Shown here: positions 1-64,000 of the stretch, piece by piece | How the letters are laid out: each line of letters begins with the position of its first letter | Numbering within the stretch: the stretch's first letter is position 1 | Assembly: GCA_902781515.1 (NCBI GenBank) | Contig: CACZJU010000008.1 | Location: forward strand, 28,756-92,755 | Direction of reading: 5' to 3' | Length of the DNA: 64,000 nucleotides | Source of the DNA: an uncultured Bacteroidales bacterium | GTDB lineage: Bacteria; Bacteroidota; Bacteroidia; Bacteroidales; Bacteroidaceae | Translations under genes and position numbers: made by a program | Notes under the pieces: generated by a model | The model's database searches: none | The model's input: only the letters and a program-made list of their open reading frames with translations | Told to the model about the DNA's origin: nothing

Positions 1-305
1 CCATACACCCCTACAGCGACTTCCTGCTGCACGACATGGGTTCGGAAATCATGGGTGTGGGGCTCAACGATAACTATGTAAGCGGACTGGCTCGAGGCAA
101 CGAGTGGCGTACTACTCCATTATGGGGAATTGGTCTGCAGGAGACAGTAAACGGACATACCTATTTCCTGCACGACGGACGCGCACGCAACTTCACAGAG
201 GCTATAATGTGGCACGGAGGCGAGGCTGAAGCTTCGAAGAACCTCTTTGCACGAATGCAAAAGTCCGACCGCTCTGCCCTCATCAAATTCCTTAAAAGTC
301 TATGA
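1..305 (+). CDS. di-heme oxidoreductase (DUF1111 / thiol oxidoreductase family), C-terminal part
   Basis: The gene enters from the left edge; the reading frame is already open at base 3 (I-H-P-Y-S-D-F-L-L-H-D), so the start lies outside the window. The visible ~100 residues match the C-terminal end of the DUF1111 di-heme oxidoreductase family, relatives of bacterial cytochrome c peroxidase: YSDFLLHDMG, EWRTTPLWGIG, FLHDGRARNFTEAIMWHGGEA and a final FLKSL. The His in FLHDG and the Met in LHDMG regions are typical of this tail. These enzymes are periplasmic and carry two covalent hemes; the CxxCH motifs would lie upstream and are not seen. The next genes are a porin and a CxxCH lipoprotein, a grouping often found with iron- or imelysin-associated loci (inference). 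Confidence 0.8.
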   Translation, partial: IHPYSDFLLHDMGSEIMGVGLNDNYVSGLARGNEWRTTPLWGIGLQETVNGHTYFLHDGRARNFTEAIMWHGGEAEASKNLFARMQKSDRSALIKFLKSL

Positions 306-345
306 TTTTAATTCACAATTCATAATTCACAATGCACAATTAATA

Positions 346-1590
346 ATGAAACGCATACTATTATCTCTCATTCTCTCATTTTCTCATTCTCTCATTTTCA
401 TAGCCTCAGCGCAAGATTCACTGAACATAGATATGGAGAACGGCGTGCTGGGCATTGCCGACAACCGTGGTTTTACACTGCAGTCGAAGAACGGCAAGTT
501 CGTCTTCAAACCCTATCTGATGCTTCAGACACGCGGACAGATAAACTACTACGATGACGAGGGATTGGACAAAGCCTACAACCAAGACAATGTGGCAAAC
601 TCGGGCTTCGCACTACCCTACGCCATTCTCGGCTTTACTGGCAAGACCTTCGGAAAGCTCGACTACAACCTCAGCATCAATGCTGCTGCCACAGGTGCCA
701 ACATCCTGCAGCAGGCGTGGGTGAACTACAGCATATCGCCAGCAGCACGTTTCCGCGTGGGTAAGTTCAAAACGCCATTCACCCATGCCTACCTGACAAC
801 ATTAGGAGAAACACTGTTCCCAATCGTGCCGACTTCCCTAACGGCAAGCACCATCATGCCTCACACTCTGAATGCAGTAACTCCGCAGATAGCCACTGGC
901 TTCGACGTGGGAATGGAGTTTCATGGAACAGCCAAGCTAAAGCGAGGTTCACAATGGCTCGTGGGTTACGAGGCAGGACTGTGGAACGGCAGCGGTTCGG
1001 TGGTAAACGGTGCCACGAAAACATTCTCCGACGACTGGCATATTCCATCGCTGCTCTATGCCGGACGACTCACATTTATGCCTTGGGGCCGTATGCCTAT
1101 GACACAGGGTAATGCCCAGATGCTCAAGGGACGTCACATGCAATTCGGCATCAGCGGTGGACTGAATGTGGAGAGCGAGAGCGAGAGCACCAACGATGCC
1201 CGATTGGGTGGTGAATTCTCGATGCTCTACAACCGCTGGTATCTGGGTGCCGAGGCGTACTGGATGCATGTGGGCTTTACCAAGCGCATGAAAATAGACC
1301 AGACCTTCAACTACTGGGGAGCATACGCTCAACTGGGTTACTTCGTTGTGCCCACTGTGCAACTGGGTGTACGCTACGACTTTATGGACCGCAATGGCAC
1401 ATCAAAGGACGGTTTCCTGAATATGCCAGCTGTAGTCTGCAACTACTACATTCCGAAGGTTCACCTGAAACTTTCTGCTATGTATCAGTTCACAGGTCGA
1501 TATGGGCACAAGACACAACTCGACCGCGACAATGATGACCTTGGCATCAGCACGCACCATGCCTCCCTTCAACTTCAATTCAGCTTCTAA
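346..1590 (+). CDS. outer-membrane porin (phosphate-selective porin O/P-like)
   Basis: This 414-residue protein is probably an outer-membrane beta-barrel. An upstream in-frame ATG at 247 lies inside the preceding gene and would add 33 residues without signal-peptide character; the ATG at 346 begins MKRILLSLILSFSH and gives a clean signal peptide ending near ASAQ. The body has alternating aromatic/polar strands (KPYLMLQTRGQINYYDD, LDYNLSINAAA, FRVGKFKTPFTH) and ends LQLQFSF, a C-terminal phenylalanine typical of barrels. The motif RVGKFKTPFT resembles OprO/OprP porins. The substrate cannot be told. The signal peptide is encoded by tandem copies of an 8-bp microrepeat (CTCATTCT/CTCATTTT, about 363-398), and the 40 bases before the ATG are another microrepeat. 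Confidence 0.82.
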   Translation: MKRILLSLILSFSHSLIFIASAQDSLNIDMENGVLGIADNRGFTLQSKNGKFVFKPYLMLQTRGQINYYDDEGLDKAYNQDNVANSGFALPYAILGFTGKTFGKLDYNLSINAAATGANILQQAWVNYSISPAARFRVGKFKTPFTHAYLTTLGETLFPIVPTSLTASTIMPHTLNAVTPQIATGFDVGMEFHGTAKLKRGSQWLVGYEAGLWNGSGSVVNGATKTFSDDWHIPSLLYAGRLTFMPWGRMPMTQGNAQMLKGRHMQFGISGGLNVESESESTNDARLGGEFSMLYNRWYLGAEAYWMHVGFTKRMKIDQTFNYWGAYAQLGYFVVPTVQLGVRYDFMDRNGTSKDGFLNMPAVVCNYYIPKVHLKLSAMYQFTGRYGHKTQLDRDNDDLGISTHHASLQLQFSF

Positions 1591-1591
1591 T

Positions 1592-2341
1592 ATGTCACGC
1601 TCTTTTTCATTTTTCTATTTCTTCATTCTTTCATTCTTTCTCGTCTCTTGCGACTCTGGCGATATCATAGAGAAAACCACGGCAAAAGAAGAGAACGGGC
1701 ATACAGTGAAACTGACTGCCAGTGTGACAGGAATGACCGATCTTACGGACAAATACACTTTGTCGCTTGCCACCTTCAAAGCCGGCGACAGCTATGCCAC
1801 CACCGTCTATAACGTACCTGCTACAGCAAACGACAATGGAGAGGTGAACATAATAATGCCGAACGTAGGAGACGATGTCAGCACCGTGGAACTGACCATA
1901 ACAAACCGCCTGCGTCAGCGTGTAATCACTTTGGCAAGTATCAGCATGAGTGATTATGTCTCTGCAACCGACACCATACGTCTCAACATCGGGACTGTGG
2001 ACGTGGGTATGTTCAACGTCATTCAGCACAATGTATTCAACCAGTCGTGCATACAATGTCACGGTGGAAACGGTGGAGGCGGAGCTGCCGGTCTGAACCT
2101 TACCGAGGGGCAGGCACGGACTAATCTCGTAGATGTTGCCAGCACTCGCAAGGAAGGTATGTTTCGCATCGTCAGTGGCAATGCCTCACAATCGTTGCTC
2201 CACCAGATACTGGCAGAAGGAGGCGAGGAAGTTCTTCACTACAACCACACCGAAGTGCTTAGCAGTCAGTTCAAGAACGATGTGGCTGCTGTACGCACAT
2301 TTATAGATGACTGGATAAATAAATTGAAAATTGAAAATTGA
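1592..2341 (+). CDS. lipoprotein with a single CxxCH heme-binding motif
   Basis: The ATG at 1592 follows the porin stop by one base and begins MSRSFSFFYFFILSFF, a lipoprotein signal with lipobox LVSC (Cys20). An earlier in-frame ATG at 1502 sits inside the porin gene and is unlikely. The mature protein (~230 residues) has a beta-rich N-terminal part and then a cytochrome-c-like segment with S-C-I-Q-C-H-G-G and a glycine run, consistent with one covalently bound heme. No full domain name can be assigned. It is probably co-transcribed with the porin and di-heme oxidoreductase and may be an electron-transfer partner (inference). The last residues (NKLKIEN) are encoded by a TTGAAAA tandem microrepeat running past the stop codon. 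Confidence 0.75.
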   Translation: MSRSFSFFYFFILSFFLVSCDSGDIIEKTTAKEENGHTVKLTASVTGMTDLTDKYTLSLATFKAGDSYATTVYNVPATANDNGEVNIIMPNVGDDVSTVELTITNRLRQRVITLASISMSDYVSATDTIRLNIGTVDVGMFNVIQHNVFNQSCIQCHGGNGGGGAAGLNLTEGQARTNLVDVASTRKEGMFRIVSGNASQSLLHQILAEGGEEVLHYNHTEVLSSQFKNDVAAVRTFIDDWINKLKIEN

Positions 2342-2359
2342 AAATTGAAGATTATTTTG

Positions 2360-2368
2360 TATCTTTGC
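2360..2368 (+). promoter_or_regulatory. Bacteroidetes -7 promoter element for the Rid-family gene
   Basis: TATCTTTGC matches the TAnnTTTG -7 element of Bacteroidetes. Only five bases separate it from the ATG at 2374, so the transcript would be nearly or completely leaderless. Its position argues against the in-frame ATG at 2338, which would lie upstream of transcription start. Confidence 0.6.
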
Positions 2369-2373
2369 ACGCT

Positions 2374-3513
2374 ATGAATTATAAAATCCTATATATCGAA
2401 GATTTAGGAGTAAGAGTTGAGGTTGCTTCGTTCTGTCCCGCGGAAGGAACAGGAGAGTGGCATGTAATGCTTCATGTAGAGCCTCGTCACGAATGTTTTG
2501 AAGCCCAGCTTCGCCGTATCTATGAGGCAGAGGACCGTCTGCCGACGATGAAGGAATTCGAAGGCGCACAGTACATTCTGAAACGATACTTCTTGTCCGA
2601 CAGTACCAATCAGCAGCCTCTGATGCGAGAGGAATCTGGTATTGCTCTTTCTGCAATACAACAGCAGCCTCTCGATGGTTCCAAGGTGGCTGTGTGGATG
2701 TATATGACCAGCGGACAGAAGATAACGGCTGACGAAGGAGCCGTTGTTGCAGAAAGTAATGGCTATCGCCACATCTGGCGCATGCAATACACTAGTTGTG
2801 AGGGTGACAGTGCCCAGCAGACTGAAACCATACTGAACCAGTACGAACAACTGCTGAAAAAGTTCGGAGCATCGCTTGCCGACAACTGTCTGCGCACATG
2901 GTTCTTCGTGCGTGATGTTGACACGCAATATGCCGGAATGGTTCGTGCCCGCAGGGAGAACTTCATTCGCGAGGGACTTACTCCCGATACCCACTACATA
3001 GCCTCAACAGGCATAGGTGGTGGACCTGCCGAAACAAAGGCCCTCATACAGATGGGCACATACGCTATTACAGGTTTCCAGCCTGAGCAACAGCGCTACC
3101 TCTATGCCAAGACCCACTTGAATCCTACCTACGAATACGGAGTTACATTCGAGCGCGGCACACGCATGGAATACGGCGACCGCAGCCATGTTCTCATTTC
3201 AGGTACTGCCAGCATCAACAACAAGGGCGAGGTAGTGCACGTTGGCGATATTCGCCTACAGACCATACGTATGTGGGAGAATGTGGAAACGCTGCTCCGA
3301 GAAGGTGGAATGGATTTCTCAGATGTAATGCACCTCGTGGTGTATCTGCGCGATACAGGCGACTACGAAGTAGTAAGCGAGATGTTCCGCGAACGCTTCC
3401 CAGATATTCCCACCGTCATCACACTGGCTCCTGTCTGCCGTCCTACGTGGCTCATAGAAATGGAGTGCATCGCCGTGAAGGCAAACAATAATACACAGTT
3501 CCGAAAGTTCTGA
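2374..3513 (+). CDS. Rid family (YjgF/YER057c/UK114) protein, long form
   Basis: The start at 2374 (MNYKILYIEDLGVRVEV) is chosen because the promoter at 2360-2368 lies between it and an earlier ATG at 2338. The 379-residue product has a C-terminal Rid domain (about residues 255-379): GTASINNKGEVVHVGDIRLQT, then DVMHLVVYLRDTGDYEVV, and the closing CRPTWLIEMECIAVKA, where the Arg and Glu correspond to the conserved Rid substrate-binding residues. Rid proteins hydrolyse reactive enamine/imine intermediates; some long relatives are chorismatase-like. The N-terminal ~250 residues also look Rid-related but are divergent. The substrate is unknown. The next gene overlaps its stop by one base (TGATG), suggesting coupled translation with the cytochrome c maturation gene. 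Confidence 0.75.
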   Translation: MNYKILYIEDLGVRVEVASFCPAEGTGEWHVMLHVEPRHECFEAQLRRIYEAEDRLPTMKEFEGAQYILKRYFLSDSTNQQPLMREESGIALSAIQQQPLDGSKVAVWMYMTSGQKITADEGAVVAESNGYRHIWRMQYTSCEGDSAQQTETILNQYEQLLKKFGASLADNCLRTWFFVRDVDTQYAGMVRARRENFIREGLTPDTHYIASTGIGGGPAETKALIQMGTYAITGFQPEQQRYLYAKTHLNPTYEYGVTFERGTRMEYGDRSHVLISGTASINNKGEVVHVGDIRLQTIRMWENVETLLREGGMDFSDVMHLVVYLRDTGDYEVVSEMFRERFPDIPTVITLAPVCRPTWLIEMECIAVKANNNTQFRKF

Positions 3514-4688
3514 TGATAAAGGCTAAAGATAGCATTCGTTTAGCCCCCTTTATTCTGTTGGGATTTGTGGCAAAATCCATTGTAGCAGCCACATTCATAG
3601 AGAGCCGCATGGGTTCGCACTATGCTGTACAGAACATCTATGGAGCATGGTGGTTCGTACTGTTGTGGTTGCTGATGGTTGTAGCAGCTTGCCTACTTTT
3701 ATATAAAAAAAGAATATGGAAACGACTGCCTGTAATGATGCTGCATTTGAGTTTCATCGTCATTCTGGCTGGGGCACTCACTACTCACATTACCAGCCGA
3801 CGAGGCATGACTCACCTGCGCGAAGGCGAAGCAACCCGTTCCTATTGGGTGAAGGATGAAACTGGGGCATACACGCTAACGGAGGAAATGCCCTTCTATC
3901 TGGCACTCCAAGATTTTAATGTTCTATACGATTCCGACGGAACTACACCAAGCGACTATGTCAGCAAAGTGATAATTGCCACCACCGATGGGGAGGAGCA
4001 GACAAGCATCTCTATGAACAATATCGGGCGCGTCAGAGGTTACCGCATCTATCAAACATCGTTCGACGACGATTGCATGGGCAGTACATTTACCATCAGC
4101 TACGACCCATTGGGAACAGCAATAACGTATGCCGGTTATCTCCTGCTTGCCATCAGCATGGTTTGGGTTTCTATCAAAAGGGCGAAAGGCGAAAGGAAAA
4201 AGGCAAAAGACGAAAGAATTCTCTCAACTCTAAACTCTAAACTCTCAACTTTATTTCTAGCATTCTGCGGAACAGCAATGGCATCTTATATGGTCATAGC
4301 CATTTGCATGAGACCGCTGGTGCCAGTCCTGCGCTCGCCATTCCTTTTCGTACATGTAGGCACCATCATGCTCAGCTACATACTCCTGGTGGTTAGCATA
4401 CTGCGCCGCAGTCTGCTACGCCCTGCTGTCTTCCTCTTGGCAACAGGCATATTCCTCGGAGCCGTATGGGCTAACGTCTCGTGGGGCACATACTGGAGCT
4501 GGGACCCAAAGGAAAGTTGGGCACTCGTAACTCTGATAATTTATAGCCTGCCGCTACATCAGGAAAGCTTGCCCTGGTTTCGCAGCGAACGAAACTACAG
4601 GCTCTACTCGCTTCTGGCACTTGCCTCTCTGCTCATGACCTACTTCGGCGTAAACTTCCTCCTTGGTGGTATGCACAGCTACGCCTGA
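3513..4688 (+). CDS. cytochrome c maturation protein, compact ResB-CcsA fusion
   Basis: This 391-residue membrane protein probably carries heme across the membrane and ligates it to apocytochrome c. Residues 1-220 resemble a shortened ResB/Ccs1 (hydrophobic segments near 12-30, 46-64, 73-92 and 203-221, with a periplasmic part between). Residues 250-391 hold the CcsA heme-handling segment, with the tryptophan-rich [13 protein letters not shown] at 324-336 and His at 281 and 388. Both parts are shorter than usual. The junction, about residues 225-247, is encoded by a purine-rich stretch followed by tandem CTCTAAA microrepeats (4216-4256) like those found between genes elsewhere here, so two genes may have been joined through an intergenic repeat. 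Its 3' end overlaps the convergent trpA by 10 bp. Confidence 0.78.
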
Positions 4689-5467
4689 ACATCGGACAGA
4701 GCTTCAAATAGGCGGTCGAGAGCAGCATCGGCATTACCTTCGGTTTCGTTGAGCAGGGTTACGAACTTGGAACCTATGATTGCCCCTGCAGCATTGTCCT
4801 GAGCTGCACGTAGCGTCTGGGAGTTGGAAATGCCGAAACCTATCATTCTCGGATTGCGCAGGTTCATCTTATTGATGCGACGGAAGTATTCCTGCTTCTG
4901 TTCGTCGAAACTTTTCTGAGTTCCCGTAATAGCAGCCGAAGATACCATGTAGATGAAGCCGTCGGTATTTTCATCGATGAATCGGATACGTTCTTCACTG
5001 GTTTCAGGGGTGATGAGCATAATTATGCGCAGGTCGTAGAGGTCGGCAATGGGTTTCACAATGTTCAGATAGTCGTCAAAAGGAAGGTCTGGGATGATGG
5101 CTCCGCTGACACCAGCCTCGATGCACGACTGACAGAATTCCTCAATGCCGTAGTGGAGTATAGGATTGAGGTAGCCCATGAGCACGAGAGGTATTTCCAC
5201 TTGGTTCTTGATGGATTTCAGTTGATGGAAGAGCAGTTTGAGGCTCATACCATTCTTCAGGGCACAAGTGGCTGCACTTTGTATTACAGGTCCGTCGGCC
5301 AGAGGGTCGCTAAATGGTATGCCCACTTCTATCATGGCAATGCCACGACGCTGCATTGTGAGAATCACATCACTCGTGCCCTCAAGCGTAGGACAACCTG
5401 CACAGAAATAGAGCGAAAGGAGTTTTTTGTCCTTATTGTTTGCGAAAAGAGAATTTATCTTGTTCAT
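4679..5467 (-). CDS. trpA: tryptophan synthase alpha chain
   Basis: The alpha subunit cleaves indole-3-glycerol phosphate to indole and glyceraldehyde-3-phosphate and passes indole to TrpB. The 262-residue length fits the family. The catalytic pair is visible in [18 protein letters not shown]: Glu47 and Asp58, matching Glu49/Asp60 of enteric TrpA. Further landmarks are [14 protein letters not shown] and [10 protein letters not shown] for phosphate binding. It is the last gene of the trp operon; its ATG overlaps the trpF stop by 4 bp (ATGA), consistent with translational coupling. Its 3' end runs 10 bp into the convergent ResB-CcsA gene, leaving no space for a conventional terminator between them. 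Confidence 0.97.
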
Positions 5468-6111
5468 TGTTTTATGGAATTTATTAGTAATTGGGAAAGG
5501 AAGCGACGAATGGCTTCAACGTCTTTGAGAGCAGGGGAAAGTTCGAAGCGGGAGTTAATGTCTATGCCTATACATTTTTTAGAAGTGAGAGATGAAAGTG
5601 CTTCTACGTCATCAGGTCCGATACCGCCGCTGAGCAGAAAAGGAGTGTCACCATTATAGTCTGAAAGAACTTCCCAATCGAAGTGCTGACCGTTCCCACC
5701 TACAGAAGGACCTTTCGTGTCGAAGAGAAAGAAATCGGCAAGTCCTTCGTAAGGTTCTGTCTGCTTCAAGTCCTCCGTTGTAGCTATGTTGAAGACCTTG
5801 ATGATGGAGGGAGAACAACCATCGACACTAAGAGCACGAATATAATCGGGCGACTCGTGACCATGAAGTTGGATATAGTCGAGGGAATATTCCATAGTTA
5901 TACGAAGCACATTTTCTACTGTTTCATCGACAAATACCCCCACGCGCTTGACCTTTTTAGGCAGATAGGCAGGACGCTCGGCAACATAACGACTGGAATG
6001 AGGCCAGAAGATGAAGCCCATCATATCAATAGGGAATTCATCTCTCAATGCTTCTACTGCGCGGATATTATCGGCATCGCGCATTCCACAGACTTTGATT
6101 ATTGGACTCAT
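5464..6111 (-). CDS. trpF: phosphoribosylanthranilate isomerase
   Basis: TrpF performs the Amadori rearrangement of phosphoribosylanthranilate to CdRP. The 215-residue protein begins with the family signature [12 protein letters not shown] (catalytic Cys7 region) and contains [33 protein letters not shown] and [11 protein letters not shown] with the catalytic aspartate and phosphate-binding glycines. It stands alone rather than fused to TrpC as in enterobacteria. Five bases separate it from trpC upstream and it overlaps trpA by 4 bp downstream. Confidence 0.97.
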
Positions 6112-6115
6112 TAGG

Positions 6116-6856
6116 CTAATGGTTTAATTGTGAGATAAAATCGTGGAGGGCAAGACCTGGGTTAGCCGTCTTCATAAAGTTCTCCCCAATGAGGAAACCA
6201 TTGAATCCAGCCTGACGCAAGGCCTTCACAGTATCGGGATTCGATATACCGCTCTCGCTTACCTTAACCGCATCTTTCGGCAGCAACTCTGCCAGACGGA
6301 AACTGTTCTCGACATCGGTTACAAACGAACCAAGGTTGCGATTGTTGATGCCACAGAGGTCTGGACCGAGGGCTGCGTACTCCAATTCGGCTTCGCTATG
6401 CATTTCGAGCAGAACCTCAAGACCTAACTCGTGAGCCTTATTAAGCAACACTGAACATTGCTGCATACTAAGGCAGGCTGCAATGAGGAGTACGGCAGAA
6501 GCTCCACAAAGAGCTGCAGCATAGAGCTGGGCCTCATCAATGACAAAGTTCTTATAAAGAATGGGAAGGGTGACACCTGATTGACGAGCAATGCGGATGA
6601 AATCATCAGAACCTCCGAAATACTGTTCATCAGTGAGAATGCTCAAAGCTGCTGCTCCATTCATCTGATAACTCAGGGGAATAGTATCGGCCTGACCATC
6701 CTCCTTTATCCAACCCTTGGATGGACTACGACGTTTGAACTCGGCAATGATGCCTGTCTCGCTATCGAGTAGGGCTTGACGCAGAGAGGGTTTCTTGGAC
6801 TTGAGCAAAGCCAGTTCCTCACGTTTCGTTGCGATTATTTTTTGTAGAATATCCAT
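6116..6856 (-). CDS. trpC: indole-3-glycerol-phosphate synthase
   Basis: TrpC closes the indole ring from CdRP. The chosen ATG at 6856 gives MDILQKIIATKREELALLKS, the usual amphipathic N-terminus of the family, and 246 residues. A longer frame up to 6961 adds 35 residues but lies inside the end of trpD and looks like read-back. Signatures: GIIAEFKRRSPSKGWI (catalytic lysine and phosphate loop), LCGINNRNLGSF and VKVSESGISNPD. It sits 25 bp after trpD; that gap holds a GTGAGAGG-type microrepeat. Confidence 0.95.
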   Translation of the reverse strand: MDILQKIIATKREELALLKSKKPSLRQALLDSETGIIAEFKRRSPSKGWIKEDGQADTIPLSYQMNGAAALSILTDEQYFGGSDDFIRIARQSGVTLPILYKNFVIDEAQLYAAALCGASAVLLIAACLSMQQCSVLLNKAHELGLEVLLEMHSEAELEYAALGPDLCGINNRNLGSFVTDVENSFRLAELLPKDAVKVSESGISNPDTVKALRQAGFNGFLIGENFMKTANPGLALHDFISQLNH

Positions 6857-6881
6857 ATTAGTGAGAGGTGAGAGGTGGATG

Positions 6882-7880
6882 TTAGGAGTTGAGTTCCACG
6901 AATTTGTGGAAAGTACGGAGAGCCGAACCACTATCGATGCTTTCACGGGCAATTTCCACACATTCTTCTATAGTCTTCTGACCCTTTTCGAGCACCTGAA
7001 TGCCAAAGGCCGCATTCGCAAGCACAATGTTCTTCTGGGCAGGCAGAGCACGATTCTCCAATACAGCATCAAATATCGCTGCCGCCTCCTCTTCCGTAGC
7101 ACCTCCGACGAGTTCTTCGGGCTTGGCAATAGCGAAACCAAGGTCTTTGGGTTTGAAAATTCGCTCGTAGTCGTTTGTCGTTACTTTAAAGTCTCCGGTA
7201 AGTGAAATTTCATCGTATCCGTCGATAGAATTTACTATACCATAGTCGATTCCCAACTTCTGATAGACGCTGTTGTAGAGACGCATCTGATCGAGATTGG
7301 CAACTCCAAGTAACTGACACTTGGGACGCGAAGGATTGACGATGGGACCAAGAAGATTGAAGATGGTGGGAAACGGCAATGCCTTTCGAATTGGACCCAC
7401 GAATTTCATGGCCTTGGCAAAGAGCTGGGCGTGAAGATAGACAATGCCAGCCTCATTGAGAGAGCGGTTAAGTTTATCGATATCATCGGTGAACTTGATG
7501 CCATGATGCTGAATCACGTTAGAAGCACCACTGACTGAAGTAGCAGAATAGTTGCCGTGCTTTGCCACCTTGTAGCCAGCACCGGCAATTACGAAACAGG
7601 CTGTGGTGGAAATATTGAATGTGTTCTTGCGATCGCCACCAGTACCAACAACATCGATATATCGGTCGGCCTCGAGAATAGCAGGCACACCGGTTTCAAG
7701 GATACCATCGCGAAAGCCAAGTAACTCGTCAACGGTAACTCCACGCATTTGCAGACATGTGAGCAAAGCCGTGATTTGTTCATTTGGGTATTCGCTGTGA
7801 GTTATGCCGATGAGAATGGTCTTCATCTCTTCACGGGTCAGTTCCTCGTGATTGAGGAGTTTTGCTAAAATCTCTTTCAT
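6882..7880 (-). CDS. trpD: anthranilate phosphoribosyltransferase
   Basis: TrpD transfers phosphoribose from PRPP to anthranilate. The 332-residue protein carries the PRPP-binding VVGTGGDRKNTFNIST, KHGNYSATSVSGASNVIQHHG for anthranilate/Mg binding, and LLGPIVNPSRP. It is a free-standing TrpD, not fused to TrpG. Its ATG overlaps the trpG stop by 4 bp, suggesting translational coupling with the glutaminase subunit gene. Confidence 0.97.
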   Translation of the reverse strand: MKEILAKLLNHEELTREEMKTILIGITHSEYPNEQITALLTCLQMRGVTVDELLGFRDGILETGVPAILEADRYIDVVGTGGDRKNTFNISTTACFVIAGAGYKVAKHGNYSATSVSGASNVIQHHGIKFTDDIDKLNRSLNEAGIVYLHAQLFAKAMKFVGPIRKALPFPTIFNLLGPIVNPSRPKCQLLGVANLDQMRLYNSVYQKLGIDYGIVNSIDGYDEISLTGDFKVTTNDYERIFKPKDLGFAIAKPEELVGGATEEEAAAIFDAVLENRALPAQKNIVLANAAFGIQVLEKGQKTIEECVEIARESIDSGSALRTFHKFVELNS

Positions 7881-8440
7881 AACACTATAAAATTTTTAAT
7901 CATTGTTTTTCCATCGGGTGTCAGAACGCTTTCCGGATGAAATTGTATTCCATGAATGTTCATTGTCTTGTGACGCAGAGCCATAATCTGTCCGTCGTCA
8001 CTAACGGCTGTTACCTCCAAGCAATCGGGGAATTTCTCGTGAGAGACTACCCACGAATGATAGCGACCAATGGTAATGGTGCGCTCAAGTCCGGAAAATA
8101 TCGGGTCATCGGTAACAATATTACACGGTGTTGCAACACCATGAAAAACTTCTGAGAGGTTCTCCAACTTACCTCCGAAAGCCTCGCCTATGGCTTGATG
8201 TCCGAGACAAACACCGAGTATGGGTTTCTTTCCAGCATAGGCATGAATGACATCGAGCAAAAGGCCAGCCTCAGAAGGAATGCCAGGGCCTGGTGAAAGC
8301 ACAATCTTATCGAATGGCTCAAGATCAGAAAGTTCGAAACGGTCGTTGCGAAATACAGTAACCTCTGCTCCCAACTCCTTTATCAAATGACTCAAATTAT
8401 ATGTAAACGAATCGTAGTTATCTATTATTACTATTTTCAT
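7877..8440 (-). CDS. trpG: anthranilate synthase component II (glutamine amidotransferase)
   Basis: TrpG supplies ammonia from glutamine to TrpE. The 187-residue class I amidotransferase shows the start VIIDNYDSFTYNL, oxyanion motif LSPGPGIPSEAG, nucleophile motif GVCLGHQAIGEAFGG (Cys) and the His-Glu pair in GIQFHPESVLT. In many bacteria this subunit also serves PabB for folate; folK lies 5 kb away but no pabB is seen here. It is 22 bp downstream of trpE and overlaps trpD by 4 bp. Confidence 0.96.
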   Translation of the reverse strand: MKIVIIDNYDSFTYNLSHLIKELGAEVTVFRNDRFELSDLEPFDKIVLSPGPGIPSEAGLLLDVIHAYAGKKPILGVCLGHQAIGEAFGGKLENLSEVFHGVATPCNIVTDDPIFSGLERTITIGRYHSWVVSHEKFPDCLEVTAVSDDGQIMALRHKTMNIHGIQFHPESVLTPDGKTMIKNFIVL

Positions 8441-8462
8441 ATCTCTAATGGTGTTAAAGGGG

Positions 8463-9908
8463 TTATAAAGTGGAGGCCTTTTCTATGGCCTTGCGTAAAG
8501 CACCAAGCTTGTTATTAACTTCCTGCAATTCGTATTCTTCGTCACTCTTGGCTACTATGCCACCGCCGGCTTGGAACCACAGTTCTCCATTGCGACTTAC
8601 AAAAGTACGGATGGTGATGGCTTGGTTTAATGAACCGTCGAGCCCGATGATGCCAATACAGCCACCATATGCTCCACGATTGTGAGGTTCGTATTCGCTG
8701 ATGAGCTGCATGGCTCTGACCTTTGGTGCACCACTAAGAGTGCCAGCAGGGAACGTATCGATAAATGTCTTTATAGGGTCTGCCTCTTCATCCAATTTAC
8801 CACTGACTCGACTTACGAGATGAATAACGTGCGAATAGTACTGAAGATCTTTATAAAAGTCAACCTTTACATTGTGACAATTACGACTCAAATCGTTACG
8901 CGCTAAATCAACTAGCATCACATGCTCGGCATTTTCCTTAGGGTCATTGCGCAGGTATTCTGCTCCCTTCCTGTCTGCCTCCGCATCGCCAGTTCGTTTG
9001 GTTGTTCCGGCTATAGGGTCGATATAAGCACGCATTGTTCCCCTTCCTGATGTGGGCTGTCCGAAGGATTTAGGGGCAGAAACAATACGACAATGGGTTT
9101 CAGGCGATGAACCGAATATGCGGAATCCACCAAAATCAAAATAGAATAGATATGGCGACGGATTTATGCTGCGCAAGGCCCTATAGAGTTTGAAATCATC
9201 GCCTTCATATCGCTGTATAAAACGACGGGAAAGTACAATCTGGAACACATCGCCTCGCAGACAATGCTGTATTCCCTTGCGAATGTTGGCCTTGTGTTCT
9301 TCATCGGTAAGAGTGCTTGATACATCTCCGACAGGATGGAAATCATAAGCCTTGACATTTGCCTTGTTCATAGCTTTAAGCACGGCATCGATGTTATCGC
9401 TTTTGTTAACGTCATCGTTAAGACAAACCACTTTCAGCAGATTCTGATGATGGTCGAACACTATTATTACCTTATATAATATATATAGTACATCAGGAGC
9501 ATCGTTCTTTTCCTGCGTCTCATCCTTCACGGCGATGTCTTCGAAGTATCTGACAGCATTGAAACTGGTGTAACCAAAGAGTCCGCATATATCAGCATCA
9601 TCGCCACAAACTTCAATATTATCGATGAGTGCATGTATGGCTTCAGCCGAACCGAAGTCGGCATCCAACGAACGCTGTAGTGTGCTCCCATCAGGAAAAG
9701 TGATAGAAGCTACACCATGTCCTATGGCTACACTGGCAATGGGATTCAATCCAATAAAAGAACGTGAGTTGCTGTTGTCATGATAATCCGAACTCTCCAT
9801 CAGCGCACTCTGTGGATAGAGGTCACGAAGTCTCATATAGACACCAACTGGCGTGTAGAGGTCTGCCAGAATGGTCTTACTTTTTGTTGTATATTTAAAA
9901 GTTTCCAT
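8463..9908 (-). CDS. trpE: anthranilate synthase component I
   Basis: TrpE converts chorismate plus ammonia to anthranilate, the committed step. At 481 residues it is of typical length. The N-terminal part has the tryptophan feedback-binding element SALMESSDYHDN (equivalent to LLES in enteric TrpE), so feedback inhibition is expected. The chorismate-binding domain shows DVFQIVLSRRF, FGSSPETHCRIV, GTMRAYIDPIAGTTKRTGD, GTLSGAPKVRAM and GGCIGIIGLDG. The start codon lies 14 bp inside the 3' end of trpB, so the two genes overlap in different frames. Confidence 0.97.
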   Translation of the reverse strand: METFKYTTKSKTILADLYTPVGVYMRLRDLYPQSALMESSDYHDNSNSRSFIGLNPIASVAIGHGVASITFPDGSTLQRSLDADFGSAEAIHALIDNIEVCGDDADICGLFGYTSFNAVRYFEDIAVKDETQEKNDAPDVLYILYKVIIVFDHHQNLLKVVCLNDDVNKSDNIDAVLKAMNKANVKAYDFHPVGDVSSTLTDEEHKANIRKGIQHCLRGDVFQIVLSRRFIQRYEGDDFKLYRALRSINPSPYLFYFDFGGFRIFGSSPETHCRIVSAPKSFGQPTSGRGTMRAYIDPIAGTTKRTGDAEADRKGAEYLRNDPKENAEHVMLVDLARNDLSRNCHNVKVDFYKDLQYYSHVIHLVSRVSGKLDEEADPIKTFIDTFPAGTLSGAPKVRAMQLISEYEPHNRGAYGGCIGIIGLDGSLNQAITIRTFVSRNGELWFQAGGGIVAKSDEEYELQEVNNKLGALRKAIEKASTL

Positions 9909-11097
9909 ATTCTTTTGCCATTTGCTTGTTTTTCAAATACGTTTCCACATCCTTGTCGCCTCGTCCACTAACAGTGAGGACAACCACATCGCTGGGCTGG
10001 AACTTTATCTTGGAAAGTGCGGCAATAGCATGTGCACTCTCGATAGCTGGAATGATGCCCTCCATTCTGGTTAGTTCATAACCTCCATAGATAGCCTCAT
10101 CATCGTTAATGCTCAGAACCTTCGTGCGACCTTGCTTTGCCATATTGCAATGCATAGGCCCAACCCCTGGATAGTCAAGTCCGGCAGAAATGGTAAAGGC
10201 TTCCTGTATCTGACCGTCCTCATTCTGCATCACAAGCATCTTTGCTCCATGCAGGATGCCCGTTGTACCTTTGTGAATAGTTGCTGCCGTGTAATCTGTC
10301 TCCCAACCATGACCTCCGGCTTCTGCCAAAACAATTTTCACACGTTCGTCGTTCATATAGTGATAGATGGTTCCTGCAGCATTACTTCCACCACCTATAC
10401 AGGCAATAAGATAGTCGGGATAGTCGCGTCCGATTTTTTCTTCAAGCTGCCACTTTATCTCTTCCGAAATAACACTCTGCATACGGGCTACAAGATCGGG
10501 ATACGGATGAGGTCCCATAGTAGAACCAACTATGTAGAACGTCTCTTGCGGATGACAACACCAATCGCGTATAGCTTCAGAACAAGCATCGGAGAGTGTC
10601 ATATTACCTGTTCGTACAGGATGAACTTCTGCCCCAAGCATCTTCATGCGTTCTACGTTTGTGTGCTGACGCTCCACATCGGTAGCTCCCATAAACACCT
10701 CGCATTTCATATTCATTAGAGCACACACCGTTGCTGTTGCAACACCATGCTGACCGGCACCAGTTTCGGCAATGATGCGTGTCTTGCCCATCTTCTTTGC
10801 CAAAAGAATCTGCCCGATAGTGTTGTTGATTTTGTGGGCTCCTGTATGGTTCAGGTCTTCGCGCTTCAAATACAACTGGCAACCATAACGCTCACTCATT
10901 CTCTTTGCAAAATAAAGAGGAGACGGACGGCCTACATAGTCCTTCAACAGCGCATGATACTCTGCTTTAAACTCTTCCGATTCAATAATCGGTAAGTAGG
11001 CATCCTGAAGGTCGTGCACACACTTGTAGAGAATCTCAGGCACGTATGCACCACCAAACTCTCCATAGAACCCGTTTTTGTCAACTTGATAATTCAT
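9895..11097 (-). CDS. trpB: tryptophan synthase beta chain
   Basis: TrpB is the PLP enzyme that condenses indole with serine. The 400-residue protein has the PLP lysine in HTGAHKINNTIGQ (Lys89), the subunit tunnel residues, the phosphate-binding GGGSNAAGTIYHY and the C-terminal LSGRGDKDVETYL-like end (TVSGRGDKDVETYL). It is the first structural gene of the operon, which runs trpB-trpE-trpG-trpD-trpC-trpF-trpA, the common order in Bacteroidetes. Upstream lie the leader peptide, hairpin and promoter described separately. Confidence 0.97.
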   Translation of the reverse strand: MNYQVDKNGFYGEFGGAYVPEILYKCVHDLQDAYLPIIESEEFKAEYHALLKDYVGRPSPLYFAKRMSERYGCQLYLKREDLNHTGAHKINNTIGQILLAKKMGKTRIIAETGAGQHGVATATVCALMNMKCEVFMGATDVERQHTNVERMKMLGAEVHPVRTGNMTLSDACSEAIRDWCCHPQETFYIVGSTMGPHPYPDLVARMQSVISEEIKWQLEEKIGRDYPDYLIACIGGGSNAAGTIYHYMNDERVKIVLAEAGGHGWETDYTAATIHKGTTGILHGAKMLVMQNEDGQIQEAFTISAGLDYPGVGPMHCNMAKQGRTKVLSINDDEAIYGGYELTRMEGIIPAIESAHAIAALSKIKFQPSDVVVLTVSGRGDKDVETYLKNKQMAKEYGNF

Positions 11098-11140
11098 GTC
11101 TTTATCTATTAACTGTTACCTATCAATATTAATTAAACTT

Positions 11141-11173
11141 AAGAGGCCCGTCGCAAGAACGACAGGCCTCTTT
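11141..11173 (-). terminator. hairpin in the trp leader, probable attenuator terminator
   Basis: On the minus strand the stem is AAGAGGCCTGTCG / CGACGGGCCTCTT with a six-base loop and a single mismatch, lying between the trpL stop and the trpB start. It is followed on the minus strand by TTAAGTTTAATT, which is only moderately U-rich; on the plus strand it is followed by six Ts, so it could act in both directions. Placed after a Trp-rich leader peptide, it is the natural candidate for a transcription attenuator. I did not find a convincing competing antiterminator stem by eye. Confidence 0.7.
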
Positions 11174-11217
11174 TTTATCTTCTATTGCTTACCTTTATGG
11201 GGTATACGGCTATCTTC

Positions 11218-11274
11218 TCACGATTTCCTGGATCTTGAGTTGCGCCACCACCAATAAGATGCAAACATTGTCAT
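11218..11274 (-). CDS. trpL: trp operon leader peptide
   Basis: A short minus-strand frame reads MTMFASYWWWRNSRSRKS, then TGA. Three consecutive TGG codons in an 18-codon frame, placed directly upstream of trpB and a strong hairpin, is the classic layout of a ribosome-mediated attenuation leader: scarcity of charged tRNA-Trp would stall the ribosome at the Trp triplet and favour read-through. A second in-frame ATG two codons later (MFASYWWW) is an alternative start. The frame was read codon by codon from the minus strand. Its distance of about 44 bases to the hairpin is reasonable. Such leaders are well known in Proteobacteria; here function is inferred. Confidence 0.82.
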   Translation of the reverse strand: MTMFASYWWWRNSRSRKS

Positions 11275-11309
11275 AGTTTCTTATTCTATTGATTCTTAAT
11301 GAATTCGGT

Positions 11310-11341
11310 GCAAAATTAAGTATTATATTCTATTCCACCAA
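11310..11341 (-). promoter_or_regulatory. promoter of the trp operon
   Basis: On the minus strand TTG (11341-11339) is followed after 20 bases by TAATTTTGC (11318-11310), matching the Bacteroidetes -33/-7 consensus TTTG-N19~21-TAnnTTTG. Transcription would start near 11303, about 30 bases before the leader-peptide ATG. Confidence 0.7.
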
Positions 11342-11416
11342 CTTTTTAGGCAAATAATTTCATATTAGTTGATATCTTGTTTATAAAACAAGGATTTTTG
11401 TGCAGTTACATGTGGG

Positions 11417-12967
11417 CTATATCCCACGCTCAGCCCAATCGCCGCGGTCGAGATTGCGATAACCGATGGCTTCGGCAATATGTTGGCTCAGAACCTTTTC
11501 GGAACCGTCCAAGTCTGCTATGGTTCGGGCAACTTTGAGTATACGAGTGTATGCTCGGGCAGAGAGTTTGAGACGTTCCATTGCCATTCGTAGCATCTCC
11601 ATTGATGTAGCATCAGGCTCGGCAAACTCGTGGAGCATTTTCTCGGTCATCATGGCGTTGCAATGCACTCCTTTGAAGGCGCGGAAACGCTCTTCTTGAA
11701 TCTTACGAGCGGCTATGACGCGCTCACGAATCTTCTCGCTGGGCTCTCCTGGTTTCATTTGCGAAAGTTGGGAAAATGGCACAGCCTGTATTTCACACTG
11801 AATATCGATGCGGTCGAGCAACGGACCAGATATCTTACTCATATATTGCTGAATACGACCAGGAGTACAAGTGCAATTATGATTTGGGTCACCATAGTAG
11901 CCACAAGGACACGGATTCATACTGGCTACAAACATAAATGAGGCAGGATATGTGACAGCATAGCGAGCTCGCGAAACATTTATTACACGATCCTCAAGCG
12001 GCTGACGCAAGACCTCAAGCACAGAACGTGCGAATTCCGGTAACTCATCAAGGAAAAGCACACCATTATGTGCTAAACTTATTTCACCCGGTTGCGGATT
12101 CTGACCTCCACCAACCAAAGCCACTTGCGAAATAGTATGATGAGGACTTCGGAATGGACGCTGGGCAATGAGTGAAGTCTCGCGACTGAGTTTACCAGCA
12201 ACAGAATGTATCTGTGTGGTTTCGAGGCTCTCACTAAGGGACAATGGTGGAAGAATGGTAGGCAGGCGCTTTGCCAACATAGATTTTCCGCTTCCCGGCG
12301 GTCCTACCATAATAAGGTTATGACCACCAGCTGCCGCAACCTCCATAGCACGTTTCACTGTCTCTTGCCCTTTTACATCAGCAAAGTCCAGTTCATAATC
12401 GTTCTGGTTACGATAAAACTCCTCTCGTGTATCTATTTCTGTGGGCTGAACAGCATCAGGATGACCGTTCAAAAGGTCAATGACCTCCTGCATTGTATTT
12501 GCACCATAAACCTGCAGTTTATTGACGACAGCAGCCTCGCGAACATTCTGCTGAGGCACGATAAGTCCTTCGTAACCTTCTTGACGCGCCATTATGGCTA
12601 TCGGCAAGGCCCCACGAACAGGCAACAATGTACCATCGAGACTGAGTTCTCCAACCATCATAAATTTTTGCAAACGCTCAGTACTAACTTCACCCTCGGC
12701 AGACATAATACCAATGGCGATTGGCAAGTCATAAGCCGAACCCTCCTTCTTCAGGTCGGCAGGAGTGAGGTTGACGGTAATATTCTGAACAGGAAAGCGG
12801 TAACCGCTGTTCTGTATGGCTGCCACAATTCGCTGATAGCTCTCCTTCACTGCATTGTCGGGTAGCCCTACAAGAAAGAAGTGCATACCTCGTGAAACAT
12901 TCACTTCAGTCGTTACAGGTATTGCCTCTAAACCTTGTACCGCAGCAGTATGCACCTTTACAAGCAT
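11417..12967 (-). CDS. comM: YifB/ComM-type AAA+ ATPase (Mg-chelatase-like)
   Basis: The 516-residue protein has the three-part build of ComM/YifB: an N-terminal Lon-protease-like domain (1-~170, GMHFFLVGLPDNAVKESYQR), an AAA+ module with Walker A VGPPGSGKSMLAKR (211-224) and Walker B NGVLFLDELPEF, and a C-terminal Mg-chelatase-type helical domain ending GYRNLDRGDW. The zinc-ribbon-like insert NPCPCGYYGDPNHNCTC is typical. ComM is a hexameric helicase that promotes branch migration during natural transformation; many non-competent bacteria also carry it. It is separated from folK by only 18 bp. Whether this organism is competent cannot be told, but the HhH outer-membrane protein at 55-57 kb is worth considering together with it. 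Confidence 0.93.
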   Translation of the reverse strand: MLVKVHTAAVQGLEAIPVTTEVNVSRGMHFFLVGLPDNAVKESYQRIVAAIQNSGYRFPVQNITVNLTPADLKKEGSAYDLPIAIGIMSAEGEVSTERLQKFMMVGELSLDGTLLPVRGALPIAIMARQEGYEGLIVPQQNVREAAVVNKLQVYGANTMQEVIDLLNGHPDAVQPTEIDTREEFYRNQNDYELDFADVKGQETVKRAMEVAAAGGHNLIMVGPPGSGKSMLAKRLPTILPPLSLSESLETTQIHSVAGKLSRETSLIAQRPFRSPHHTISQVALVGGGQNPQPGEISLAHNGVLFLDELPEFARSVLEVLRQPLEDRVINVSRARYAVTYPASFMFVASMNPCPCGYYGDPNHNCTCTPGRIQQYMSKISGPLLDRIDIQCEIQAVPFSQLSQMKPGEPSEKIRERVIAARKIQEERFRAFKGVHCNAMMTEKMLHEFAEPDATSMEMLRMAMERLKLSARAYTRILKVARTIADLDGSEKVLSQHIAEAIGYRNLDRGDWAERGI

Positions 12968-12985
12968 AGCCCAAACGAAAGATTA

Positions 12986-13393
12986 TTAAAGTATTTCCTG
13001 TAATGGCATCTGCACAAACGAGCGTTCCTCTATATGAGGATGAGGTAGAGTCAAGTCAGGTTCGTTAACCTCAAGGTTGTCGTACATCAGCAAGTCTATA
13101 TCAATGGTACGGTCCTGAAAAACACCATCAACAGTCTTGTCAGTGCGCCCCAACTGGCGCTCTATGCGCTGCGTTTCCTTAAGACAGCGTTGTGGAGACA
13201 ATGTCGTTACCACCAGAGCAGCAGCATTAAGGAAAGTGTTATCGGAGTCAAAACCCCAAGGCTCTGTTTCGTAGTACGATGATACACGTACCACCTGCCC
13301 CACTTTCTCATCGATAAGCTGTAGCGCCTCGTCGATTAAGGCCTTACGGTCGCCAAGATTGCTGCCTAAACCAATATACAGGTTGTGTTCCAT
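12986..13393 (-). CDS. folK: 2-amino-4-hydroxy-6-hydroxymethyldihydropteridine pyrophosphokinase
   Basis: HPPK transfers pyrophosphate from ATP to the pterin in folate synthesis. The short 135-residue protein has the full set of motifs: YIGLGSNLGDR, YETEPWGFDSDNTFLNAA, DRTIDIDLLMYDN (metal-binding aspartates) and LPHPHIEERSFVQMPL. It is a stand-alone enzyme, not fused to FolB or FolP. It lies 20 bp after queA on the minus strand and belongs to the run ftsX-DUF3098-uppP-truB-queA-folK, a conserved Bacteroidetes cluster of unrelated housekeeping functions. Confidence 0.95.
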   Translation of the reverse strand: MEHNLYIGLGSNLGDRKALIDEALQLIDEKVGQVVRVSSYYETEPWGFDSDNTFLNAAALVVTTLSPQRCLKETQRIERQLGRTDKTVDGVFQDRTIDIDLLMYDNLEVNEPDLTLPHPHIEERSFVQMPLQEIL

Positions 13394-13413
13394 GAGTATT
13401 ATCCGTGTGAGGT

Positions 13414-14478
13414 TTAGTCGTTTAAGATAAGCATGGCATCACCATAAACACCAAAACGATAGCGCTTATCGTGCAGAGCCTCGTTATAGGCTTTCATGAT
13501 GCGCTCGTAGCCACCATAGGCACAGGTGAGCATGAGCATAGTGCTTTGTGGCAGGTAGAAGTTAGCTACCATAGCATCTGCCATCTGAAACTCATATGGG
13601 GGGAATATGAAGCGGTTGGTCCATCCTTCAAACGGCTTCAGTCGTCCGTCGGCGCTAACAGCCGTTTCCAGCACGCGCTGCACAGTTGTACCCACAGCAC
13701 ACAACTTGTGACCATTCTCCTTAGCCCTGTTCACGATGTCGCAAGCCTCTTGGTTGACATGCATTTCCTCGCTGTCCATCTTGTGCTTCGTCAAGTCCTC
13801 GACATCAATCTCGCGGAAGTTACCAAGTCCGCAATGCATCGTTACGAATGCGAAGTCCACGCCCTTGATTTCCATACGTTTCATCAACTGACGCGAGAAG
13901 TGCAATCCAGAACCAGGTGCAGTTACAGCTCCCTCGTTCTTTGCAAAAATACATTGGAAGTTCTCCATATCTTCGGGCTCTGACGGACGCTTAATCATCT
14001 CCCTTGGCAGCGGAGCCTCGCCCAAAGCATAAAGAGCCTGCTTGAATTCCTCGTGATCACCATCAAAGAGGAAACGCAAAGTGCGTCCACGACTGGTGGT
14101 ATTATCGATAACTTCAGCCACCATGGAATCGTTTTCGCCAAAGTACAATTTGTTGCCAATACGAATCTTACGTGCAGGATCAACAAGAACATCCCACAGT
14201 CTCATTCTTTCGTTCAGCTCACGCAACAGGAACACTTCGATGCGTGCACCAGTCTTCTCTTTATTTCCATACAAGCGAGCAGGGAAAACTTGGGTGTCAT
14301 TGAACACGAATACATCCTTTTCATCGAAATATTCCAAAATATCGCTAAACTGCTCGCGATGTTCGATGATGCCACTCTTTGTGTGAACCACCATCAAACG
14401 ACAGTCGTCGCGATAAGGCGTTGGATACTGCGCAATGCGCTCTTCGGGAAGTTTGTAGTTGAATTGTGAGAGCTTCAT
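13414..14478 (-). CDS. queA: S-adenosylmethionine:tRNA ribosyltransferase-isomerase
   Basis: QueA transfers and isomerises the ribosyl part of SAM onto preQ1 at tRNA position 34, the penultimate queuosine step. The 354-residue length is standard. Signatures: [14 protein letters not shown] at the N-terminus, [42 protein letters not shown] and [13 protein letters not shown]. Only 7 bp separate it from truB, another tRNA-modifying gene, suggesting a shared transcript. Confidence 0.97.
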
Positions 14479-14485
14479 ATATTTA

Positions 14486-15208
14486 TCATTTATTATTTGT
14501 CATTATATCATTTCCTATTTCCTGTTGGTCGAGCCACGATTCGAAATCGTCAATCTGCATACATTGCTCCACGCGTACATCACCGATGCGGGTACGTCGC
14601 AAGGCTATAAGATGTGCCCCACTCTGCAGAGCCTGCCCGATGTCGCGAGCCAAGGCGCGAATGTATGTCCCCTTGCTGCAAACGATACGCAATGTCAGTT
14701 GCATCTGTTCGGCATCGAAGTTCACTAACTCCAGTTCATCTATGACCAGAATCTTCGGTTTCAATGGTACATCCTCACCCTTTCGTGCCAGTTTATAGGC
14801 TCTATGCCCATCTACTTTACATGCTGAAAAGGCAGGTGGAACCTGCTCAATACGTCCCATGAAACGAGGCAACACCTCGCGAACGAGTTCCAATGTTATA
14901 TGCTCTGTGGGATAGGTTTGGTCTATTGGTTTCTCGAGATCGAAGCAAGGAGTTGTAGCACCCAGTTGGAGCGTTGCCACATACTCCTTTGTGCCAGCCT
15001 GCAGTTGATCGATTTGCTTTGTGGCCTTACCAGTGCAGACAATAAGAACTCCAGTAGCAAGAGGGTCGAGCGTGCCGGCATGTCCCACCTTCAGTTTCTT
15101 CACACCAAGACGATGACAAAGAATCCAGCGCACCTTTGCCACAAGGTTGAACGAAGTCCAACGCAGCGGTTTATCGAAATACAGTATCTGACCCTCTTCG
15201 AAGTTCAT
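14486..15208 (-). CDS. truB: tRNA pseudouridine(55) synthase
   Basis: TruB converts U55 in the T-loop of tRNAs to pseudouridine. The 240-residue protein carries the catalytic aspartate in [25 protein letters not shown], the [15 protein letters not shown] strand, [20 protein letters not shown] and [15 protein letters not shown]. It lies 3 bp after uppP and 7 bp before queA. No PUA extension beyond the short C-terminal tail is evident. Confidence 0.97.
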
Positions 15209-15211
15209 TCT

Positions 15212-16033
15212 TTAACTCAGGAATATCAGTATCAGACCAACTATTGCACAGTATATGCCGAAGTATATGAGTTTGCCCCGACGTACAATACCTATCATCC
15301 ATCGGCAAGCCAAACACCCGCTTACAAACGCTGCTACGAATCCACCAATAAGAGGCCAAGTGCCAATACCTGCTGTAGCAGCCTCAGTACCTTCCTTCAT
15401 AGCCTTCATAATGTCGAGCAGAGCCTCGCCCAAGATAGGAGGAATAACCATGAGGAAAGAGAACTGCGCCAGTTTCTCCTTCTTGTTTCCCAGCAAGAGT
15501 CCGGTAGCAATGGTACTGCCCGAACGGCTGAGACCAGGCAATACTGCTGCGGCCTGAGCCAGACCTATCACAAATGCATCAACAAAGGAGATATTTTCCT
15601 TCTGACGGGGTTTGGCATAATAACTGAAAATGAGCAATGCCGCTGTCAGCAACAGGCAACAGCTTACTACAAACAGACCTGCACCAAAGATTTCCTCGAC
15701 ATAGTCCTTGAAGAAAACACCAACTATACCTACAGGAATCATCGAAACAACGATAGCAAGAGCATAGCGCTGTTCAGCACTCATACGACAACGGCCCTCT
15801 GCTGTGCGCTCGCAACGGAACAGACCTTGCAATATCCACACAATCTCCTTCCACAGGATTACGAGAGTGGAAAGAACAGTAGCCACATGAACAGCCACCG
15901 TGAACGTGAGGTTCTGTTCTCCGTCAATGCCAAAGAAGTGCGAGGCAATGGTCAGATGACCACTGCTCGATACGGGCAGATACTCGGTCAATCCCTGCAA
16001 TATGCCCATCAATATTGCTTCAATCGTACTCAT
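15212..16033 (-). CDS. uppP: undecaprenyl-diphosphatase
   Basis: UppP (BacA) recycles undecaprenyl pyrophosphate to the monophosphate carrier for peptidoglycan and other surface glycans. The 273-residue membrane protein has the two active-site motifs: [13 protein letters not shown] near the N-terminus ([12 protein letters not shown]) and [18 protein letters not shown] in the second half, plus about eight hydrophobic segments. Its ATG overlaps the stop of the DUF3098 gene by one base. Confidence 0.97.
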
Positions 16034-16257
16034 TACTTGTCAGAAGATTTGTGTAATATTCCGTAAATCATGAATGCAAATCCAGCGAAACATACGGCAG
16101 GTGCCAACTTTATACGGCGGGCACTGAAGATGTCGGGATTGAAAGCACTCTCCGAACTGCCTGTTCCGGACATCAGTATGAAACCCAGTATTACAACTGC
16201 CATACCCACGGCCAGCAGTATATAGTTCATTCTTCCGAATGCAAAGTCCTTTTTCAT
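16033..16257 (-). CDS. DUF3098 small membrane protein
   Basis: A 74-residue protein with two predicted transmembrane helices (about 12-30 and 50-67) separated by [24 protein letters not shown]. The pattern [25 protein letters not shown] and the FNPDIFSxRRI motif are those of DUF3098, found in Bacteroidetes between ftsX and uppP. Its role is unknown; the conserved position between a cell-division permease and a lipid-carrier phosphatase suggests an envelope function. Confidence 0.9.
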
Positions 16258-16275
16258 TTCGTTCTAAATATTTTG

Positions 16276-17148
16276 TTATTCGTACATTTCGCGTTCACGC
16301 ATCGAGAGGTAGTGGCTGACGCTAATGTATGTGCAAAGCAATGTCAGCAACAGTCCGCACACAAGCACCGAAACACCCGTTATGATGGCACTCTCCATAG
16401 TGACATAAGCCTGCATATTGGGGTCATAAGTCCATAGGGCATGCATTCCTCCCAACAGAACGGCATCGGCAAGAATGCTTGCTGCCAGTCCTATCCATAG
16501 GGCACGCAACATAAACGGACGTCGTATGAAGCTCCACGATGCTCCCACCAGTTTCATGGTGTGAATGATGAAGCGTCGTGAATAGACCGACAGTCGCACG
16601 GTGTTGTTTATGAGCACCAGAGTAACCATCAGCAACAGAGCCACAATACCCAGCAACACGTATGTTACCTTACGCAAGTTGCTGTTCAGTCGCTCTATGA
16701 GGTCCTTCTGGTAAATAACATCCGTCACCAGTTTGTTGCTCTTCAGTCGTTTGCTTATCCACCCAAGACTGTCTGTGCAGGCATAGTCTGCCACGAGATT
16801 AAGCTCCAGCGAGGGAGTAAACGGATTCTCACCACCGAGGAAATCGGTCGGGTCTGTACCCATCGCCTCTGTCTGTTCTTCCAGAGCTTGTTCACGACTG
16901 ATGAACGTTACGTTCTTCACCCATGCTTTCTTCTCCAACTTCTTCTTGTACTCGGCAGCATCGTTGTTGCTGGCATCGTCGGAGAACATAACGGTAATTG
17001 TCAGACTCTGACGCACACTCTCGCTAAGCTGTTTGGCAGTAAGTGCACAAACGACCACCAGCCCCATCAATATGAGCACGAAGGTCGTACTGATGGTGCT
17101 GGTGAGAGCCTGCCAACGCAGGGATATTTTTCTTCTTTTTCTAGGCAT
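16276..17148 (-). CDS. ftsX: cell division protein FtsX
   Basis: FtsX is the permease-like partner of the ATPase FtsE and controls peptidoglycan hydrolases at the septum. The 290-residue protein has the family layout: one N-terminal membrane helix (about 20-40), a periplasmic domain with KKKLEKKAWVKNVTFISREQALEE, then three more helices with the conserved NTVRLSVYSRRFIIHTMKLVGAS loop. It starts the cluster running down to folK. ftsE is not adjacent; in many Bacteroidetes ftsE lies elsewhere, so this is expected. A CTCTAAACTTTCAACTTT microrepeat lies in the gap just upstream (17157-17175). Confidence 0.95.
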   Translation of the reverse strand: MPRKRRKISLRWQALTSTISTTFVLILMGLVVVCALTAKQLSESVRQSLTITVMFSDDASNNDAAEYKKKLEKKAWVKNVTFISREQALEEQTEAMGTDPTDFLGGENPFTPSLELNLVADYACTDSLGWISKRLKSNKLVTDVIYQKDLIERLNSNLRKVTYVLLGIVALLLMVTLVLINNTVRLSVYSRRFIIHTMKLVGASWSFIRRPFMLRALWIGLAASILADAVLLGGMHALWTYDPNMQAYVTMESAIITGVSVLVCGLLLTLLCTYISVSHYLSMREREMYE

Positions 17149-17174
17149 TAAGCTAAGTCTCTAAACTTTCAACT

Positions 17175-18686
17175 TTACTTCACGTACTCAGCCCAATCTG
17201 TCAAACGCATATCGCCCTTGCGCAAGAATGTATCGTGCATACCGAAGGCTGCGCTCAGACAATGATGAGTGTGACCACCTGTCTTCTCGGCATACTTCAG
17301 GTAATCCATCAGCATTGGACGATAGTCCGGGTGTGCCACCTTTATGAGTTCGAGACTCTTCTGCATATCACTCTTATGGCGCAGGTCGGCAACACCATAT
17401 TCAGTGATGACAGCGTCAACGAAGTGATTGGTATGGTCGATGTGGCTGGCGAAGGGAACGATACTTGAAATTGCTCCGCCCTTGGTGGTAGAACCACAGG
17501 TGAAGATGCTCAGATAAGCATTATTGGTGAAGTCGGCAGAACCGCCAATACCGTTCATCATCTTCGTACCGCAAATCTTTGTTGAGTTCACGTGTCCATA
17601 AAGGTCAACCTCGATGGCTGTATTCAGCGAACAAACGCCGATGCGGGCAATAACCTCGGGATTGTTGGAAATTTCTGAGGGACGCAGCACCAGTTTGTCC
17701 TTGAAGAAGTCCATATCGCGATAGATTCCCTTCATGCACTCGTTGGTGACTGTAAGTGAACAAGCCGAAGCCGAAAGCACACGACCTTCGCGCATCAACT
17801 GCACGGGAGCATCCTGCAGCACCTCGGTATAGATGTTGAAGTTAGGAACTTCTGTCGAGTGACCCAGAGCACCTAGTACAGCATTAGCACCGCTGCCCAC
17901 ACCACTCTGCAGGTTTAGGAATGTTGGAGGAATCAGTCCCTGACGCATGTTCTGAACCAAGAAGTCGGCAACGTTCTGACCAATCTGTGTGGTGATGGGA
18001 TCGGGGTCTTTGAACGAACGGGCCTCATCTGGCACATTGCCCTCGACTACACCGATGATACGGCTTGCATCCACCTCGATGTAGGGCTTACCGATGCGGT
18101 CGCCCGGGTGACAGATGTTGATGGGCTTGCGGAAAGGATGGTCCTCGATTTCATATACATCGTGCAGACCCATACCGCTGCGCTCGTGGAAAGCGTTCAA
18201 CTCGATAATGATGCCCTCGGTAGCCAGTCGGCATACGGTGGGGGCAATACCTCCTGCTGCTGTCAGGTAGATGTGAGCCTTGTCGCCAACTTTCTCCAGT
18301 GCACAAGCCTCTATGATAGCCCAGTTCACCTTTCCCAGATAGCCCTGACGAATCTGAGTCGCCATATTCGAGAGGTTCAGGTCGCTGTAGTTCAGCTCGT
18401 TCAGGTTCACATGCTTGCGGAAGTCGGGATTTGTAGTATAGGGCGCACGGAAATCTATGGCCTGTGCGTTCGACAAAGCACCGTCGCAACTCTGTCCAGT
18501 GCTTGCACCAGTGAAGATGCTGATTTTGAAGGGACGTCCTGCGGCATGTTCTGCTTCGGCAATCTTTGCAATCTCGGCTGTTGTCATTTTTGCCGTACCT
18601 GCAGGTGTGAAACCGCTAAGGCCAATTGTCTGGCCATTCTTTACCAACGCTGCAGCTTCGGCAGCAGTCATTTTATTGAAACTCAT
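17175..18686 (-). CDS. succinate/acetyl-CoA CoA-transferase (class I, ACH1/Cat1-like)
   Basis: This 503-residue protein belongs to the acetyl-CoA hydrolase/transferase family that moves CoA between acyl-CoA and succinate or acetate, fitting succinate, propionate or acetate fermentation in Prevotella. The catalytic glutamate is probably Glu288 in NFNIYTEVLQDAPVQL, equivalent to Glu294 of Acetobacter AarC. Other landmarks are LSGFTPAGTAK, SGVGSGANAVLGALG (oxyanion glycines), GIGGSADFTNNAYLSIF and VDAVITEYGVADLRHKS. Substrate preference between succinyl-, propionyl- and acetyl-CoA cannot be read from sequence. It has its own promoter and stands as a single gene before ftsX. Confidence 0.9.
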   Translation of the reverse strand: MSFNKMTAAEAAALVKNGQTIGLSGFTPAGTAKMTTAEIAKIAEAEHAAGRPFKISIFTGASTGQSCDGALSNAQAIDFRAPYTTNPDFRKHVNLNELNYSDLNLSNMATQIRQGYLGKVNWAIIEACALEKVGDKAHIYLTAAGGIAPTVCRLATEGIIIELNAFHERSGMGLHDVYEIEDHPFRKPINICHPGDRIGKPYIEVDASRIIGVVEGNVPDEARSFKDPDPITTQIGQNVADFLVQNMRQGLIPPTFLNLQSGVGSGANAVLGALGHSTEVPNFNIYTEVLQDAPVQLMREGRVLSASACSLTVTNECMKGIYRDMDFFKDKLVLRPSEISNNPEVIARIGVCSLNTAIEVDLYGHVNSTKICGTKMMNGIGGSADFTNNAYLSIFTCGSTTKGGAISSIVPFASHIDHTNHFVDAVITEYGVADLRHKSDMQKSLELIKVAHPDYRPMLMDYLKYAEKTGGHTHHCLSAAFGMHDTFLRKGDMRLTDWAEYVK

Positions 18687-18719
18687 ACGTATTTTGTTTT
18701 GATTTTTGGTTTAGCGCGT

Positions 18720-18752
18720 GCAAAGATAGCGCAAATCGAGCGAAAATGCAAA
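18720..18752 (-). promoter_or_regulatory. promoter of the CoA-transferase gene
   Basis: On the minus strand TTTG (18752-18749) and TATCTTTGC (18728-18720) are separated by 20 bases, an excellent match to the Bacteroidetes consensus. The start codon at 18686 leaves a leader of about 27 bases. Confidence 0.75.
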
Positions 18753-18768
18753 CTTTGTTTGTATTTTA

Positions 18769-19479
18769 TCAATTATGCACGAGAGTTCCAATCTCCTCAC
18801 CTGCCATTACCTTGCGCAGATTGCCCACAATGTCCATATTGAAAACATAGATTGGCAGGTTGTTGAGTTTGCACATTGTGGTTGCAGTAAGGTCCATCAC
18901 CTTCAGGCCGCGATTGTATATTTCGTCGTAAGTGATGTCCTTGAATTTCGTTGCAGTGGGGTCTTTCTCTGGGTCTGCAGTATATACACCATCCACACGA
19001 GTACCCTTCAGCATCACATCGGCCTCTATCTCTATGCCGCGCAGCGAAGAACCGGTGTCTGTTGTGAAGTACGGATTGCCAGTACCTCCGCTCATGATAA
19101 CCACCTCGCCGCGCTCCATTGCCTCTATTGCCTTCCATTTGGTGTAAAGCTCGCCAATAGGCTCCATGCGAATGGCTGTCAGCACCGTTGTCTTCTGTCC
19201 TATTGCCTGCAGGGCGCTGCACAGTCCCAGCGAGTTTATTACCGTTGCCAGCATACCCATCTGGTCGCCTCTCACACGGTCGAATCCCTTTCCAGCACCC
19301 GTAAGTCCGCGGAAGATATTACCGCCACCAATGACGATACCCACCTGCACGCCCATTTCCACTACTTCCTTAATTTGTCGGGCATAGTCGTTCAAACGGT
19401 TCACGTCAATACCATACCCCTGTTCTCCCTGCAGGCTCTCACCTGAGAGCTTCAGCAGAATTCTCTTAAACTTTGCCAT
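18769..19479 (-). CDS. pyrH: UMP kinase
   Basis: PyrH phosphorylates UMP to UDP. The 236-residue amino-acid-kinase-fold protein begins KRILLKLSGESLQGEQGYGID and has GIVIGGGNIFRGLTGAGKGFDRVRGDQMGML, GGTGNPYFTTDTGSSLRGIEIEADV and DLTATTMCKLNNLPIYVFNM, all standard for bacterial UMP kinase, which is hexameric and controlled by GTP and UTP. No frr or tsf gene, its frequent neighbours, is found beside it. A G/C-rich inverted-repeat element begins 15 bp upstream of its start codon. Confidence 0.97.
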   Translation of the reverse strand: MAKFKRILLKLSGESLQGEQGYGIDVNRLNDYARQIKEVVEMGVQVGIVIGGGNIFRGLTGAGKGFDRVRGDQMGMLATVINSLGLCSALQAIGQKTTVLTAIRMEPIGELYTKWKAIEAMERGEVVIMSGGTGNPYFTTDTGSSLRGIEIEADVMLKGTRVDGVYTADPEKDPTATKFKDITYDEIYNRGLKVMDLTATTMCKLNNLPIYVFNMDIVGNLRKVMAGEEIGTLVHN

Positions 19480-19494
19480 TTTCTTACATTTTAC

Positions 19495-19602
19495 GACCCC
19501 TCTCCCCGCTCCCCCGTGGGGGAGGGCTTTGCAGGGTATTTATTATTAATATTTTTAATTTCACTTTATCGCCGCCCCTCGGGGAGGACGGGAGGGGGTT
19601 AT
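19495..19602. repeat. G/C-rich inverted-repeat element, copy 1
   Basis: A stretch of about 108 bp between pyrH and birA has G/C-rich ends in inverted orientation around an A+T-rich middle. The right end read in reverse, ATAACCCCCTCC followed by CCTCCCCGAGGGG, is almost identical to the right end of the copy at 59544-59653. The left end (GACCCCTCTCC ... CTCCCCCGTGGGGGAG) is a diverged version. The last ~45 bases lie inside the birA frame and encode its last 13 residues. No transposase is present, so it would be a non-autonomous repeat. Confidence 0.7.
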
Positions 19603-20430
19603 TTCTACCTCCTTGAACCCATATCGTCGCATCTGTCCAGCCTCATCCTCTATTATCAAATGCCCCGTAGGCTCCACATCCACTATTCGTCCACAGAAAT
19701 CGCCCTTTTCATCATGGAATCTTGCCATTTCGCCCCTTCGATACAGATGGCTGAGATACATCTCATGCAGTTCCTTTTCGCGTCCCTGTTCCGTCCACTC
19801 ATAATATCGGGTGAAGTTTTCCATTATCTGTTCCAACACGAAACGGCGCTCCAACGTCTCTCCTGTTATTAGAGCCAATGATGTTGGTTCAGCCACCTTG
19901 CGAACACTCTTTTGCGAGTCATCTATTCGTGTCCTGTCGAAAGCAAATTCAGTTTGGTTGATGTTAATGCCTGCCCCCATTACGCAGCGCTCTATCCTAT
20001 CGCCATGTAGCTCATTCTCAATCAGCATTCCGCACAATTTCTTGTCGCCCCAATAAATGTCGTTGGGCCACTTAATGGTAAATGGTAAATTGAAAATTGA
20101 AAATTGAAAATTAAGTTTTTGTGGGACTAGCCCTTCCAGAATTGAGAGGGAAAGGATTTCGCTGAGGACGAACATGCGATCGGCAGGGATGTGACGCGGA
20201 TGAACGAGCATACTGAATAGCAGGTTCTTTCCACGCTCCGACTCCCAACCATTGGCACCAGCTCCACGTCCAGCCGTCTGATATTCAGCCGTCACCAGCG
20301 TTATTTGCCTCTCTGGTCCCACAGGTCTGTAACTGCGCAGGAAATCGTTTGTACTCGTAACATCGCCCAGTTCCACCATCCGGAACCAAGGCGAATCGTC
20401 CAAACAAAAGTGCCTCTCCGTCATTTCCAT
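19561..20430 (-). CDS. birA: biotin--[acetyl-CoA-carboxylase] ligase
   Basis: This protein attaches biotin to the biotin carboxyl carrier protein. It lacks an N-terminal HTH, so it is a ligase without the enteric repressor function. Motifs: TSTNDFLRSY, the biotinyl-AMP loop QTAGRGAGANGWESERGKNLLFS, IKWPNDIYWGDKKLCGMLIE and VMGAGININQTEF. Two oddities are visible. First, KLNFQFSIFNLPF before TIKWPND is encoded by TTGAAAA tandem microrepeats (about 20085-20115) and is a probable insertion. Second, the last 13 residues, ITPSRPPRGAAIK, are encoded by the right end of the G/C-rich repeat element, so the original stop was probably lost. The core fold should be intact. Confidence 0.93.
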   Translation of the reverse strand: MEMTERHFCLDDSPWFRMVELGDVTSTNDFLRSYRPVGPERQITLVTAEYQTAGRGAGANGWESERGKNLLFSMLVHPRHIPADRMFVLSEILSLSILEGLVPQKLNFQFSIFNLPFTIKWPNDIYWGDKKLCGMLIENELHGDRIERCVMGAGININQTEFAFDRTRIDDSQKSVRKVAEPTSLALITGETLERRFVLEQIMENFTRYYEWTEQGREKELHEMYLSHLYRRGEMARFHDEKGDFCGRIVDVEPTGHLIIEDEAGQMRRYGFKEVEITPSRPPRGAAIK

Positions 20431-20456
20431 CGCTCGTTTTCTTCCTTATCCGCTGT

Positions 20457-20488
20457 CAAAGATAGTGCAAACCGAGTGAATTTCCAAA
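20457..20488 (-). promoter_or_regulatory. promoter of birA
   Basis: On the minus strand TTTG (20488-20485), 20 bases, then TATCTTTG (20464-20457) match the Bacteroidetes -33/-7 consensus, 26 bases before the birA ATG. The -33 element nearly touches the 3' end of the upstream esterase gene. Confidence 0.7.
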
Positions 20489-20489
20489 T

Positions 20490-21071
20490 CTATTTACTCT
20501 TATTTCGTAATTCCTCAATCAGCGGAATCACCACCTTACGCAACACCTTCTCATTCAACCTATGCTCACCATCGAAACGGACTGCATGAGGATAATGCTT
20601 GTGAAAGAGGTCGTAGGTGTTCACCACCGTATCATGAATCCCGAACAGACCGTAGCAATTCTCGCGGTCCCAGTCCGTGATGTCCTTCCATTGCTGGCGT
20701 TCCATCTGGTTGTGATGCTGAATAATGTCGCGAGTTATGCGGAACGTCTTCTGTCCGTCCTTGCGCCCGTTGAAAAACTTATGCTCGCCAGTCTTCAGCG
20801 CCCCGCTCATAGTGGACATATTCAATGCCGGATTGATGCAAATGCGCACGAAACCCCTCATCTGCTGGGCATACATACCTCCCATACTCGTACCGATGAC
20901 AATATCTGGCTTTTCATCTGCACATAGCTGCTTCAGGTAAGGCAAAGCCTCCACTGGGTCAACAGGAATATCAGGTGCTATCACCTCGTCCTCTGGCAAC
21001 ATCTTGCGCAAACTCTCCACCGTACCACTGGCTCCCGACGAGCCAAATCCATGAAAGTAAATCAGTTTCAT
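20490..21071 (-). CDS. YqiA-like alpha/beta-hydrolase (UPF0227-type esterase)
   Basis: A 193-residue single-domain alpha/beta-hydrolase. It opens MKLIYFHGFGSSGASGTVESL (oxyanion HGFGSS), and the nucleophile elbow is IGTSMGGMYAQQM (Ser in GTSMGG). Later ...GIHDTVVN provides the likely acid and FDGEHRLNEKVL the histidine. This matches small YqiA/UPF0227 esterases, whose natural substrates are unknown. It is followed closely by birA but birA has its own promoter. The Nudix gene lies 16 bp upstream on the same strand, so these two may be one transcript. Confidence 0.85.
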   Translation of the reverse strand: MKLIYFHGFGSSGASGTVESLRKMLPEDEVIAPDIPVDPVEALPYLKQLCADEKPDIVIGTSMGGMYAQQMRGFVRICINPALNMSTMSGALKTGEHKFFNGRKDGQKTFRITRDIIQHHNQMERQQWKDITDWDRENCYGLFGIHDTVVNTYDLFHKHYPHAVRFDGEHRLNEKVLRKVVIPLIEELRNKSK

Positions 21072-21087
21072 ATTTCTTCCTCCTATC

Positions 21088-21552
21088 CTACATCATGCAT
21101 TTTACATCACCTATTACCTCCAAATCAGCCGGCAGCCAATCAACGCTGTCGAGCTGTTCCTTCGTGAGCCAGCGGGCGGCCTCGTGCTCCTTCAGCGTCA
21201 GCGAACCACTCTCTACATGGCACCAAAAGCAATGCATCTTCAAGTGGAAGGCTGCGATTGAGCGAGAGGAGAGTGAAGCTTGCTTTGATTCTTCCGAATG
21301 TGAGCAGGCTCGGCCAGAGGCCAACTGAGGGTAATCGTATTCGACGGTCTTTACTAATCTCTCAACCACAATTTTTGTTTCCAGTTCCTCCCAAATTTCA
21401 CGCTTCAAGGCATCCTCTGCCGATTCGCCTGATTCGATCTTTCCACCAGGAAACTCCCAACCGTCCTTGTAGTCACCATATCCTCGTTGCGTGGCGAAGA
21501 TACGCCCCTCATCATCGTGTATTATCGCCGCTACTACTTCTATCTGTTTCAT
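21088..21552 (-). CDS. Nudix hydrolase, MutT/8-oxo-dGTP-diphosphatase-like
   Basis: The 154-residue protein has a complete Nudix box, GGKIESGESAEDALKREIWEELETKI (matching GX5EX7REUXEEXGU in spacing with Glu residues present), and the MutT-like start IEVVAAIIHDDEGRIFATQRGYGDYKDGWEFPGG. Closest character is the CTP pyrophosphohydrolase/MutT group that hydrolyses oxidised or non-canonical nucleotides. Between YDYPQ and FHLKMHCFWC there is an extra segment of about 26 residues (residues ~77-102, rich in Ser, Ala and Glu) not expected in a protein of this size; it may be an inserted repeat. The substrate is not certain. Confidence 0.88.
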   Translation of the reverse strand: MKQIEVVAAIIHDDEGRIFATQRGYGDYKDGWEFPGGKIESGESAEDALKREIWEELETKIVVERLVKTVEYDYPQLASGRACSHSEESKQASLSSRSIAAFHLKMHCFWCHVESGSLTLKEHEAARWLTKEQLDSVDWLPADLEVIGDVKCMM

Positions 21553-21667
21553 TATCCTACAGCCATTTTCTAGGCTTTATCCATATTGGTTTTCCGTTTT
21601 TATAAGTTGATATTTATTGAGTCATAGGATACGTACTCATGATTCTTTATCTAAAACGAATTTTATA

Positions 21668-22216
21668 TTACCTATCACTATCCGCAGCCATAGGCATTTG
21701 CATTTCATTTTCATCAAGGCTCTGATATGAAACAACCTTTGCAGCGCGGTCCTGCAGCCAGATATGATTGAGGGTAAAGGCTATTGAATCCAACGTTGTT
21801 TCTCGCTTCGATGGCTTTAACTCACATTCCCAAACGGTGATGCAATGCCAGCCCATTTCAGCCAACTTGCGCTGCTCCTCCTTATCCCGTTCCTTGTTCC
21901 TCCGAATCTTCGCCACCCAGAACTCCCTATTCGTCCTCGGAATCTTACAGCACTCCGAATTATCAATTATCCATTTTCCATTATCCATTTGTGGCTCTGC
22001 CACATTGTGTCCATGCCAAAAGCATCCGTTTATAAAGATGCAAGTCCTGTATTTCCTTAATACCAAATCTGGATGCCCAGGCAGCCGCTTATAATTCAGT
22101 CTGTATCTAAAACCTCTCTTCCACAGTCCTTTGCGCACAATCATTTCAGGCTTTGTGTCCTTCGACCGAATCGCCGCCATATTTTTGCTGCGCTGCTGTG
22201 GAGAGAGTTTGTCCAT
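21668..22216 (-). CDS. vsr: very short patch repair endonuclease
   Basis: Vsr nicks beside T:G mismatches made by deamination of 5-methylcytosine. The frame is open from 22240, but a promoter -7 element overlaps that region, so the ATG at 22216 (MDKLSPQQRSKNMAAIRSKDTKPE) is preferred, giving 182 residues and the usual Vsr N-terminus. Motifs: MIVRKGLWKRGFRYRL, LPGHPDLVL (catalytic Asp), CIFINGCFWHGH, TNREFWVAKIRRNKERD and WHCITVWECEL. No cytosine methyltransferase lies next to it, which is unusual. Within the protein, residues near QMDNGKWIIDNSE are encoded by an ATTATCCA-type microrepeat (about 21958-21993), a likely insertion in a loop. Confidence 0.9.
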   Translation of the reverse strand: MDKLSPQQRSKNMAAIRSKDTKPEMIVRKGLWKRGFRYRLNYKRLPGHPDLVLRKYRTCIFINGCFWHGHNVAEPQMDNGKWIIDNSECCKIPRTNREFWVAKIRRNKERDKEEQRKLAEMGWHCITVWECELKPSKRETTLDSIAFTLNHIWLQDRAAKVVSYQSLDENEMQMPMAADSDR

Positions 22217-22236
22217 AAGTTTATGCCAATTTTGCA

Positions 22237-22245
22237 GCAAATTTA
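22237..22245 (-). promoter_or_regulatory. -7 promoter element of vsr
   Basis: Minus-strand TAAATTTGC lies about 20 bases upstream of the ATG at 22216, with a TTTG 23 bases further upstream. It overlaps the alternative ATG at 22240 and so decides the start. Confidence 0.6.
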
Positions 22246-22324
22246 CGAATTGTATCTTGAATTATTAACAAAAATGGTAAAAATAATAAATGCCCAAATA
22301 TTTTTATTTTTCGTATAGCCGGAG

Positions 22325-22333
22325 TATCTTTGC
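22325..22333 (+). promoter_or_regulatory. -7 promoter element of the orphan gene at 22344
   Basis: TATCTTTGC ten bases before the ATG at 22344, with an AAAGG between. It rules out the upstream in-frame ATG at 22290. Confidence 0.6.
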
Positions 22334-22343
22334 GAAAAAAAGG

Positions 22344-22925
22344 ATGAACAGAGAAAAAAAACTTAGCACTTTGGAGAAAAATATCCAAGAGGCTGTAACC
22401 GCTTACAAGGATATCATTGAGAAATGGTTGAGCGAAGTGGAAGCTCCGCTTAGTTTATATGACAAATCAAAGAATCAGGCAGGCATTAAGATTTTAATGG
22501 CTGAAGAGGATACCATAAATATCCTTATCCTAGACATGATAAAATTTGACAAAAGTACTGGAAATATTCTTGTACACCAATCGTTCGAAGAATCAGAAGA
22601 TAATTCACGATGGATTCCAGTCTCTATACTTGGCGACAAGGCTATTGAGATATACCAATCCATCTTTTGGCTTGATAAGGATGATTTGATTATTGTGGAT
22701 GGTGACACACATTCAGGGACAGCAAATATGGTATGGAGCTTTTCAAGCAAAGCTTTATTTTTTATAAACGTGGATGGGCACATTGTTGACACAGGATGGT
22801 ATTATGACGGCATTGACCATTTCATTGGCTGTAATGGTGAATTTGCAGTTCACAAGTATGACTGGTCCATAGCGATGCGTGAAATTGATGAACATGAAGA
22901 GGAGATGGAAGAATACGATGATTAG
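22344..22925 (+). CDS. hypothetical protein, unrecognised
   Basis: The start is set by the promoter just upstream (MNREKKLSTLEKNIQEAV). The 193-residue product is predicted soluble with no signal peptide. It has a helical N-terminus (1-35), a beta-rich middle (NILILDMIKFDKSTG, GDKAIEIYQSIFWLDKDDLIIVDGD, ALFFINVDGHIVDTGWYYDGID) and a very acidic tail (DEHEEEMEEYDD). I do not recognise the family. Codon use is more A+T-rich than in the flanking housekeeping genes, like the adjacent HNH and Abi genes, which suggests shared recent acquisition. It is convergent with the HNH gene, with 8 bp between their ends. A defence-related or immunity-type role is possible but unsupported. Confidence 0.7.
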   Translation: MNREKKLSTLEKNIQEAVTAYKDIIEKWLSEVEAPLSLYDKSKNQAGIKILMAEEDTINILILDMIKFDKSTGNILVHQSFEESEDNSRWIPVSILGDKAIEIYQSIFWLDKDDLIIVDGDTHSGTANMVWSFSSKALFFINVDGHIVDTGWYYDGIDHFIGCNGEFAVHKYDWSIAMREIDEHEEEMEEYDD

Positions 22926-22933
22926 TATAAACG

Positions 22934-23704
22934 CTAAAGATGATGTTTATATGCCTCGAAGTGCTGTGCCAAAAACTCTTGTTCTGGCGAAAACTTCTCT
23001 GGCATTATGATATGTCGTCCTTGCAAGTTGTGAAGATACTTCAACGTTGTTTCGTCCTTGGCTCCGCTAAGCATCTCATCAGAAAGAACAATCTCGTAAT
23101 CAGGTGTTATCGCCATTAGATATTTGTCATAAGCACGATGGAAAGTTGGAGTCATACAAAGTCCGTTATTGGGGTTCGTGCGATTCTTTACGTCGTCTGC
23201 CCAACTTGATATGTGACATGCTTCAAGCAATGAAGTATTAGTTATACCAGTTATACAACATTGGTTGAGGTAAGCCGTTAGAACCGCCTCACGGAAAAAT
23301 TTCTGGTTAATACGCTGGCGGACTATTACCTCTCGTTCCTTTCCCTCTGGAATATTTCGTGTGTCAATCGTAGCAAAGTCTTCAACGGTCTTGCCCGCGC
23401 GTTCAGCAAACAAACGCTCGCTTTCATATGCTAGTTTCTCCGAGTTACCCCAAAACTCATTCCAGATAGACTCCTCTGCCTTGCCACCATTGGCAAGTCC
23501 TGTGATGCCTTTTGCCTTCAAAACGGGGTCGAAACGCCCAAAATTTTCTACCTTCATCTTTAGCGCAACAGGAGACCTGCCTATGAGAGGGGCGTATTTC
23601 TGAATAATCGGATGACATTCCTTCACATCTTTGAAAGGAATCTTGCAATATACATTGAGAGCCATAATTAACTGCTCGCGAGTCCATGGTTCTTTCTTTG
23701 CCAT
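22934..23704 (-). CDS. HNH endonuclease domain protein
   Basis: A 256-residue protein with a C-terminal HNH nuclease module: QCCITGITNTSLLEACHISSW, then NPNNGLCMTPTFHRAYDKYL, giving the Cys pair, the catalytic His (ACHI), Asn (NNGL) and second His (FHRAYD). This is the HNH_2-type arrangement of proteins annotated as putative restriction endonucleases. The N-terminal ~90 residues (EPWTREQLIMALNVYCKIPF, IGRSPVALKMKVENFGRFDP) form a helical, possibly DNA-binding region common in this group. No methyltransferase is adjacent. The gene lies 11 bp downstream of the Abi gene and probably shares its transcript. Confidence 0.85.
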   Translation of the reverse strand: MAKKEPWTREQLIMALNVYCKIPFKDVKECHPIIQKYAPLIGRSPVALKMKVENFGRFDPVLKAKGITGLANGGKAEESIWNEFWGNSEKLAYESERLFAERAGKTVEDFATIDTRNIPEGKEREVIVRQRINQKFFREAVLTAYLNQCCITGITNTSLLEACHISSWADDVKNRTNPNNGLCMTPTFHRAYDKYLMAITPDYEIVLSDEMLSGAKDETTLKYLHNLQGRHIIMPEKFSPEQEFLAQHFEAYKHHL

Positions 23705-23715
23705 ATTATTTGTAG

Positions 23716-24378
23716 TTACCGGATGCGATCGATTTTGTTCAACACATCATCGGGCTTCTCTGCCCACTGAATCACATTGTCAGGATGCTGCCCCATAGAA
23801 TCGATGTACTCACATATTAATTGATAGTGTCTGCGGGCAAAAGCTGTACTGATATTGCCAGAGCCATCGAAGCAAATAGGTTCATGATGAGCAATACGAT
23901 TGCGAAACTCGCGAATATGAGTGAGGTCTTTGTATACATCAGCCTGGTTCTTACCTTTCCGTTTGTTTGGGAAGATTTGCAAGAGAGTCTTACCACCACG
24001 TTTGTATCTTTTCTTTGAAAATAATTTGGTCCAAAATCCCATAGTCAGCGAGGCAACCATCTTGTCGTTGTTATATAAGCCACGCTTTCTGTAGTCTGCT
24101 TCCGTCTGTCTTATCTCATCCTTATTAAATTCAAGCAACTTATCACTGTCAGCTTGGTTCACTATCCAATCAGAATCGGAGTAATAAGCAACATAGTGCT
24201 CGTTGATTGCATTTCTCAGCATAACTTCAAATATATTCAAAACGCCATAGAAACGCTGGCATAGTCTGAGGTTATAGCGATACAGTTGCATTGTCTTCCC
24301 ATTTTTACCAGTACAAGCATTCTGATATTTGCGCATTCTGGGCACCGAATATAGCTTTTGACTCGTCTTAAAGTCCAT
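23716..24378 (-). CDS. Abi-like abortive infection protein (Abi_2, HEPN-type)
   Basis: The 220-residue protein matches the Abi_2 (AbiD/AbiF) family: LYRYNLRLCQRFYGVLNIFEVMLRNAINEHYV at the start, MVASLTMGFWTKLF in the middle, and DLTHIREFRNRIAHHEPI. The last contains R-N-R-I-A-H, the RX4H motif of HEPN ribonucleases. Members of this family abort phage infection in lactococci, probably through RNA cleavage. Upstream is the long palindrome-rich gap; a possible minus-strand -7 element (TATATTTG, near 24573) would give a long leader. The gene is A+T-rich relative to its neighbours outside the island. Confidence 0.85.
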   Translation of the reverse strand: MDFKTSQKLYSVPRMRKYQNACTGKNGKTMQLYRYNLRLCQRFYGVLNIFEVMLRNAINEHYVAYYSDSDWIVNQADSDKLLEFNKDEIRQTEADYRKRGLYNNDKMVASLTMGFWTKLFSKKRYKRGGKTLLQIFPNKRKGKNQADVYKDLTHIREFRNRIAHHEPICFDGSGNISTAFARRHYQLICEYIDSMGQHPDNVIQWAEKPDDVLNKIDRIR

Positions 24379-24437
24379 TTATCATTAATTTTTCTAAAAA
24401 TTTTGTCAATTATCTTGTAAGTATCAATTAATCTTCA

Positions 24438-24499
24438 TACATTTGCAGCGTAACACCCCGTTGTCCCTGCTTTCGCATACTTCGGGGTTAGTGTTTTTA
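24438..24499 (+). ncRNA. candidate short hairpin RNA with its own promoter
   Basis: A plus-strand promoter-like pair, TTG 20 bases before TACATTTGC (24438-24446), is followed at the expected start point by a hairpin: AACAC-CCCG (24452-24460) pairs with CGGG (24483-24486) and GTGTT (24491-24495), ending in five Ts. The whole unit would be about 50 nt, read away from the Abi gene. It may simply be a terminator for unseen transcription. Nothing else in the sequence supports expression. Confidence 0.35.
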
Positions 24500-24666
24500 T
24501 AGGGCGACTTCTTCAGGGAAATCTTTTCAGTTTTATCTTCGTTGCCATATCATTATTTTCTCGCCACAAATATACGAAAAAAATGAGACAAGCGACCTAC
24601 ATTCCCAAGAAATGCAGAAAATAAATAATCGCAGACGACAAGAGTATGACCTGCAAACTTAATTGT

Positions 24667-24769
24667 ACCGAATTCGGGGGAATTAAACTAAGTGGTCAAA
24701 TTCGACCACTTAAAATCGTGAAATCTAATTATGGCGAATTCGTCACATTTATTCAGACGGGGATTCCCC
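24667..24769. repeat. four different palindromes centred on AATT or ATT
   Basis: CCGAATTCGG (24668-24677), TAAGTGGTC-AAATTC-GACCACTTA (24689-24712, perfect arms), GGCGAATTCGTC (24733-24744, one mismatch) and GGGGATTCCCC (24759-24769). Centres are 26-38 bp apart. Arms differ, but each is self-complementary about an A/T core, as in the AAATTT set at 39427-39510. No gene overlaps them. Confidence 0.6.
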
Positions 24770-24821
24770 AAAATCCATTCAACTTTTTCTAGGGAAGTAC
24801 AGTAGTTTATTCAACTAAATT

Positions 24822-24945
24822 CAGTCATTAGTCAATAGTCATTAAGGATTTTTGAAAGGGGAAAAAGTGCCAATATATTAAATATATAATATATTGATGA
24901 AAAATGGTATCTATTTTTTTCTTAATGACTATTGACTATTGACTG
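24822..24945. repeat. inverted repeat with tandem 7-mer arms
   Basis: The left arm is AGTCATT-AGTCAAT-AGTCATT and continues TAAGGA; the right arm (24921-24945) is its near-exact reverse complement, TTAATGACT-ATTGACT-ATTGACTG. They enclose about 73 bp of A+T-rich sequence that itself contains AATATATT twice. No promoter motif is evident inside. A similar structure with 8-mer arms is at 38994-39170. Confidence 0.75.
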
Positions 24946-24964
24946 CGTCAGAGCAGTTAACCTA

Positions 24965-25183
24965 AGGTTAATATAACCTATGCCGACAAGTTAAGTTAAC
25001 CTGTTGACGAAGGTTAAGTTAACCTATGGCAATAAGACGGGCAACCTTTGGCGATAAGACGGGCAACCTTTGGCGATAAGGTATAGAGCCCTCTAGCGGA
25101 GGGATAGTATCCCTATGCGCATAGGGATAGTAATCCTTCTGGGGAAGCGATAGTATCGCGTCTCGACAGACGATAGTATCGCT
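24965..25183. repeat. variable-palindrome array A, 22-23 bp period
   Basis: Ten units follow one another with centres at about 24972, 24995, 25018, 25041, 25063, 25085, 25107, 25130, 25153 and 25176. Most are 11-15 bp palindromes with different arms: AGGTTAATATAACCT, GTTAAGTTAAC, AGGTTAAGTTAACCT, AGGGATAGTATCCCT, GCGATAGTATCGC, CGATAGTATCG. Units 4 and 5 are an exact 22-bp duplication with only weak symmetry. Linkers of 7-9 bp resemble TATGGCAATA or TTGGCGATA. The array lies between the 3' end of ald and the gap upstream of the Abi gene. Two of its palindromes recur identically in array B2. Confidence 0.8.
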
Positions 25184-25218
25184 CCCTTTTCCGCGTGGTA
25201 ATCCATACAGATTCTTTG

Positions 25219-26319
25219 TTAGAGGGGATGGTAGGGGAGGTTGAAGACGTCGGCAACGGCTTTGAAAACTACCTTTCCATCGACGATATTGAGGCCTTTG
25301 GCAAGTGCGGGGTCATCCTTGCAGGCTTGCTGCCAACCTTTATCGGCTAGGGCTATGGCATAGCGCAGAGTGGCGTTGGTGAGTGCCAGCGTGGAGGTGT
25401 TGGGTACAGCTCCAGGTATGTTTGCCACGCAGTAGTGCAGGATGCCCTCCTCAGTATAGACGGGGTCGCTGTGTGTGGTGGGACGCGAGGTCTCGAAACA
25501 GCCGCCTTGGTCGATGGCGACATCCACAAGCACGGTGCCAGGCTCCATGAGTCGCAGCATTTCGCGAGTGATGAGATGTGGAGTCTTGTCGCCAGGCACG
25601 AGAACGCTGCCTACAACGATGTCCACCGTGGGCAGCAACTGGCGTATGTTGTGTTCAGAAGAGTAGAGGGTGTGGACGTTGGCAGGAGTTTCAAGGTCGA
25701 GCTGACGCAGACGGGGAAGGGAGATATCGGTGATGGTGACTTCTGCTCCCATGCCTGCTGCCATGCGTGCTGCAGCCTCGCCGACTACGCCACCACCAAG
25801 AACGAGCACACGGGTGGGATTGACGCCTGGCACACCACTAATGAGCTTGCCCTTGCCACCCTTGGTCTTTTGGAGGTAGTAAGCTCCGTTGAGCGCTGCC
25901 ATACGACCTGCCACCTCGCTCATGGGCTGCAACAGAGGCAGCGAGCCATTGGGCAATTGTACGGTCTCGTAGGCGAGACAAACGGCTCCACTCTTGAGCA
26001 TTGCATCGGTGAGTTCGCGTTCGCAGGCGAAATGGAAATAGGTAAAGAGCAACTGTCCCTTGCGCACCAATTTGTATTCCGGCTCTATGGGTTCCTTCAC
26101 CTTCACAATCATGTCTGCCTCGCGATAAACATCCGCAGCAGTGGGCAGGATGCTGGCTCTGGCTTTGATGTACTCGTCGTCGGGAAATCCGCTACCTTCG
26201 CCTGCTGTGTGCTGGACGAAGACTTCGTGTCCGCGACGTGTAAGTTCTGCAACTCCCGCAGGGGTCATGCCCACACGGTTCTCATTGTTTTTAAACTCTT
26301 TTGGAATTCCGACTTTCAT
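25219..26319 (-). CDS. ald: alanine dehydrogenase
   Basis: Ald reversibly converts L-alanine and NAD to pyruvate, ammonia and NADH. The 366-residue protein has the N-terminal signature [20 protein letters not shown], substrate-binding [26 protein letters not shown] (Lys and catalytic His), the NAD-binding [26 protein letters not shown] and [21 protein letters not shown]. Length and motifs are typical. It is a single gene on the minus strand, with the palindrome array just after its stop codon. Confidence 0.96.
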
Positions 26320-26331
26320 GGTTGTATATTT

Positions 26332-26371
26332 TAAGGTTTAAGAAGTTTAAGGGTTTTAAGGAGTTTAAGGA
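26332..26371. repeat. tandem TTTAAGG-type microrepeat
   Basis: Units such as AAGGTTT, AAGAAGTTT, AAGGGTTTT, AAGGAGTTT fill most of the gap between the IMPase stop and the ald start. It is one example of the A+T-rich 7-9-bp microrepeats that recur in this window. Confidence 0.6.
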
Positions 26372-26372
26372 A

Positions 26373-27161
26373 TTAGGGGAGGGGGGAAGTGACGATGGAG
26401 GTGAGGCGGAGTAGGCTGTCGCGACTGTTGGCAGCGAGCACGCCAGAAGGACGGGTATAGTCGAGCGGCTGACCTTCGCGATTGCAGAGCACACCACCAG
26501 CCTCTTCAAGAATGAGCGAAGCGGCAGCAAAGTCCCAAGGCGAAAGCAGATACTCGAAATAGAGTTCGCAGCGCCCCATAGCCAGATAGCAGAGTTCGGG
26601 AGCAGCGGCTCCGAAACGTCGTATGTCGTTGCACTGTGCGAAGACCTCCTGAATGATGCCGGCACACACTGGTGCAAACTCCTTGTGATAGACAGGCAGT
26701 GCTGTGCACATGATGCTGTCGGAGAACGGACGGCTGCTAACATGAATGGCTTCGGAAGGACCGCCGCTTGCAGGATGATGGAGATGGGCACCCTTGCCGC
26801 GCTGGGCTGTAAACATTTCGTCGGTTCGCGGCAGATAGACGGCAGCAAGTTCCATCAGGGAGCCGTGTTTCAAGCCCACGCAGATGGCACATTCGCGAAT
26901 GCCACGACTGTAATTTGCAGTTCCGTCGATAGGGTCTATAATCCATGTGTATTCGTGCGACAGGTCCTGCATATCCTCTTCCTCACACAGAAATCCGCAA
27001 CCTGGGAGAAGCGTGCTTAGACGGCTGCACAGGAACTCCTGAACGGCGATGTCTGACGACGTGACGATGTTGGCAGCACCCTGTTTCTGCGTAACCTTGA
27101 AATCTGCCGTGAGCATCAGTTTCGATGCCTCTATGATGATGTTGGTGAGGGATTGAAGCAT
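26373..27161 (-). CDS. inositol monophosphatase family protein
   Basis: A 262-residue lithium-sensitive-type phosphatase. Metal-binding motifs are present in order: CEEED (Glu, second metal), WIIDPIDGTANYSRGI (DPIDGT signature) and SPWDFAAASLILEEAGG (WD motif). Bacterial relatives (SuhB, CysQ, HisN) act on inositol phosphate, 3'-phosphoadenosine phosphate or histidinol phosphate; the sequence does not settle which. It lies upstream of ald on the same strand and divergent from the TatD gene. Confidence 0.92.
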   Translation of the reverse strand: MLQSLTNIIIEASKLMLTADFKVTQKQGAANIVTSSDIAVQEFLCSRLSTLLPGCGFLCEEEDMQDLSHEYTWIIDPIDGTANYSRGIRECAICVGLKHGSLMELAAVYLPRTDEMFTAQRGKGAHLHHPASGGPSEAIHVSSRPFSDSIMCTALPVYHKEFAPVCAGIIQEVFAQCNDIRRFGAAAPELCYLAMGRCELYFEYLLSPWDFAAASLILEEAGGVLCNREGQPLDYTRPSGVLAANSRDSLLRLTSIVTSPLP

Positions 27162-27223
27162 GGGTCGATAGATATTAAACGTGTTTCAATGTACAAAAAT
27201 ATGAATTATTTTACATTATTTCG

Positions 27224-27232
27224 TAATTTTGC
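27224..27232 (+). promoter_or_regulatory. -7 promoter element of the TatD gene
   Basis: TAATTTTGC lies three bases before the ATG at 27236, so transcription should start at or within a base or two of the start codon (leaderless mRNA). Confidence 0.6.
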
Positions 27233-27235
27233 AGC

Positions 27236-27832
27236 ATGGAATTTATAGATTTTCATGCACACCATGCTTCGCTGAGGGGAGAAAAGGTGATTCAGGACGG
27301 CACAGACACCCGTGGTCGCCACCCTTGGCATCTGATTGATGCACCTCATTCTCTCATTTTCTCATTCCCTCATTTTCCCATTGCCATCGGCGAGAGCGGT
27401 CTCGACAGGATGTGCGATACACCCTACGATCTGCAGCTCGAAGTGTTTCGCGAGGAAGTGAAGCTAAGCGAAGAGGTGCAGAAACCGCTCTTCCTGCACT
27501 GTGTCAAAGCCATTGACGACGTGCTTGCCATTCGCAAGGAAATGAATGCCCATCAGCCTTGGATATGGCACGGATTTCGCGGAAATGCCCACCAACTGCA
27601 ACAACTGCTGCCATACGGCTTCTGGTTCAGTTTCGGCATACGTTTCAACGAGGAAGCACTCGCGGCCAGTCCACAAGACCGCCTGCTTTTAGAGACCGAC
27701 GAGGACACTACACACCCCATCGGAGAACTCTACGAGCGCGTTGCCAAACTGCGAAACATTCCGCTGGAATCGCTCGTTATGCAGATGCACGAAAATTACA
27801 ATGTGCTTTTTTGTAAGCAAATTGGCATATAA
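27236..27832 (+). CDS. TatD-family metal-dependent hydrolase, short form
   Basis: A 198-residue amidohydrolase-fold protein, shorter than classic TatD (~260). It begins FIDFHAHHA (metal-binding HxH), and continues with AIGESGLDR (Glu), FLHCVKAIDDV (His), WHGFRGNAHQL (His) and LLLETDED (Asp), giving the full metal-ligand set. TatD proteins are DNases with 3'-exonuclease activity on damaged DNA; short Bacteroidetes members are untested. Residues DAPHSLIFSFPHFPIA are encoded by CTCATTTT microrepeats (27344-27385), the same repeat that encodes the porin signal peptide, so this loop may be expanded. Transcription is probably leaderless. Confidence 0.88.
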   Translation: MEFIDFHAHHASLRGEKVIQDGTDTRGRHPWHLIDAPHSLIFSFPHFPIAIGESGLDRMCDTPYDLQLEVFREEVKLSEEVQKPLFLHCVKAIDDVLAIRKEMNAHQPWIWHGFRGNAHQLQQLLPYGFWFSFGIRFNEEALAASPQDRLLLETDEDTTHPIGELYERVAKLRNIPLESLVMQMHENYNVLFCKQIGI

Positions 27833-27847
27833 TTCAACAATTTATAT

Positions 27848-27856
27848 TAAATTTGC
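27848..27856 (+). promoter_or_regulatory. -7 promoter element of the PepC-like gene
   Basis: TAAATTTGC 17 bases upstream of the ATG at 27874. It excludes the in-frame ATG at 27853, which overlaps the element. Confidence 0.6.
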
Positions 27857-27873
27857 AGGCAAATACTAACGAA

Positions 27874-29268
27874 ATGAAAGTAAAGGTATTGTTTTTGAGC
27901 CTTTTTTGCTGTGGTACGATGATGGCACAGCAGTCTATTACCCCCGATGTTCTGAAACAGTTGGAAAGTCAGGCTGAGGCAACGCCTGCCGAGCGAGCAC
28001 TGAGAAATGCCGTTCAGTCGGGCAGCATCAACAAACTGACACAACTGCCCAACAACCCACAGGCTACAGACACGTGGTTCTCGGTGGAAGTGCTGAACAC
28101 GGGAGTGACGAATCAGGAGAGCTCGGGCCGCTGCTGGCTGTTCACAGGCACTAATGTACTGCGTCAGCGTGCCATGAAGAACCTCGGCATAGAAAAATTC
28201 ATGTTCAGCCACGTATATACCTTCTTCTACGACCAACTGGAGAAGGCAAACCTGTTTCTGCAGGGCATAATCGACACCCGCAAGCAGGACATCGATTCGC
28301 AGCAGGTGCAATGGCTGATGTCGAACCCACTGAGCGACGGCGGCACATACACCGGTGTGGCTGACTTGGTGACGAAGTACGGACTGGTGCCGAAGGACGT
28401 GATGCCCGAAACATACATTGCCAACAACACCAGCGAGTTTGACAGCCACCTGAAGCGCAAGCTGCGCGAGATTGCCATCAACCTGCGCGAGAAGAGTGAG
28501 GCCGGTGCTTCGCAAAAGCAACTGGAGGCATACAAGGTGGAGCAGATGAAGACCATCTACCGGATGCTGACGCTGGCTTACGGCGAACCAGTGAAGGAAT
28601 TCACATGGGCTCCGAAGGACAAAAAGGGAAAGTACCTGAGCGAACCTAAGCGCTACACGCCCCTATCGTTCTACAAGGAAGTATGTGCTCCGGAGGAAGA
28701 CCTGAACGCCGACTATGTGATGCTGATGAACGACCCAAGTCGTCCGTATAACAAGGTGTATGAGATAGATATGGACCGTCACGTATATGACGGACACAAC
28801 TGGCTGTATGTGAACCTCGACATCGAGGACCTAGCACCCATTGCCATTGCAAGTCTGAAGGATAGCGTACAGATGTATTTCTCGTGCGACGTGGGTAAGC
28901 AACTGAACCGACAGACTGGACTGCTGGCTCTCGACAACTACGACTACGGCAGTCTGTTGGGCACAACCTTCGGCATGAACAAAAGGCAGCGCATACAGAC
29001 TCACGACTCGGGCTCGAGCCACGCAATGACACTGGTGGCTGTGGACCTCGACAAGGATGGTAAGCCGACGAAATGGAAGGTAGAGAACTCGTGGGGACCT
29101 ACCTACGGATATGCCGGACATCTGATAATGACCGATGAATGGTTCCGCGAATATATGTTCCGCGTGGTAGTGAACAAACGCTACTGCCCACAGTCGGTAC
29201 TCGACTTGTTGAAGCAGAAGCCCGTTCGATTGCCCGCCTGGGACCCGATGTTCCAAATGGAAAAGTAA
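27874..29268 (+). CDS. exported C1-family aminopeptidase (PepC/bleomycin hydrolase-like)
   Basis: The ATG at 27874 gives MKVKVLFLSLFCCGTMMAQQ, a signal peptide, and a 464-residue product. The papain-fold catalytic residues are visible: Cys87 in QESSGRCWLFTGTN, His in DSGSSHAMTLVAVD and Asn in WKVENSWGP. This is the bleomycin hydrolase/aminopeptidase C family, normally cytoplasmic hexamers; the signal peptide here places it in the periplasm or outside, as in other Bacteroidales homologues. It would trim peptides from dietary or host protein. ddh follows 32 bp downstream after a TAAAAAG microrepeat, possibly on the same transcript. Confidence 0.92.
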   Translation: MKVKVLFLSLFCCGTMMAQQSITPDVLKQLESQAEATPAERALRNAVQSGSINKLTQLPNNPQATDTWFSVEVLNTGVTNQESSGRCWLFTGTNVLRQRAMKNLGIEKFMFSHVYTFFYDQLEKANLFLQGIIDTRKQDIDSQQVQWLMSNPLSDGGTYTGVADLVTKYGLVPKDVMPETYIANNTSEFDSHLKRKLREIAINLREKSEAGASQKQLEAYKVEQMKTIYRMLTLAYGEPVKEFTWAPKDKKGKYLSEPKRYTPLSFYKEVCAPEEDLNADYVMLMNDPSRPYNKVYEIDMDRHVYDGHNWLYVNLDIEDLAPIAIASLKDSVQMYFSCDVGKQLNRQTGLLALDNYDYGSLLGTTFGMNKRQRIQTHDSGSSHAMTLVAVDLDKDGKPTKWKVENSWGPTYGYAGHLIMTDEWFREYMFRVVVNKRYCPQSVLDLLKQKPVRLPAWDPMFQMEK

Positions 29269-29300
29269 AAAGTAATAATTAAAAAGTAAAAAATATTACT

Positions 29301-30200
29301 ATGGAAAAGATTAAAGTAGCCATCGTTGGATATGGCAACATTGGACAGTATGCCCTACAGGCATTGTTGGAAGCTCCTGATATGGAAGTGGCTGGCGTAG
29401 TGCGCCGCAAAGGTGCAGAGAACCTGCCAAAGGAACTGCAAGGCTATAAGGTAGTGAAGGACATTGACGAACTGGGCAAGGTGGATGTGGCTATTCTGGC
29501 TACTCCTACCCGTAGTGTCGAAGAATATGCCCTGCAGTATCTGGCAAAAGGCATCAACACCGTCGATTCGTTCGACATCCACACCAAAATTGTGGACCTT
29601 CGCCGCTCACTCGACAAAGCCGCAAAGGCATCTGGTGCCGTCAGCATCATCTCTGCCGGATGGGATCCAGGAAGCGACAGTGTGGTACGCACACTTATGG
29701 AAAGCCTTGCTCCCAAGGGCATTTCCTACACCAATTTCGGACCAGGTCGCTCGATGGGTCACAGCGTATGCGTGCGCTCCAAGGCTGGAGTGAAGGATGC
29801 CCTCTCAATGACCATTCCCGTTGGTCAGGGCATTCATCGCCGTATGGTGTATGTGGAACTGGAGGAAGGTGCTAACCTCGACGAGGTTACTGCTGCCATC
29901 AAGGCCGACCCATACTTCGCATCAGACGAGACTCACGTATTCCAGGTGGACAGCGTAGATGCACTGAACGATGTAGGTCATGGTGTGAACCTCGTACGCA
30001 AGGGTGTGAGCGGTCAGACTCACAACCAGCTCTTTGAGTTCAACATGAAAATCAACAACCCCGCCCTCACGGCTCAGGTGCTTGTCAATGTGGCTCGCGC
30101 CTCAATGCGTCAGCGTCCAGGTTGCTACACCATGATTGAAATCCCCGTCATCGATTACCTCCCCGGCAATCGCGAGGAAATCATCCGCCACCTCGTCTAA
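29301..30200 (+). CDS. ddh: meso-diaminopimelate D-dehydrogenase
   Basis: Ddh reductively aminates tetrahydrodipicolinate to meso-DAP in one NADPH-dependent step, a one-enzyme route to lysine and peptidoglycan precursors. The 299-residue protein has the nucleotide fold AIVGYGNIGQYALQALLEAPDMEVAGVVRR and substrate-binding SAGWDPGSDSVVRTLMES, TNFGPGRSMGHSVCVRS and SGQTHNQLFEFNM. The length is shorter than Corynebacterium Ddh (320), as in other Bacteroidetes forms. A terminator follows its stop by 20 bp. Confidence 0.96.
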   Translation: MEKIKVAIVGYGNIGQYALQALLEAPDMEVAGVVRRKGAENLPKELQGYKVVKDIDELGKVDVAILATPTRSVEEYALQYLAKGINTVDSFDIHTKIVDLRRSLDKAAKASGAVSIISAGWDPGSDSVVRTLMESLAPKGISYTNFGPGRSMGHSVCVRSKAGVKDALSMTIPVGQGIHRRMVYVELEEGANLDEVTAAIKADPYFASDETHVFQVDSVDALNDVGHGVNLVRKGVSGQTHNQLFEFNMKINNPALTAQVLVNVARASMRQRPGCYTMIEIPVIDYLPGNREEIIRHLV

Positions 30201-30220
30201 TCCCCACTCACACCCAATAA

Positions 30221-30256
30221 AACTCCCCCCGCCGCAATCAAGTGGCAGGGGGAGTT
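30221..30256. terminator. bidirectional terminator between ddh and the exported-protein operon
   Basis: Stem AACTCCCCC-c-GCC / GGC-a-GGGGGAGTT with a 10-base loop, followed by AGTTTATTATA on the plus strand and preceded by an A-rich stretch. It lies between converging transcripts (ddh on plus, the operon's last gene on minus) and can serve both. Confidence 0.8.
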
Positions 30257-30278
30257 AGTTTATTATATATATGTATGA

Positions 30279-31397
30279 TTACTTCTGGATCTGGGGAATC
30301 ATGAAGTAAACAGGATTGCCTGTGAAGCCGATGTTGTCGGTTCCGTTCCAGGGATTGAAGCTCGAACCGATAATCTTAGCTACATACAGCTTGGCATCGA
30401 GGTGATAGAGTTGAGTGTTGTCTTCACTGAATGAATAGGTGAGTTTGAAGCCGAAGTCGATGGGTACTTCGCCGGGTTCGAATTCACGTGTCTCGCCCTT
30501 GCTTACCAACTGACCCTTGGGGAATGTCCAGTAGAACTGCATCCAAGTCTTTGTTGTAGCACCTACGCCAAACAGTCCGCCCCCAGTGATAACAGAACGC
30601 TCCGTATTGATAATATCGCCGCCAAATGGATTCTTACCATCAGTTGGGAAGAACTCCTGCTTGCCCAAATCAAGTGTGCTCTGAGCTGGAATAGCTACTA
30701 CATTCTGTGCAAAGCCAGTCGTTGTGGCTCCGGTGTTGCCGCCAGCTGTGGACTGCGAAGCTGTGGACTGTGTGAAAGGAGTACTAACGCCGTGACGCAA
30801 GAAGAATGTGTTACCAAGGTAAACATAAATGGTCTTGTCAGTCTTGTTACGCACATTCACACCAATGCCACTGGTACGTGGAGCCATTTTAGCATAAGAA
30901 GAGGACTTGTAGATGGAGTATATAATCTCCACGTTCTTGTCGGCCATCTTCGAATCGGGCGACATGTGCAGTATGCCCACAATCTCTTTAGCAGCGCTGC
31001 TGGATGGCTTCTTTGTATTATATACATCCGTCTGGTTGAAATTGAAGATACATGCCTCATTAGCATCTGGGTCACTGGCATCGGGAGCAGGAACATTCTC
31101 CACAGGCTTGGTTTCTGCCTTTGCAGGAGCAGGAGTTGACTGCTGGGGTTGTGCCTGTCCAGCGTCAATACGAACCTTTGTACCATCTGCCTTCTTCCAC
31201 AACAGCACCTTCTCCTTGGCGATGCTCTTCATTGGAGCATCCTCGCCAGCAGCGGTCTTGTAGTAGATTTTCTGTGAACTAATGTCCACATCCCAAGCTG
31301 TAATACTCTCACCGTCTTCTGTCACCAGCACATCCTGTGCCTGGCTTACAAATGGTATTGCCAATAGCAATGCAAAAAGAATTGATTTTAGTTTCAT
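30279..31397 (-). CDS. exported protein of unknown function, last gene of the eight-gene operon
   Basis: A 372-residue protein with a signal peptide (MKLKSILFALLLAIPFVSQA, cleavage before QDV). Residues 22-76 (VLVTEDGESITAWDVDIS, IAKEKVLLWKKADG) resemble a small beta module common in Bacteroidales exported proteins. A linker rich in Ala, Pro, Gln and Glu (80-114) follows, and then a ~250-residue beta-rich domain with a Ser/Thr/Gly run in the middle (STASQSTAGGNTGATTTG). No catalytic motif is apparent and I do not recognise the family. Spacing to the upstream gene is 12 bp, so it shares the transcript. Confidence 0.75.
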   Translation of the reverse strand: MKLKSILFALLLAIPFVSQAQDVLVTEDGESITAWDVDISSQKIYYKTAAGEDAPMKSIAKEKVLLWKKADGTKVRIDAGQAQPQQSTPAPAKAETKPVENVPAPDASDPDANEACIFNFNQTDVYNTKKPSSSAAKEIVGILHMSPDSKMADKNVEIIYSIYKSSSYAKMAPRTSGIGVNVRNKTDKTIYVYLGNTFFLRHGVSTPFTQSTASQSTAGGNTGATTTGFAQNVVAIPAQSTLDLGKQEFFPTDGKNPFGGDIINTERSVITGGGLFGVGATTKTWMQFYWTFPKGQLVSKGETREFEPGEVPIDFGFKLTYSFSEDNTQLYHLDAKLYVAKIIGSSFNPWNGTDNIGFTGNPVYFMIPQIQK

Positions 31398-31409
31398 TTT
31401 TTGTTGTAT

Positions 31410-32219
31410 TTAGAATTTGTGGTATCCGTTTACGTTCATAAAAGTTTGCTTAACTCCCTTAGCAGAATATTCCATTGTGGTTCTTGCTGTAAAGCCGGGC
31501 ACAGTGAAACGCCACAGCATCAAGAGGCCGTTTTTCTTGTCGAGAGAGGAGGAATACTGATAAAAGGAGTTTTTGACGATAATGCCTGCACGTTCGTCCA
31601 TACAACGCTTCTTATACAGTTTATCGAACTTTACGCCGTTCATACCAAAATGCCTTCCCAATCCACCGGCATAGAATTTAGCAAAATACTCTATTTCTTC
31701 CCTGCCAGGAACATACCATCCATCGCCCAACTGCTTCACGCAGTATATCATGGGAAATGTCTTCTGCAGCGGTAGCCCCTTCTCTATGCAGTATTGCTCC
31801 AATATCTTGGTATTCTCTTCTCCGTCGTCGCCAAGTTTGTCGTTCAAGTCAACATAAATCTGTTTCTTATTATAAGAAGTAGTTTTGACGATATTGTTCG
31901 TGTAAAGATTAATGAGGTCTGGCGAGAGAGAACCCTTAAAATCAGAAATGGCCTTGTTCAGGAACTTCTTTTTCTTAAAGAACGGGAACGACATAGCAAT
32001 ACCATGCTTGCCAGTTTCATCAACATAGACGACGCACGAAGGAACGCCGCCTATTTCGATGTAGTCGCCAAGGAGATACTGTCCTTCCTTACGTTCAATC
32101 TGTGAAGTGGTGACTTCATCGTCGTCAAGCTCATTCTCGTTACCTTCTATTTGAGCCATGACCATGCTGCTCGATGTCAACATGGCCATGAATATTGCAA
32201 TTGCTTTTATCTGTCTCAT
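31410..32219 (-). CDS. exported protein of unknown function
   Basis: A 269-residue protein with a signal peptide (MRQIKAIAIFMAMLTSSSMVMA). After an acidic segment (EGNENELDDDEV) comes LLGDYIEIGGVPSCVVYVDETGKHGIAMSF, and later GDGWYVPGREEIEYFAKFY and a closing YSSSLDKKNGLLMLWRF. This order weakly resembles the FISUMP/DUF1566 type modules (GDxYxxGGxxGVVFxxxxxGxHG ... GWxLPTxxEL ... YWSSS) of Bacteroidetes surface proteins. The match is by eye and the function is unknown. It lies 10 bp after the 411-residue gene. Confidence 0.72.
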   Translation of the reverse strand: MRQIKAIAIFMAMLTSSSMVMAQIEGNENELDDDEVTTSQIERKEGQYLLGDYIEIGGVPSCVVYVDETGKHGIAMSFPFFKKKKFLNKAISDFKGSLSPDLINLYTNNIVKTTSYNKKQIYVDLNDKLGDDGEENTKILEQYCIEKGLPLQKTFPMIYCVKQLGDGWYVPGREEIEYFAKFYAGGLGRHFGMNGVKFDKLYKKRCMDERAGIIVKNSFYQYSSSLDKKNGLLMLWRFTVPGFTARTTMEYSAKGVKQTFMNVNGYHKF

Positions 32220-32229
32220 AATAAACTAC

Positions 32230-33465
32230 TTACTTCGAAGCAATCTCACGAATGAGCATACCAGGATAGAAATCGCCGCCGCTTACCTTCTTGAAGGTAG
32301 TCATACCCAGTGTGGCACCCGCAGCACCTTCCTCGACAGCCATAAAGCGGTTGTCCCAGATGAGGTTGTTGACGGGTTGGATAACACCCACACGCTTGTA
32401 GGTTCGTTTACCAGTGGCTGGGTCTTCGTTGATTTCCAGTACCTCGAAGCGACTGTTCTTCTGCACACCCTCCTTCATGCCTATTTGGGCTGTTATGGGT
32501 TCAGAGCTGAGCAGAGGTACTTTCACGCGGAAAGCCTCAACCTCATGACCAAGGTCGGCAATGTTTTCATCGATGGCACGTGTACAAGCCTTCAGCACCA
32601 TCACCTGCGGCTGGTCCTCGTTGACACCCATGAACGATGTTTCGTTGCCCTTACTCTCCACCTTACCTGCGAACTTCAACTTGTAGCTGCCTCGTCCGTT
32701 CTCGAAAGCCTGACGCTTTGCCTCGTCTGGCTCACCTGTATAGTGGTTCTGATAGAAGTTGGCAGCAGAAGCCTCATCCCATACCAACTGATAGAGGAAA
32801 GTATTGATTTTCACCTTGAAGCCCTTGATACTTTCTATCATGTTGGCAAGATTATCGAAAGTGTTGTTCATGTTGACACCAGTGAAAGCACCTAAGGCAG
32901 CACCGAATCCCTTCAAAAAGCCTGCTGCAACCTTCGATTTCTGCGACTTATCGATATAGCGGATATCGTTGACAAGCACGAAGGTATTGCCGATAAGGTC
33001 CTCACCGGCATCTTCGAGAAGAGCCTGTGCACGCTGACTACGGGCAGCCATTTCCTTATCAAACTCCGAAGCGTTGTAGAGTCCGCGTTCCTTCACCAGT
33101 TCCACATCGCACTGTCCTGTGAAGGCATCGCGATTGAACCACTTTGCTACCAGTCGACTGGCAATATTGTTATTGTTGAGGAAGTCAGTAATAGCCTTGT
33201 TCTCCTGATCCGAACCAGCACCCTTCAGTTTCTTTTCCATATCGATAACCTTCACGCTCAGGTTATGATCGTTGTACTTATCGGGCACTTCCATATCCAT
33301 GAATGCTTCCTTAATCTCGTCGGCATACTTCTGTTCTGTGTGGTTCACCAATACAGAATACAGTGAACTACGACGGTAATCAGTTGCTTTATTATCCTCT
33401 TGTGCATTTGCAGTTGAAGCTATGAGGCCAAATGCAACCGCTAATAATATCTTGTTGTTTTTCAT
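32230..33465 (-). CDS. exported protein of unknown function
   Basis: A 411-residue protein with a signal peptide (MKNNKILLAVAFGLIASTANA). The mature part begins with a Glu/Lys-rich helical region (RRSSLYSVLVNHTEQKYADEIKEAFMDM) and contains FVLVNDIRYIDKSQKSKVAAGFLKGFGAALGAF, whose glycine/alanine-rich hydrophobic stretch could be membrane-associated. Later come EVEAFRVKVPLLSSEPITAQIGMKEGV and RYEVLE-like beta strands (SRFEVLEINEDPATGKRTYKRVGVIQPV). I do not recognise the family. It sits between the WG-repeat protein and the 269-residue protein with 26 and 10 bp gaps. Confidence 0.75.
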   Translation of the reverse strand: MKNNKILLAVAFGLIASTANAQEDNKATDYRRSSLYSVLVNHTEQKYADEIKEAFMDMEVPDKYNDHNLSVKVIDMEKKLKGAGSDQENKAITDFLNNNNIASRLVAKWFNRDAFTGQCDVELVKERGLYNASEFDKEMAARSQRAQALLEDAGEDLIGNTFVLVNDIRYIDKSQKSKVAAGFLKGFGAALGAFTGVNMNNTFDNLANMIESIKGFKVKINTFLYQLVWDEASAANFYQNHYTGEPDEAKRQAFENGRGSYKLKFAGKVESKGNETSFMGVNEDQPQVMVLKACTRAIDENIADLGHEVEAFRVKVPLLSSEPITAQIGMKEGVQKNSRFEVLEINEDPATGKRTYKRVGVIQPVNNLIWDNRFMAVEEGAAGATLGMTTFKKVSGGDFYPGMLIREIASK

Positions 33466-33491
33466 AACAATGTCTGTTTAGATGGTTAGCA

Positions 33492-35207
33492 TTAAAAGTC
33501 CCAATTACTCTCGTCTATTTTTGAATCCATAGGATAGTGACGGTTGCGAATAGAGAGGTACAGCAACAGATTCTTTGTTTCGCTCTTAGTGAGTGGACGT
33601 TTTCCGTGCTTCTTTATCTCGTTGCGTACGAAATCTATGCGATAAGTTGGAATGGGCACAGAAACAAGTTCGTTACCCTCGTCGTCAATGACAATTCCAA
33701 AGTTCTCGGTATTGACACTCTTTCCGTTGTCGAGTGCACGATACACGCTGTTGTCGGTAATCTTCATGTTATCCGGACGCACCCATGCCATTCCTTCAAC
33801 AAAGCCTCCTCCGGCTCTGTATCCCTTGGTCACCTCCTTCTTCTGTTCTGTATTGAACACATACCACAATTTGTCGCTCTTCTTCACATAGAGAGCCTTT
33901 GCGTTAGGAACAACAACGCTGGTGATGTCCTCGTATTCCGTTGGCACAATCTCCTGTTCGTCGAGTGTGTGCATACCCCACTTGCCGTTCTTCTTCACAG
34001 GCACCCATCCGTATCTAGAATCGTTCACCTTGTCGTATTCAAACGGAATCTTCACATTGTTATTCTTGTCAATCATTCCCCACATTCCATCCTTTTTGAC
34101 GGAAATGTACTCAAAGTCAGTACCTTTGTTGTTACGTGGGAAGAACACTTCGGTATAGTTGGTGCCTTCGAGCATAGGCTTGCCGTCTGTGTCGAAGAAC
34201 TCGCACACACCGTCGGTTCTCCAGGCACACCACATATTGCATGTGGTACCTTTTGCAAGAGTTTTGTATCCACCATGCACCTTGTTCATGTTCTTGTCAA
34301 CGAAGTTCCACACACCATTCTGTGCTACTGCAGCCACAGACTCCATGAAGTCCGTAGCAACGGTGTAGTTGTTGACGTTGGTCACCAACTTTGTCTTCAC
34401 CTGATTTGCAAGGTTTATGTATCCTACTTCGAAGTTTGTTTTCTTAGAGTAGTTGTAATAGCGAGCCATACCGTTGTGGGGCAGGAATACGAACTGAGCC
34501 ATCTTGGGCTTTATCACGATGTTGCCCTTCTCATCCAGCACACCGGCATTAAGCGTACTCCATCCCTTCGAGTCGTAACCAACGTACTTACAATCGCTCT
34601 TCAGGGTATCGCCCATGTTGTAAATGCGTCGTTCCAACTGTATGCCCGTACCAACGGTGTTGGGAACAACGACTTGAGTGAACTCATAGAATCCCTTCCA
34701 CTTGGCTTCTATAGCCACAGTTCCGTCGGCATTCAGAACACCGTACTTAGCACCCAGCAGATAGCTTTTGCCCTTCTGCTGCTGGTTGGGAGTGGGTTTG
34801 CCACCAATAGCCAACAGAGCCTTACCGTAGCAGTTGAACTCGCTGATGTAGCTGTACTGAGCCTTCAGCAGTTCCTTTCCTTTACCATCCAGAATACCGC
34901 ATTTCTTGCCCGACTTCACTCTGTATAGGTCATGCTTGGCATCATAGGTCAGTTCTTCCCATTTCACTGGCACTACCTCAGTACCTGTCTTATCCACCAA
35001 GCCAAACTTATCGCCTTTCATAACACGACCAAGTCCGTTCACGAAGTCGAAGGCCGCATCGTATTTGCACTGAACCACAATGGCTCCCGATGCATCTACA
35101 TATCCTGCCTTGCCTTTCTCGTCGAACTTTATGCTCAATTCCTGAGCAAAAAGCGAACCTGTCACACCAAGAAAGCATGACAGGAATAATATTGCTTGCT
35201 TATTCAT
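33492..35207 (-). CDS. exported WG-repeat protein
   Basis: The ATG at 35207 gives MNKQAILFLSCFLGVTGSLFAQ, a signal peptide; an ATG two codons earlier (35213) is equally possible. The 571-residue protein consists of WG/KWGxxD-type beta repeats: KFGLVDKTG, KCGILDGKG, KYGVLNADG, VWNFVDKNM, MWGMIDKNN, KWGMHTLDE. WG repeats form beta propeller-like or solenoid scaffolds, often in surface or secreted proteins. No catalytic domain is evident. It is the largest protein of the operon and may be its structural or ligand-binding component (inference). Confidence 0.85.
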   Translation of the reverse strand: MNKQAILFLSCFLGVTGSLFAQELSIKFDEKGKAGYVDASGAIVVQCKYDAAFDFVNGLGRVMKGDKFGLVDKTGTEVVPVKWEELTYDAKHDLYRVKSGKKCGILDGKGKELLKAQYSYISEFNCYGKALLAIGGKPTPNQQQKGKSYLLGAKYGVLNADGTVAIEAKWKGFYEFTQVVVPNTVGTGIQLERRIYNMGDTLKSDCKYVGYDSKGWSTLNAGVLDEKGNIVIKPKMAQFVFLPHNGMARYYNYSKKTNFEVGYINLANQVKTKLVTNVNNYTVATDFMESVAAVAQNGVWNFVDKNMNKVHGGYKTLAKGTTCNMWCAWRTDGVCEFFDTDGKPMLEGTNYTEVFFPRNNKGTDFEYISVKKDGMWGMIDKNNNVKIPFEYDKVNDSRYGWVPVKKNGKWGMHTLDEQEIVPTEYEDITSVVVPNAKALYVKKSDKLWYVFNTEQKKEVTKGYRAGGGFVEGMAWVRPDNMKITDNSVYRALDNGKSVNTENFGIVIDDEGNELVSVPIPTYRIDFVRNEIKKHGKRPLTKSETKNLLLYLSIRNRHYPMDSKIDESNWDF

Positions 35208-35219
35208 ACACATAAGATA

Positions 35220-36149
35220 TTAACGGACAAACATCAGGTTCGTTGTTTGAGCCTTCTGACCATTACCCCAAGCAACGCCTACGGCACGTGCAGCAGCTAT
35301 GCGGTCTTTCTCCAGAGAAACAGCATCGCGATACTTTTGACGAGTTTCGAAGTCGTAGTCCGACTTTGTCTGCTCCTTAATCTCCTGAGCCAGTTTCATA
35401 GCTTCGCCCTGAACAGGACTGCTGGGGTCAATCATAGCCAGATACTGAAGAGCCTTTGCAGCACCATTGGCACTACGGTCGGCAAAGTACACAGCCTGTG
35501 CCAGTTGCAGAAGCTGCTTGCCCTCGCGAGTGAGCTTTTCGGTGAACACTTGGTTGAGCATTGCATAAGCCTGAGCGTAACCTTCGCAGCATTCGGGAAT
35601 GGAGGCAATGTAGTAGAGAGCCTCTCCGTATTCGTTTACAGCAGCAGCGGCCTGAGCCTTCTTCAGCAGCGTCTCGTAGTTGTTGTTGTAGTAGTCGAGA
35701 ATCTTCTTCTTACCCTTATCGATAAGAGCCTCTATCTTCTGGTTCTTGCCGTTGATTTGTGTCATTGCATTCAGCAGGGCACGCTCCAGACTGTTGCCAA
35801 CACCACGAACTTCGAACGATTCGGTGGCATAGACCTGCTGGTTGATAGCATCGCCAATGTAGAGTGTAAGGGTGGAGTGCATAGCTGTCTGCATGGGCGG
35901 ACCGGGCAGTGTCTCCTTGTAAAAGTGTGTGAACTTACCAGTAATGAAGAACTGGTTGAAGTATGGATCGGCGGCAACGCCCTTCTGTGTGATTACATTG
36001 GTGAGGCGTGTCATCAGCATATTGTTGAAGCCATCAGTAACCTCATCGCCTTGCTGAACGGGAGACACCATCAGTTGAATCTCACAATTCTGTGCCACAG
36101 CCATTGTGCTCATGGCTGCAAACAATAGTGATAATATCTTTGTTTTCAT
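35220..36149 (-). CDS. exported protein, possibly CsgG/LPP20-like fold
   Basis: A 309-residue protein with signal peptide MKTKILSLLFAAMSTMAVA. The first half (EIQLMVSPVQQGDEVTDGFNNMLMTRLTNVITQKG, QFFITGKFTHFYKE, STLTLYIGDAINQQVYATESFEVRGVG) has the alternation of strands and a helix seen in CsgG/FlgT/TolB-N-type periplasmic domains, which is a resemblance only. The second half is helical and repeat-like (AQAAAAVNEYGEALYYIASIP, AQAVYFADRSANGAAKALQYLAMI), suggesting TPR-type helices. Gaps of 12 bp on both sides place it in the operon. Confidence 0.72.
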   Translation of the reverse strand: MKTKILSLLFAAMSTMAVAQNCEIQLMVSPVQQGDEVTDGFNNMLMTRLTNVITQKGVAADPYFNQFFITGKFTHFYKETLPGPPMQTAMHSTLTLYIGDAINQQVYATESFEVRGVGNSLERALLNAMTQINGKNQKIEALIDKGKKKILDYYNNNYETLLKKAQAAAAVNEYGEALYYIASIPECCEGYAQAYAMLNQVFTEKLTREGKQLLQLAQAVYFADRSANGAAKALQYLAMIDPSSPVQGEAMKLAQEIKEQTKSDYDFETRQKYRDAVSLEKDRIAAARAVGVAWGNGQKAQTTNLMFVR

Positions 36150-36161
36150 AGTCGTAGCGTT

Positions 36162-37115
36162 TTATTTTTCACCCAAAATAAGGTTTGCACGTCCCAGTCC
36201 CTTTGTGAGAACCTTCGATGTAATGGAGTAAGGTGCAGCAGAGAGGAACTTGCGCAGGTCGCCTACAAACTGACGTGTGTCCATAGGACGTCCGTTTGCA
36301 CGATATAGAGGAATGCGAACATTCTCGAAGTGCAGCATCATATCTGTAGCATCGGAGAGGTTGTAGCGATGGTTGACGGTATTTTCAGCCATCCAGTTAT
36401 CGATGATGTCAGTCAGTTCCTCACCATTGTATTCCTCCTCGAAGCTCAGACCAGAGCCATTGTCGAAGATGCGTACATCGATGTTCACCTTACGACCATT
36501 CTCAAGCAGGTCGTTGAAGTGGTCCTGCAACTGGCTCAGGAATCCGTCCATCTTCTCCACTACAGCTTCCTCCAGCAATACGGGAAGTTCGGCTGAGAAG
36601 GAAGGAGCACCTGTGCCCTGACCGGCAGCAATCTGCTCGCCGCTGTATGCGTCGAGTGCACGAAGTGTGTAGGTAATGCTGCTCTTAGGTCCAATTTTGT
36701 TTACCTTCCACGCTACCTCAATCATAATGTCGGCTTTAGCACGATTGAGCAGACGGTCGAGTGGAGTCTCGGCAAGTGTTGAACCACCAGTGCGGCTGGT
36801 TGTCATTTCGTCCTCAGCAGCACTTTGCTTCAGGTTCTTCACCGTCTGCGACATATCCTTCAGGGGGAAGCCCTGTTCGCTCATCAGTTCGCCTATCTTT
36901 GTAATTACGTTATAGAGATCCATGTTTTCCGTGATGGCTGCTTCGTAGTCAGCCACGCGGGTGGTCTTTCCCTGTTCCTCGAATTCGGTCATATATCCGT
37001 TAGCCGAACACCATGTATCGGCTGGTACAACCATCAGAGTGGGTTTCTTCACCTGTCCCATCATTGTCAGGGGCAGAACAGCCATAGCAATAATGGCAAA
37101 TAGTGTCTTTTTCAT
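36162..37115 (-). CDS. exported protein, CsgG-like periplasmic domain (DUF6175-type?)
   Basis: A 317-residue protein with signal peptide MKKTLFAIIAMAVLPLTMMGQ. The core KPTLMVVPADTWCSANGYM, DYEAAITENMDLYNVITKIGELMSEQGFPLKDM, RLLNRAKADIMIEVAWKVNKIGPKSSITYTLRALDAYSGEQIAAGQG follows the plan of CsgG/FlgT domains, where a named or numbered factor is looked up and a property list ends in DxxTGexIaxG. I believe similar Bacteroidales proteins are listed as DUF6175, but cannot confirm it here. It follows the small paralogue at 37151 by 35 bp, a gap filled with TTAATCC microrepeats. Confidence 0.72.
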   Translation of the reverse strand: MKKTLFAIIAMAVLPLTMMGQVKKPTLMVVPADTWCSANGYMTEFEEQGKTTRVADYEAAITENMDLYNVITKIGELMSEQGFPLKDMSQTVKNLKQSAAEDEMTTSRTGGSTLAETPLDRLLNRAKADIMIEVAWKVNKIGPKSSITYTLRALDAYSGEQIAAGQGTGAPSFSAELPVLLEEAVVEKMDGFLSQLQDHFNDLLENGRKVNIDVRIFDNGSGLSFEEEYNGEELTDIIDNWMAENTVNHRYNLSDATDMMLHFENVRIPLYRANGRPMDTRQFVGDLRKFLSAAPYSITSKVLTKGLGRANLILGEK

Positions 37116-37150
37116 ATCTTAATCTTTAATCCTTAATCCTTTACCCTTAA

Positions 37151-37621
37151 TCACTCTTTCACGATTCCATCGGCAATCAGTTGGGCTTTCAACTGCAGGC
37201 GCAGTACGCGAACAACAGATCCGAAAGCATTCTGAGTCTTGCCGTGCATCTTCTTTTTAGAGGAAATCTTCTCGTCCTTGGCAGAAGTAAACTCCTTGTA
37301 AGTACCGTCGTCGGCAAAGAACTGTCCGAAGTATGCTTCGTGACGCTCGTAGGCGTTAGCCTCAGTAATGAGCGGACGAATCATCTGTCCGTTGGCTTCT
37401 ATGCCCTTGAACATCACCACATACACAGCGTTCTTGCGAGCCTGCTCATGAGCATCTGCCCTGCGCTTGCCCTCACCGTAAGTACGCACTGTTATGCTTC
37501 CGTCTAACTCTGTGTTCAGGAAACTCACAGGCGGTAAATTGAATCTCTCACCCATTTTCGTCTGGGCATTCAGCGTGGAAGCACCCAGTGCAACCAGCAC
37601 CATCAGGATTAGACGTTTCAT
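37151..37621 (-). CDS. small exported protein, paralogue of the next upstream gene
   Basis: A 156-residue protein with signal peptide MKRLILMVLVALGASTLNA. The mature part DGSITVRTYGEGKRRADAHEQARKNAVYVVMFKG resembles LPP20/FlgT-N repeats, where an Ala-rich helix precedes AV-x3-hydrophobic-K/R-G. It aligns with the neighbouring gene product over AVYVVMFKGI / AVHGVLFRGF and RHEAYFGQFFADDGTYKEF / QHKEFFEQFFEKDYVNYYQ. The C-terminus is basic. Function unknown. Only one base separates the two genes. Confidence 0.75.
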   Translation of the reverse strand: MKRLILMVLVALGASTLNAQTKMGERFNLPPVSFLNTELDGSITVRTYGEGKRRADAHEQARKNAVYVVMFKGIEANGQMIRPLITEANAYERHEAYFGQFFADDGTYKEFTSAKDEKISSKKKMHGKTQNAFGSVVRVLRLQLKAQLIADGIVKE

Positions 37622-37622
37622 A

Positions 37623-38081
37623 TCAGAACATATAATTCATTGATTTAACAACTCCTGCCTCATGCAAGTCCTTGCGCAACTGGTCCTTGGCAACTGTGAC
37701 ATTGCTGGTAACCTTATACTGCTTGCCAGCCTTCACCACCTGACGCGAACCGTTTACCACCTGATAGTAGTTTACATAGTCCTTCTCAAAGAACTGCTCG
37801 AAGAACTCCTTGTGCTGTCCTTCCACCAAAGCGCTGCCTGCAAGGGGCTTTTGCTGCTGGCGCAGTTCCTTGTTGGCAAATCCGCGGAACAATACTCCGT
37901 GAACAGCACAACGACCAATCTCGTCGTCAGTAACCTTCGATTTCTTCGACAAAACAGTTACGCGAACCAAATAGGTGCCCTGACTGCCTGTTCCGGCACC
38001 TTCTATCTGATAATCAGGCAACTCGTCAGCCAACACTGGCAAAGCCAGCATCAACATAAGCGTAAAAAGAATCCTTTTCAT
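37623..38081 (-). CDS. small exported protein, first gene of the operon
   Basis: The frame can start at GTG 38090 (MKIMKRILF) or ATG 38081 (MKRILFTLMLMLALPVLA); the latter is preferred as an ordinary signal peptide start, giving 152 residues. The mature domain (YLVRVTVLSKKSKVTDDEIGRCAVHGVLFRGF ... GQHKEFFEQFFEKDYVNYYQVV) is paralogous to the next gene product. No enzymatic motif is visible. It heads the eight-gene minus-strand run down to 30279, with a -7 promoter element about 46 bases upstream. Confidence 0.75.
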   Translation of the reverse strand: MKRILFTLMLMLALPVLADELPDYQIEGAGTGSQGTYLVRVTVLSKKSKVTDDEIGRCAVHGVLFRGFANKELRQQQKPLAGSALVEGQHKEFFEQFFEKDYVNYYQVVNGSRQVVKAGKQYKVTSNVTVAKDQLRKDLHEAGVVKSMNYMF

Positions 38082-38126
38082 AATTTTCACCCTATTTTAT
38101 TATACATATTAATATATTATACGCTT

Positions 38127-38135
38127 GCAAATTTA
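38127..38135 (-). promoter_or_regulatory. -7 promoter element of the exported-protein operon
   Basis: Minus-strand TAAATTTGC. A well-spaced -33 TTTG is not obvious (a TTTG lies only 14 bases upstream), so the match is partial. Confidence 0.5.
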
Positions 38136-38230
38136 GTAAAATATGCAAACAAAGTACGTATGTTCGTGTTAAAAAATTCTAATTAATACTATATAACATA
38201 CTTATGTGACATTTGGAGGAAAATAATGCT

Positions 38231-38239
38231 TAACTTTGC
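38231..38239 (+). promoter_or_regulatory. -7 promoter element of the DUF4294 gene
   Basis: TAACTTTGC ends three bases before the GTG at 38243, implying a leaderless transcript beginning at a GTG codon. Confidence 0.6.
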
Positions 38240-38242
38240 GGC

Positions 38243-38887
38243 GTGAAAAAATGGGTTTTCATATTACTGATGCTGTTTCCCACGCTTCTGGTGGCTCAGA
38301 ACAAAGAAGACGAGGGAATGGAGGTGCGCGATATGGTGGGAGAGAAATTCAAGAGCGCACGCAACCAGACGTGGTACTGGGCAGGCAAAGACTATATCTA
38401 TGAGGGCGACACCATCTGGACTATCCTCATGCCCGAAATGCCTGTTTACAAGCCTCTGATATTCAAGAACAAGAAGCAGCAGATGAAGTACAACCGACTG
38501 GTGTACAACGTCAAGAAGGTACTGCCCATAGCACAGCAAGCCAACCAGATGATTAAGGAGACCTACGAAGTGCTGGAAGCCCTGCCCGACAAGAATGCCA
38601 AGCAAGCCCACATCAAGCAAATTGAGAAGGAGATAATGCGAACCTACAAGCCGGAGATGAAAAAGCTTACCTACTCACAGGGAAAACTCCTCATCAAACT
38701 GGTTGACCGCGAGTGCAACCAATCTGGCTACGAGGTCATCAAGGCATTCATGGGACCAGCCCGTGCCACCTTCTACCAAATATTCGCCTGGACCTTCAAG
38801 GCAAGCCTCAAGAAAGAATACGATCCAGAGGGTGACGACAAACTCACCGAGCGCGTCGTCCGCCAAGTCGAAGCCGGCATCCTCTAA
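38243..38887 (+). CDS. DUF4294 exported protein
   Basis: Starting at GTG 38243 (read as Met; MKKWVFILLMLFPTLLVAQ), the 214-residue product has a signal peptide and the features of DUF4294, a Bacteroidetes family: GDTIWTILMPEMPVYKPLIFKNKKQ, the RLVYNVKKVLPIAQQANQMI helix, KQAHIKQIEKEIMRTYKPEMKKLTYSQGKLLIKLVDRE and TFYQIFAWTFKASLKKEYDP. Its role is unknown. No in-frame ATG lies close upstream, and the promoter sits directly before the GTG. It is divergent from the exported-protein operon. The first palindrome of array B1 begins 12 bp after the stop codon. Confidence 0.88.
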   Translation: MKKWVFILLMLFPTLLVAQNKEDEGMEVRDMVGEKFKSARNQTWYWAGKDYIYEGDTIWTILMPEMPVYKPLIFKNKKQQMKYNRLVYNVKKVLPIAQQANQMIKETYEVLEALPDKNAKQAHIKQIEKEIMRTYKPEMKKLTYSQGKLLIKLVDRECNQSGYEVIKAFMGPARATFYQIFAWTFKASLKKEYDPEGDDKLTERVVRQVEAGIL

Positions 38888-38898
38888 CCTATCGTTAC

Positions 38899-38956
38899 AA
38901 GGTCTAGACCTTATTGCCATAAGACCTGCGTCTTGTTGCCGTAAGACCTAGGTCTT
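38899..38956. repeat. variable-palindrome array B1, 22 bp period
   Basis: Three 14-bp palindromes, AAGGTCTAGACCTT, AAGACCTGCGTCTT and AAGACCTAGGTCTT, start at 38899, 38921 and 38943, exactly 22 bp apart, joined by 8-bp linkers ATTGCCAT and GTTGCCGT. The AAG...CTT ends are constant while the inner arm bases change together (GTC/GAC to ACC/GGT). Confidence 0.82.
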
Positions 38957-38993
38957 ATTTTCAGCGGGGTGAAACGAGGTGGGGAGGAGGGAA

Positions 38994-39170
38994 CCTTCAC
39001 AGATTCACAGATTCACAGTTTATTTTTTGAACCCCCTCCTCTCAACCTGCGTGGGGAGCGTTAATTTATGTTAATATTTATATTAATATATATAAAAATA
39101 TATAGAATAAGAGGAAAAGCAAGAAGTACCCCCTCGAAAATAAAACTGTGAATCTGTGAATCTGTGAAGG
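38994..39170. repeat. inverted repeat with tandem 8-mer arms
   Basis: The left arm (38994-39026) contains TTCACAGA-TTCACAGA-TTCACAG then TTTATTTT; the right arm (39137-39170) is the reverse complement with one extra base. They enclose about 110 bp: a half-copy of the G/C-rich element end (AACCCCCTCC ... GCGTGGGGAGCG, 39030-39060) and a very A+T-rich stretch (TTAATATTTATATTAATATA). The same plan as 24822-24945 but with a different arm unit. Confidence 0.75.
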
Positions 39171-39311
39171 GTGTAGCCCAGCATGCAAAACCATGCTTCA
39201 GAATGTCAGCCGAAATCTGGATACGTTAATGAGGTTTGGGGACTTTCAGGTGAGGTTTTTTGCGATTACAACTATTTTCAGACAAAACAGATTATTATTA
39301 TCTGTGCCCAT

Positions 39312-39416
39312 AGGTTAATATAACCTAATGGCAAAGGTTAAGTTAACCTATTGCATAAGGTACTAGAACCTATCGCCACAAGTTCTAAAACCTCCTGCAA
39401 TAAGGACTAGTACCTT
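39312..39416. repeat. variable-palindrome array B2, 22-23 bp period
   Basis: Five units with centres at about 39319, 39342, 39364, 39387 and 39409: AGGTTAATATAACCT, AGGTTAAGTTAACCT, AGGTACTAGAACCT, a weaker AAGTTCTAAAACCT and AAGGACTAGTACCTT. The first two are identical to units in array A at 24.97-25.03 kb. Linkers (AATGGCAA, ATTGCATA, ATCGCCAC, CCTGCAAT) share a TGGC/TTGC/CGCC character with array A and B1. Confidence 0.8.
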
Positions 39417-39426
39417 GTGATTACCC

Positions 39427-39510
39427 GAGCGCAAATTTGCGCCCGGCTACTTCGCCGAGGGAAAAATTTCCCTGTTGTTGATTTATACCTGAATCCAAAT
39501 TTGGACTCAG
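39427..39510. repeat. three AAATTT-centred variable palindromes
   Basis: GAGCGCAAATTTGCGCCC (39427-39444), AGGGAAAAATTTCCCT (39458-39473) and CTGAATCCAAATTTGGACTCAG-type symmetry (39489-39510). The core AAATTT is kept while the arms change (GCGC, GGG, TCC). Centres are 30 and 34 bp apart. They directly follow array B2. An open frame across this region (39417-39656) looks spurious. Nothing gene-like is seen between 39511 and 39593. Confidence 0.7.
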
Positions 39511-39593
39511 CTATTTCACTTAATCAGCACCTTGAACTTTGTTCTAGATGCTTCTCACTCGGTGTAGTCGTGATGGTCGTCGCGCCGCTTCAG

Positions 39594-40133
39594 TTAGTGG
39601 AGTTGTTTGAAGAACTCCCAGATGACGATGCCGGCTGTGACGGAGACGTTCATTGAGTGCTTGGTGCCGTACTGGGGGATTTCTATGCAACCGTCGCACA
39701 TATCTACTACCTGCTGCTGCACACCCTTCACTTCGTTACCTAAAATTATAGCAATTTTGGGCAATTGACAATTGACAATGGATAATTGATAATTATTAAG
39801 CATTGTGCTTCCTTCGCATTGCTCGATGGCAAGGACAGTGTAGCCTTGCTGACGAAGCCAAGTGACGCAGTCTTCGGTATGCTCGAAATATTTCCAGTCA
39901 ACACTGTCTTCTGCTCCGAGGGCTGTCTTGTGAATCTCTGGATGGGGAGGACGAGCAGTTATGCCACACAGACACACACCTGAGAGACGGAAAGCATCGG
40001 CAGTACGGAAAACGCTGCCTACATTGTAAAGCGAACGCACATGATCGAGCACCACCACAAGCGGAGTCTTAAGGCTCTCCTTATACTCATCGACAGTCAT
40101 GCGACCCATCTCCAAAACGCTAAGTTTCCTCAT
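39594..40133 (-). CDS. SpoU/TrmH-family RNA 2'-O-methyltransferase
   Basis: A 179-residue SPOUT methyltransferase. Motif 1 is LKTPLVVVLDHVRSLYNVGSVFRTADAF, motif 2 IAIILGNEVKGVQQQVVDMCDG, motif 3 IPQYGTKHSMNVSVTAGIVIWEF; together they form the SAM-binding knot with the catalytic Arg and Asn. The target (tRNA or rRNA) cannot be told. Between EGSTML and KIAIILG, residues NNYQLSIVNCQLP are encoded by ATTGACA/ATTGATA microrepeats (about 39764-39800), another in-frame repeat insertion. The gene reads away from the DnaA-box-rich gap that follows. Confidence 0.92.
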   Translation of the reverse strand: MRKLSVLEMGRMTVDEYKESLKTPLVVVLDHVRSLYNVGSVFRTADAFRLSGVCLCGITARPPHPEIHKTALGAEDSVDWKYFEHTEDCVTWLRQQGYTVLAIEQCEGSTMLNNYQLSIVNCQLPKIAIILGNEVKGVQQQVVDMCDGCIEIPQYGTKHSMNVSVTAGIVIWEFFKQLH

Positions 40134-40156
40134 CTCTATATTTTATTAACAATGTG

Positions 40157-40484
40157 TGTTGATAAGTGTTGATAACGATGTGCAAAAGTAATAATAAATT
40201 TGCTATTACACGACCAGCCTTTGAAATTATCTACACTCAGTCAAAATTATTACACAATATCAACACTATTTTACTGAGTTTTCAACCTCGAAAAGAAAAA
40301 TATTTCTTAACTTTGCGGTTATCTACAAGCGTTGATAACTTTCTGCATCTGTATAATATCACTCTAATATATAATACGATAGGAGATAAATGAAATTGTA
40401 AATAACCAAGTGAACAGAATATGCTCTAAATACAATAACTTAAATACCAAATATTTTGGTAAAAACTTATCTACACTATCAACA
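40157..40484. other. candidate replication origin (cluster of DnaA-box-like sequences)
   Basis: The 413-bp gap between the SpoU gene and nadA has five exact TTATC(A/T)ACA nonamers: minus strand at 40157-40165 and 40167-40175, plus strand at 40227-40235, 40319-40327 and 40467-40475. One-mismatch copies lie at 40257, 40330 and 40476. These match the DnaA box consensus TTATCCACA closely. The gap is very A+T-rich, with runs suited to unwinding (TAATATATAATAC), and the genes on each side point away from it. No RNA gene or open frame is seen in it; a promoter-like TAACTTTGC lies at 40308-40316. There is no dnaA nearby. Confidence 0.6.
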
Positions 40485-40546
40485 CGCAATCATCATCATC
40501 AATAGATTCTTTTAATTTAAATAAATAATAAAAATATAATAATCTT

Positions 40547-41542
40547 ATGTTGACAAAAGAAGAATGGACAGCTAAGGGATATGTGGATGAACCCATCCCA
40601 GAGGGTATTGACCTGAAGGCCGAAATACGTCGTATGGCTCGCGAGAAGAATGCAGTCATTATGGCTCACTATTATGTCAGCGGCGAGATTCAGGACCTTG
40701 CCGACTTTGTTGGCGACTCGCTGGCTCTGGCTCAGCAGGCAGCAAAGACCGATGCCAAGATAATAGTGATGTGTGGTGTGCACTTCATGGGTGAAACGAA
40801 TAAGATTCTTTGTCCAGACAAGACAGTTCTGGTGCCCGACCTCAATGCCACATGCTCTTTGGCTGAAAGTTGTCCTGCCGATGAGTTCAAGAAGTTTGTG
40901 GAGGCTCATCCCGATCATACTGTCATCAGTTATGTCAATACCACTGCTGCCACAAAGGCCGTTACTGATGTAGTTGTAACGAGCGGCAATGCACGTCAGA
41001 TAGTAGAGTCACTGCCCAAGGATGAGAAGATAATCTTCGGACCTGACCAGAACTTGGGTAATTACATTAATTCTATTACAGGCCGACAGATGATTCTGTG
41101 GAATGGTGCCTGTCACGTTCACGAGAAGTTCTCTCTTGAGAAGATACTGGAACTGAAGCGTCAGCATCCGGAGGCAAAGATACTGGTGCATCCTGAATGC
41201 AAAGGACCTGTGGTGAGAGTTGCCGATAAGGTTGGCAGTACTGCTGCTTTGCTGAAGTTTGCCATTAACGACGACGCTACAGAGTTCATAGTTGCTACTG
41301 AAAGCGGAATATTGCACGAAATGCAGAAGCGCTGTCCTGAGAAGACATTCATTCCTGCTCCTCCTAACGACAGTACTTGTGCTTGCAACGAATGCAACTA
41401 TATGAAGCTGATTACTCTTCAGAAGCTCTATAACTGTCTGAAGTATGAGTGGCCTCAAGTGGAAGTGGAGCCTGAAATTGCTGAAAAAGCCATTCGCCCC
41501 ATCAACCGTATGCTCGAAATCTCTGCCCGCCTCGGCCTCTAA
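40547..41542 (+). CDS. nadA: quinolinate synthase A
   Basis: NadA condenses iminoaspartate with dihydroxyacetone phosphate to quinolinate and carries a [4Fe-4S] cluster. The 331-residue protein has NAVIMAHYYVSGEIQDLADFVGDSLALAQ, the cluster cysteines in VMCGVHFMGET, NGACHVHEKF and the C-terminal CACNECNYMK, and ATESGILHEMQKRCPEKTFIPAPP. Its partner nadB lies 10 kb away in this window rather than next to it. Its 5' side is the putative origin region; a tandem TCTCAACTCTAAAC microrepeat follows the stop. Confidence 0.97.
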   Translation: MLTKEEWTAKGYVDEPIPEGIDLKAEIRRMAREKNAVIMAHYYVSGEIQDLADFVGDSLALAQQAAKTDAKIIVMCGVHFMGETNKILCPDKTVLVPDLNATCSLAESCPADEFKKFVEAHPDHTVISYVNTTAATKAVTDVVVTSGNARQIVESLPKDEKIIFGPDQNLGNYINSITGRQMILWNGACHVHEKFSLEKILELKRQHPEAKILVHPECKGPVVRVADKVGSTAALLKFAINDDATEFIVATESGILHEMQKRCPEKTFIPAPPNDSTCACNECNYMKLITLQKLYNCLKYEWPQVEVEPEIAEKAIRPINRMLEISARLGL

Positions 41543-41595
41543 TCTCTCAACTCTAAACTCTCAACTCTAATCTCTCAACTCTAAACTCTCAAACA
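41543..41595. repeat. tandem CTCTAAA/CTCTCAA microrepeat
   Basis: About seven 7-bp units (TCTCAAC, TCTAAAC, TCTCAAC, TCTAATC and so on) fill the whole gap between the nadA stop and the GTG start of the antiporter gene. The same unit appears in the ResB-CcsA coding linker (4216-4256) and at 46486-46518. Confidence 0.75.
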
Positions 41596-41598
41596 GGG

Positions 41599-43809
41599 GT
41601 GTCTCAACTAATAGCCGACCTTGCCCTAATACTTATTGTAGCAGGCATCACCACTATTATATTCAAGCGACTCAAGCAGCCGCTTGTCTTGGGCTACATT
41701 CTTGCTGGTTTTCTGGCAGGTCCCAATATGTCGTATATGCCAAGCATACAGGATAAGGAAAGCATAGAGGTGTGGAGTCAGATAGGTGTCATATTCCTTA
41801 TGTTCTCGCTTGGATTGGAATTTTCGTTCAAGAAGATTCTCAAGGGAGGCCCTTCGCCCATCATAGCAGCTTGTTTCATTATGTTTGCTATGTGGGGAAT
41901 GGGATGTGGTGTGGGATACCTTATGAACTGGTCGCCAACGGATTGTATGTTTGTTGGTGGAATGCTGGCAATGTCCAGTACCACAATCATTTACAAGGCA
42001 TTCGACGATATGGGTCTGCTCACACGTCGATTTGCCAGTAAGGTTATGTCCGTACTTATTTTCGAGGATATTCTTGGCATCGTGGTGATGGTGCTGCTGT
42101 CTGCCCTTGCTGTCAGCAATAATCTTGAGGGTACTGATCTTATTGTCTCGCTCGTAAAGCTTGGCTTCTTCCTGCTGTTATGGTTCCTTGTGGGCATGTG
42201 GATTGTTCCTACATTCCTTCATAGCAATCGTTCATTTATAAATAAGGAAACTCTCGTAATAGTAAGTATCGGTCTTTGTTTCCTTATGGTGGTGGTTGCC
42301 GACAGTGTTGGCTACAGTTCTGCTTTGGGAGCATTTATGATGGGCAGCATATTAGCAGAAACACTTGAGGCAGAACGAATAGATTCTGCCATTTCATCGA
42401 TAAAAGACCTCTTCGGAGCCATCTTCTTTGTATCTGTCGGAATGATGGTTTCGCCTTCACAACTCGTTGAGTATTGGATTCCTATAGTAGTATTGGTATT
42501 TGCCATTCTTATAGGACAGGCTGTGTTTGGAACCATAGGCTATCTACTTTCCGGAAGCAGTCGCAGCGATGCTCTTATGAGTGGTTTTTCAATGGCTCAG
42601 ATAGGTGAGTTTGCATTCATCATAGCTGCCTTGGGCGAATCGCTTCACGTTACTGACGGTTTTCTTATGCCCATAGTCGTTGCTACCAGTATCATTACCA
42701 CCTTCCTTACTCCGTACATGATAAAACTGGCTGCAAAGCTTAGTACAAGTATAAAGCCTGAAGAACCGCAAGTGAAGAAGCGTGGAGGACGTAAGAGTCA
42801 GCCCATACTTACTGTAAACGAAACATTAAAGACATTCATTAAAAAGTTGGTATTACAAACCACTATCTACAGTGTTCTCTCCATTGCCGTTGTTTCATTG
42901 GTGTTTGTATCGCTATTGGTTGCTTGTCGGCATTTGTTTGGTCATTGGGTAGGCAATGCTGTTTGTGGTGTGCTCGTATTGTTGCTGCTGGCTCCTCTGG
43001 TGCGTCCTATTATAATGAGGAATAATACTTCGCGCGAAGCAAATGCCCTCAGAAAGCAAGGTCGCTGGTATGCTTTTCTTGTTAATTTCACCATATTCGT
43101 CCGCTTTGCCTTTGTAGTAAATATTGTTTTCTATGTAATAGAATTCCTTTCTCCCCTACCTTGGATGTTGCACATAGTGGTTGCTGTTGTTATTGTATAT
43201 GCCATTATGCGCAGTATGTGGATAAGAAAGATAAGCATTCGCATAGAGAATACTTTCCTTGAGAATCTCAACAGGCGCGAGGAATCAAGCGGTCCTGCCT
43301 ATGCCCGTAAGCTGAAAGGTCGCGACTTGCATATTGCCAGACTTTCTATTCCTATGGGAAGCAATTGGAGCGGTAAGACATTGGCTCAACTGAAGATTGG
43401 AGGTAGTAATGGCGTGCATGTGGCTGCAATAGTTCGTGATCACAATCGTCTGAATGTTCCTGGTGGCAGTTCTATGCTCTTTCCAGGTGATATTATAGAG
43501 GTTGTAGGTGACGACCAAAGCATCGAACAATTCAAGCAACGAATGACGGCTGAGGTGTGTAATGAAAGAGACATCGTAGCCGAATCTATGGAACTGCAGG
43601 CAATAATGGTCAGCAATGAGAGCACAATGGTTGGAAAACTGATTAAGGATAGTAGCATTCGAGCTGAATATCGCTGTATGGTTGTGGGCAGCGAAGACCA
43701 GAAAGGAAACATGCATGTTACTGGTGCCGATCATCGTATTGTTCCAGGTGAAAAACTATGGATTGCAGGCACAAGTGCTTCGCTAGCATCGCTTCGGAAA
43801 GTCCTCTGA
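41599..43809 (+). CDS. CPA2-family cation:proton antiporter with two TrkA-C domains
   Basis: The 736-residue protein starts at GTG 41599 (MSQLIADLALILIVAGITT), with AGGG just before it. Residues 1-~385 are a Na+/H+ exchanger-type membrane domain of about 12 helices (QPLVLGYILAGFLAGPN, IGVIFLMFSLGLEFSFKKI, MLAMSSTTIIYKAFDD, LIFEDILGIVVMVLLS, SGFSMAQIGEFAFIIAALG). After a basic linker (KKRGGRKSQ) come further hydrophobic helices (~410-560) and two RCK-C/TrkA-C domains (~575-650 and ~665-736: GSNWSGKTLAQL, LFPGDIIEVVGDDQSIEQF; VPGEKLWIAGTSASL). It probably moves K+ or Na+ against protons under ligand control. The preferred ion is unknown. Confidence 0.92.
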   Translation: MSQLIADLALILIVAGITTIIFKRLKQPLVLGYILAGFLAGPNMSYMPSIQDKESIEVWSQIGVIFLMFSLGLEFSFKKILKGGPSPIIAACFIMFAMWGMGCGVGYLMNWSPTDCMFVGGMLAMSSTTIIYKAFDDMGLLTRRFASKVMSVLIFEDILGIVVMVLLSALAVSNNLEGTDLIVSLVKLGFFLLLWFLVGMWIVPTFLHSNRSFINKETLVIVSIGLCFLMVVVADSVGYSSALGAFMMGSILAETLEAERIDSAISSIKDLFGAIFFVSVGMMVSPSQLVEYWIPIVVLVFAILIGQAVFGTIGYLLSGSSRSDALMSGFSMAQIGEFAFIIAALGESLHVTDGFLMPIVVATSIITTFLTPYMIKLAAKLSTSIKPEEPQVKKRGGRKSQPILTVNETLKTFIKKLVLQTTIYSVLSIAVVSLVFVSLLVACRHLFGHWVGNAVCGVLVLLLLAPLVRPIIMRNNTSREANALRKQGRWYAFLVNFTIFVRFAFVVNIVFYVIEFLSPLPWMLHIVVAVVIVYAIMRSMWIRKISIRIENTFLENLNRREESSGPAYARKLKGRDLHIARLSIPMGSNWSGKTLAQLKIGGSNGVHVAAIVRDHNRLNVPGGSSMLFPGDIIEVVGDDQSIEQFKQRMTAEVCNERDIVAESMELQAIMVSNESTMVGKLIKDSSIRAEYRCMVVGSEDQKGNMHVTGADHRIVPGEKLWIAGTSASLASLRKVL

Positions 43810-43833
43810 TATGTTAAATAAATATTAAAGTGG

Positions 43834-43859
43834 TCCTCAGTGCATAATAGTGCTGAGGA
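43834..43859 (+). terminator. hairpin after the antiporter gene
   Basis: TCCTCAG and CTGAGGA form a 7-bp stem around a 12-base loop, 25 bp after the antiporter stop, followed by TTATTTTATAA. It is a modest terminator candidate and lies just before the next promoter. Confidence 0.5.
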
Positions 43860-43867
43860 TTATTTTA

Positions 43868-43876
43868 TAACTTTGC
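43868..43876 (+). promoter_or_regulatory. -7 promoter element of the SIMPL gene
   Basis: TAACTTTGC, 27 bases before the ATG at 43904, with GAGGAAAT just before the start codon acting as a possible ribosome site. Confidence 0.6.
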
Positions 43877-43903
43877 CTCACTAACCAATAAAAATGAGGA
43901 AAT

Positions 43904-44611
43904 ATGAAAGAACAAAAACATTTGTTTGCAGCTTTAGTGCTTGCATTGGGAATGGTAGCGATGGGATGGATTGTTGGCAACAGCATTGAGCGTTTCAAGA
44001 CACTCGACCGCCACATCACAGTTAAAGGACTTTCCGAGCGCGAGGTTCCTGCCAATAAAGTAACTTGGCCTTTGCTGTACAAGGAACTTGGTAATGACCC
44101 ATCGGAGATGTACGAACTCATAGAGAAGAAGAACGAAAAGCTTGTAAGTTTCCTTAAGGCTGCAGGTCTTACCGATAACGAGATAAGTGTGAATCCTCCA
44201 ACCATACGCGACCGTCAGGCAGATAACTATGGCAACGAGATAATGACTTATCGCTATAAGGCTTCGTGCGTGATAACAGTTACCTCAACAGATGTAGACA
44301 AGGTGCGTCAGCTTATGCGTCGTCAGTCGGAACTGATGAAGCAAGGCATTGCTTTGGTGAGTGAGGAATACGGTGATCAGACCATCCGTTACGAATATAC
44401 AGGACTCACCGACATCAAATCGGAAATGGTGCAGGAGGCTATGACTAATGCCAAAGCCACTGCCGAGCAGTTTGCAAAGGATGCAAATGCTAAACTGAAT
44501 GGTGTAATAAGTGCTCAGCAGGGTCAGTTCAGTATTGAGGACCGCGACCAGAACACTCCTTACATCAAACGCATCCGTGTGGTAAATACGGTTGAATATG
44601 CTATAAAATAG
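43904..44611 (+). CDS. SIMPL-domain (DUF541) envelope protein
   Basis: A 235-residue protein with an N-terminal membrane anchor or uncleaved signal (FAALVLALGMVAMGWIVGNSI) and a SIMPL domain: HITVKGLSEREVPANKVTWPLLYK, FLKAAGLTDNEISVNPPTIRDRQ, YKASCVITVTSTDVDKVRQLMRR and EAMTNAKATAEQFAKDANAKLNGVISAQQGQFSI. SIMPL proteins include oxidative-stress protein BP26 and the mammalian IRAK-binding SIMPL; their molecular role is unclear. It is convergent with the xylanase gene, with one base between their ends. Confidence 0.9.
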   Translation: MKEQKHLFAALVLALGMVAMGWIVGNSIERFKTLDRHITVKGLSEREVPANKVTWPLLYKELGNDPSEMYELIEKKNEKLVSFLKAAGLTDNEISVNPPTIRDRQADNYGNEIMTYRYKASCVITVTSTDVDKVRQLMRRQSELMKQGIALVSEEYGDQTIRYEYTGLTDIKSEMVQEAMTNAKATAEQFAKDANAKLNGVISAQQGQFSIEDRDQNTPYIKRIRVVNTVEYAIK

Positions 44612-44612
44612 A

Positions 44613-46518
<1,906 letters not shown>

Positions 46519-46520
46519 CT

Positions 46521-48611
46521 TTACTTCACTTCCTCCCACTTCAGGACTGCGCCGTTACGACGACCTGGGTCAGCACCTGTGTAGTCCATAGAATAGGGAC
46601 TGCCTGTTGTAGGACTCTTTCCTAAATATCTGTGATTGCGAAGCGACAAGAGCATGAACTGTCCGTCGAGATAGTCCTGCCAAAGAAATTCCTCAGCTTT
46701 TTCTAAATTGTTAGTCATACGTACATCGCCTGCAATACCAAAGCCAGAGCACATCAGGTATCGGCCGTCTTCACACTGCACCACTACCTTTCCTTGTCCA
46801 CGGTCAATGAGGCGGAAGTGTGTCAGCTTCGAATCGCGGTCAGTATCGTAAAGTACTCCATGAGTTGTAGCCTCAGCAAAGCGGTTATTGGCAAGATTGC
46901 GAATGCGGAATGTCTTACCATATGGAATATTCTTTGAGCGGTCGGCTTTGGGTTCATCTACTGTGAAGTTATCGAACTCAGCATATCCGCCTTCGTTTCC
47001 TTTATGATTGAAGGCAAATAGAGCATGACGTGAGCCTTGGAACGAAATAAGTTGATATGAGAGCACCATTTCAGGACCTACCTGTGTGAATGTGCTTCCA
47101 TCTATTGAATATTCGTAGTGTCCCTTATCATTATCATAGTCACCTACAAAACGGAGATACAATTTCAATGGATTATTAATAGCTACGTCTGTTGTATCGT
47201 TCGTCAATTGTTCGAAGCAACGCAATGTAAGTTGCTTACCATCTTTCACTACACCTATCCACGAACAAGGCACATTGATGTTGCCCAACCCAGCCACATC
47301 ACCATCTTTCATTCCAGCTGTGAAGAGCTCTACTGTGGCAATGCTGGTGGGACCAATGACACGTTGTGTAAGACTGTTGCGTGCCCACATCAACTGTTCG
47401 GCAGGTAGAGCTGTCAGGCGCAGACGACCTTTCTTCAGACTCCATTTCTTGTCATCTGGATTATGGTTCCATTGCCACACACGTCCCAACTGTTTTCCAT
47501 CGAAGTTCTCACAGCGGTTGTATGGAGCGTGTCTGGTTGGTTGCGACTCAGTAGCAACAGACGGAATATTGGGCTTGAACCAGGTGCGTGGAGCACGACC
47601 AAGATTTCCTTCAAGTCCAAGCATAGGCCATCCATCCTTCCAGATTATTGGAGCAAGTGTTGTTGTGCGTCCGATAGAGTGGAAATCCATCATCAGCAGA
47701 GCCCACCACTGTCCTGTCTGGTCTTCTACAATACCACCCTGATGAATGTTGGTACAAGCTGTAGCATCGAAGTTAGCTGGAGATATGCCGAATTTGGTAC
47801 CGTCGGGCATTATACGACCTCTGACTTGCGTCATAGGAGCAGGATGATAACCAAAGGTTTCATCGGCAGTAATGGTAATAGTTTCGTATGGTCCCCAGAT
47901 ATTCTTTGAGCGGGAGCACAAAGTACGTCCGTTTGGTTTATAGTCTGTGCTGATGAGATAGTACATACCATTTATCTTGTACATATGGTGTCCCTCACCC
48001 ACAGCATTTCCTTCAGGAATGATTGTGCGTTCTGTTTCCTCTTTAGGACCACTCATATCAGGCTCTAGTTCAGTACATTTTACTTCTCCGTAGCCGTGAA
48101 TGGCATATATTTTACCATCATCGTCGAAGAGAACTGAAAGGTCATAGATGCGCCCCTTCATATTGTGGTGTTCCCAAGGACCGCGTATATCTGTTGCCGT
48201 ATAGCATTGCAGGCCCTTACCGTTAATGTTGGAGAAAACGTAGAACTTGCCGTTGGCATATCGTATTGCAGGTGCCCATATACCTTGTCCGTATATCTCC
48301 TTGTGATTGCGAAGCGAGAATGCATCGTCATCGAAGTCGAAACGTGGAAAACAATATGAGATATTTTCCCAGTTGACAAGGTCGCGTGAGTGTAAAATAA
48401 CAAGTCCGGGTACACTGTGCATAGTGGTTCCTGCCAGGTAGTAATCATCGCCTACACGTAGAATATCTGGGTCTGAAAACTCATCGTAGAACAGAGGGTT
48501 AGTGAATGTACCATTACCATTATCAGCCGTCCACGACTGTTGTGCATTGATGGATAGTGTGCAATTAGCCAAGCACAGCAATGCAATAACTATTTTTCTA
48601 TAATTCTTCAT
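46521..48611 (-). CDS. secreted GH43 glycosidase (beta-xylosidase/arabinofuranosidase type)
   Basis: A 696-residue exported protein (signal peptide MKNYRKIVIALLCLANCTLSINA). The five-bladed GH43 domain occupies ~30-330 with catalytic Asp in FSDPDILRVGDDYYLAGTTM, pKa-setting Asp in RIYDLSVLFDDDGKIYAIHG and acid Glu in NAVGEGHHMYKINGMYYL. Residues ~365-555 resemble the concanavalin-like C-terminal domain of GH43 xylosidases (WQWNHNPDDKKWSL, GDYDNDKGHYEYSIDG, AEFDNFTVDEP). The last ~125 residues (TFRIRNLANNRFAE, VVVQCEDGRYLMCSGFG, LLSLRNHRYLGKSP) look like a fascin- or RICIN-like carbohydrate-binding module. It would debranch or trim arabinoxylan with the xylanase downstream. No SusC/SusD pair is seen. 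Confidence 0.92.
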   Translation of the reverse strand: MKNYRKIVIALLCLANCTLSINAQQSWTADNGNGTFTNPLFYDEFSDPDILRVGDDYYLAGTTMHSVPGLVILHSRDLVNWENISYCFPRFDFDDDAFSLRNHKEIYGQGIWAPAIRYANGKFYVFSNINGKGLQCYTATDIRGPWEHHNMKGRIYDLSVLFDDDGKIYAIHGYGEVKCTELEPDMSGPKEETERTIIPEGNAVGEGHHMYKINGMYYLISTDYKPNGRTLCSRSKNIWGPYETITITADETFGYHPAPMTQVRGRIMPDGTKFGISPANFDATACTNIHQGGIVEDQTGQWWALLMMDFHSIGRTTTLAPIIWKDGWPMLGLEGNLGRAPRTWFKPNIPSVATESQPTRHAPYNRCENFDGKQLGRVWQWNHNPDDKKWSLKKGRLRLTALPAEQLMWARNSLTQRVIGPTSIATVELFTAGMKDGDVAGLGNINVPCSWIGVVKDGKQLTLRCFEQLTNDTTDVAINNPLKLYLRFVGDYDNDKGHYEYSIDGSTFTQVGPEMVLSYQLISFQGSRHALFAFNHKGNEGGYAEFDNFTVDEPKADRSKNIPYGKTFRIRNLANNRFAEATTHGVLYDTDRDSKLTHFRLIDRGQGKVVVQCEDGRYLMCSGFGIAGDVRMTNNLEKAEEFLWQDYLDGQFMLLSLRNHRYLGKSPTTGSPYSMDYTGADPGRRNGAVLKWEEVK

Positions 48612-48641
48612 TTTTAACTCTTAATTCTTAATTATTCAGTA

Positions 48642-49877
48642 TTATCCTCTCTTCTTCATAACAGCATTTACCACGCGGATGCTAGATACGAGTTTGTCTG
48701 TTGAGGTGAACACATCTACATTCCACACATGACTCGAACGACCTAAGTGGACAGGAGTGCAGACAGCACGAACGGTATCACCTTCAAGGGCACTGCTTAC
48801 ATGGTTGCCGCTGACCTGCATTCCTACTACTGTCTCGTCAGGCTGACAGGCAATCATAGAGCCTAATCCAGCAACTGTTTCTGCCAGAGCCAGAGTTGCT
48901 CCTCCGTGCAGTATTCCGAATGGCTGGCGTGTACGATGGTCAACAGGCATTGTAGCCTCAACACGTTCGGCACTTGCAAATGTGTATTGTATGCCTAAGT
49001 TACCCATAAGTGTAGAACCACTTTGTGCATTCATGGCATCTATAGGTATGTCGGCAACTCTCACTTCCTTCATGATGGCCTTTTCTATTGCTAATGCCGC
49101 TCCGTCGTTGTCATTGTCGAGAGTAGTGAAATCGGCACAGCGGCGTACTGCGGCTGTTGCGTTAGCCATAGCTATTCCTGTGCCAGCCATCTGTATCATA
49201 TTTACATCTGCTTCGCCGTCACCTATTGCCAGCACTTCACTCATCTGTATTCCCATCTTCTGCACAAGGGCACTCATGGCGTAGCTTTTGCCCACCTGAT
49301 AGCCTACAATCTCAAGATAATAGGGATTTGAGTGAATGGTGTCCATCACACCAGCAAGATGGCGCTGCATATGTTCTTCAAGACTTGAAAGTGCTTCTTC
49401 ATCGTCGCTTACAAGCATTATCTCTGCTGGCCAATCGTCTATTGCAATGGAAAGTACATCGTCTTGTCTCAAAGTCATTCCGTTCATCTCGGCTTCATCA
49501 ATGATGTGAGGATTACTGATGTCTGTAGATACAACCTCATTACCATCGTAATAGGCCATAGTGAGGCCCATCTTCTTGGCTTTCTTCTCGAGATATGGCA
49601 CCATCTGAGGATCTATGCGGCGCTCAAAGATGATTTGACCAGTCTTGGCTTCCATCACCTGTGCTCCGTTGTACGAGATAATGTATCCCTCATAGACACC
49701 CAGGTCAATGGCTTTGGCCAAGGGCAGTATTCCATAGGTGGGACGACCACTTGCCAGAGCTACCCGTATGCCCATTTGTTGTACCCTGCGCAGAGTCTGA
49801 ACCGTGCGCTTTGTCACTTCGCGGTTGCTGTTGAGCAATGTTCCATCGACATCGAGAACAATGAGTTTGTACTTCAT
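48642..49877 (-). CDS. HAD phosphatase (Cof type) fused to a PaaI/MenI-like hotdog thioesterase
   Basis: Residues 1-~270 form a Cof-type HAD phosphatase: LIVLDVDGTLLNSNREVTKRTVQTLR (DxDGT), VALASGRPTYG, QKMGIQMSEVLAIGDGEADVNMIQMAGTGIAMANA. Residues ~280-411 are a hotdog thioesterase: SGSTLMGNLGIQYTFASAERVEATMPVDHRTRQPFGILHGGATLALAET with the catalytic-loop GILHGG, and VVGMQVSGNHVSSALEGDTVRAVC. The hotdog part resembles 1,4-dihydroxy-2-naphthoyl-CoA hydrolase of menaquinone synthesis. The reading frame is continuous across the junction (ADIPIDAMNAQSG). Such a fusion is uncommon; the physiological link between the two activities is unknown. Confidence 0.88.
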   Translation of the reverse strand: MKYKLIVLDVDGTLLNSNREVTKRTVQTLRRVQQMGIRVALASGRPTYGILPLAKAIDLGVYEGYIISYNGAQVMEAKTGQIIFERRIDPQMVPYLEKKAKKMGLTMAYYDGNEVVSTDISNPHIIDEAEMNGMTLRQDDVLSIAIDDWPAEIMLVSDDEEALSSLEEHMQRHLAGVMDTIHSNPYYLEIVGYQVGKSYAMSALVQKMGIQMSEVLAIGDGEADVNMIQMAGTGIAMANATAAVRRCADFTTLDNDNDGAALAIEKAIMKEVRVADIPIDAMNAQSGSTLMGNLGIQYTFASAERVEATMPVDHRTRQPFGILHGGATLALAETVAGLGSMIACQPDETVVGMQVSGNHVSSALEGDTVRAVCTPVHLGRSSHVWNVDVFTSTDKLVSSIRVVNAVMKKRG

Positions 49878-49905
49878 AATATTGATATTTTAATACCTTA
49901 TTCTT

Positions 49906-51099
49906 TTATTTACTGCAGAGTGCTTCACAGACTTTATCTTGCCAGTCACGACCGTCACTTGCCTTGCTTATACCTTGATTAATAATACTGAAGACCAGAA
50001 TGTGTCCTTCAGGAGATGTGGCATAACCACTGAGACTGCTGACACCTGTGACTGTACCTGTTTTGGCGTGAACATTGCCTTGAGCAGCCGTTTTGCGCAT
50101 TCTGTTTTCAAGTGTTCCATCTACACCGGCTATGGGAAGCGATGGATATAGTGCCTGGCGTATGGAGTTGTTGTTCCAGGCAAGTTCAAGTAAACGTACA
50201 AGAAGCTCTGGTGATAAGTAATTATAGAGCGAGACACCACTTCCATCGGCTATCTGATAGTTGGCAGGTGTCAAACCTACCTTACTTATGAGTGCATCGA
50301 TATATCCTCTGGCATCTTTGCGTCCTGCTGGTCTTTTTCCACTGAGTGCTGCAAGTTGATAGAAGAGGCTTTCGGCATAGAAGTTGTCCGATTTCTTCAT
50401 CATTCTGGGTAATACCTGTCCGACGGTGTGGCTAATAGTGCACAGCACACGGGCATCTGTGGGACATTGTGCTTCCATAACCCTACTTTCATCGAGACCC
50501 TTCACACCAAGTGTCTCAAAGTCGGATAGCAGTTCCTGAGCGAAACGGTCCTTTTTGTCCACCATCAGCGGACGCAAGGGTGTTGTTTCATCGTCCCAGC
50601 ACCAGCCCCATCCTAAAATATCCTGAGACTTCATGCTTTGATCGAGCCTGAGTATGCCTGCAATGGAGTCTATTCCTGCCTCATGTAGTGCGTTTGCCAT
50701 TTTATAGACTTCTCCCTGTGCGAGCAGAGGATCCATTCCGCCTACAACACACAGGTCGCCCCAGAGCACACTATCGCGAACTTCGCCACTGATGAGCATG
50801 GTAGTGTTGATGGGACAGTCGGCACTGAGGTGATAGAGTGCAGATATTGCTGTCACTACCTTTTGATTGCTTGCCGGACGCATACGCTGACGATGATTGA
50901 GGCGATATAGGTCGCGCTGGGCTGTAAGGTCGCGCACATAAAGACCTATCTGTGTTGTCTCAAAAAGAGGCAGACTTGTCAGCGAATCCAACTTATGCTG
51001 CATGCGACCGGTCCATGTTGAATTGTCATCAGGTACTATATCGTTGGCTCCCACGCTCAGCGTGAAAAACAAGAAACTATAAAGTAAGTATTTACGCAT
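49906..51099 (-). CDS. dacB: D-alanyl-D-alanine carboxypeptidase/endopeptidase (PBP4, S13 family)
   Basis: A 397-residue exported penicillin-binding protein (signal MRKYLLYSFLFFTLSVGA). The serine peptidase motifs are complete: SxxK in MRPASNQKVV, SxN in MKKSDNFYAESL and KTG in VHAKTGTVTGVSSLSGYA. It is shorter than E. coli DacB (477), suggesting a reduced inserted domain. It trims peptidoglycan stem peptides or cross-links in the periplasm. It lies upstream of the HAD-thioesterase gene with a 28-bp gap. Confidence 0.93.
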   Translation of the reverse strand: MRKYLLYSFLFFTLSVGANDIVPDDNSTWTGRMQHKLDSLTSLPLFETTQIGLYVRDLTAQRDLYRLNHRQRMRPASNQKVVTAISALYHLSADCPINTTMLISGEVRDSVLWGDLCVVGGMDPLLAQGEVYKMANALHEAGIDSIAGILRLDQSMKSQDILGWGWCWDDETTPLRPLMVDKKDRFAQELLSDFETLGVKGLDESRVMEAQCPTDARVLCTISHTVGQVLPRMMKKSDNFYAESLFYQLAALSGKRPAGRKDARGYIDALISKVGLTPANYQIADGSGVSLYNYLSPELLVRLLELAWNNNSIRQALYPSLPIAGVDGTLENRMRKTAAQGNVHAKTGTVTGVSSLSGYATSPEGHILVFSIINQGISKASDGRDWQDKVCEALCSK

Positions 51100-51168
51100 A
51101 ATGTCTATGTTTTGGCGTAAAGGTACAAATTATTTGGCTATGTGGGGCTATGATTAACCTTTTTTATG

Positions 51169-51177
51169 TAATTTTGC
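51169..51177 (+). promoter_or_regulatory. -7 promoter element of nadB
   Basis: TAATTTTGC 21 bases before the nadB ATG. A properly spaced -33 element is not clear. Confidence 0.55.
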
Positions 51178-51198
51178 ATTCAGTAAAACATAAATACC

Positions 51199-52788
51199 AT
51201 GATACGTAAATTCGATTTCCTGATTATCGGTGGTGGTGTGGCTGGTATGAGCTATGCCTTGAAAGTGGCAAATGCAAAGAAGGGTAAGGTGGCTCTCGTA
51301 TGCAAAACAACGCTCGATGAAGCCAATACTGCGAAGGCGCAAGGCGGTATAGCCAGCGTTACGAACCTGAAGCTCGACAATTTCGAAAAGCACATTCAGG
51401 ACACAATGGTTGCTGGTGATTTTATCAGCGACCCAGCGGCTGTGGAACAGGTAGTGAGAAATGCCCCCCAAGGTATTGCCGATTTGGTGAAGTGGGGAGT
51501 AAACTTCGACAAGAAGGAGGACGGTGAGTTCGATCTCCATCGCGAGGGAGGACATTCAGAGTTTCGTATTCTTCATCACGCCGATGATACAGGCTTCGAG
51601 ATACAGCGCGGACTTATGGAGGCTGTACGTCGCAACAAGAAGATAACCGTGCTCGAAAATCACTATGCAGTGGAAATAATCACTCAGCACCATTTGGGTC
51701 GTGAGGTTAACCGTCACATGACGGACATAGAGTGCTACGGAGCCTACATTCTTGACCCAGATACCCAGAAGGTGGATACTTTCCTCTCGCGAGTAACACT
51801 GATGGCAACGGGTGGTACGGGTGCCGTATATGCCACCACTTCTAATCCAAACATTGCAACTGGTGATGGCATTGCTATGGTATATCGTGCAAAGGGTATA
51901 GTCAAGGATATGGAGTTTGTGCAGTTCCACCCGACAGTACTTTATAATCCAGCCGAAACACATCCTGCTTACCTTATCACAGAGGCAATGCGCGGTTATG
52001 GAGGAATACTGAAACTGCCCAATGGTGAGGAATTCATGCAGAAATACGACAAGCGTCTTTCTTTGGCTCCACGCGATATCGTGGCACGAGCCATTGACCG
52101 CGAGATGAAGATTCATGGTATAGACCACGTATGTCTCGATGTCACTCACAAAGATGCTGAAGAAACGAAACACCACTTCCCAAATATCTATGCTAAGTGT
52201 CTATCGATAGGTATAGATATCACGAAGCAGATGATTCCTGTTTGTCCGAGTGCTCACTATATGTGCGGCGGTATAAAGGTTGACCTCAATGGTGAGTCAA
52301 CCATCCATCGCCTCTATGCTGTAGGTGAATGCTCTTGCACAGGTCTGCATGGTGGAAACCGTCTTGCTTCTAACTCGCTCATAGAGGCTGTCGTCTATGC
52401 CGATGCAGCCGCTAAACATTCGCTTGAGGTTATCGATAACTATACGTTCAACGACAGAGTTCCTGAATGGAATGATGAAGGTACAATGTCGAACGAAGAA
52501 AAGGTTCTTATCGCTCAGGATATGCGCGAGGTGGGACAAATTATGTCGAACTACGTGGGTATAGTCCGTTCCGACCTTCGTCTGCATCGTGCTTGGACAC
52601 GTCTCGACCTTCTCTATGAAGAGACTGAAGAACTCTTTAAGCGCGTGAAGCCCACTAAGGACATTTGTGAGCTCCGCAACATGATAAACGTTGGCTATTT
52701 AATTACACGTCAAGCCTTAGAGCGCAAGGAGAGTCGCGGCCTTCACTATACCGTCGATTATCCCAAGCACGCCTACGACCAGAAATAG
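51199..52788 (+). CDS. nadB: L-aspartate oxidase
   Basis: NadB oxidises L-aspartate to iminoaspartate for NadA. The 529-residue flavoprotein has the FAD-binding FDFLIIGGGVAGMSYALKVA, the covalent-fold region TLDEANTAKAQGGIASV, DDTGFEIQRGLMEAV, LMATGGTGAVYATTSNPNIATGDGIAM, EFVQFHPTVLY and HYMCGGIKVDLNGES, with C-terminal helices typical of the succinate dehydrogenase-like family. NadB rather than fumarate reductase is favoured by TAKAQGGIA and the nadA gene in the same window. It is convergent with trkH with no spacing. Confidence 0.94.
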   Translation: MIRKFDFLIIGGGVAGMSYALKVANAKKGKVALVCKTTLDEANTAKAQGGIASVTNLKLDNFEKHIQDTMVAGDFISDPAAVEQVVRNAPQGIADLVKWGVNFDKKEDGEFDLHREGGHSEFRILHHADDTGFEIQRGLMEAVRRNKKITVLENHYAVEIITQHHLGREVNRHMTDIECYGAYILDPDTQKVDTFLSRVTLMATGGTGAVYATTSNPNIATGDGIAMVYRAKGIVKDMEFVQFHPTVLYNPAETHPAYLITEAMRGYGGILKLPNGEEFMQKYDKRLSLAPRDIVARAIDREMKIHGIDHVCLDVTHKDAEETKHHFPNIYAKCLSIGIDITKQMIPVCPSAHYMCGGIKVDLNGESTIHRLYAVGECSCTGLHGGNRLASNSLIEAVVYADAAAKHSLEVIDNYTFNDRVPEWNDEGTMSNEEKVLIAQDMREVGQIMSNYVGIVRSDLRLHRAWTRLDLLYEETEELFKRVKPTKDICELRNMINVGYLITRQALERKESRGLHYTVDYPKHAYDQK

Positions 52789-54279
52789 TTACATACGCCA
52801 GGCTTTGGGCATAAAGAGGAAGAGGACGGTAAAGATTTCAAGACGACCCAATAGCATTAGGAAACTCAACAACCACTTGCCGGCAGCTGGTACCGAAACG
52901 AAGTTGCCGGCAGGTCCAAGTTCACCTAAAGCAGGTCCTGTATTGCCAAAGCTTGATACTACAGCGCCGAAAGCTGTTGTCAGTTCAAAATCCATGAACA
53001 TTGTCATCAGTCCGCAGCAAATAAGCAGAACAAACACGTAGATGACCAAATAGGACATCACTCGTCTGATGTGCTGTTCGCTGATGATTCTTCCGTTGAA
53101 CTTAATGCTGATGACTGCATGGGGATGAAGGTGTGTGCGGAACTCACGCCAGGCATACTTCAGGTAGATGAGCACACGCATCATCTTCATACCACCTGCC
53201 GTGCTGACTGTGCAGCCACCAAGTATCATCATTGTGATGGTAGGTATCCAAAAGGCTCTACCCCACCCTACATAGTCGAATGACTGGGCTTGGAAACCAC
53301 AGGAACTGATGATTGTGGCAACGTGGAAGAAACTTGTGCGGAATATGTCCTCACCTGTTTGTGGAATAGCGACACTACCATCGAAAGTTTTGAATCGGAA
53401 CAACAGGCAGAATATGGCTACCAGTCCCATCACTGTCAGCAGAAAAGCCTTCACCTCTTCGTTCTTAAGGCATACACGTCCACGCATGATGGAAATATAG
53501 TAGTATATACCGAAGTTGAGGCTGGAGATAATCATGAATGTGGCACACACATATTCAATGTAGGCCGAATGGAAATAACCGATGCTGGCAGTATGGGTTC
53601 CATATCCACCTGTGGCTATGGTTGACAAGGCAAAGCATATTGCATCGTATAGTCCCATTGGACCAACCCAGAACATCAGAGTACAGACAATGGTGAGTAT
53701 AAGATAAATGAGAAGTAAACGGCGCGAGGTGGCACCAATCTTTGGTTGCAGACGATTGATACTCAAGCCAGACATCTCCGCTATGAACATCGTGGAGTTT
53801 TTCATATCCCTGACAGGTAATAGGGCAAACGAGAATACAACTATTCCCAAGCCTCCCATCCACTGCGTCATACTACGCCATAGAAGTATTCCGTGCGGCA
53901 TTGCCTCTATGTCAGGAATTATAGTAGCACCCATTGTGCTGAAGCCGCTCATAGTTTCGAAGTAAGCGCTGGCTATATCTACATCCAATCCGTCATATAG
54001 CAAGAATGGAAGCATTCCAAACAGCGAAAATACTACCCACGTAAAGCCAACGATGATGAATGAACCTCCTCTTGACAACTGCTGTTGCTGACGCCCCATT
54101 TTAGTGTGACCATAAGCTGTAAGCAGTACGCCGGAAACAAAGGTTATGCCTGTTGTTATGGCGAAGGCTTTCCAGTCTTCCTCACCCAATTTATAGTGAT
54201 AATAGAGTGCTGCCAGCGTTACAAAGCCCATGAAAAGGCTTTCCATTGTCAGTAGCATTCCGAATATACTCTTCTTCAT
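52789..54279 (-). CDS. trkH: TrkH-family potassium uptake protein
   Basis: The 496-residue membrane protein is the K+-translocating subunit of a Trk/Ktr system. All four pore loops can be found: ETMSGFSTMGATI, ALSTIATGGYGTH, ISSCGFQAQSF and VSSFGNTGPALG, each with the central glycine of the K+ selectivity filter, between about ten helices. The usual cytoplasmic partner, TrkA, is not next to it. The stop codon abuts the nadB stop. Confidence 0.94.
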   Translation of the reverse strand: MKKSIFGMLLTMESLFMGFVTLAALYYHYKLGEEDWKAFAITTGITFVSGVLLTAYGHTKMGRQQQQLSRGGSFIIVGFTWVVFSLFGMLPFLLYDGLDVDIASAYFETMSGFSTMGATIIPDIEAMPHGILLWRSMTQWMGGLGIVVFSFALLPVRDMKNSTMFIAEMSGLSINRLQPKIGATSRRLLLIYLILTIVCTLMFWVGPMGLYDAICFALSTIATGGYGTHTASIGYFHSAYIEYVCATFMIISSLNFGIYYYISIMRGRVCLKNEEVKAFLLTVMGLVAIFCLLFRFKTFDGSVAIPQTGEDIFRTSFFHVATIISSCGFQAQSFDYVGWGRAFWIPTITMMILGGCTVSTAGGMKMMRVLIYLKYAWREFRTHLHPHAVISIKFNGRIISEQHIRRVMSYLVIYVFVLLICCGLMTMFMDFELTTAFGAVVSSFGNTGPALGELGPAGNFVSVPAAGKWLLSFLMLLGRLEIFTVLFLFMPKAWRM

Positions 54280-54310
54280 TTAAATGTAAAATGTTAAATG
54301 TCAAATGTAT

Positions 54311-55075
54311 TTAGTACGACACACTGCAACTGATGCCCATTTGTCTGACTTCTTCCGCGATTCCATCAAGGATTTCAGGTCTCGCCTTTTCCAATCCTTG
54401 TACAGGTGTTTCGCGGTCGATGGTGTATATCATCACTTGTCTTGGACTTATTGTTTTCACAGCCTTCAGCCAAGGATCAACAAACTCATTGCCAGTATTG
54501 TCCACACCTTCTCCACTCATAAACATTGTCTGTATTATCACTTTCGGAGCCATTTCCTTCAAATGCTCTACGATTTCTTTTACATCGTAGTTTCCTTGTG
54601 GACGGTCCACGCGCTTGATGTACTCGGCTGATACGGTGTCGAGTTTCATAATAGGGTTATCAGTCTTCAACAAGGCTTCGCGAATTGTCTGGCGATGTAT
54701 CTGTGTACTATTCGATAAAACTGATATCTTAGCTTCAGGAAAATATTTATTTCGCAGACTGATAACGTCATCCACAATCTCAGGAAAGTGTGGGTGAAGC
54801 GTTGGTTCTCCGTTGCCGGCGAAAGTCAGTACATCGGGTTTTGGACCTTCTGCCTGCATTTTTTGAAGTTGGCTTTTCAAAGCTTCATAAACCTCTTCTC
54901 GAGTGGGCAGAGGTGCTTTTGCACGTCGTTCAGCATTGAGGCCACACTCACAGTAAATGCAGTCAAACGAGCACCACTTGCCATCCTTTGGAAGTAAATT
55001 AATGCCCAGCGAGACACCAAGCCGGCGACTATGCACAGGCCCGAATATTGGCGATGGATATATTACTGTACTCAT
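54311..55075 (-). CDS. radical SAM protein
   Basis: The ATG at 55075 (MSTVIYPSPIFGPVHSRRLG) is chosen because the promoter lies just upstream; an ATG at 55108 would lie on the other side of it. The 254-residue protein has the cluster motif KWCSFDCIYCECG (CX3CX2C), the glycine motif DVLTFAGNGEPTLHPHF and the start SRRLGVSLGINLLP. This is the short radical SAM group related to MoaA/wyosine-type annotation with N-terminal GPVxSRRLGxSLGxN. The substrate is unknown. A 30-bp gap of TTAAATGT microrepeat precedes trkH. Confidence 0.88.
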   Translation of the reverse strand: MSTVIYPSPIFGPVHSRRLGVSLGINLLPKDGKWCSFDCIYCECGLNAERRAKAPLPTREEVYEALKSQLQKMQAEGPKPDVLTFAGNGEPTLHPHFPEIVDDVISLRNKYFPEAKISVLSNSTQIHRQTIREALLKTDNPIMKLDTVSAEYIKRVDRPQGNYDVKEIVEHLKEMAPKVIIQTMFMSGEGVDNTGNEFVDPWLKAVKTISPRQVMIYTIDRETPVQGLEKARPEILDGIAEEVRQMGISCSVSY

Positions 55076-55083
55076 AATACGCT

Positions 55084-55092
55084 GCAAAATTA
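55084..55092 (-). promoter_or_regulatory. -7 promoter element of the radical SAM gene
   Basis: Minus-strand TAATTTTGC eight bases before the ATG at 55075; a very short leader results. Confidence 0.6.
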
Positions 55093-55104
55093 CGAAATAA
55101 TTAC

Positions 55105-55131
55105 ACATTATGCATTATGCATTATGCATTA
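55105..55131. repeat. ATTATGC tandem microrepeat
   Basis: Three and a half exact copies of the 7-mer ATTATGC lie between the radical SAM promoter and the 3' end of the HhH gene. Confidence 0.75.
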
Positions 55132-55133
55132 AA

Positions 55134-57113
55134 TTAGATTCTAAGCCTAAATTGAATACTTATGTCTGATTTCCATGGGCTGCGGATTTCTTGCATCCCT
55201 GAGCCTTGGGTAGTGCGGTCGAAGTATCGGGTTACTCCAATCATGGCTTCTGCCAACAGACGTTTGTTCCATAATGAGATGTGTCCTGCCGATGCCATTC
55301 TCATTCCGTGATAGTAGAGCGAGGGGTAGCGGAACATGTTGGTTAGTAGGGGTTCGTAAAGGAATAATCGTGTTTGGTAGTTTGGTGTGTGGAAATATGT
55401 TAACAGAGCCGACACCTGTCCCAATCCTTTCTTGTAGCGCATACGTTGGGAAATTGCTAATCCTGTGCCTTTTGTCTTTAACGAATGCAATAATGCAGTC
55501 GTTTGCAGTTGCCACGATTTTCCTTGCTCTCGTGTATATTGCAGTCGCAGTCGGTTGTGCGTTTCCATTTGGTTGCTTCGTTCCTTACGTTTCAGTTGAT
55601 AACGTACGGATAGTTTGTTTTGCCTATTGATGGCATATTCGGCATATATGCAGCCTTCCTGTCCACTGCTGCTATGTGTCAGACTGTATCTTGGCCAAGG
55701 ATTGTAGAAGAAATCGGCATAGACTGTCAGTGTCAGGTTTTCCACAGGTTTAGCATCCAGTCGTAAAGTTGCTCCACTTTCGTTCTGCACGTCGCTGTTC
55801 TCGCTCAAAGCCGATGCGTGGAACGAATAATATTTATAGGAATAAAAGCGATACGAACCGCTAAGCGTGTATCTGGTATTAATTTTCCATGAAGCGCGTT
55901 CCAAGGTTGCCCAACCACCTTTCTCGGAACTGTAGGCCGTCTCTCCTGCCAATGTGAACCATAAGTGCTTGAAGCCATAATTCACACCTACGACTCCGAA
56001 GTCCCTCCCCATGGGAAAAATTTGTCGATATACTGCTGTGCCTGGCGAAAGATTGCGCTCGAAATGCTGATAGTAGCCTGTTGCTCCTGCGTAAAGCCCC
56101 TTCCGTTTCCATGTTACGTTTCCGCCTGCTACAGTTGTCGCAAGATTCCTTTTCTGTTCGAGTTCCTTTAAGGTCCTGTGAAGTCCTGAAGTTTGGATGG
56201 TTTTCACCGTTCCATCATTATTGAGCGAGGAATCTAGTCGTCTATACGACAGCCATGTTGTAAGCTTTACCTCTCCAAACTGCAATGTAGCGGCAGCTCC
56301 TCGCAGATAGTTTACCTCGTCCATACTGCGCTTTGCCCGAATTCCTTGACTTGGTTTGTTCATCAGGGCGGATTTTCCTGTTGCAAAACCTCCGTTGTTT
56401 ATCACTAGTCCTTCGCCAAAGCCCAGTTTGTAGTCACCCACTACTGCTGTGGATACTACGCCCATATCCCTTACCATCAGGTGTCCACCATAGTGGTCCC
56501 AGCCTCCGTTTCCTTTGAAAGGCTCACCTTGGTCCTTCTCTGCCGACAGACTTGCAGAAAGTCGGTTTTTGCTATCCAGACGATAGCGCAGATTGTGATA
56601 AAATGGTTCACCCTTATAGCCTCCGCTCTCTGGGGCGTAGGAGTATCCGGCACGATAATATAGGGGAACGTCAATTCGGCTTTGCACTTCATGGCGTGCT
56701 CCTTTCAGTAGCGAACGCAAGGTGGTAGTGTCTTTCCTCGCGAATACTGCTTGGTCGGCATATAGAAAGAGAGAGAGGTAGCGACGTGTAGTGTAGTCTA
56801 TCGAGGCAATAGCCATCAATTCGCTTATTGTGCGCATTCCTCGATGTAGGAATATGTATGTGTGAATTTCCTCAATTTGTTCCTCTGACAGGAAAGGAAT
56901 CATTGAGAGTTGTTCGCGTGTCGCAGTATTTATGTCCAACGGATGAGCCGCCAGTTGTGCCAGCTCCTCCATGTGCTCCGTCCATCCCTGTTGTTCGGCA
57001 TACTCATCGTCAGCTACTTCATCCACAAACTCCTGCCACGTCAATGCTGCTTGTCCTCTGGCTTCGCTCATCACCATCATGAGCACGGTCAGCAACAAGA
57101 CCAAGCGTTTCAT
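55134..57113 (-). CDS. helix-hairpin-helix protein with outer-membrane barrel-like C-terminal part
   Basis: A 659-residue exported protein (signal MKRLVLLLTVLMMVMSEARG). Residues ~50-115 contain helix-hairpin-helix repeats like ComEA: HPLDINTATREQLSMIPFLSEEQIEEI and MRTISELMAIASIDYTTRRYL. The remaining ~530 residues are aromatic beta strands of alternating polarity (LRYRLDSKNRLSASLSAE, LWFTLAGETAYSS, YTLSGSYRFYSYKYYSF) ending ISIQFRLRI, consistent with an outer-membrane barrel. HhH units usually bind DNA without sequence preference, so a surface or periplasmic DNA-handling role is plausible. Similar proteins are widespread and uncharacterised in Bacteroidetes. A secreted nuclease is next to it, 23 bp upstream. 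Confidence 0.85.
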   Translation of the reverse strand: MKRLVLLLTVLMMVMSEARGQAALTWQEFVDEVADDEYAEQQGWTEHMEELAQLAAHPLDINTATREQLSMIPFLSEEQIEEIHTYIFLHRGMRTISELMAIASIDYTTRRYLSLFLYADQAVFARKDTTTLRSLLKGARHEVQSRIDVPLYYRAGYSYAPESGGYKGEPFYHNLRYRLDSKNRLSASLSAEKDQGEPFKGNGGWDHYGGHLMVRDMGVVSTAVVGDYKLGFGEGLVINNGGFATGKSALMNKPSQGIRAKRSMDEVNYLRGAAATLQFGEVKLTTWLSYRRLDSSLNNDGTVKTIQTSGLHRTLKELEQKRNLATTVAGGNVTWKRKGLYAGATGYYQHFERNLSPGTAVYRQIFPMGRDFGVVGVNYGFKHLWFTLAGETAYSSEKGGWATLERASWKINTRYTLSGSYRFYSYKYYSFHASALSENSDVQNESGATLRLDAKPVENLTLTVYADFFYNPWPRYSLTHSSSGQEGCIYAEYAINRQNKLSVRYQLKRKERSNQMETHNRLRLQYTREQGKSWQLQTTALLHSLKTKGTGLAISQRMRYKKGLGQVSALLTYFHTPNYQTRLFLYEPLLTNMFRYPSLYYHGMRMASAGHISLWNKRLLAEAMIGVTRYFDRTTQGSGMQEIRSPWKSDISIQFRLRI

Positions 57114-57136
57114 GTGTCAGACGCTTATTTGTATGT

Positions 57137-58705
57137 TTATTTCAGTTCGAGGCCTTGGATGGTGTAGCGTTTGCCGTTGGGAAGCCTTATTATGATGCGA
57201 CCATTTTCCAACACCTTTTGAGGTATGATGGGCTGTGTATACTCTATTGCGTTAAGGCCATCAGGTGTGGTTGTGTACTCATATAACCAAGGCAGATAAC
57301 TTCCACTATAAAGTGTAGAATAGTTAGTCATTCCAAATTCGGGTGTGGAATTATTATACAACGTTCCATACATGTAATATCCCGTCTGGCTCAATATCTT
57401 GAATGTTCCGTTAGTTTGATATGTTGCCGTGTACTTATGAGCAGTACTCTTGTTCGTTGTAGCCGCAACTGTAGTATAATAGGTATTGCCTGACTTTAAT
57501 GTCTGATAAGCATAACGACCATTGCTGTCTTTGATGTAGAATTTTCCGTCGCCGGCATCTTCAAAAGTAAAAGCATTCGTCATATCCTCCAGCGTTATTA
57601 CCTCGTCATCTTCAGTTACTTGCTGCGTGTAGAGATAAGAGTAGTCTTTGTTTGAAGGTACTGGCTTGGCTATGTGCAATTCGTTGTTGATAGGAGCTGC
57701 TATCAGATATTGTCCACCATCTTTTACAGAGGTTGCTTTTGCAAATGAATAAGTTGGTACATCTATGTGTTTCAGCTCAAGGGTTACTATATATGGGTCG
57801 TGGTCAGAATAGGAATAATACTTGCTGCCAGTAGAGCATGGATTAGCAATATGCAAGCATTTGGCGGAGGTTACCTGCTGTGCCATTGTCTCGTTAGCTA
57901 AGACGTGGTCGATAAGTTCGTTTTCAGGTTCCCAGCAATGTGAATATACGGCTCCGATGTCGTATTTCAACAATTGCTCTTCATAGCCAGCCCTGAGAAG
58001 CATCTGCATACTCTCCTCATCCATTTCGGCATTAAGGTCACCCATAATCAGGATGTCATTGTCTTTTGCCCCAGTTAGTCCGCTTAGCAATGCAGTGGCA
58101 TTGGCTATTCGCTTATTGATATCATCTTCAATGTTGTTACTGGTACTGGCCTTGAAATGATTCATGCTCAATGTGAAACTCTCACCGGAAGCCTTGCTCT
58201 TAAAGGTCTGCATACGCATCTGGTTGGGGTAAACATAAGTATATCCTACAGCCGTAGATACGTTATCACCTACAAGTTCTATTGTTGCCGTATTGTATAT
58301 GAATCCCGACTTGATGGCACCAGTGGCATTGTCAGGGTCGTTGAGGTCGTAGCTTAGTCCATCGGTAACAGGTTGATAGTTCTTGCCTGTTTTCGTGCTC
58401 ATGCTTTGTGCCAATATTTCCAATACTTCTGCACAACATTCTACCTCATTGAAGGCATAGATGTCGGCTTTGTATGGCGACAAGGCATTGGTGATGGCAT
58501 TCAGTTTAGCCGTACGTCCTTCCACATCGTTATAGTTACTGATAGGAATACCATTGTTCATAGTCCTGCTACGGTCGAGCGAATAGAAGAAGTTTTGCAC
58601 ATTCTGTCCGCAGACTATCAGTTCTTCTGCATAAAGGCTTATGCTAAAGAAATTCAGCATACAGGCAATTATACAAACGCAAAGGGAAGTTCTGTAGGCT
58701 TTCAT
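57137..58705 (-). CDS. exported endonuclease/exonuclease/phosphatase-family nuclease
   Basis: A 522-residue exported protein. The first ~315 residues are an EEP-fold nuclease: IVCGQNVQNFFYS, DIYAFNEVECCAEVL (metal Glu), TLSMNHFKAST (His), LIMGDLNAEMDEESM (Asp/Asn), NELIDHVLAN (Asp) and YSDHDPYIVTLEL (catalytic His). Residues ~325-490 are repetitive and rich in Tyr, Thr and Asn, perhaps a surface module. The end, GLNAIEYTQPIIPQKVLENGRIIIRLPNGKRYTIQGLELK, looks like the Por secretion (type IX) tail of Bacteroidetes (RI-x-I-x-NGKxYxxxGxxLK). It would degrade extracellular nucleic acid or phosphoesters. It is probably co-transcribed with the HhH protein gene. Confidence 0.88.
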   Translation of the reverse strand: MKAYRTSLCVCIIACMLNFFSISLYAEELIVCGQNVQNFFYSLDRSRTMNNGIPISNYNDVEGRTAKLNAITNALSPYKADIYAFNEVECCAEVLEILAQSMSTKTGKNYQPVTDGLSYDLNDPDNATGAIKSGFIYNTATIELVGDNVSTAVGYTYVYPNQMRMQTFKSKASGESFTLSMNHFKASTSNNIEDDINKRIANATALLSGLTGAKDNDILIMGDLNAEMDEESMQMLLRAGYEEQLLKYDIGAVYSHCWEPENELIDHVLANETMAQQVTSAKCLHIANPCSTGSKYYSYSDHDPYIVTLELKHIDVPTYSFAKATSVKDGGQYLIAAPINNELHIAKPVPSNKDYSYLYTQQVTEDDEVITLEDMTNAFTFEDAGDGKFYIKDSNGRYAYQTLKSGNTYYTTVAATTNKSTAHKYTATYQTNGTFKILSQTGYYMYGTLYNNSTPEFGMTNYSTLYSGSYLPWLYEYTTTPDGLNAIEYTQPIIPQKVLENGRIIIRLPNGKRYTIQGLELK

Positions 58706-58734
58706 ATCAAACGCAATTTAATTTTTTTGACTCT

Positions 58735-59598
58735 TTATTTCTGCTTACTGCTGCGAAGTATGGAGTAAACGCCAACGATGATGAACGGAACACTGAGCAA
58801 CTGACCCATATTGAAGAGCATACCGTTTTCGAAGTCCACCTGATTCTCCTTGGTGTACTCGATGAAGATACGTGCTGTGAATATGAGTGTCAGACAGATA
58901 CCGAAGAAGAAACCTGTACCCACCTTCTTGGGATATTTGCGATAAAAGTACCAATGAACACAGAAGAACAGGGCATAGCAAATGGCTTCGTAGAGCTGTC
59001 CCGGATGGCGTGGAAGTTGGTCTATGCGTTCGAAGATAAATGCCCAAGGCACATCAGTCGGACGTCCGATTATTTCCGAGTTCATGAGGTTGCCCATACG
59101 GATGGCACAGGCGCAGATGGGAGTAACGATGGCAATATTGTCGAGCACCGTCAGCAACTTCAATCCTGTCTTACGCATGTAGAGCCAAAGGGCAAAGATG
59201 AGTCCTATCGTGCCGCCGTGACTTGCCAGTCCTTCGTAGCCTGTAAAGTGCCAACTGCCTGCTGCATCCTGTCTCATGGGGAGTATCATCTCCAGCGGAT
59301 GAACAAGGAAGTATGAGGGCTCGTAGAACAGACAGTGTCCCAATCGGGCACCAATTAGGATGCCTATGAAGCAGTAGAACACCAGCGGTTCGAACTTTTC
59401 CTCTGGTATGCGCTGTTCGCGAAAGATTTTATGTTCCAACAGATACACGCTGAACAAACCTATTGCCCAGCACAGCGAGTACCAACGTACACCAAATGCT
59501 CCCACGTGGAAAGCAAATATGTCAGGATTCCAAGTTATGTATAATAACCCCCCTCCGACTCCCCCGAGGGGAATAGATGTTAATAGTGATGTAATCAT
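58735..59598 (-). CDS. lgt: prolipoprotein diacylglyceryl transferase
   Basis: Lgt attaches diacylglycerol to the lipobox cysteine of prelipoproteins. The 287-residue membrane protein has the signature [40 protein letters not shown] and [12 protein letters not shown]. The first ~18 residues ([17 protein letters not shown]) come from the G/C-rich inverted-repeat element; the normal Lgt N-terminus seems to begin near [11 protein letters not shown]. No ATG, GTG or TTG lies between the element and that point in frame, so the element appears to supply the start codon. No terminator separates lgt from ychF upstream. Confidence 0.93.
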
Positions 59599-59653
59599 TT
59601 TTTATTTTTATACTAAGTAAAGCCTCCCCTCGGGGAGGTTAGGAGGGGGTTAT
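59544..59653. repeat. G/C-rich inverted-repeat element, copy 2
   Basis: The ends are near-perfect inverted repeats: ATAACCCCCCTCC at 59544-59556 and GGAGGGGGTTAT at 59642-59653. Each is followed inward by a second palindrome (CTCCCCCGAGGGG on the left, CCTCCCCTCGGGGAGG on the right). About 60 bp of A+T-rich sequence lies between. The right end provides the ychF stop codon (TTA in GGGGGTTAT on plus) and the left part lies in the lgt frame. Copy 1 at 19495-19602 shares the right end, and a half copy lies at 39030-39060. Confidence 0.75.
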
Positions 59654-60753
59654 ACATTGAATCTGAAATGCATGATGTCGCCGTCCTGAACTTCGTATTC
59701 TTTACCTTCGACCCCCATCTTACCGGCTTCGCGAACTGCTGCCTCAGAGCCGTATTTGATGTAGTCGTCGTACTTGATGACTTCGGCACGGATGAAACCC
59801 TTTTCGAAATCTGTGTGAATGACACCGGCACATTGAGGGGCCTTCCATCCACGACGGAATGTCCAAGCCTTCACCTCCATTTCGCCTGCGGTGATGAATG
59901 TCTGCAGGTTCAACAGCGAGTATATGGCTTTGATGAGACGGTTGCATCCGCTTTCCGTCAGTCCCATATCCTCAAGGAACATCTGCTTCTCCTCGTAGGT
60001 CTCCAGTTCGGCAATGTCGGCTTCTGTCTGTGCCGATATGATGAGCATTTGTGCGTCTTCGTCCTTAATGGCTTCCTCCACGCGCTTTGTGTATTCATTA
60101 CCGTCCTTGGCGCTCTGGTCGTCAACGTTGCAGACATAGAGCACGGGCTTTGTGGTCAGCAGGAACAGGTTCTTGGCAGCGGCCTGCTCGTCTTCCGTCT
60201 CGAACTCTACGGTGCGGGCACTCTTGCCTTGCAACAGAGCAGCTTTGTATGCCTCAAGCACGCCTAGTTCTATCTTTGCCTGCTTGTCACCACCCACACG
60301 GGCCTGCTTCTCCACTTTCTGCATACGGCTCTCTATAGTCTCAAGGTCCTTGAGTTGCAGTTCCATATCGATAATCTCTTTGTCGCGAACAGGATCTACT
60401 GAACCGTCAACGTGCACGATGTTAGTATCGTCGAAGCAACGCAGAACGTGTATGATGGCATCACATTCGCGGATGTTGGCAAGGAACTGGTTGCCCAAGC
60501 CTTCACCCTTCGAAGCACCCTTCACCAGTCCGGCAATGTCCACAATATCGCAAACAGCAGGAACTATGCGACCAGGGTGTACTAACTCGGCAAGTTTAGT
60601 GAGTCGTTCATCGGGAACACTCACCTGCCCCATTTGGGCGTCAATGGTACAAAAAGGAAAATTGGCTGCCTGTGCCTTTGCACTCGACAGGCAGTTAAAA
60701 AGAGTGGATTTGCCCACGTTGGGCAGTCCCACGATACCAGCTTTCAATGACAT
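59650..60753 (-). CDS. ychF: ribosome-binding ATPase YchF
   Basis: YchF is an Obg-family ATPase bound to ribosomes. The 367-residue protein has the P-loop GLPNVGKSTLFN, FPFCTIDAQMGQVSVPD, DIAGLVKGASKGEGLGNQFL and the altered G4 motif NVDDQ in place of NKxD, which explains ATP over GTP use. The C-terminal TGS domain ends AGKMGVEGKEYEVQDGDIMHFRFNV. The stop codon is formed by the edge of the G/C-rich element and falls exactly where the family normally ends, so the protein appears complete. Confidence 0.97.
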   Translation of the reverse strand: MSLKAGIVGLPNVGKSTLFNCLSSAKAQAANFPFCTIDAQMGQVSVPDERLTKLAELVHPGRIVPAVCDIVDIAGLVKGASKGEGLGNQFLANIRECDAIIHVLRCFDDTNIVHVDGSVDPVRDKEIIDMELQLKDLETIESRMQKVEKQARVGGDKQAKIELGVLEAYKAALLQGKSARTVEFETEDEQAAAKNLFLLTTKPVLYVCNVDDQSAKDGNEYTKRVEEAIKDEDAQMLIISAQTEADIAELETYEEKQMFLEDMGLTESGCNRLIKAIYSLLNLQTFITAGEMEVKAWTFRRGWKAPQCAGVIHTDFEKGFIRAEVIKYDDYIKYGSEAAVREAGKMGVEGKEYEVQDGDIMHFRFNV

Positions 60754-60754
60754 A

Positions 60755-60834
60755 ATTATTTTTACGAATTACGATTTACGACTACAAAGTTACAAATATT
60801 TCTCAATTCTTATTTCTTAATTCTTAATTTATTA
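60755..60834. repeat. TTACGA and TTCTTAA microrepeats
   Basis: ACGAATTACGATTTACGACTAC followed by AATTCTTATTTCTTAATTCTTAATTT fill the gap between the Lrp gene's 3' end and ychF. Confidence 0.6.
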
Positions 60835-61293
60835 TATGTTGATTCCGTACGCCTGCTTCACTTCACTCATCACGAAAGTGCTTTCCAGCGAGGCCAGCGA
60901 CTCTATGGTGCCCAGTTTGTTCAGCACCAGTTGCTGGTATTCGTGCATATCGGCTACGCGAATCTTCAACAGATAGTCGTAGGTTCCTGAGGTGTTGTAG
61001 CACTCTATAACCTCGGGAATGTGCTGGATGCGACGCTGGAAATCCTCACCAATCTCGCGGTTTATCTGCTTCAACTTCACTTTTACGAATACGAGCAGTC
61101 CTTTTCCCAGACGCTCAGGGTCGAGTACGGCTACATACTTCTTTATATATCCGTTGCGTTCGAGTCGTTTCTGGCGTTCGAATACGGGTGTGGGAGTCAA
61201 ATGAACGGCATCTGCCAGCTCTTTTGTAGTTAACTTTGCATTCTTCTGAAGGGTGCGAAGTATCTGATAATCAGTCTCATCCGGTGTGTACAT
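60832..61293 (-). CDS. Lrp/AsnC-family transcription regulator
   Basis: A 153-residue feast-famine regulator. The N-terminal winged HTH reads DETDYQILRTLQKNAKLTTKELADAVHLTPTPVFERQKRLERNGYIKKYVAVLDPERLG and the C-terminal RAM ligand-binding domain contains FVKVKLKQINREIGEDFQRRIQHIPEVIECYNTSGTYDYLLKIRVADMHEYQQLVLNKLG. It is divergent from metY across 190 bp, so it probably regulates metY and perhaps cysK in response to an amino acid such as methionine or leucine (inference from position). Confidence 0.92.
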   Translation of the reverse strand: MYTPDETDYQILRTLQKNAKLTTKELADAVHLTPTPVFERQKRLERNGYIKKYVAVLDPERLGKGLLVFVKVKLKQINREIGEDFQRRIQHIPEVIECYNTSGTYDYLLKIRVADMHEYQQLVLNKLGTIESLASLESTFVMSEVKQAYGINI

Positions 61294-61393
61294 AGAATAT
61301 TATTCTTTTGAAGGTTTGTTTTATAGGTGTTTGCAGAATAAAGTGTCAGTTGAATGCACAAAATTAGGTATATCTTCTGGAATAAGCAAAAGA

Positions 61394-61427
61394 TTTGGAG
61401 GATATTTCTAAAAGTCCGTAACTTTGC
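61394..61427 (+). promoter_or_regulatory. promoter of metY
   Basis: TTTG (61394-61397) and TAACTTTGC (61419-61427) are 21 bases apart, a full match to the Bacteroidetes consensus; the ATG is at 61484. The divergent Lrp gene lies on the other side, so regulator sites are expected around it, but no clear Lrp-type palindrome was picked out by eye. Confidence 0.75.
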
Positions 61428-61483
61428 AGTGCGAAACTTAACGAAATGATAGATTAAATAATAGATAATAAATAAATAGAATT

Positions 61484-62770
61484 ATGGCACAGGAAAGAAA
61501 TTACAGATTCGAGACTTTGCAACTCCATGTAGGACAAGAGCAAGCAGACCCCACGACTGACTCTCGTGCAGTTCCCATCTATCAGACTACAAGTTACGTG
61601 TTCCGTAACTCGCAGCACGCAGCCGACCGTTTCGGTCTTCGCGATGCAGGTAACATCTACGGTCGCCTGACAAACTCTACTCAAGGTGTGTTCGAAGACC
61701 GCGTTGCCGCGCTTGAGGGAGGTGTGGCTGGTTTGGCTGTTGCCAGTGGTGCGGCTGCCATCACCTATGCTCTCCAGAACATTGCCCAAGCTGGTGACCA
61801 CATCGTGGCTGCAGACAACTTGTATGGTGGTTCCTATAACTTGATTACGCACACGCTGAAGACACAGGGTGTCGAGAATACCATTGTGAATGTCAACGAC
61901 CTGCAGGCACTTGAAGATGCTATCCGTCCCAACACGAAGGTGATTTATGCCGAGGCGTTTGGAAATCCCAATTCCGATGTGTTGGATATCGAAGGTGTGG
62001 CTGCTGTGGCTCATCGTCACGGACTGCCCCTCATCGTTGACAACACGTTTGGTACTCCCTATCTGATTCGTCCGCTTGAGCACGGAGCAGACATTGTGGT
62101 ACATTCTGCCACAAAGTTTTTGGGCGGTCACGGTTCATCGCTGGGCGGTGTGATTGTTGACGGAGGTAAATTCGATTGGAAAGCCAACCCTGACAAGTTC
62201 CCCTCCTTAGCGAAGCCAGAGCCCTCATATCATGGGGCAGTGTTTGCCGATGTGGCTGGTGCAGCGGCTTTTGTGACTCGCATCCGTGCCGTCATCCTGC
62301 GCGATACGGGTGCTGCCATTTCGCCCTTCAATGCGTGGATTCTCTTGCAGGGAGTGGAAACATTGAGTCTGCGTGTTGAACGTCACATCGAGAACACACT
62401 GAAGGTTGTTGAGTTCCTGAAGAACCATCCGAAGGTGTCTAAGGTGAATCATCCTTCGCTTGAGAGCCACCACGACCACCATCTCTACCAGAAGTATTTC
62501 CCCAACGGCGGAGGCTCGATTTTCACCTTCGAAATCAAGGGTGGACAGGAAGAAGCTTGGAAGTTCATCGATAGATTGCAGATTTTCTCGTTACTGGCTA
62601 ACGTTGCCGATGTGAAGAGTCTTGTGATTCATCCCTACACGACTACTCACTCGCAGCTCTCGCCCGAAGAACTTGCCGAGCAGCACATTACTCCCTCCAC
62701 CATTCGTTTGTCGATTGGTACCGAACACATCGACGATATTCTGGAAGACCTAAGTCAGGCACTTAATTAA
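61484..62770 (+). CDS. metY: O-acetylhomoserine aminocarboxypropyltransferase (sulfhydrylase)
   Basis: MetY is a PLP enzyme that makes homocysteine from O-acetylhomoserine and sulfide, or cysteine from O-acetylserine. The 428-residue length distinguishes it from the shorter MetB/MetC. Motifs: YRFETLQLHVGQEQADPTTDSRAVPIYQTTSYVF, YGRLTNSTQGVFEDRVAALEGG, ASGAAAITYALQNIAQAGDHIVA and the PLP lysine in VHSATKFLGGHGSSLGG. cysK follows 97 bp downstream with its own promoter. The N-terminal MAQERNYRFETLQLH is standard for the family, supporting the start. Confidence 0.95.
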   Translation: MAQERNYRFETLQLHVGQEQADPTTDSRAVPIYQTTSYVFRNSQHAADRFGLRDAGNIYGRLTNSTQGVFEDRVAALEGGVAGLAVASGAAAITYALQNIAQAGDHIVAADNLYGGSYNLITHTLKTQGVENTIVNVNDLQALEDAIRPNTKVIYAEAFGNPNSDVLDIEGVAAVAHRHGLPLIVDNTFGTPYLIRPLEHGADIVVHSATKFLGGHGSSLGGVIVDGGKFDWKANPDKFPSLAKPEPSYHGAVFADVAGAAAFVTRIRAVILRDTGAAISPFNAWILLQGVETLSLRVERHIENTLKVVEFLKNHPKVSKVNHPSLESHHDHHLYQKYFPNGGGSIFTFEIKGGQEEAWKFIDRLQIFSLLANVADVKSLVIHPYTTTHSQLSPEELAEQHITPSTIRLSIGTEHIDDILEDLSQALN

Positions 62771-62796
62771 TTACGAATTAAGAATTAAGAATTAAG
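62768..62796. repeat. AATTAAG tandem microrepeat
   Basis: ACGAATTAAGAATTAAGAATTAAGATT: 7-bp units right after the metY stop. A second one, AACCGTAA units, occupies 62822-62864 just before the cysK ATG. Confidence 0.7.
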
Positions 62797-62805
62797 ATTT
62801 ATTTG

Positions 62806-62814
62806 TAACTTTGC
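62806..62814 (+). promoter_or_regulatory. -7 promoter element of cysK
   Basis: TAACTTTGC 52 bases upstream of the cysK ATG; the leader consists almost wholly of AACCGTAA microrepeats. Confidence 0.6.
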
Positions 62815-62866
62815 AAACTGCTAACCGCAAAACCGTAAAACCGTAAAACCTCAAAACCGTAAAATT

Positions 62867-63814
62867 ATGGCACAGATAGCACAACAGTTGACCGACCTTA
62901 TCGGCAACACTCCCCTACTCCAACTCAACAAGTTTTCAAAAGCTAAAGGTGTTGATACACCCGTAATAGCCAAAGTAGAGTTCTTCAATCCAGGCGGAAG
63001 CGTAAAGGACCGCATAGCCTTTGCTATGATAGAAGATGCTGAGGCAAAGGGAATCCTGAAGCCCGGAGCCACCATCATTGAGCCTACAAGCGGCAATACT
63101 GGTGTGGGACTGGCACTCGTAAGCGCCGTTCGTGGCTACCACCTCATCCTGACGATGCCCGACACCATGAGCATCGAGCGCCGCAACCTTGTGAAGGCCT
63201 ATGGAGCCGAGGTTCGTCTGACTCCCGGCAAGGACGGAATGTCCGGCGCGATACGTGAGGCAGAAGCTCTTCGCAACTCCATTCCAGGCTCTGTCATTCT
63301 GCAGCAGTTCGAGAATCAGGCAAATCCCACCAAGCACTATCAGACTACAGGTGAGGAAATATGGAAACAGACCGATGGATTGGTCGATATCTTTGTAGCC
63401 GGTGTAGGTACTGGCGGCACCATTTCCGGCGTTGGTCGCAGACTTAAGGAGCACAATCCCAACGTTAAGATTATCGCCGTAGAACCAAAGTCGTCGGCAG
63501 TATTGAACGGTCAGCCTTCAGGCCCTCATAAGATTCAGGGCATCGGAGCAGGTTTTATTCCAAAAACCTACGATTCCAACGTGATAGACGAGGTCTTTGA
63601 CGTAGAAAACGATGATGCCATCCGCACAGGTCGCGAGATTGCCCAGTCAGAAGGCTTGCTTGTCGGCATATCTGCAGGCGCTGCCCTGTTCGCAGCCACA
63701 GAGATTGCCAAGCGTCCAGAAAACAAAGGCAAACGCGTAGTAGTCCTGCTGCCCGACACAGGCGAGCGCTACCTCTCCACCGTCCTGTACGCCTTCGAGG
63801 AATATCCCCTCTAA
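62867..63814 (+). CDS. cysK: cysteine synthase A
   Basis: CysK makes cysteine from O-acetylserine and sulfide with PLP. The 315-residue protein has LTDLIGNTPLLQLNKF, the PLP lysine in FNPGGSVKDRIAFAMI, EPTSGNTGVGLALVSA (substrate loop), FVAGVGTGGTISGVGR (phosphate binding) and EGLLVGISAGAALFA. The MAQIAQQLTDLIGNTP start fits the family. Together with metY it forms a sulfur-assimilation pair under the likely control of the Lrp-type regulator. Confidence 0.97.
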   Translation: MAQIAQQLTDLIGNTPLLQLNKFSKAKGVDTPVIAKVEFFNPGGSVKDRIAFAMIEDAEAKGILKPGATIIEPTSGNTGVGLALVSAVRGYHLILTMPDTMSIERRNLVKAYGAEVRLTPGKDGMSGAIREAEALRNSIPGSVILQQFENQANPTKHYQTTGEEIWKQTDGLVDIFVAGVGTGGTISGVGRRLKEHNPNVKIIAVEPKSSAVLNGQPSGPHKIQGIGAGFIPKTYDSNVIDEVFDVENDDAIRTGREIAQSEGLLVGISAGAALFAATEIAKRPENKGKRVVVLLPDTGERYLSTVLYAFEEYPL

Positions 63815-63903
63815 GAGTATTATCAGCTTTGTATATGTACGATTGCTTAAGGTAGTAGTTTAGTCCTTAAAAATAAATTCGTAATATCTTAGCCAAGTAA
63901 AGC

Positions 63904-63942
63904 AAACCGCACCTGCCACCAGCGAAGTGACAAGTGCGGTTT
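63904..63942. terminator. terminator after cysK
   Basis: AAACCGCAC and GTGCGGTTT form a perfect 9-bp stem with a 21-base loop, followed by ATCTTT, about 90 bp after cysK. It lies between cysK and a probable minus-strand gene, so it may serve both. Confidence 0.7.
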
Positions 63943-63972
63943 ATCTTTCCGCCCAAGTAACAAAACTCCTAA

Positions 63973-64000
63973 TCAGAAGCAGAGGCCGAGGTTGACGGCG
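63973..64000 (-). CDS. possible C-terminal end of a minus-strand gene, perhaps an outer-membrane barrel
   Basis: On the minus strand the edge reads ...A-V-N-L-G-L-C-F, then TGA at 63975-63973. A final beta strand ending in an aromatic residue would suit a Bacteroidetes outer-membrane protein, and the terminator just after it supports a gene end. Only eight residues are visible, so this is tentative. Confidence 0.35.

Follow-up and report, generated by a model that had tools for sequence, protein, structure and literature searches.

Palindromic tandem arrays with a 22–23-bp period and changing words in an uncultured Bacteroidales bacterium and its relatives

What keeps a row of palindromes evenly spaced and self-complementary when the letters of its arms change from one unit to the next? 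The question is raised by an array in the window, as the whole 64-kb stretch of DNA analysed here is called, in which a first-pass annotation had claimed about ten palindromes at a period of 22–23 bp and had offered stem-loops, a copying mechanism or a dimeric protein as possible causes. The arrays of the window, their companion hairpin elements and the adjoining gene are as follows.

24822 to 24945, no strand assigned: AT-rich hairpin element adjoining the first array, with 25-bp arms, 96% complementary, of AGTCAAT/AGTCATT heptamers and 74 nt between them
24957 to 25187, no strand assigned: ten-unit array with a period of 22–23 bp, in which A dyads (centres 24972 to 25176) alternate with B dyads (the 8-nt spacers between units)
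25219 to 26319, minus strand: alanine dehydrogenase gene (ald; PF01262, PF05222), context outside the repeat, its 3' end 32 bp from the window array
38886 to 38960, no strand assigned: second array of the same family, with AAGGTCTAGACCTT, AAGACCTGCGTCTT and AAGACCTAGGTCTT
38994 to 39170, no strand assigned: hairpin element between the second and third arrays, with exact 28-bp arms CCTTCACAGATTCACAGATTCACAGTTT (an octamer three times over) and 121 nt between them
39290 to 39420, no strand assigned: third array, with CAGATTATTATTATCTG, AGGTTAATATAACCT, AGGTTAAGTTAACCT, AGGTACTAGAACCT and AGGACTAGTACCT

A search for chains of palindromes 21–24 bp apart placed ten units of the first array where they had been claimed (centres 24972, 24995, 25018, 25040.5, 25062.5, 25085.5, 25107, 25130, 25153 and 25176), and put its beginning slightly earlier, at 24957 instead of 24965. 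The arm words along it are GGTTA/TAACC, GACGGGC/AACC (poor), GGTATAGAGCCC, GGGATA/TATCCC and GCGATA/TATCGC. That most units are palindromes needs some qualification. The pairs formed, out of six scored in each unit, number 6, 5, 6, 3, 3, 4, 6, 4, 5 and 4, so that five units are good (5–6), three moderate (4) and two poor (3), the poor ones being the two GACGGGC...AACC units. A second dyad lies between units, where complementary arms flank the 8-nt spacers, e.g., CCTAT..TGCC..ATAAGG. The array has a chain score of 16, whereas 1000 dinucleotide shuffles averaged 4.9 and reached 12 at most. This score is used for the figures here in place of a stricter palindrome score, which recovers three of the units. 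Confined to three-base windows of spacing, the score was 16 at 21–23 bp, 15 at 22–24 and 11 at 23–25, and 7–10 in the remaining seventeen, with shuffle maxima of 6–9. Folded as single-stranded DNA, the array has a z of −6.4 relative to 200 shuffles.

The second array starts at the stop codon of the upstream plus-strand gene, and the border of the third, TTTTCAG(G/A)CAAAACAGAT, is common to paralogous arrays. The hairpin element at 24822–24945 has a 97% copy at G000:C27:7630, G000 being the source genome. The ald protein has Prevotella-labelled records among its nearest relatives, at 84% and 82% identity, and the genus is probably Prevotella. Beside the array region, at 21668–24378, genes for a Vsr endonuclease, an HNH endonuclease and an Abi-like (Abi_2/HEPN) protein lie close together and form a small defence-like island.

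The source genome (2.46 Mb in 46 contigs, 86% complete) was searched with the array and its surroundings, which gave 106 BLAST matches at E ≤ 10. It holds at least 49 array runs, 7.2 kb in all, at 39 places (the window and 38 fetched stretches, L046 being without an array), a lower bound since 40 of 62 candidates were scored. The counts of arrays are also too low because repeats break assemblies; seven of the 39 places lie near contig ends. In the chain search 37 loci yielded 246 units (there was no chain in L009), with 110 distinct 14–15-bp cores, and the unit classes include AGGTTAASTTAACCT, AGGTTAATATAACCT, AAGACCTAGGTCTT, AAGGTCTAGACCTT, AGGTTCTAGAACCT and AGGGATACTATCCCT, plus hybrids with GCATTACTA. 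Six perfect pairs are present in 79 units, among which there are 12 different arms; allowing one mismatch sorts these into six groups, and allowing two joins them almost into a single chain. Within one and the same array, clearly unlike words can be neighbours. The border TTTTCAGGC is common to eleven paralogous arrays, which differ from one another by whole units, and some arrays occur in pairs around hairpin cores. By heuristic ORF calls on these incomplete drafts the arrays of the source genome are intergenic with one exception, which overlaps an ORF call, as do two of seven loci in a related genome, G022. At L021:2783-3004 and L036:2541-2782 a short element that contains a GCTTGCGTAGCG-like hairpin splits the palindrome of array units; inspection by eye places the same kind of element next to arrays in L019, L032 and L043 too.

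The claim that pairing is preserved while letters change can be examined in the 246 units. Their arms are complementary at offsets 1 to 7 in 66, 86, 76, 81, 87, 76 and 91% of units, and at offset 8 in 31%. With right arms dealt anew among the units, the corresponding values were 37, 30, 44, 38, 67, 49 and 85%, and 33% at offset 8. None of 500 deals reached the observed pairing at any of offsets 1–7, and the 176 distinct units gave the same outcome. Centres were chosen with offsets 2–7, which favours pairing there, offset 1 having no part in the choice; related copies are not independent, and the deals are therefore a guide and yield no probability. This co-variation, joined by the occurrence of other words at the same period across the sampled genus, strongly supports the claim.

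One way to obtain paired changes is compensatory selection on RNA, the arrays being rows of hairpins at transcript 3' ends that serve as terminators or as stability or processing elements. Their strong predicted folding agrees with this, as does their position. At 58 array places (39 in G000, 12 in G029, 7 in G022; simple ORF calls) the neighbouring genes are convergent at 20, divergent at five and codirectional at 26, the other seven lying near contig ends, compared to 18, 35 and 56 among gaps of at least 150 bp in 40 genus stretches (p = 2e-4 for convergent vs. divergent). The median distance of source-genome arrays is 115 bp to a gene 3' end and 240 bp to a 5' end. The scarcity of arrays between divergent promoters would fit promoter avoidance no less than a role at 3' ends. 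Selected RNA hairpins should tolerate G·U more than A·C; however, in 16 arrays with codirectional neighbours the sense strand has 26 G·T and 27 A·C mismatches, and all arrays taken together have 61 and 59. The ratio of the two varies among arrays beyond expectation (p = 0.009), and copies of one variant in both orientations could account for such heterogeneity. Spacers also flip. In G029 an asymmetric spacer (ATGTGCGT or its reverse complement) switches orientation inside 6 of 12 arrays; in the source genome 39 adjacent spacer pairs resemble each other in the same orientation and five in inverted orientation, with a null maximum of 3 for the latter, and one of the five looks like a false case due to low complexity. 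A scan of the 64-kb window with Rfam 15 gave no matches above the gathering score. The mismatch balance and the spacer inversion, which is strong in G029 and weak in the source genome, point to DNA. RNA stem-loops, among the causes first put forward, are disfavoured and must now be considered very improbable.

In relatives the layout recurs with other words. A class-blind detector (log-odds palindromes 21–24 bp apart) was run on sequence unselected for arrays. Twenty stretches from 20 genus genomes (366 kb) contained six chains scoring at least 15, one of which (L195:8066) looks coding, and 14 further stretches (258 kb) contained five, these coming from nine genomes of which four had been picked for an earlier match to the window's word somewhere in them. 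The total is 11 chains in 34 stretches (624 kb), compared to none in three shuffled copies. The words read are GTTTCTGCAGCAGAAAC in G022, CGGGACGCGTCCCG in G035, GGACTCAAGAGTCC in G029, TTCATCGACCGATGAA in G021, GAGTTACCTAACTC in G002, AAGACGCGCGTCTT and AGCGTTGCAACGCT in G001, TGAAAATNAATTTTCA in G013, AACCAGTGACTGGTT in G017 and, in a stretch chosen by a match, AAGACTTAAGTCTT in G028. One chain, real by eye (ATCTCCAGGCTGGAGAT, L281), came from 19 loci (364 kb) of two further genera in the family. No chains were found in other families of the order, either in 18 loci with usable letters (255 kb; a set of 20 minus L206 and L210, which have none) or in 20 loci (400 kb), nor in 43 named loci around ald (L047–L089; 422 kb). 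Three shuffles of each set gave 1 and 0 chance chains for the other-family sets, 2 for the ald loci and 1 for the other genera.

The words of G022 and G029 each occur at 14 or more places in the home genome, 14 candidates having been scored in each. Among 61 genus genomes the G022 word matches two, its home and weakly G061, and the G029 word its home only; the window's own word matches five of 61 relatives and kin, the source genome included, at E ≤ 0.001 and partly via the hairpin core. A relative of the G022 word in G061 (L221–L229), by eye TTTTCTGCTGCGGAAAA, makes a possible pair in which to watch vocabulary change. The existence of the arrays, as first claimed, survives both the comparison with shuffled sequence and that with other genomes, where the period is the same. 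Spacing and symmetry kept with other words in the sampled relatives suggest a DNA process that replaces letters and keeps the layout.

The period can be assessed more closely. With the spacing fixed at each single value from 14 to 35 in the 34 genus stretches, six stretches, each from a different genome, had chains of at least 15 at 22 bp and one stretch did so at 21; spacings of 18, 27 and 33 gave one such chain apiece (a single locus accounting for both 18 and 27), and the remaining spacings none. Tandem Repeats Finder, which is palindrome-agnostic, placed 31 of 62 non-coding genus repeats at exactly 22 bp, with three at 21 and two at 23; the sample was 848 kb (the 34 stretches with 28 valS and 28 glyA loci, leaving out the source genome and two array-picked loci), and periods of at least 12 outside long open frames were counted. 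Per 100 kb, the genus has 4.25 non-coding repeats of 21–23 bp, other genera of the family have 2.74, and other families together with the ald loci have 0.93. In non-coding pieces of the genus (60 kb) 9-mers recur 39 times at distance 22, the median over distances 10–60 being 3, and 20 times at 44. The family's other genera have 16 at distance 22 vs. a median of 0, and other families have no such peak (7 vs. 2).

Could all this be chance or a low-complexity property of intergenic DNA? Short two-copy repeats do arise randomly, but none of the 1000 shuffles equalled the window array, no chains of 15 or more were found in the three 624-kb genus shuffles, and shuffled non-coding pieces had no 9-mer recurrence at 22 bp. 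The probability left to chance is negligible.

Not every repeat of this period is a palindrome. Among 26 non-coding 21–23-bp repeats of the genus, stems of at least 6 number 12 where shuffled units would give 0.8, and stems of at least 5 number 14 where they would give 3.4, in a test that allows loops; a loop-blind symmetry test had given 8 of 26 significant. Of 13 genus repeats with other periods, three have a stem of at least 6 (0.6 expected), and in other families and the ald loci a stem of at least 5 is present in 8 of 12 other-period repeats (2.7 expected) and a stem of 6 in none of ten at 21–23 bp. Symmetry is thus frequent, yet neither obligatory nor limited to the 21–23-bp period. One 20-kb stretch of G012 (L174) contains five tandem repeats of 21–22 bp, most with short or no dyads. 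The length of 22 bp is probably set by geometry (two helical turns with one arm per turn in alternating orientation), by a bound protein or by the step of copying, and a dimeric or filament-forming protein bound over two turns is the natural guess for the ruler.

Arrays with different words flank the same genes in different genomes, namely valS (G000 and G001), a gap beside recO (G000 and G029) and glyA (G000 and G017). Inheritance in place seemed to be indicated. Chains of at least 15 are present in 2 of 30 valS loci, both pre-picked, and in 3 of 30 glyA loci, two pre-picked and one new (G013), in counts that scan whole loci and in which the assignment to the 5' or 3' side is unreliable. Among the 56 loci that had not been picked (224 kb) there is thus a single new case, no more than expected from the rate in unselected sequence (10 in 624 kb), and positional conservation is unsupported. 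Similarly, the window array is not conserved beside ald, since none of 80 ald loci reaches a chain score of 15; chains in high-GC ald loci were due to chance and disappeared after composition correction. The conservation at orthologous loci for which the first-pass annotation had looked therefore finds no support at valS and glyA, and no array stands beside ald in the nearest relatives scanned.

A second hairpin family accompanies the arrays (window 38994–39170 and 24822–24945; L283–L303 and L131), with an AT-rich inner part between inverted arms of tandem 6–8-mers. The inner part has matches in 13 of 61 genus genomes, the source genome included. Among 12 copies read, eight have exact arms of 21–29 bp, two have shorter ones (17 and 14) and two have none. 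The arms differ among copies and genomes (TTCACAGA, TTTAACAG, GTTCCA and TGTATCAGT, each three times over), yet left and right agree. Tandem repeats of 7 bp (and 14 bp) and differing sequence are scattered through the window at 310–341, 2321–2353, 20087–20112, 39762–39794, 41537–41592, 46489–46523, 54282–54309 and 62769–62801, and may be arms or remnants of this family.

Sites for a dimeric DNA-binding protein would account for several of these properties. Half-sites one helical turn apart in alternating orientation would line up a filament on one face of the DNA, and the specificity of the protein and its word would diverge together by species. A period fixed at 22 bp across different words, dyads both within and between units, and a separate vocabulary in each genome tested are in keeping with this proposal, as is the innermost pair, which is complementary in 66% of units and needless for a hairpin loop. 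Such a protein would need to bind all twelve of the different perfect arms. A loose specificity might allow this, given their near-continuity at two mismatches; however, the six groups at one mismatch and the adjacency of different words in single arrays argue against a strictly sequence-specific protein. About half of the 22-bp repeats in the genus lack a long stem. No candidate protein was found, and among the genes flanking the 58 places none belongs to a family shared by arrays of several species, the one exception being a group of seven, six of which are paralogues in the source genome. This explanation, also among those first offered, keeps a real if lesser chance of being right.

Alternatively, a transposase may have spread the arrays as non-autonomous mobile elements of MITE or REP type, with the palindromes as its recognition hairpins. 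There are dozens of intergenic copies, the TTTTCAGGC border is conserved in the eleven paralogues, G029 arrays are flanked by related inverted sequence, arrays are paired around hairpin cores, and BrickBuilt, discussed below, provides a precedent. A REP-like element would have a RAYT-type Y1 transposase (PF01797) as its partner, and of 139 genus genomes 26 have a match to this family with E ≤ 1e-10. The first three RAYT loci examined each had a 22-bp repeat nearby. Repeats of 21–23 bp, or of two to three times that period, occur at 12 of 30 RAYT loci (L366–L368, L370–L396) vs. 34 of 185 unselected pieces (p = 0.014), and vs. 11 of 56 unpicked gene loci (valS 5 of 28, glyA 6 of 28; p = 0.07). 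Without the multiples the count is 11 of 30, with p = 0.030 and 0.12, respectively, and when double-period places are omitted it becomes 9 of 30 vs. 31 of 185 (p = 0.13). A RAYT-type transposase is, however, absent from G000, G001, G002, G012, G021, G028 and G029 (76–86% complete), seven of the 11 genus genomes with 22-bp arrays, in a search that was positive in its E. coli control; in G012 most 22-bp repeats are short-stemmed. The word of G022 is absent from the 3.3-kb locus of that genome's RAYT gene, and by eye there is no target duplication at the one pair of hairpin-core copies compared. RAYT as a requirement is rejected by its absence from the seven array genomes, but there may be a weak association near RAYT genes. 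Spread by a transposase is an unlikely account of the arrays.

The first-pass annotation knew of no named repeat family of this form. CRISPR arrays have near-identical repeats and unique spacers of about 30 bp, whereas here the repeats are variable and the spacers 8 nt long. Two known systems are related in form (PMC2817692; PMC4596501), and to that extent the statement needs correction. The nearest in kind are the REP/BIME elements, described in the accessible text as high-copy extragenic palindromes that are clustered at regular spacing in alternating orientation, are species-specific, and maintain the palindrome by complementary changes (PMC2817692; PMC3733652). The present arrays share with them the high copy number, the extragenic clusters (49 runs at 39 places), the species-specific words and the complementary changes. 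They differ in a unit period fixed at 22–23 bp and in not requiring a RAYT gene. Of the REP tags, counted anywhere in the unit and not only at an end, GTAG or CTAC is present in 14 of the 246 source-genome units (shuffled mean 37.5) and none of nine words from relatives, and CGTC or GACG in 24 of the 246 (shuffled mean 25.1) and three of the nine.

The other system is BrickBuilt, a minisatellite/MITE of Porphyromonas gingivalis, which the available part of its description presents as a 23-nt intergenic tandem repeat in 19 dispersed copies with imperfect units (PMC4596501). Order Bacteroidales, intergenic habit and a 23-nt unit are thus common to both. However, BrickBuilt as there described has one consensus word, AGAYCATARTATCCTCTCRTRTG, and weak symmetry, 0.04–3.35 per unit in idealised copies vs. 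6.7–7.2 for three idealised array words; it also has a leader, a tail and IS-like terminal repeats. In the arrays a border is conserved on one side of eleven paralogues. Membership in BrickBuilt was rejected: when 295 genomes of the order, the source genome included and P. gingivalis perhaps not among them, were searched for 22 nt of its repeat, none matched exactly, and the arrays' own words differ. No description of such a repeat class in Prevotella was found in the literature searched, largely without subscription journals. We file the arrays among the extragenic palindromic repeats, as a variant that differs in its fixed period of 22–23 bp.

The best reading, to which we assign a probability of a little under one half, is that the arrays are a DNA repeat of REP/BIME kind whose symmetry is maintained through hairpin-templated copying. 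The window array would then belong to a non-coding, DNA-level, extragenic palindromic minisatellite, tandem at 22–23 bp and specific to the species or its closest kin. Units left single-stranded during replication or repair would fold into small hairpins, and a polymerase might then switch its template from one arm to its partner, or from one unit to the next, so that an arm is overwritten with the reverse complement of its counterpart. Such a switch would occasionally invert a spacer. Slippage and conversion could spread units within an array and carry whole arrays to other places, with letters drifting and pairing being restored. In the portions of two reports that were available, template switching between the arms of inverted repeats leads to arm homogenisation and spacer inversion (PMC8604942), and creates and restores hairpin stems in one event (PMC8794818). 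Hairpin-templated copying is taken as likeliest because arm homogenisation and spacer inversion are both seen here; the arrays also resemble the products described in those portions in stems that stay perfect through multi-base changes. A copying mechanism that preserves pairing is accordingly, in view of the arm co-variation and spacer inversion, the best fit among the causes originally suggested. The published cases, in the text available, concern single inverted repeats and RNA genes, whereas the present arrays are tandem, of fixed period and genome-wide. Template switching alone does not predict the fixed 22-bp period.

The hairpin nuclease SbcD (TIGR00619) is above cut-off in 2 of 25 genus genomes (G002 and G015 among G000–G024) and in 8 of 16 genomes of other families, with weaker matches below cut-off in more; the genus genomes are 61–92% complete, less than most others, so that some of the absences may be gaps. 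Loss of SbcD would ease the retention of hairpins and is, as a cause, suggestive only. Against it, G002 has both SbcD and an array, and several other families lacking SbcD show no array in the little that was sampled.

A wider version of hairpin-templated copying, tentative and on balance doubtful, is that the genus, and more weakly the family, runs a sequence-agnostic process that builds 22-bp repeats and restores their symmetry, so that the ruler is inherited and the letters are not. The companion hairpins would come from the same machinery, which might be a polymerase primed by fold-back or a filament protein with a pitch of two helical turns. REP/BIME elements are elsewhere reported, in the accessible text, to bind IHF, gyrase or DNA polymerase I (PMC2817692; PMC3733652), and by analogy with them the arrays may have a REP/BIME-like effect on the cell at gene 3' ends.

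Paired changes in the two arms of a stem are usually taken as proof of selection on RNA structure. Here, in sampled genomes of one genus, they are found in DNA repeats that apparently do not act via RNA and are laid out by a fixed 22-bp ruler. The arrays may explain assembly breaks, as at the places near contig ends in the source genome, and they offer species-specific markers. They also lend themselves to testing to what extent template switching can imitate structural selection, and what determines the length of the unit in bacterial minisatellites.
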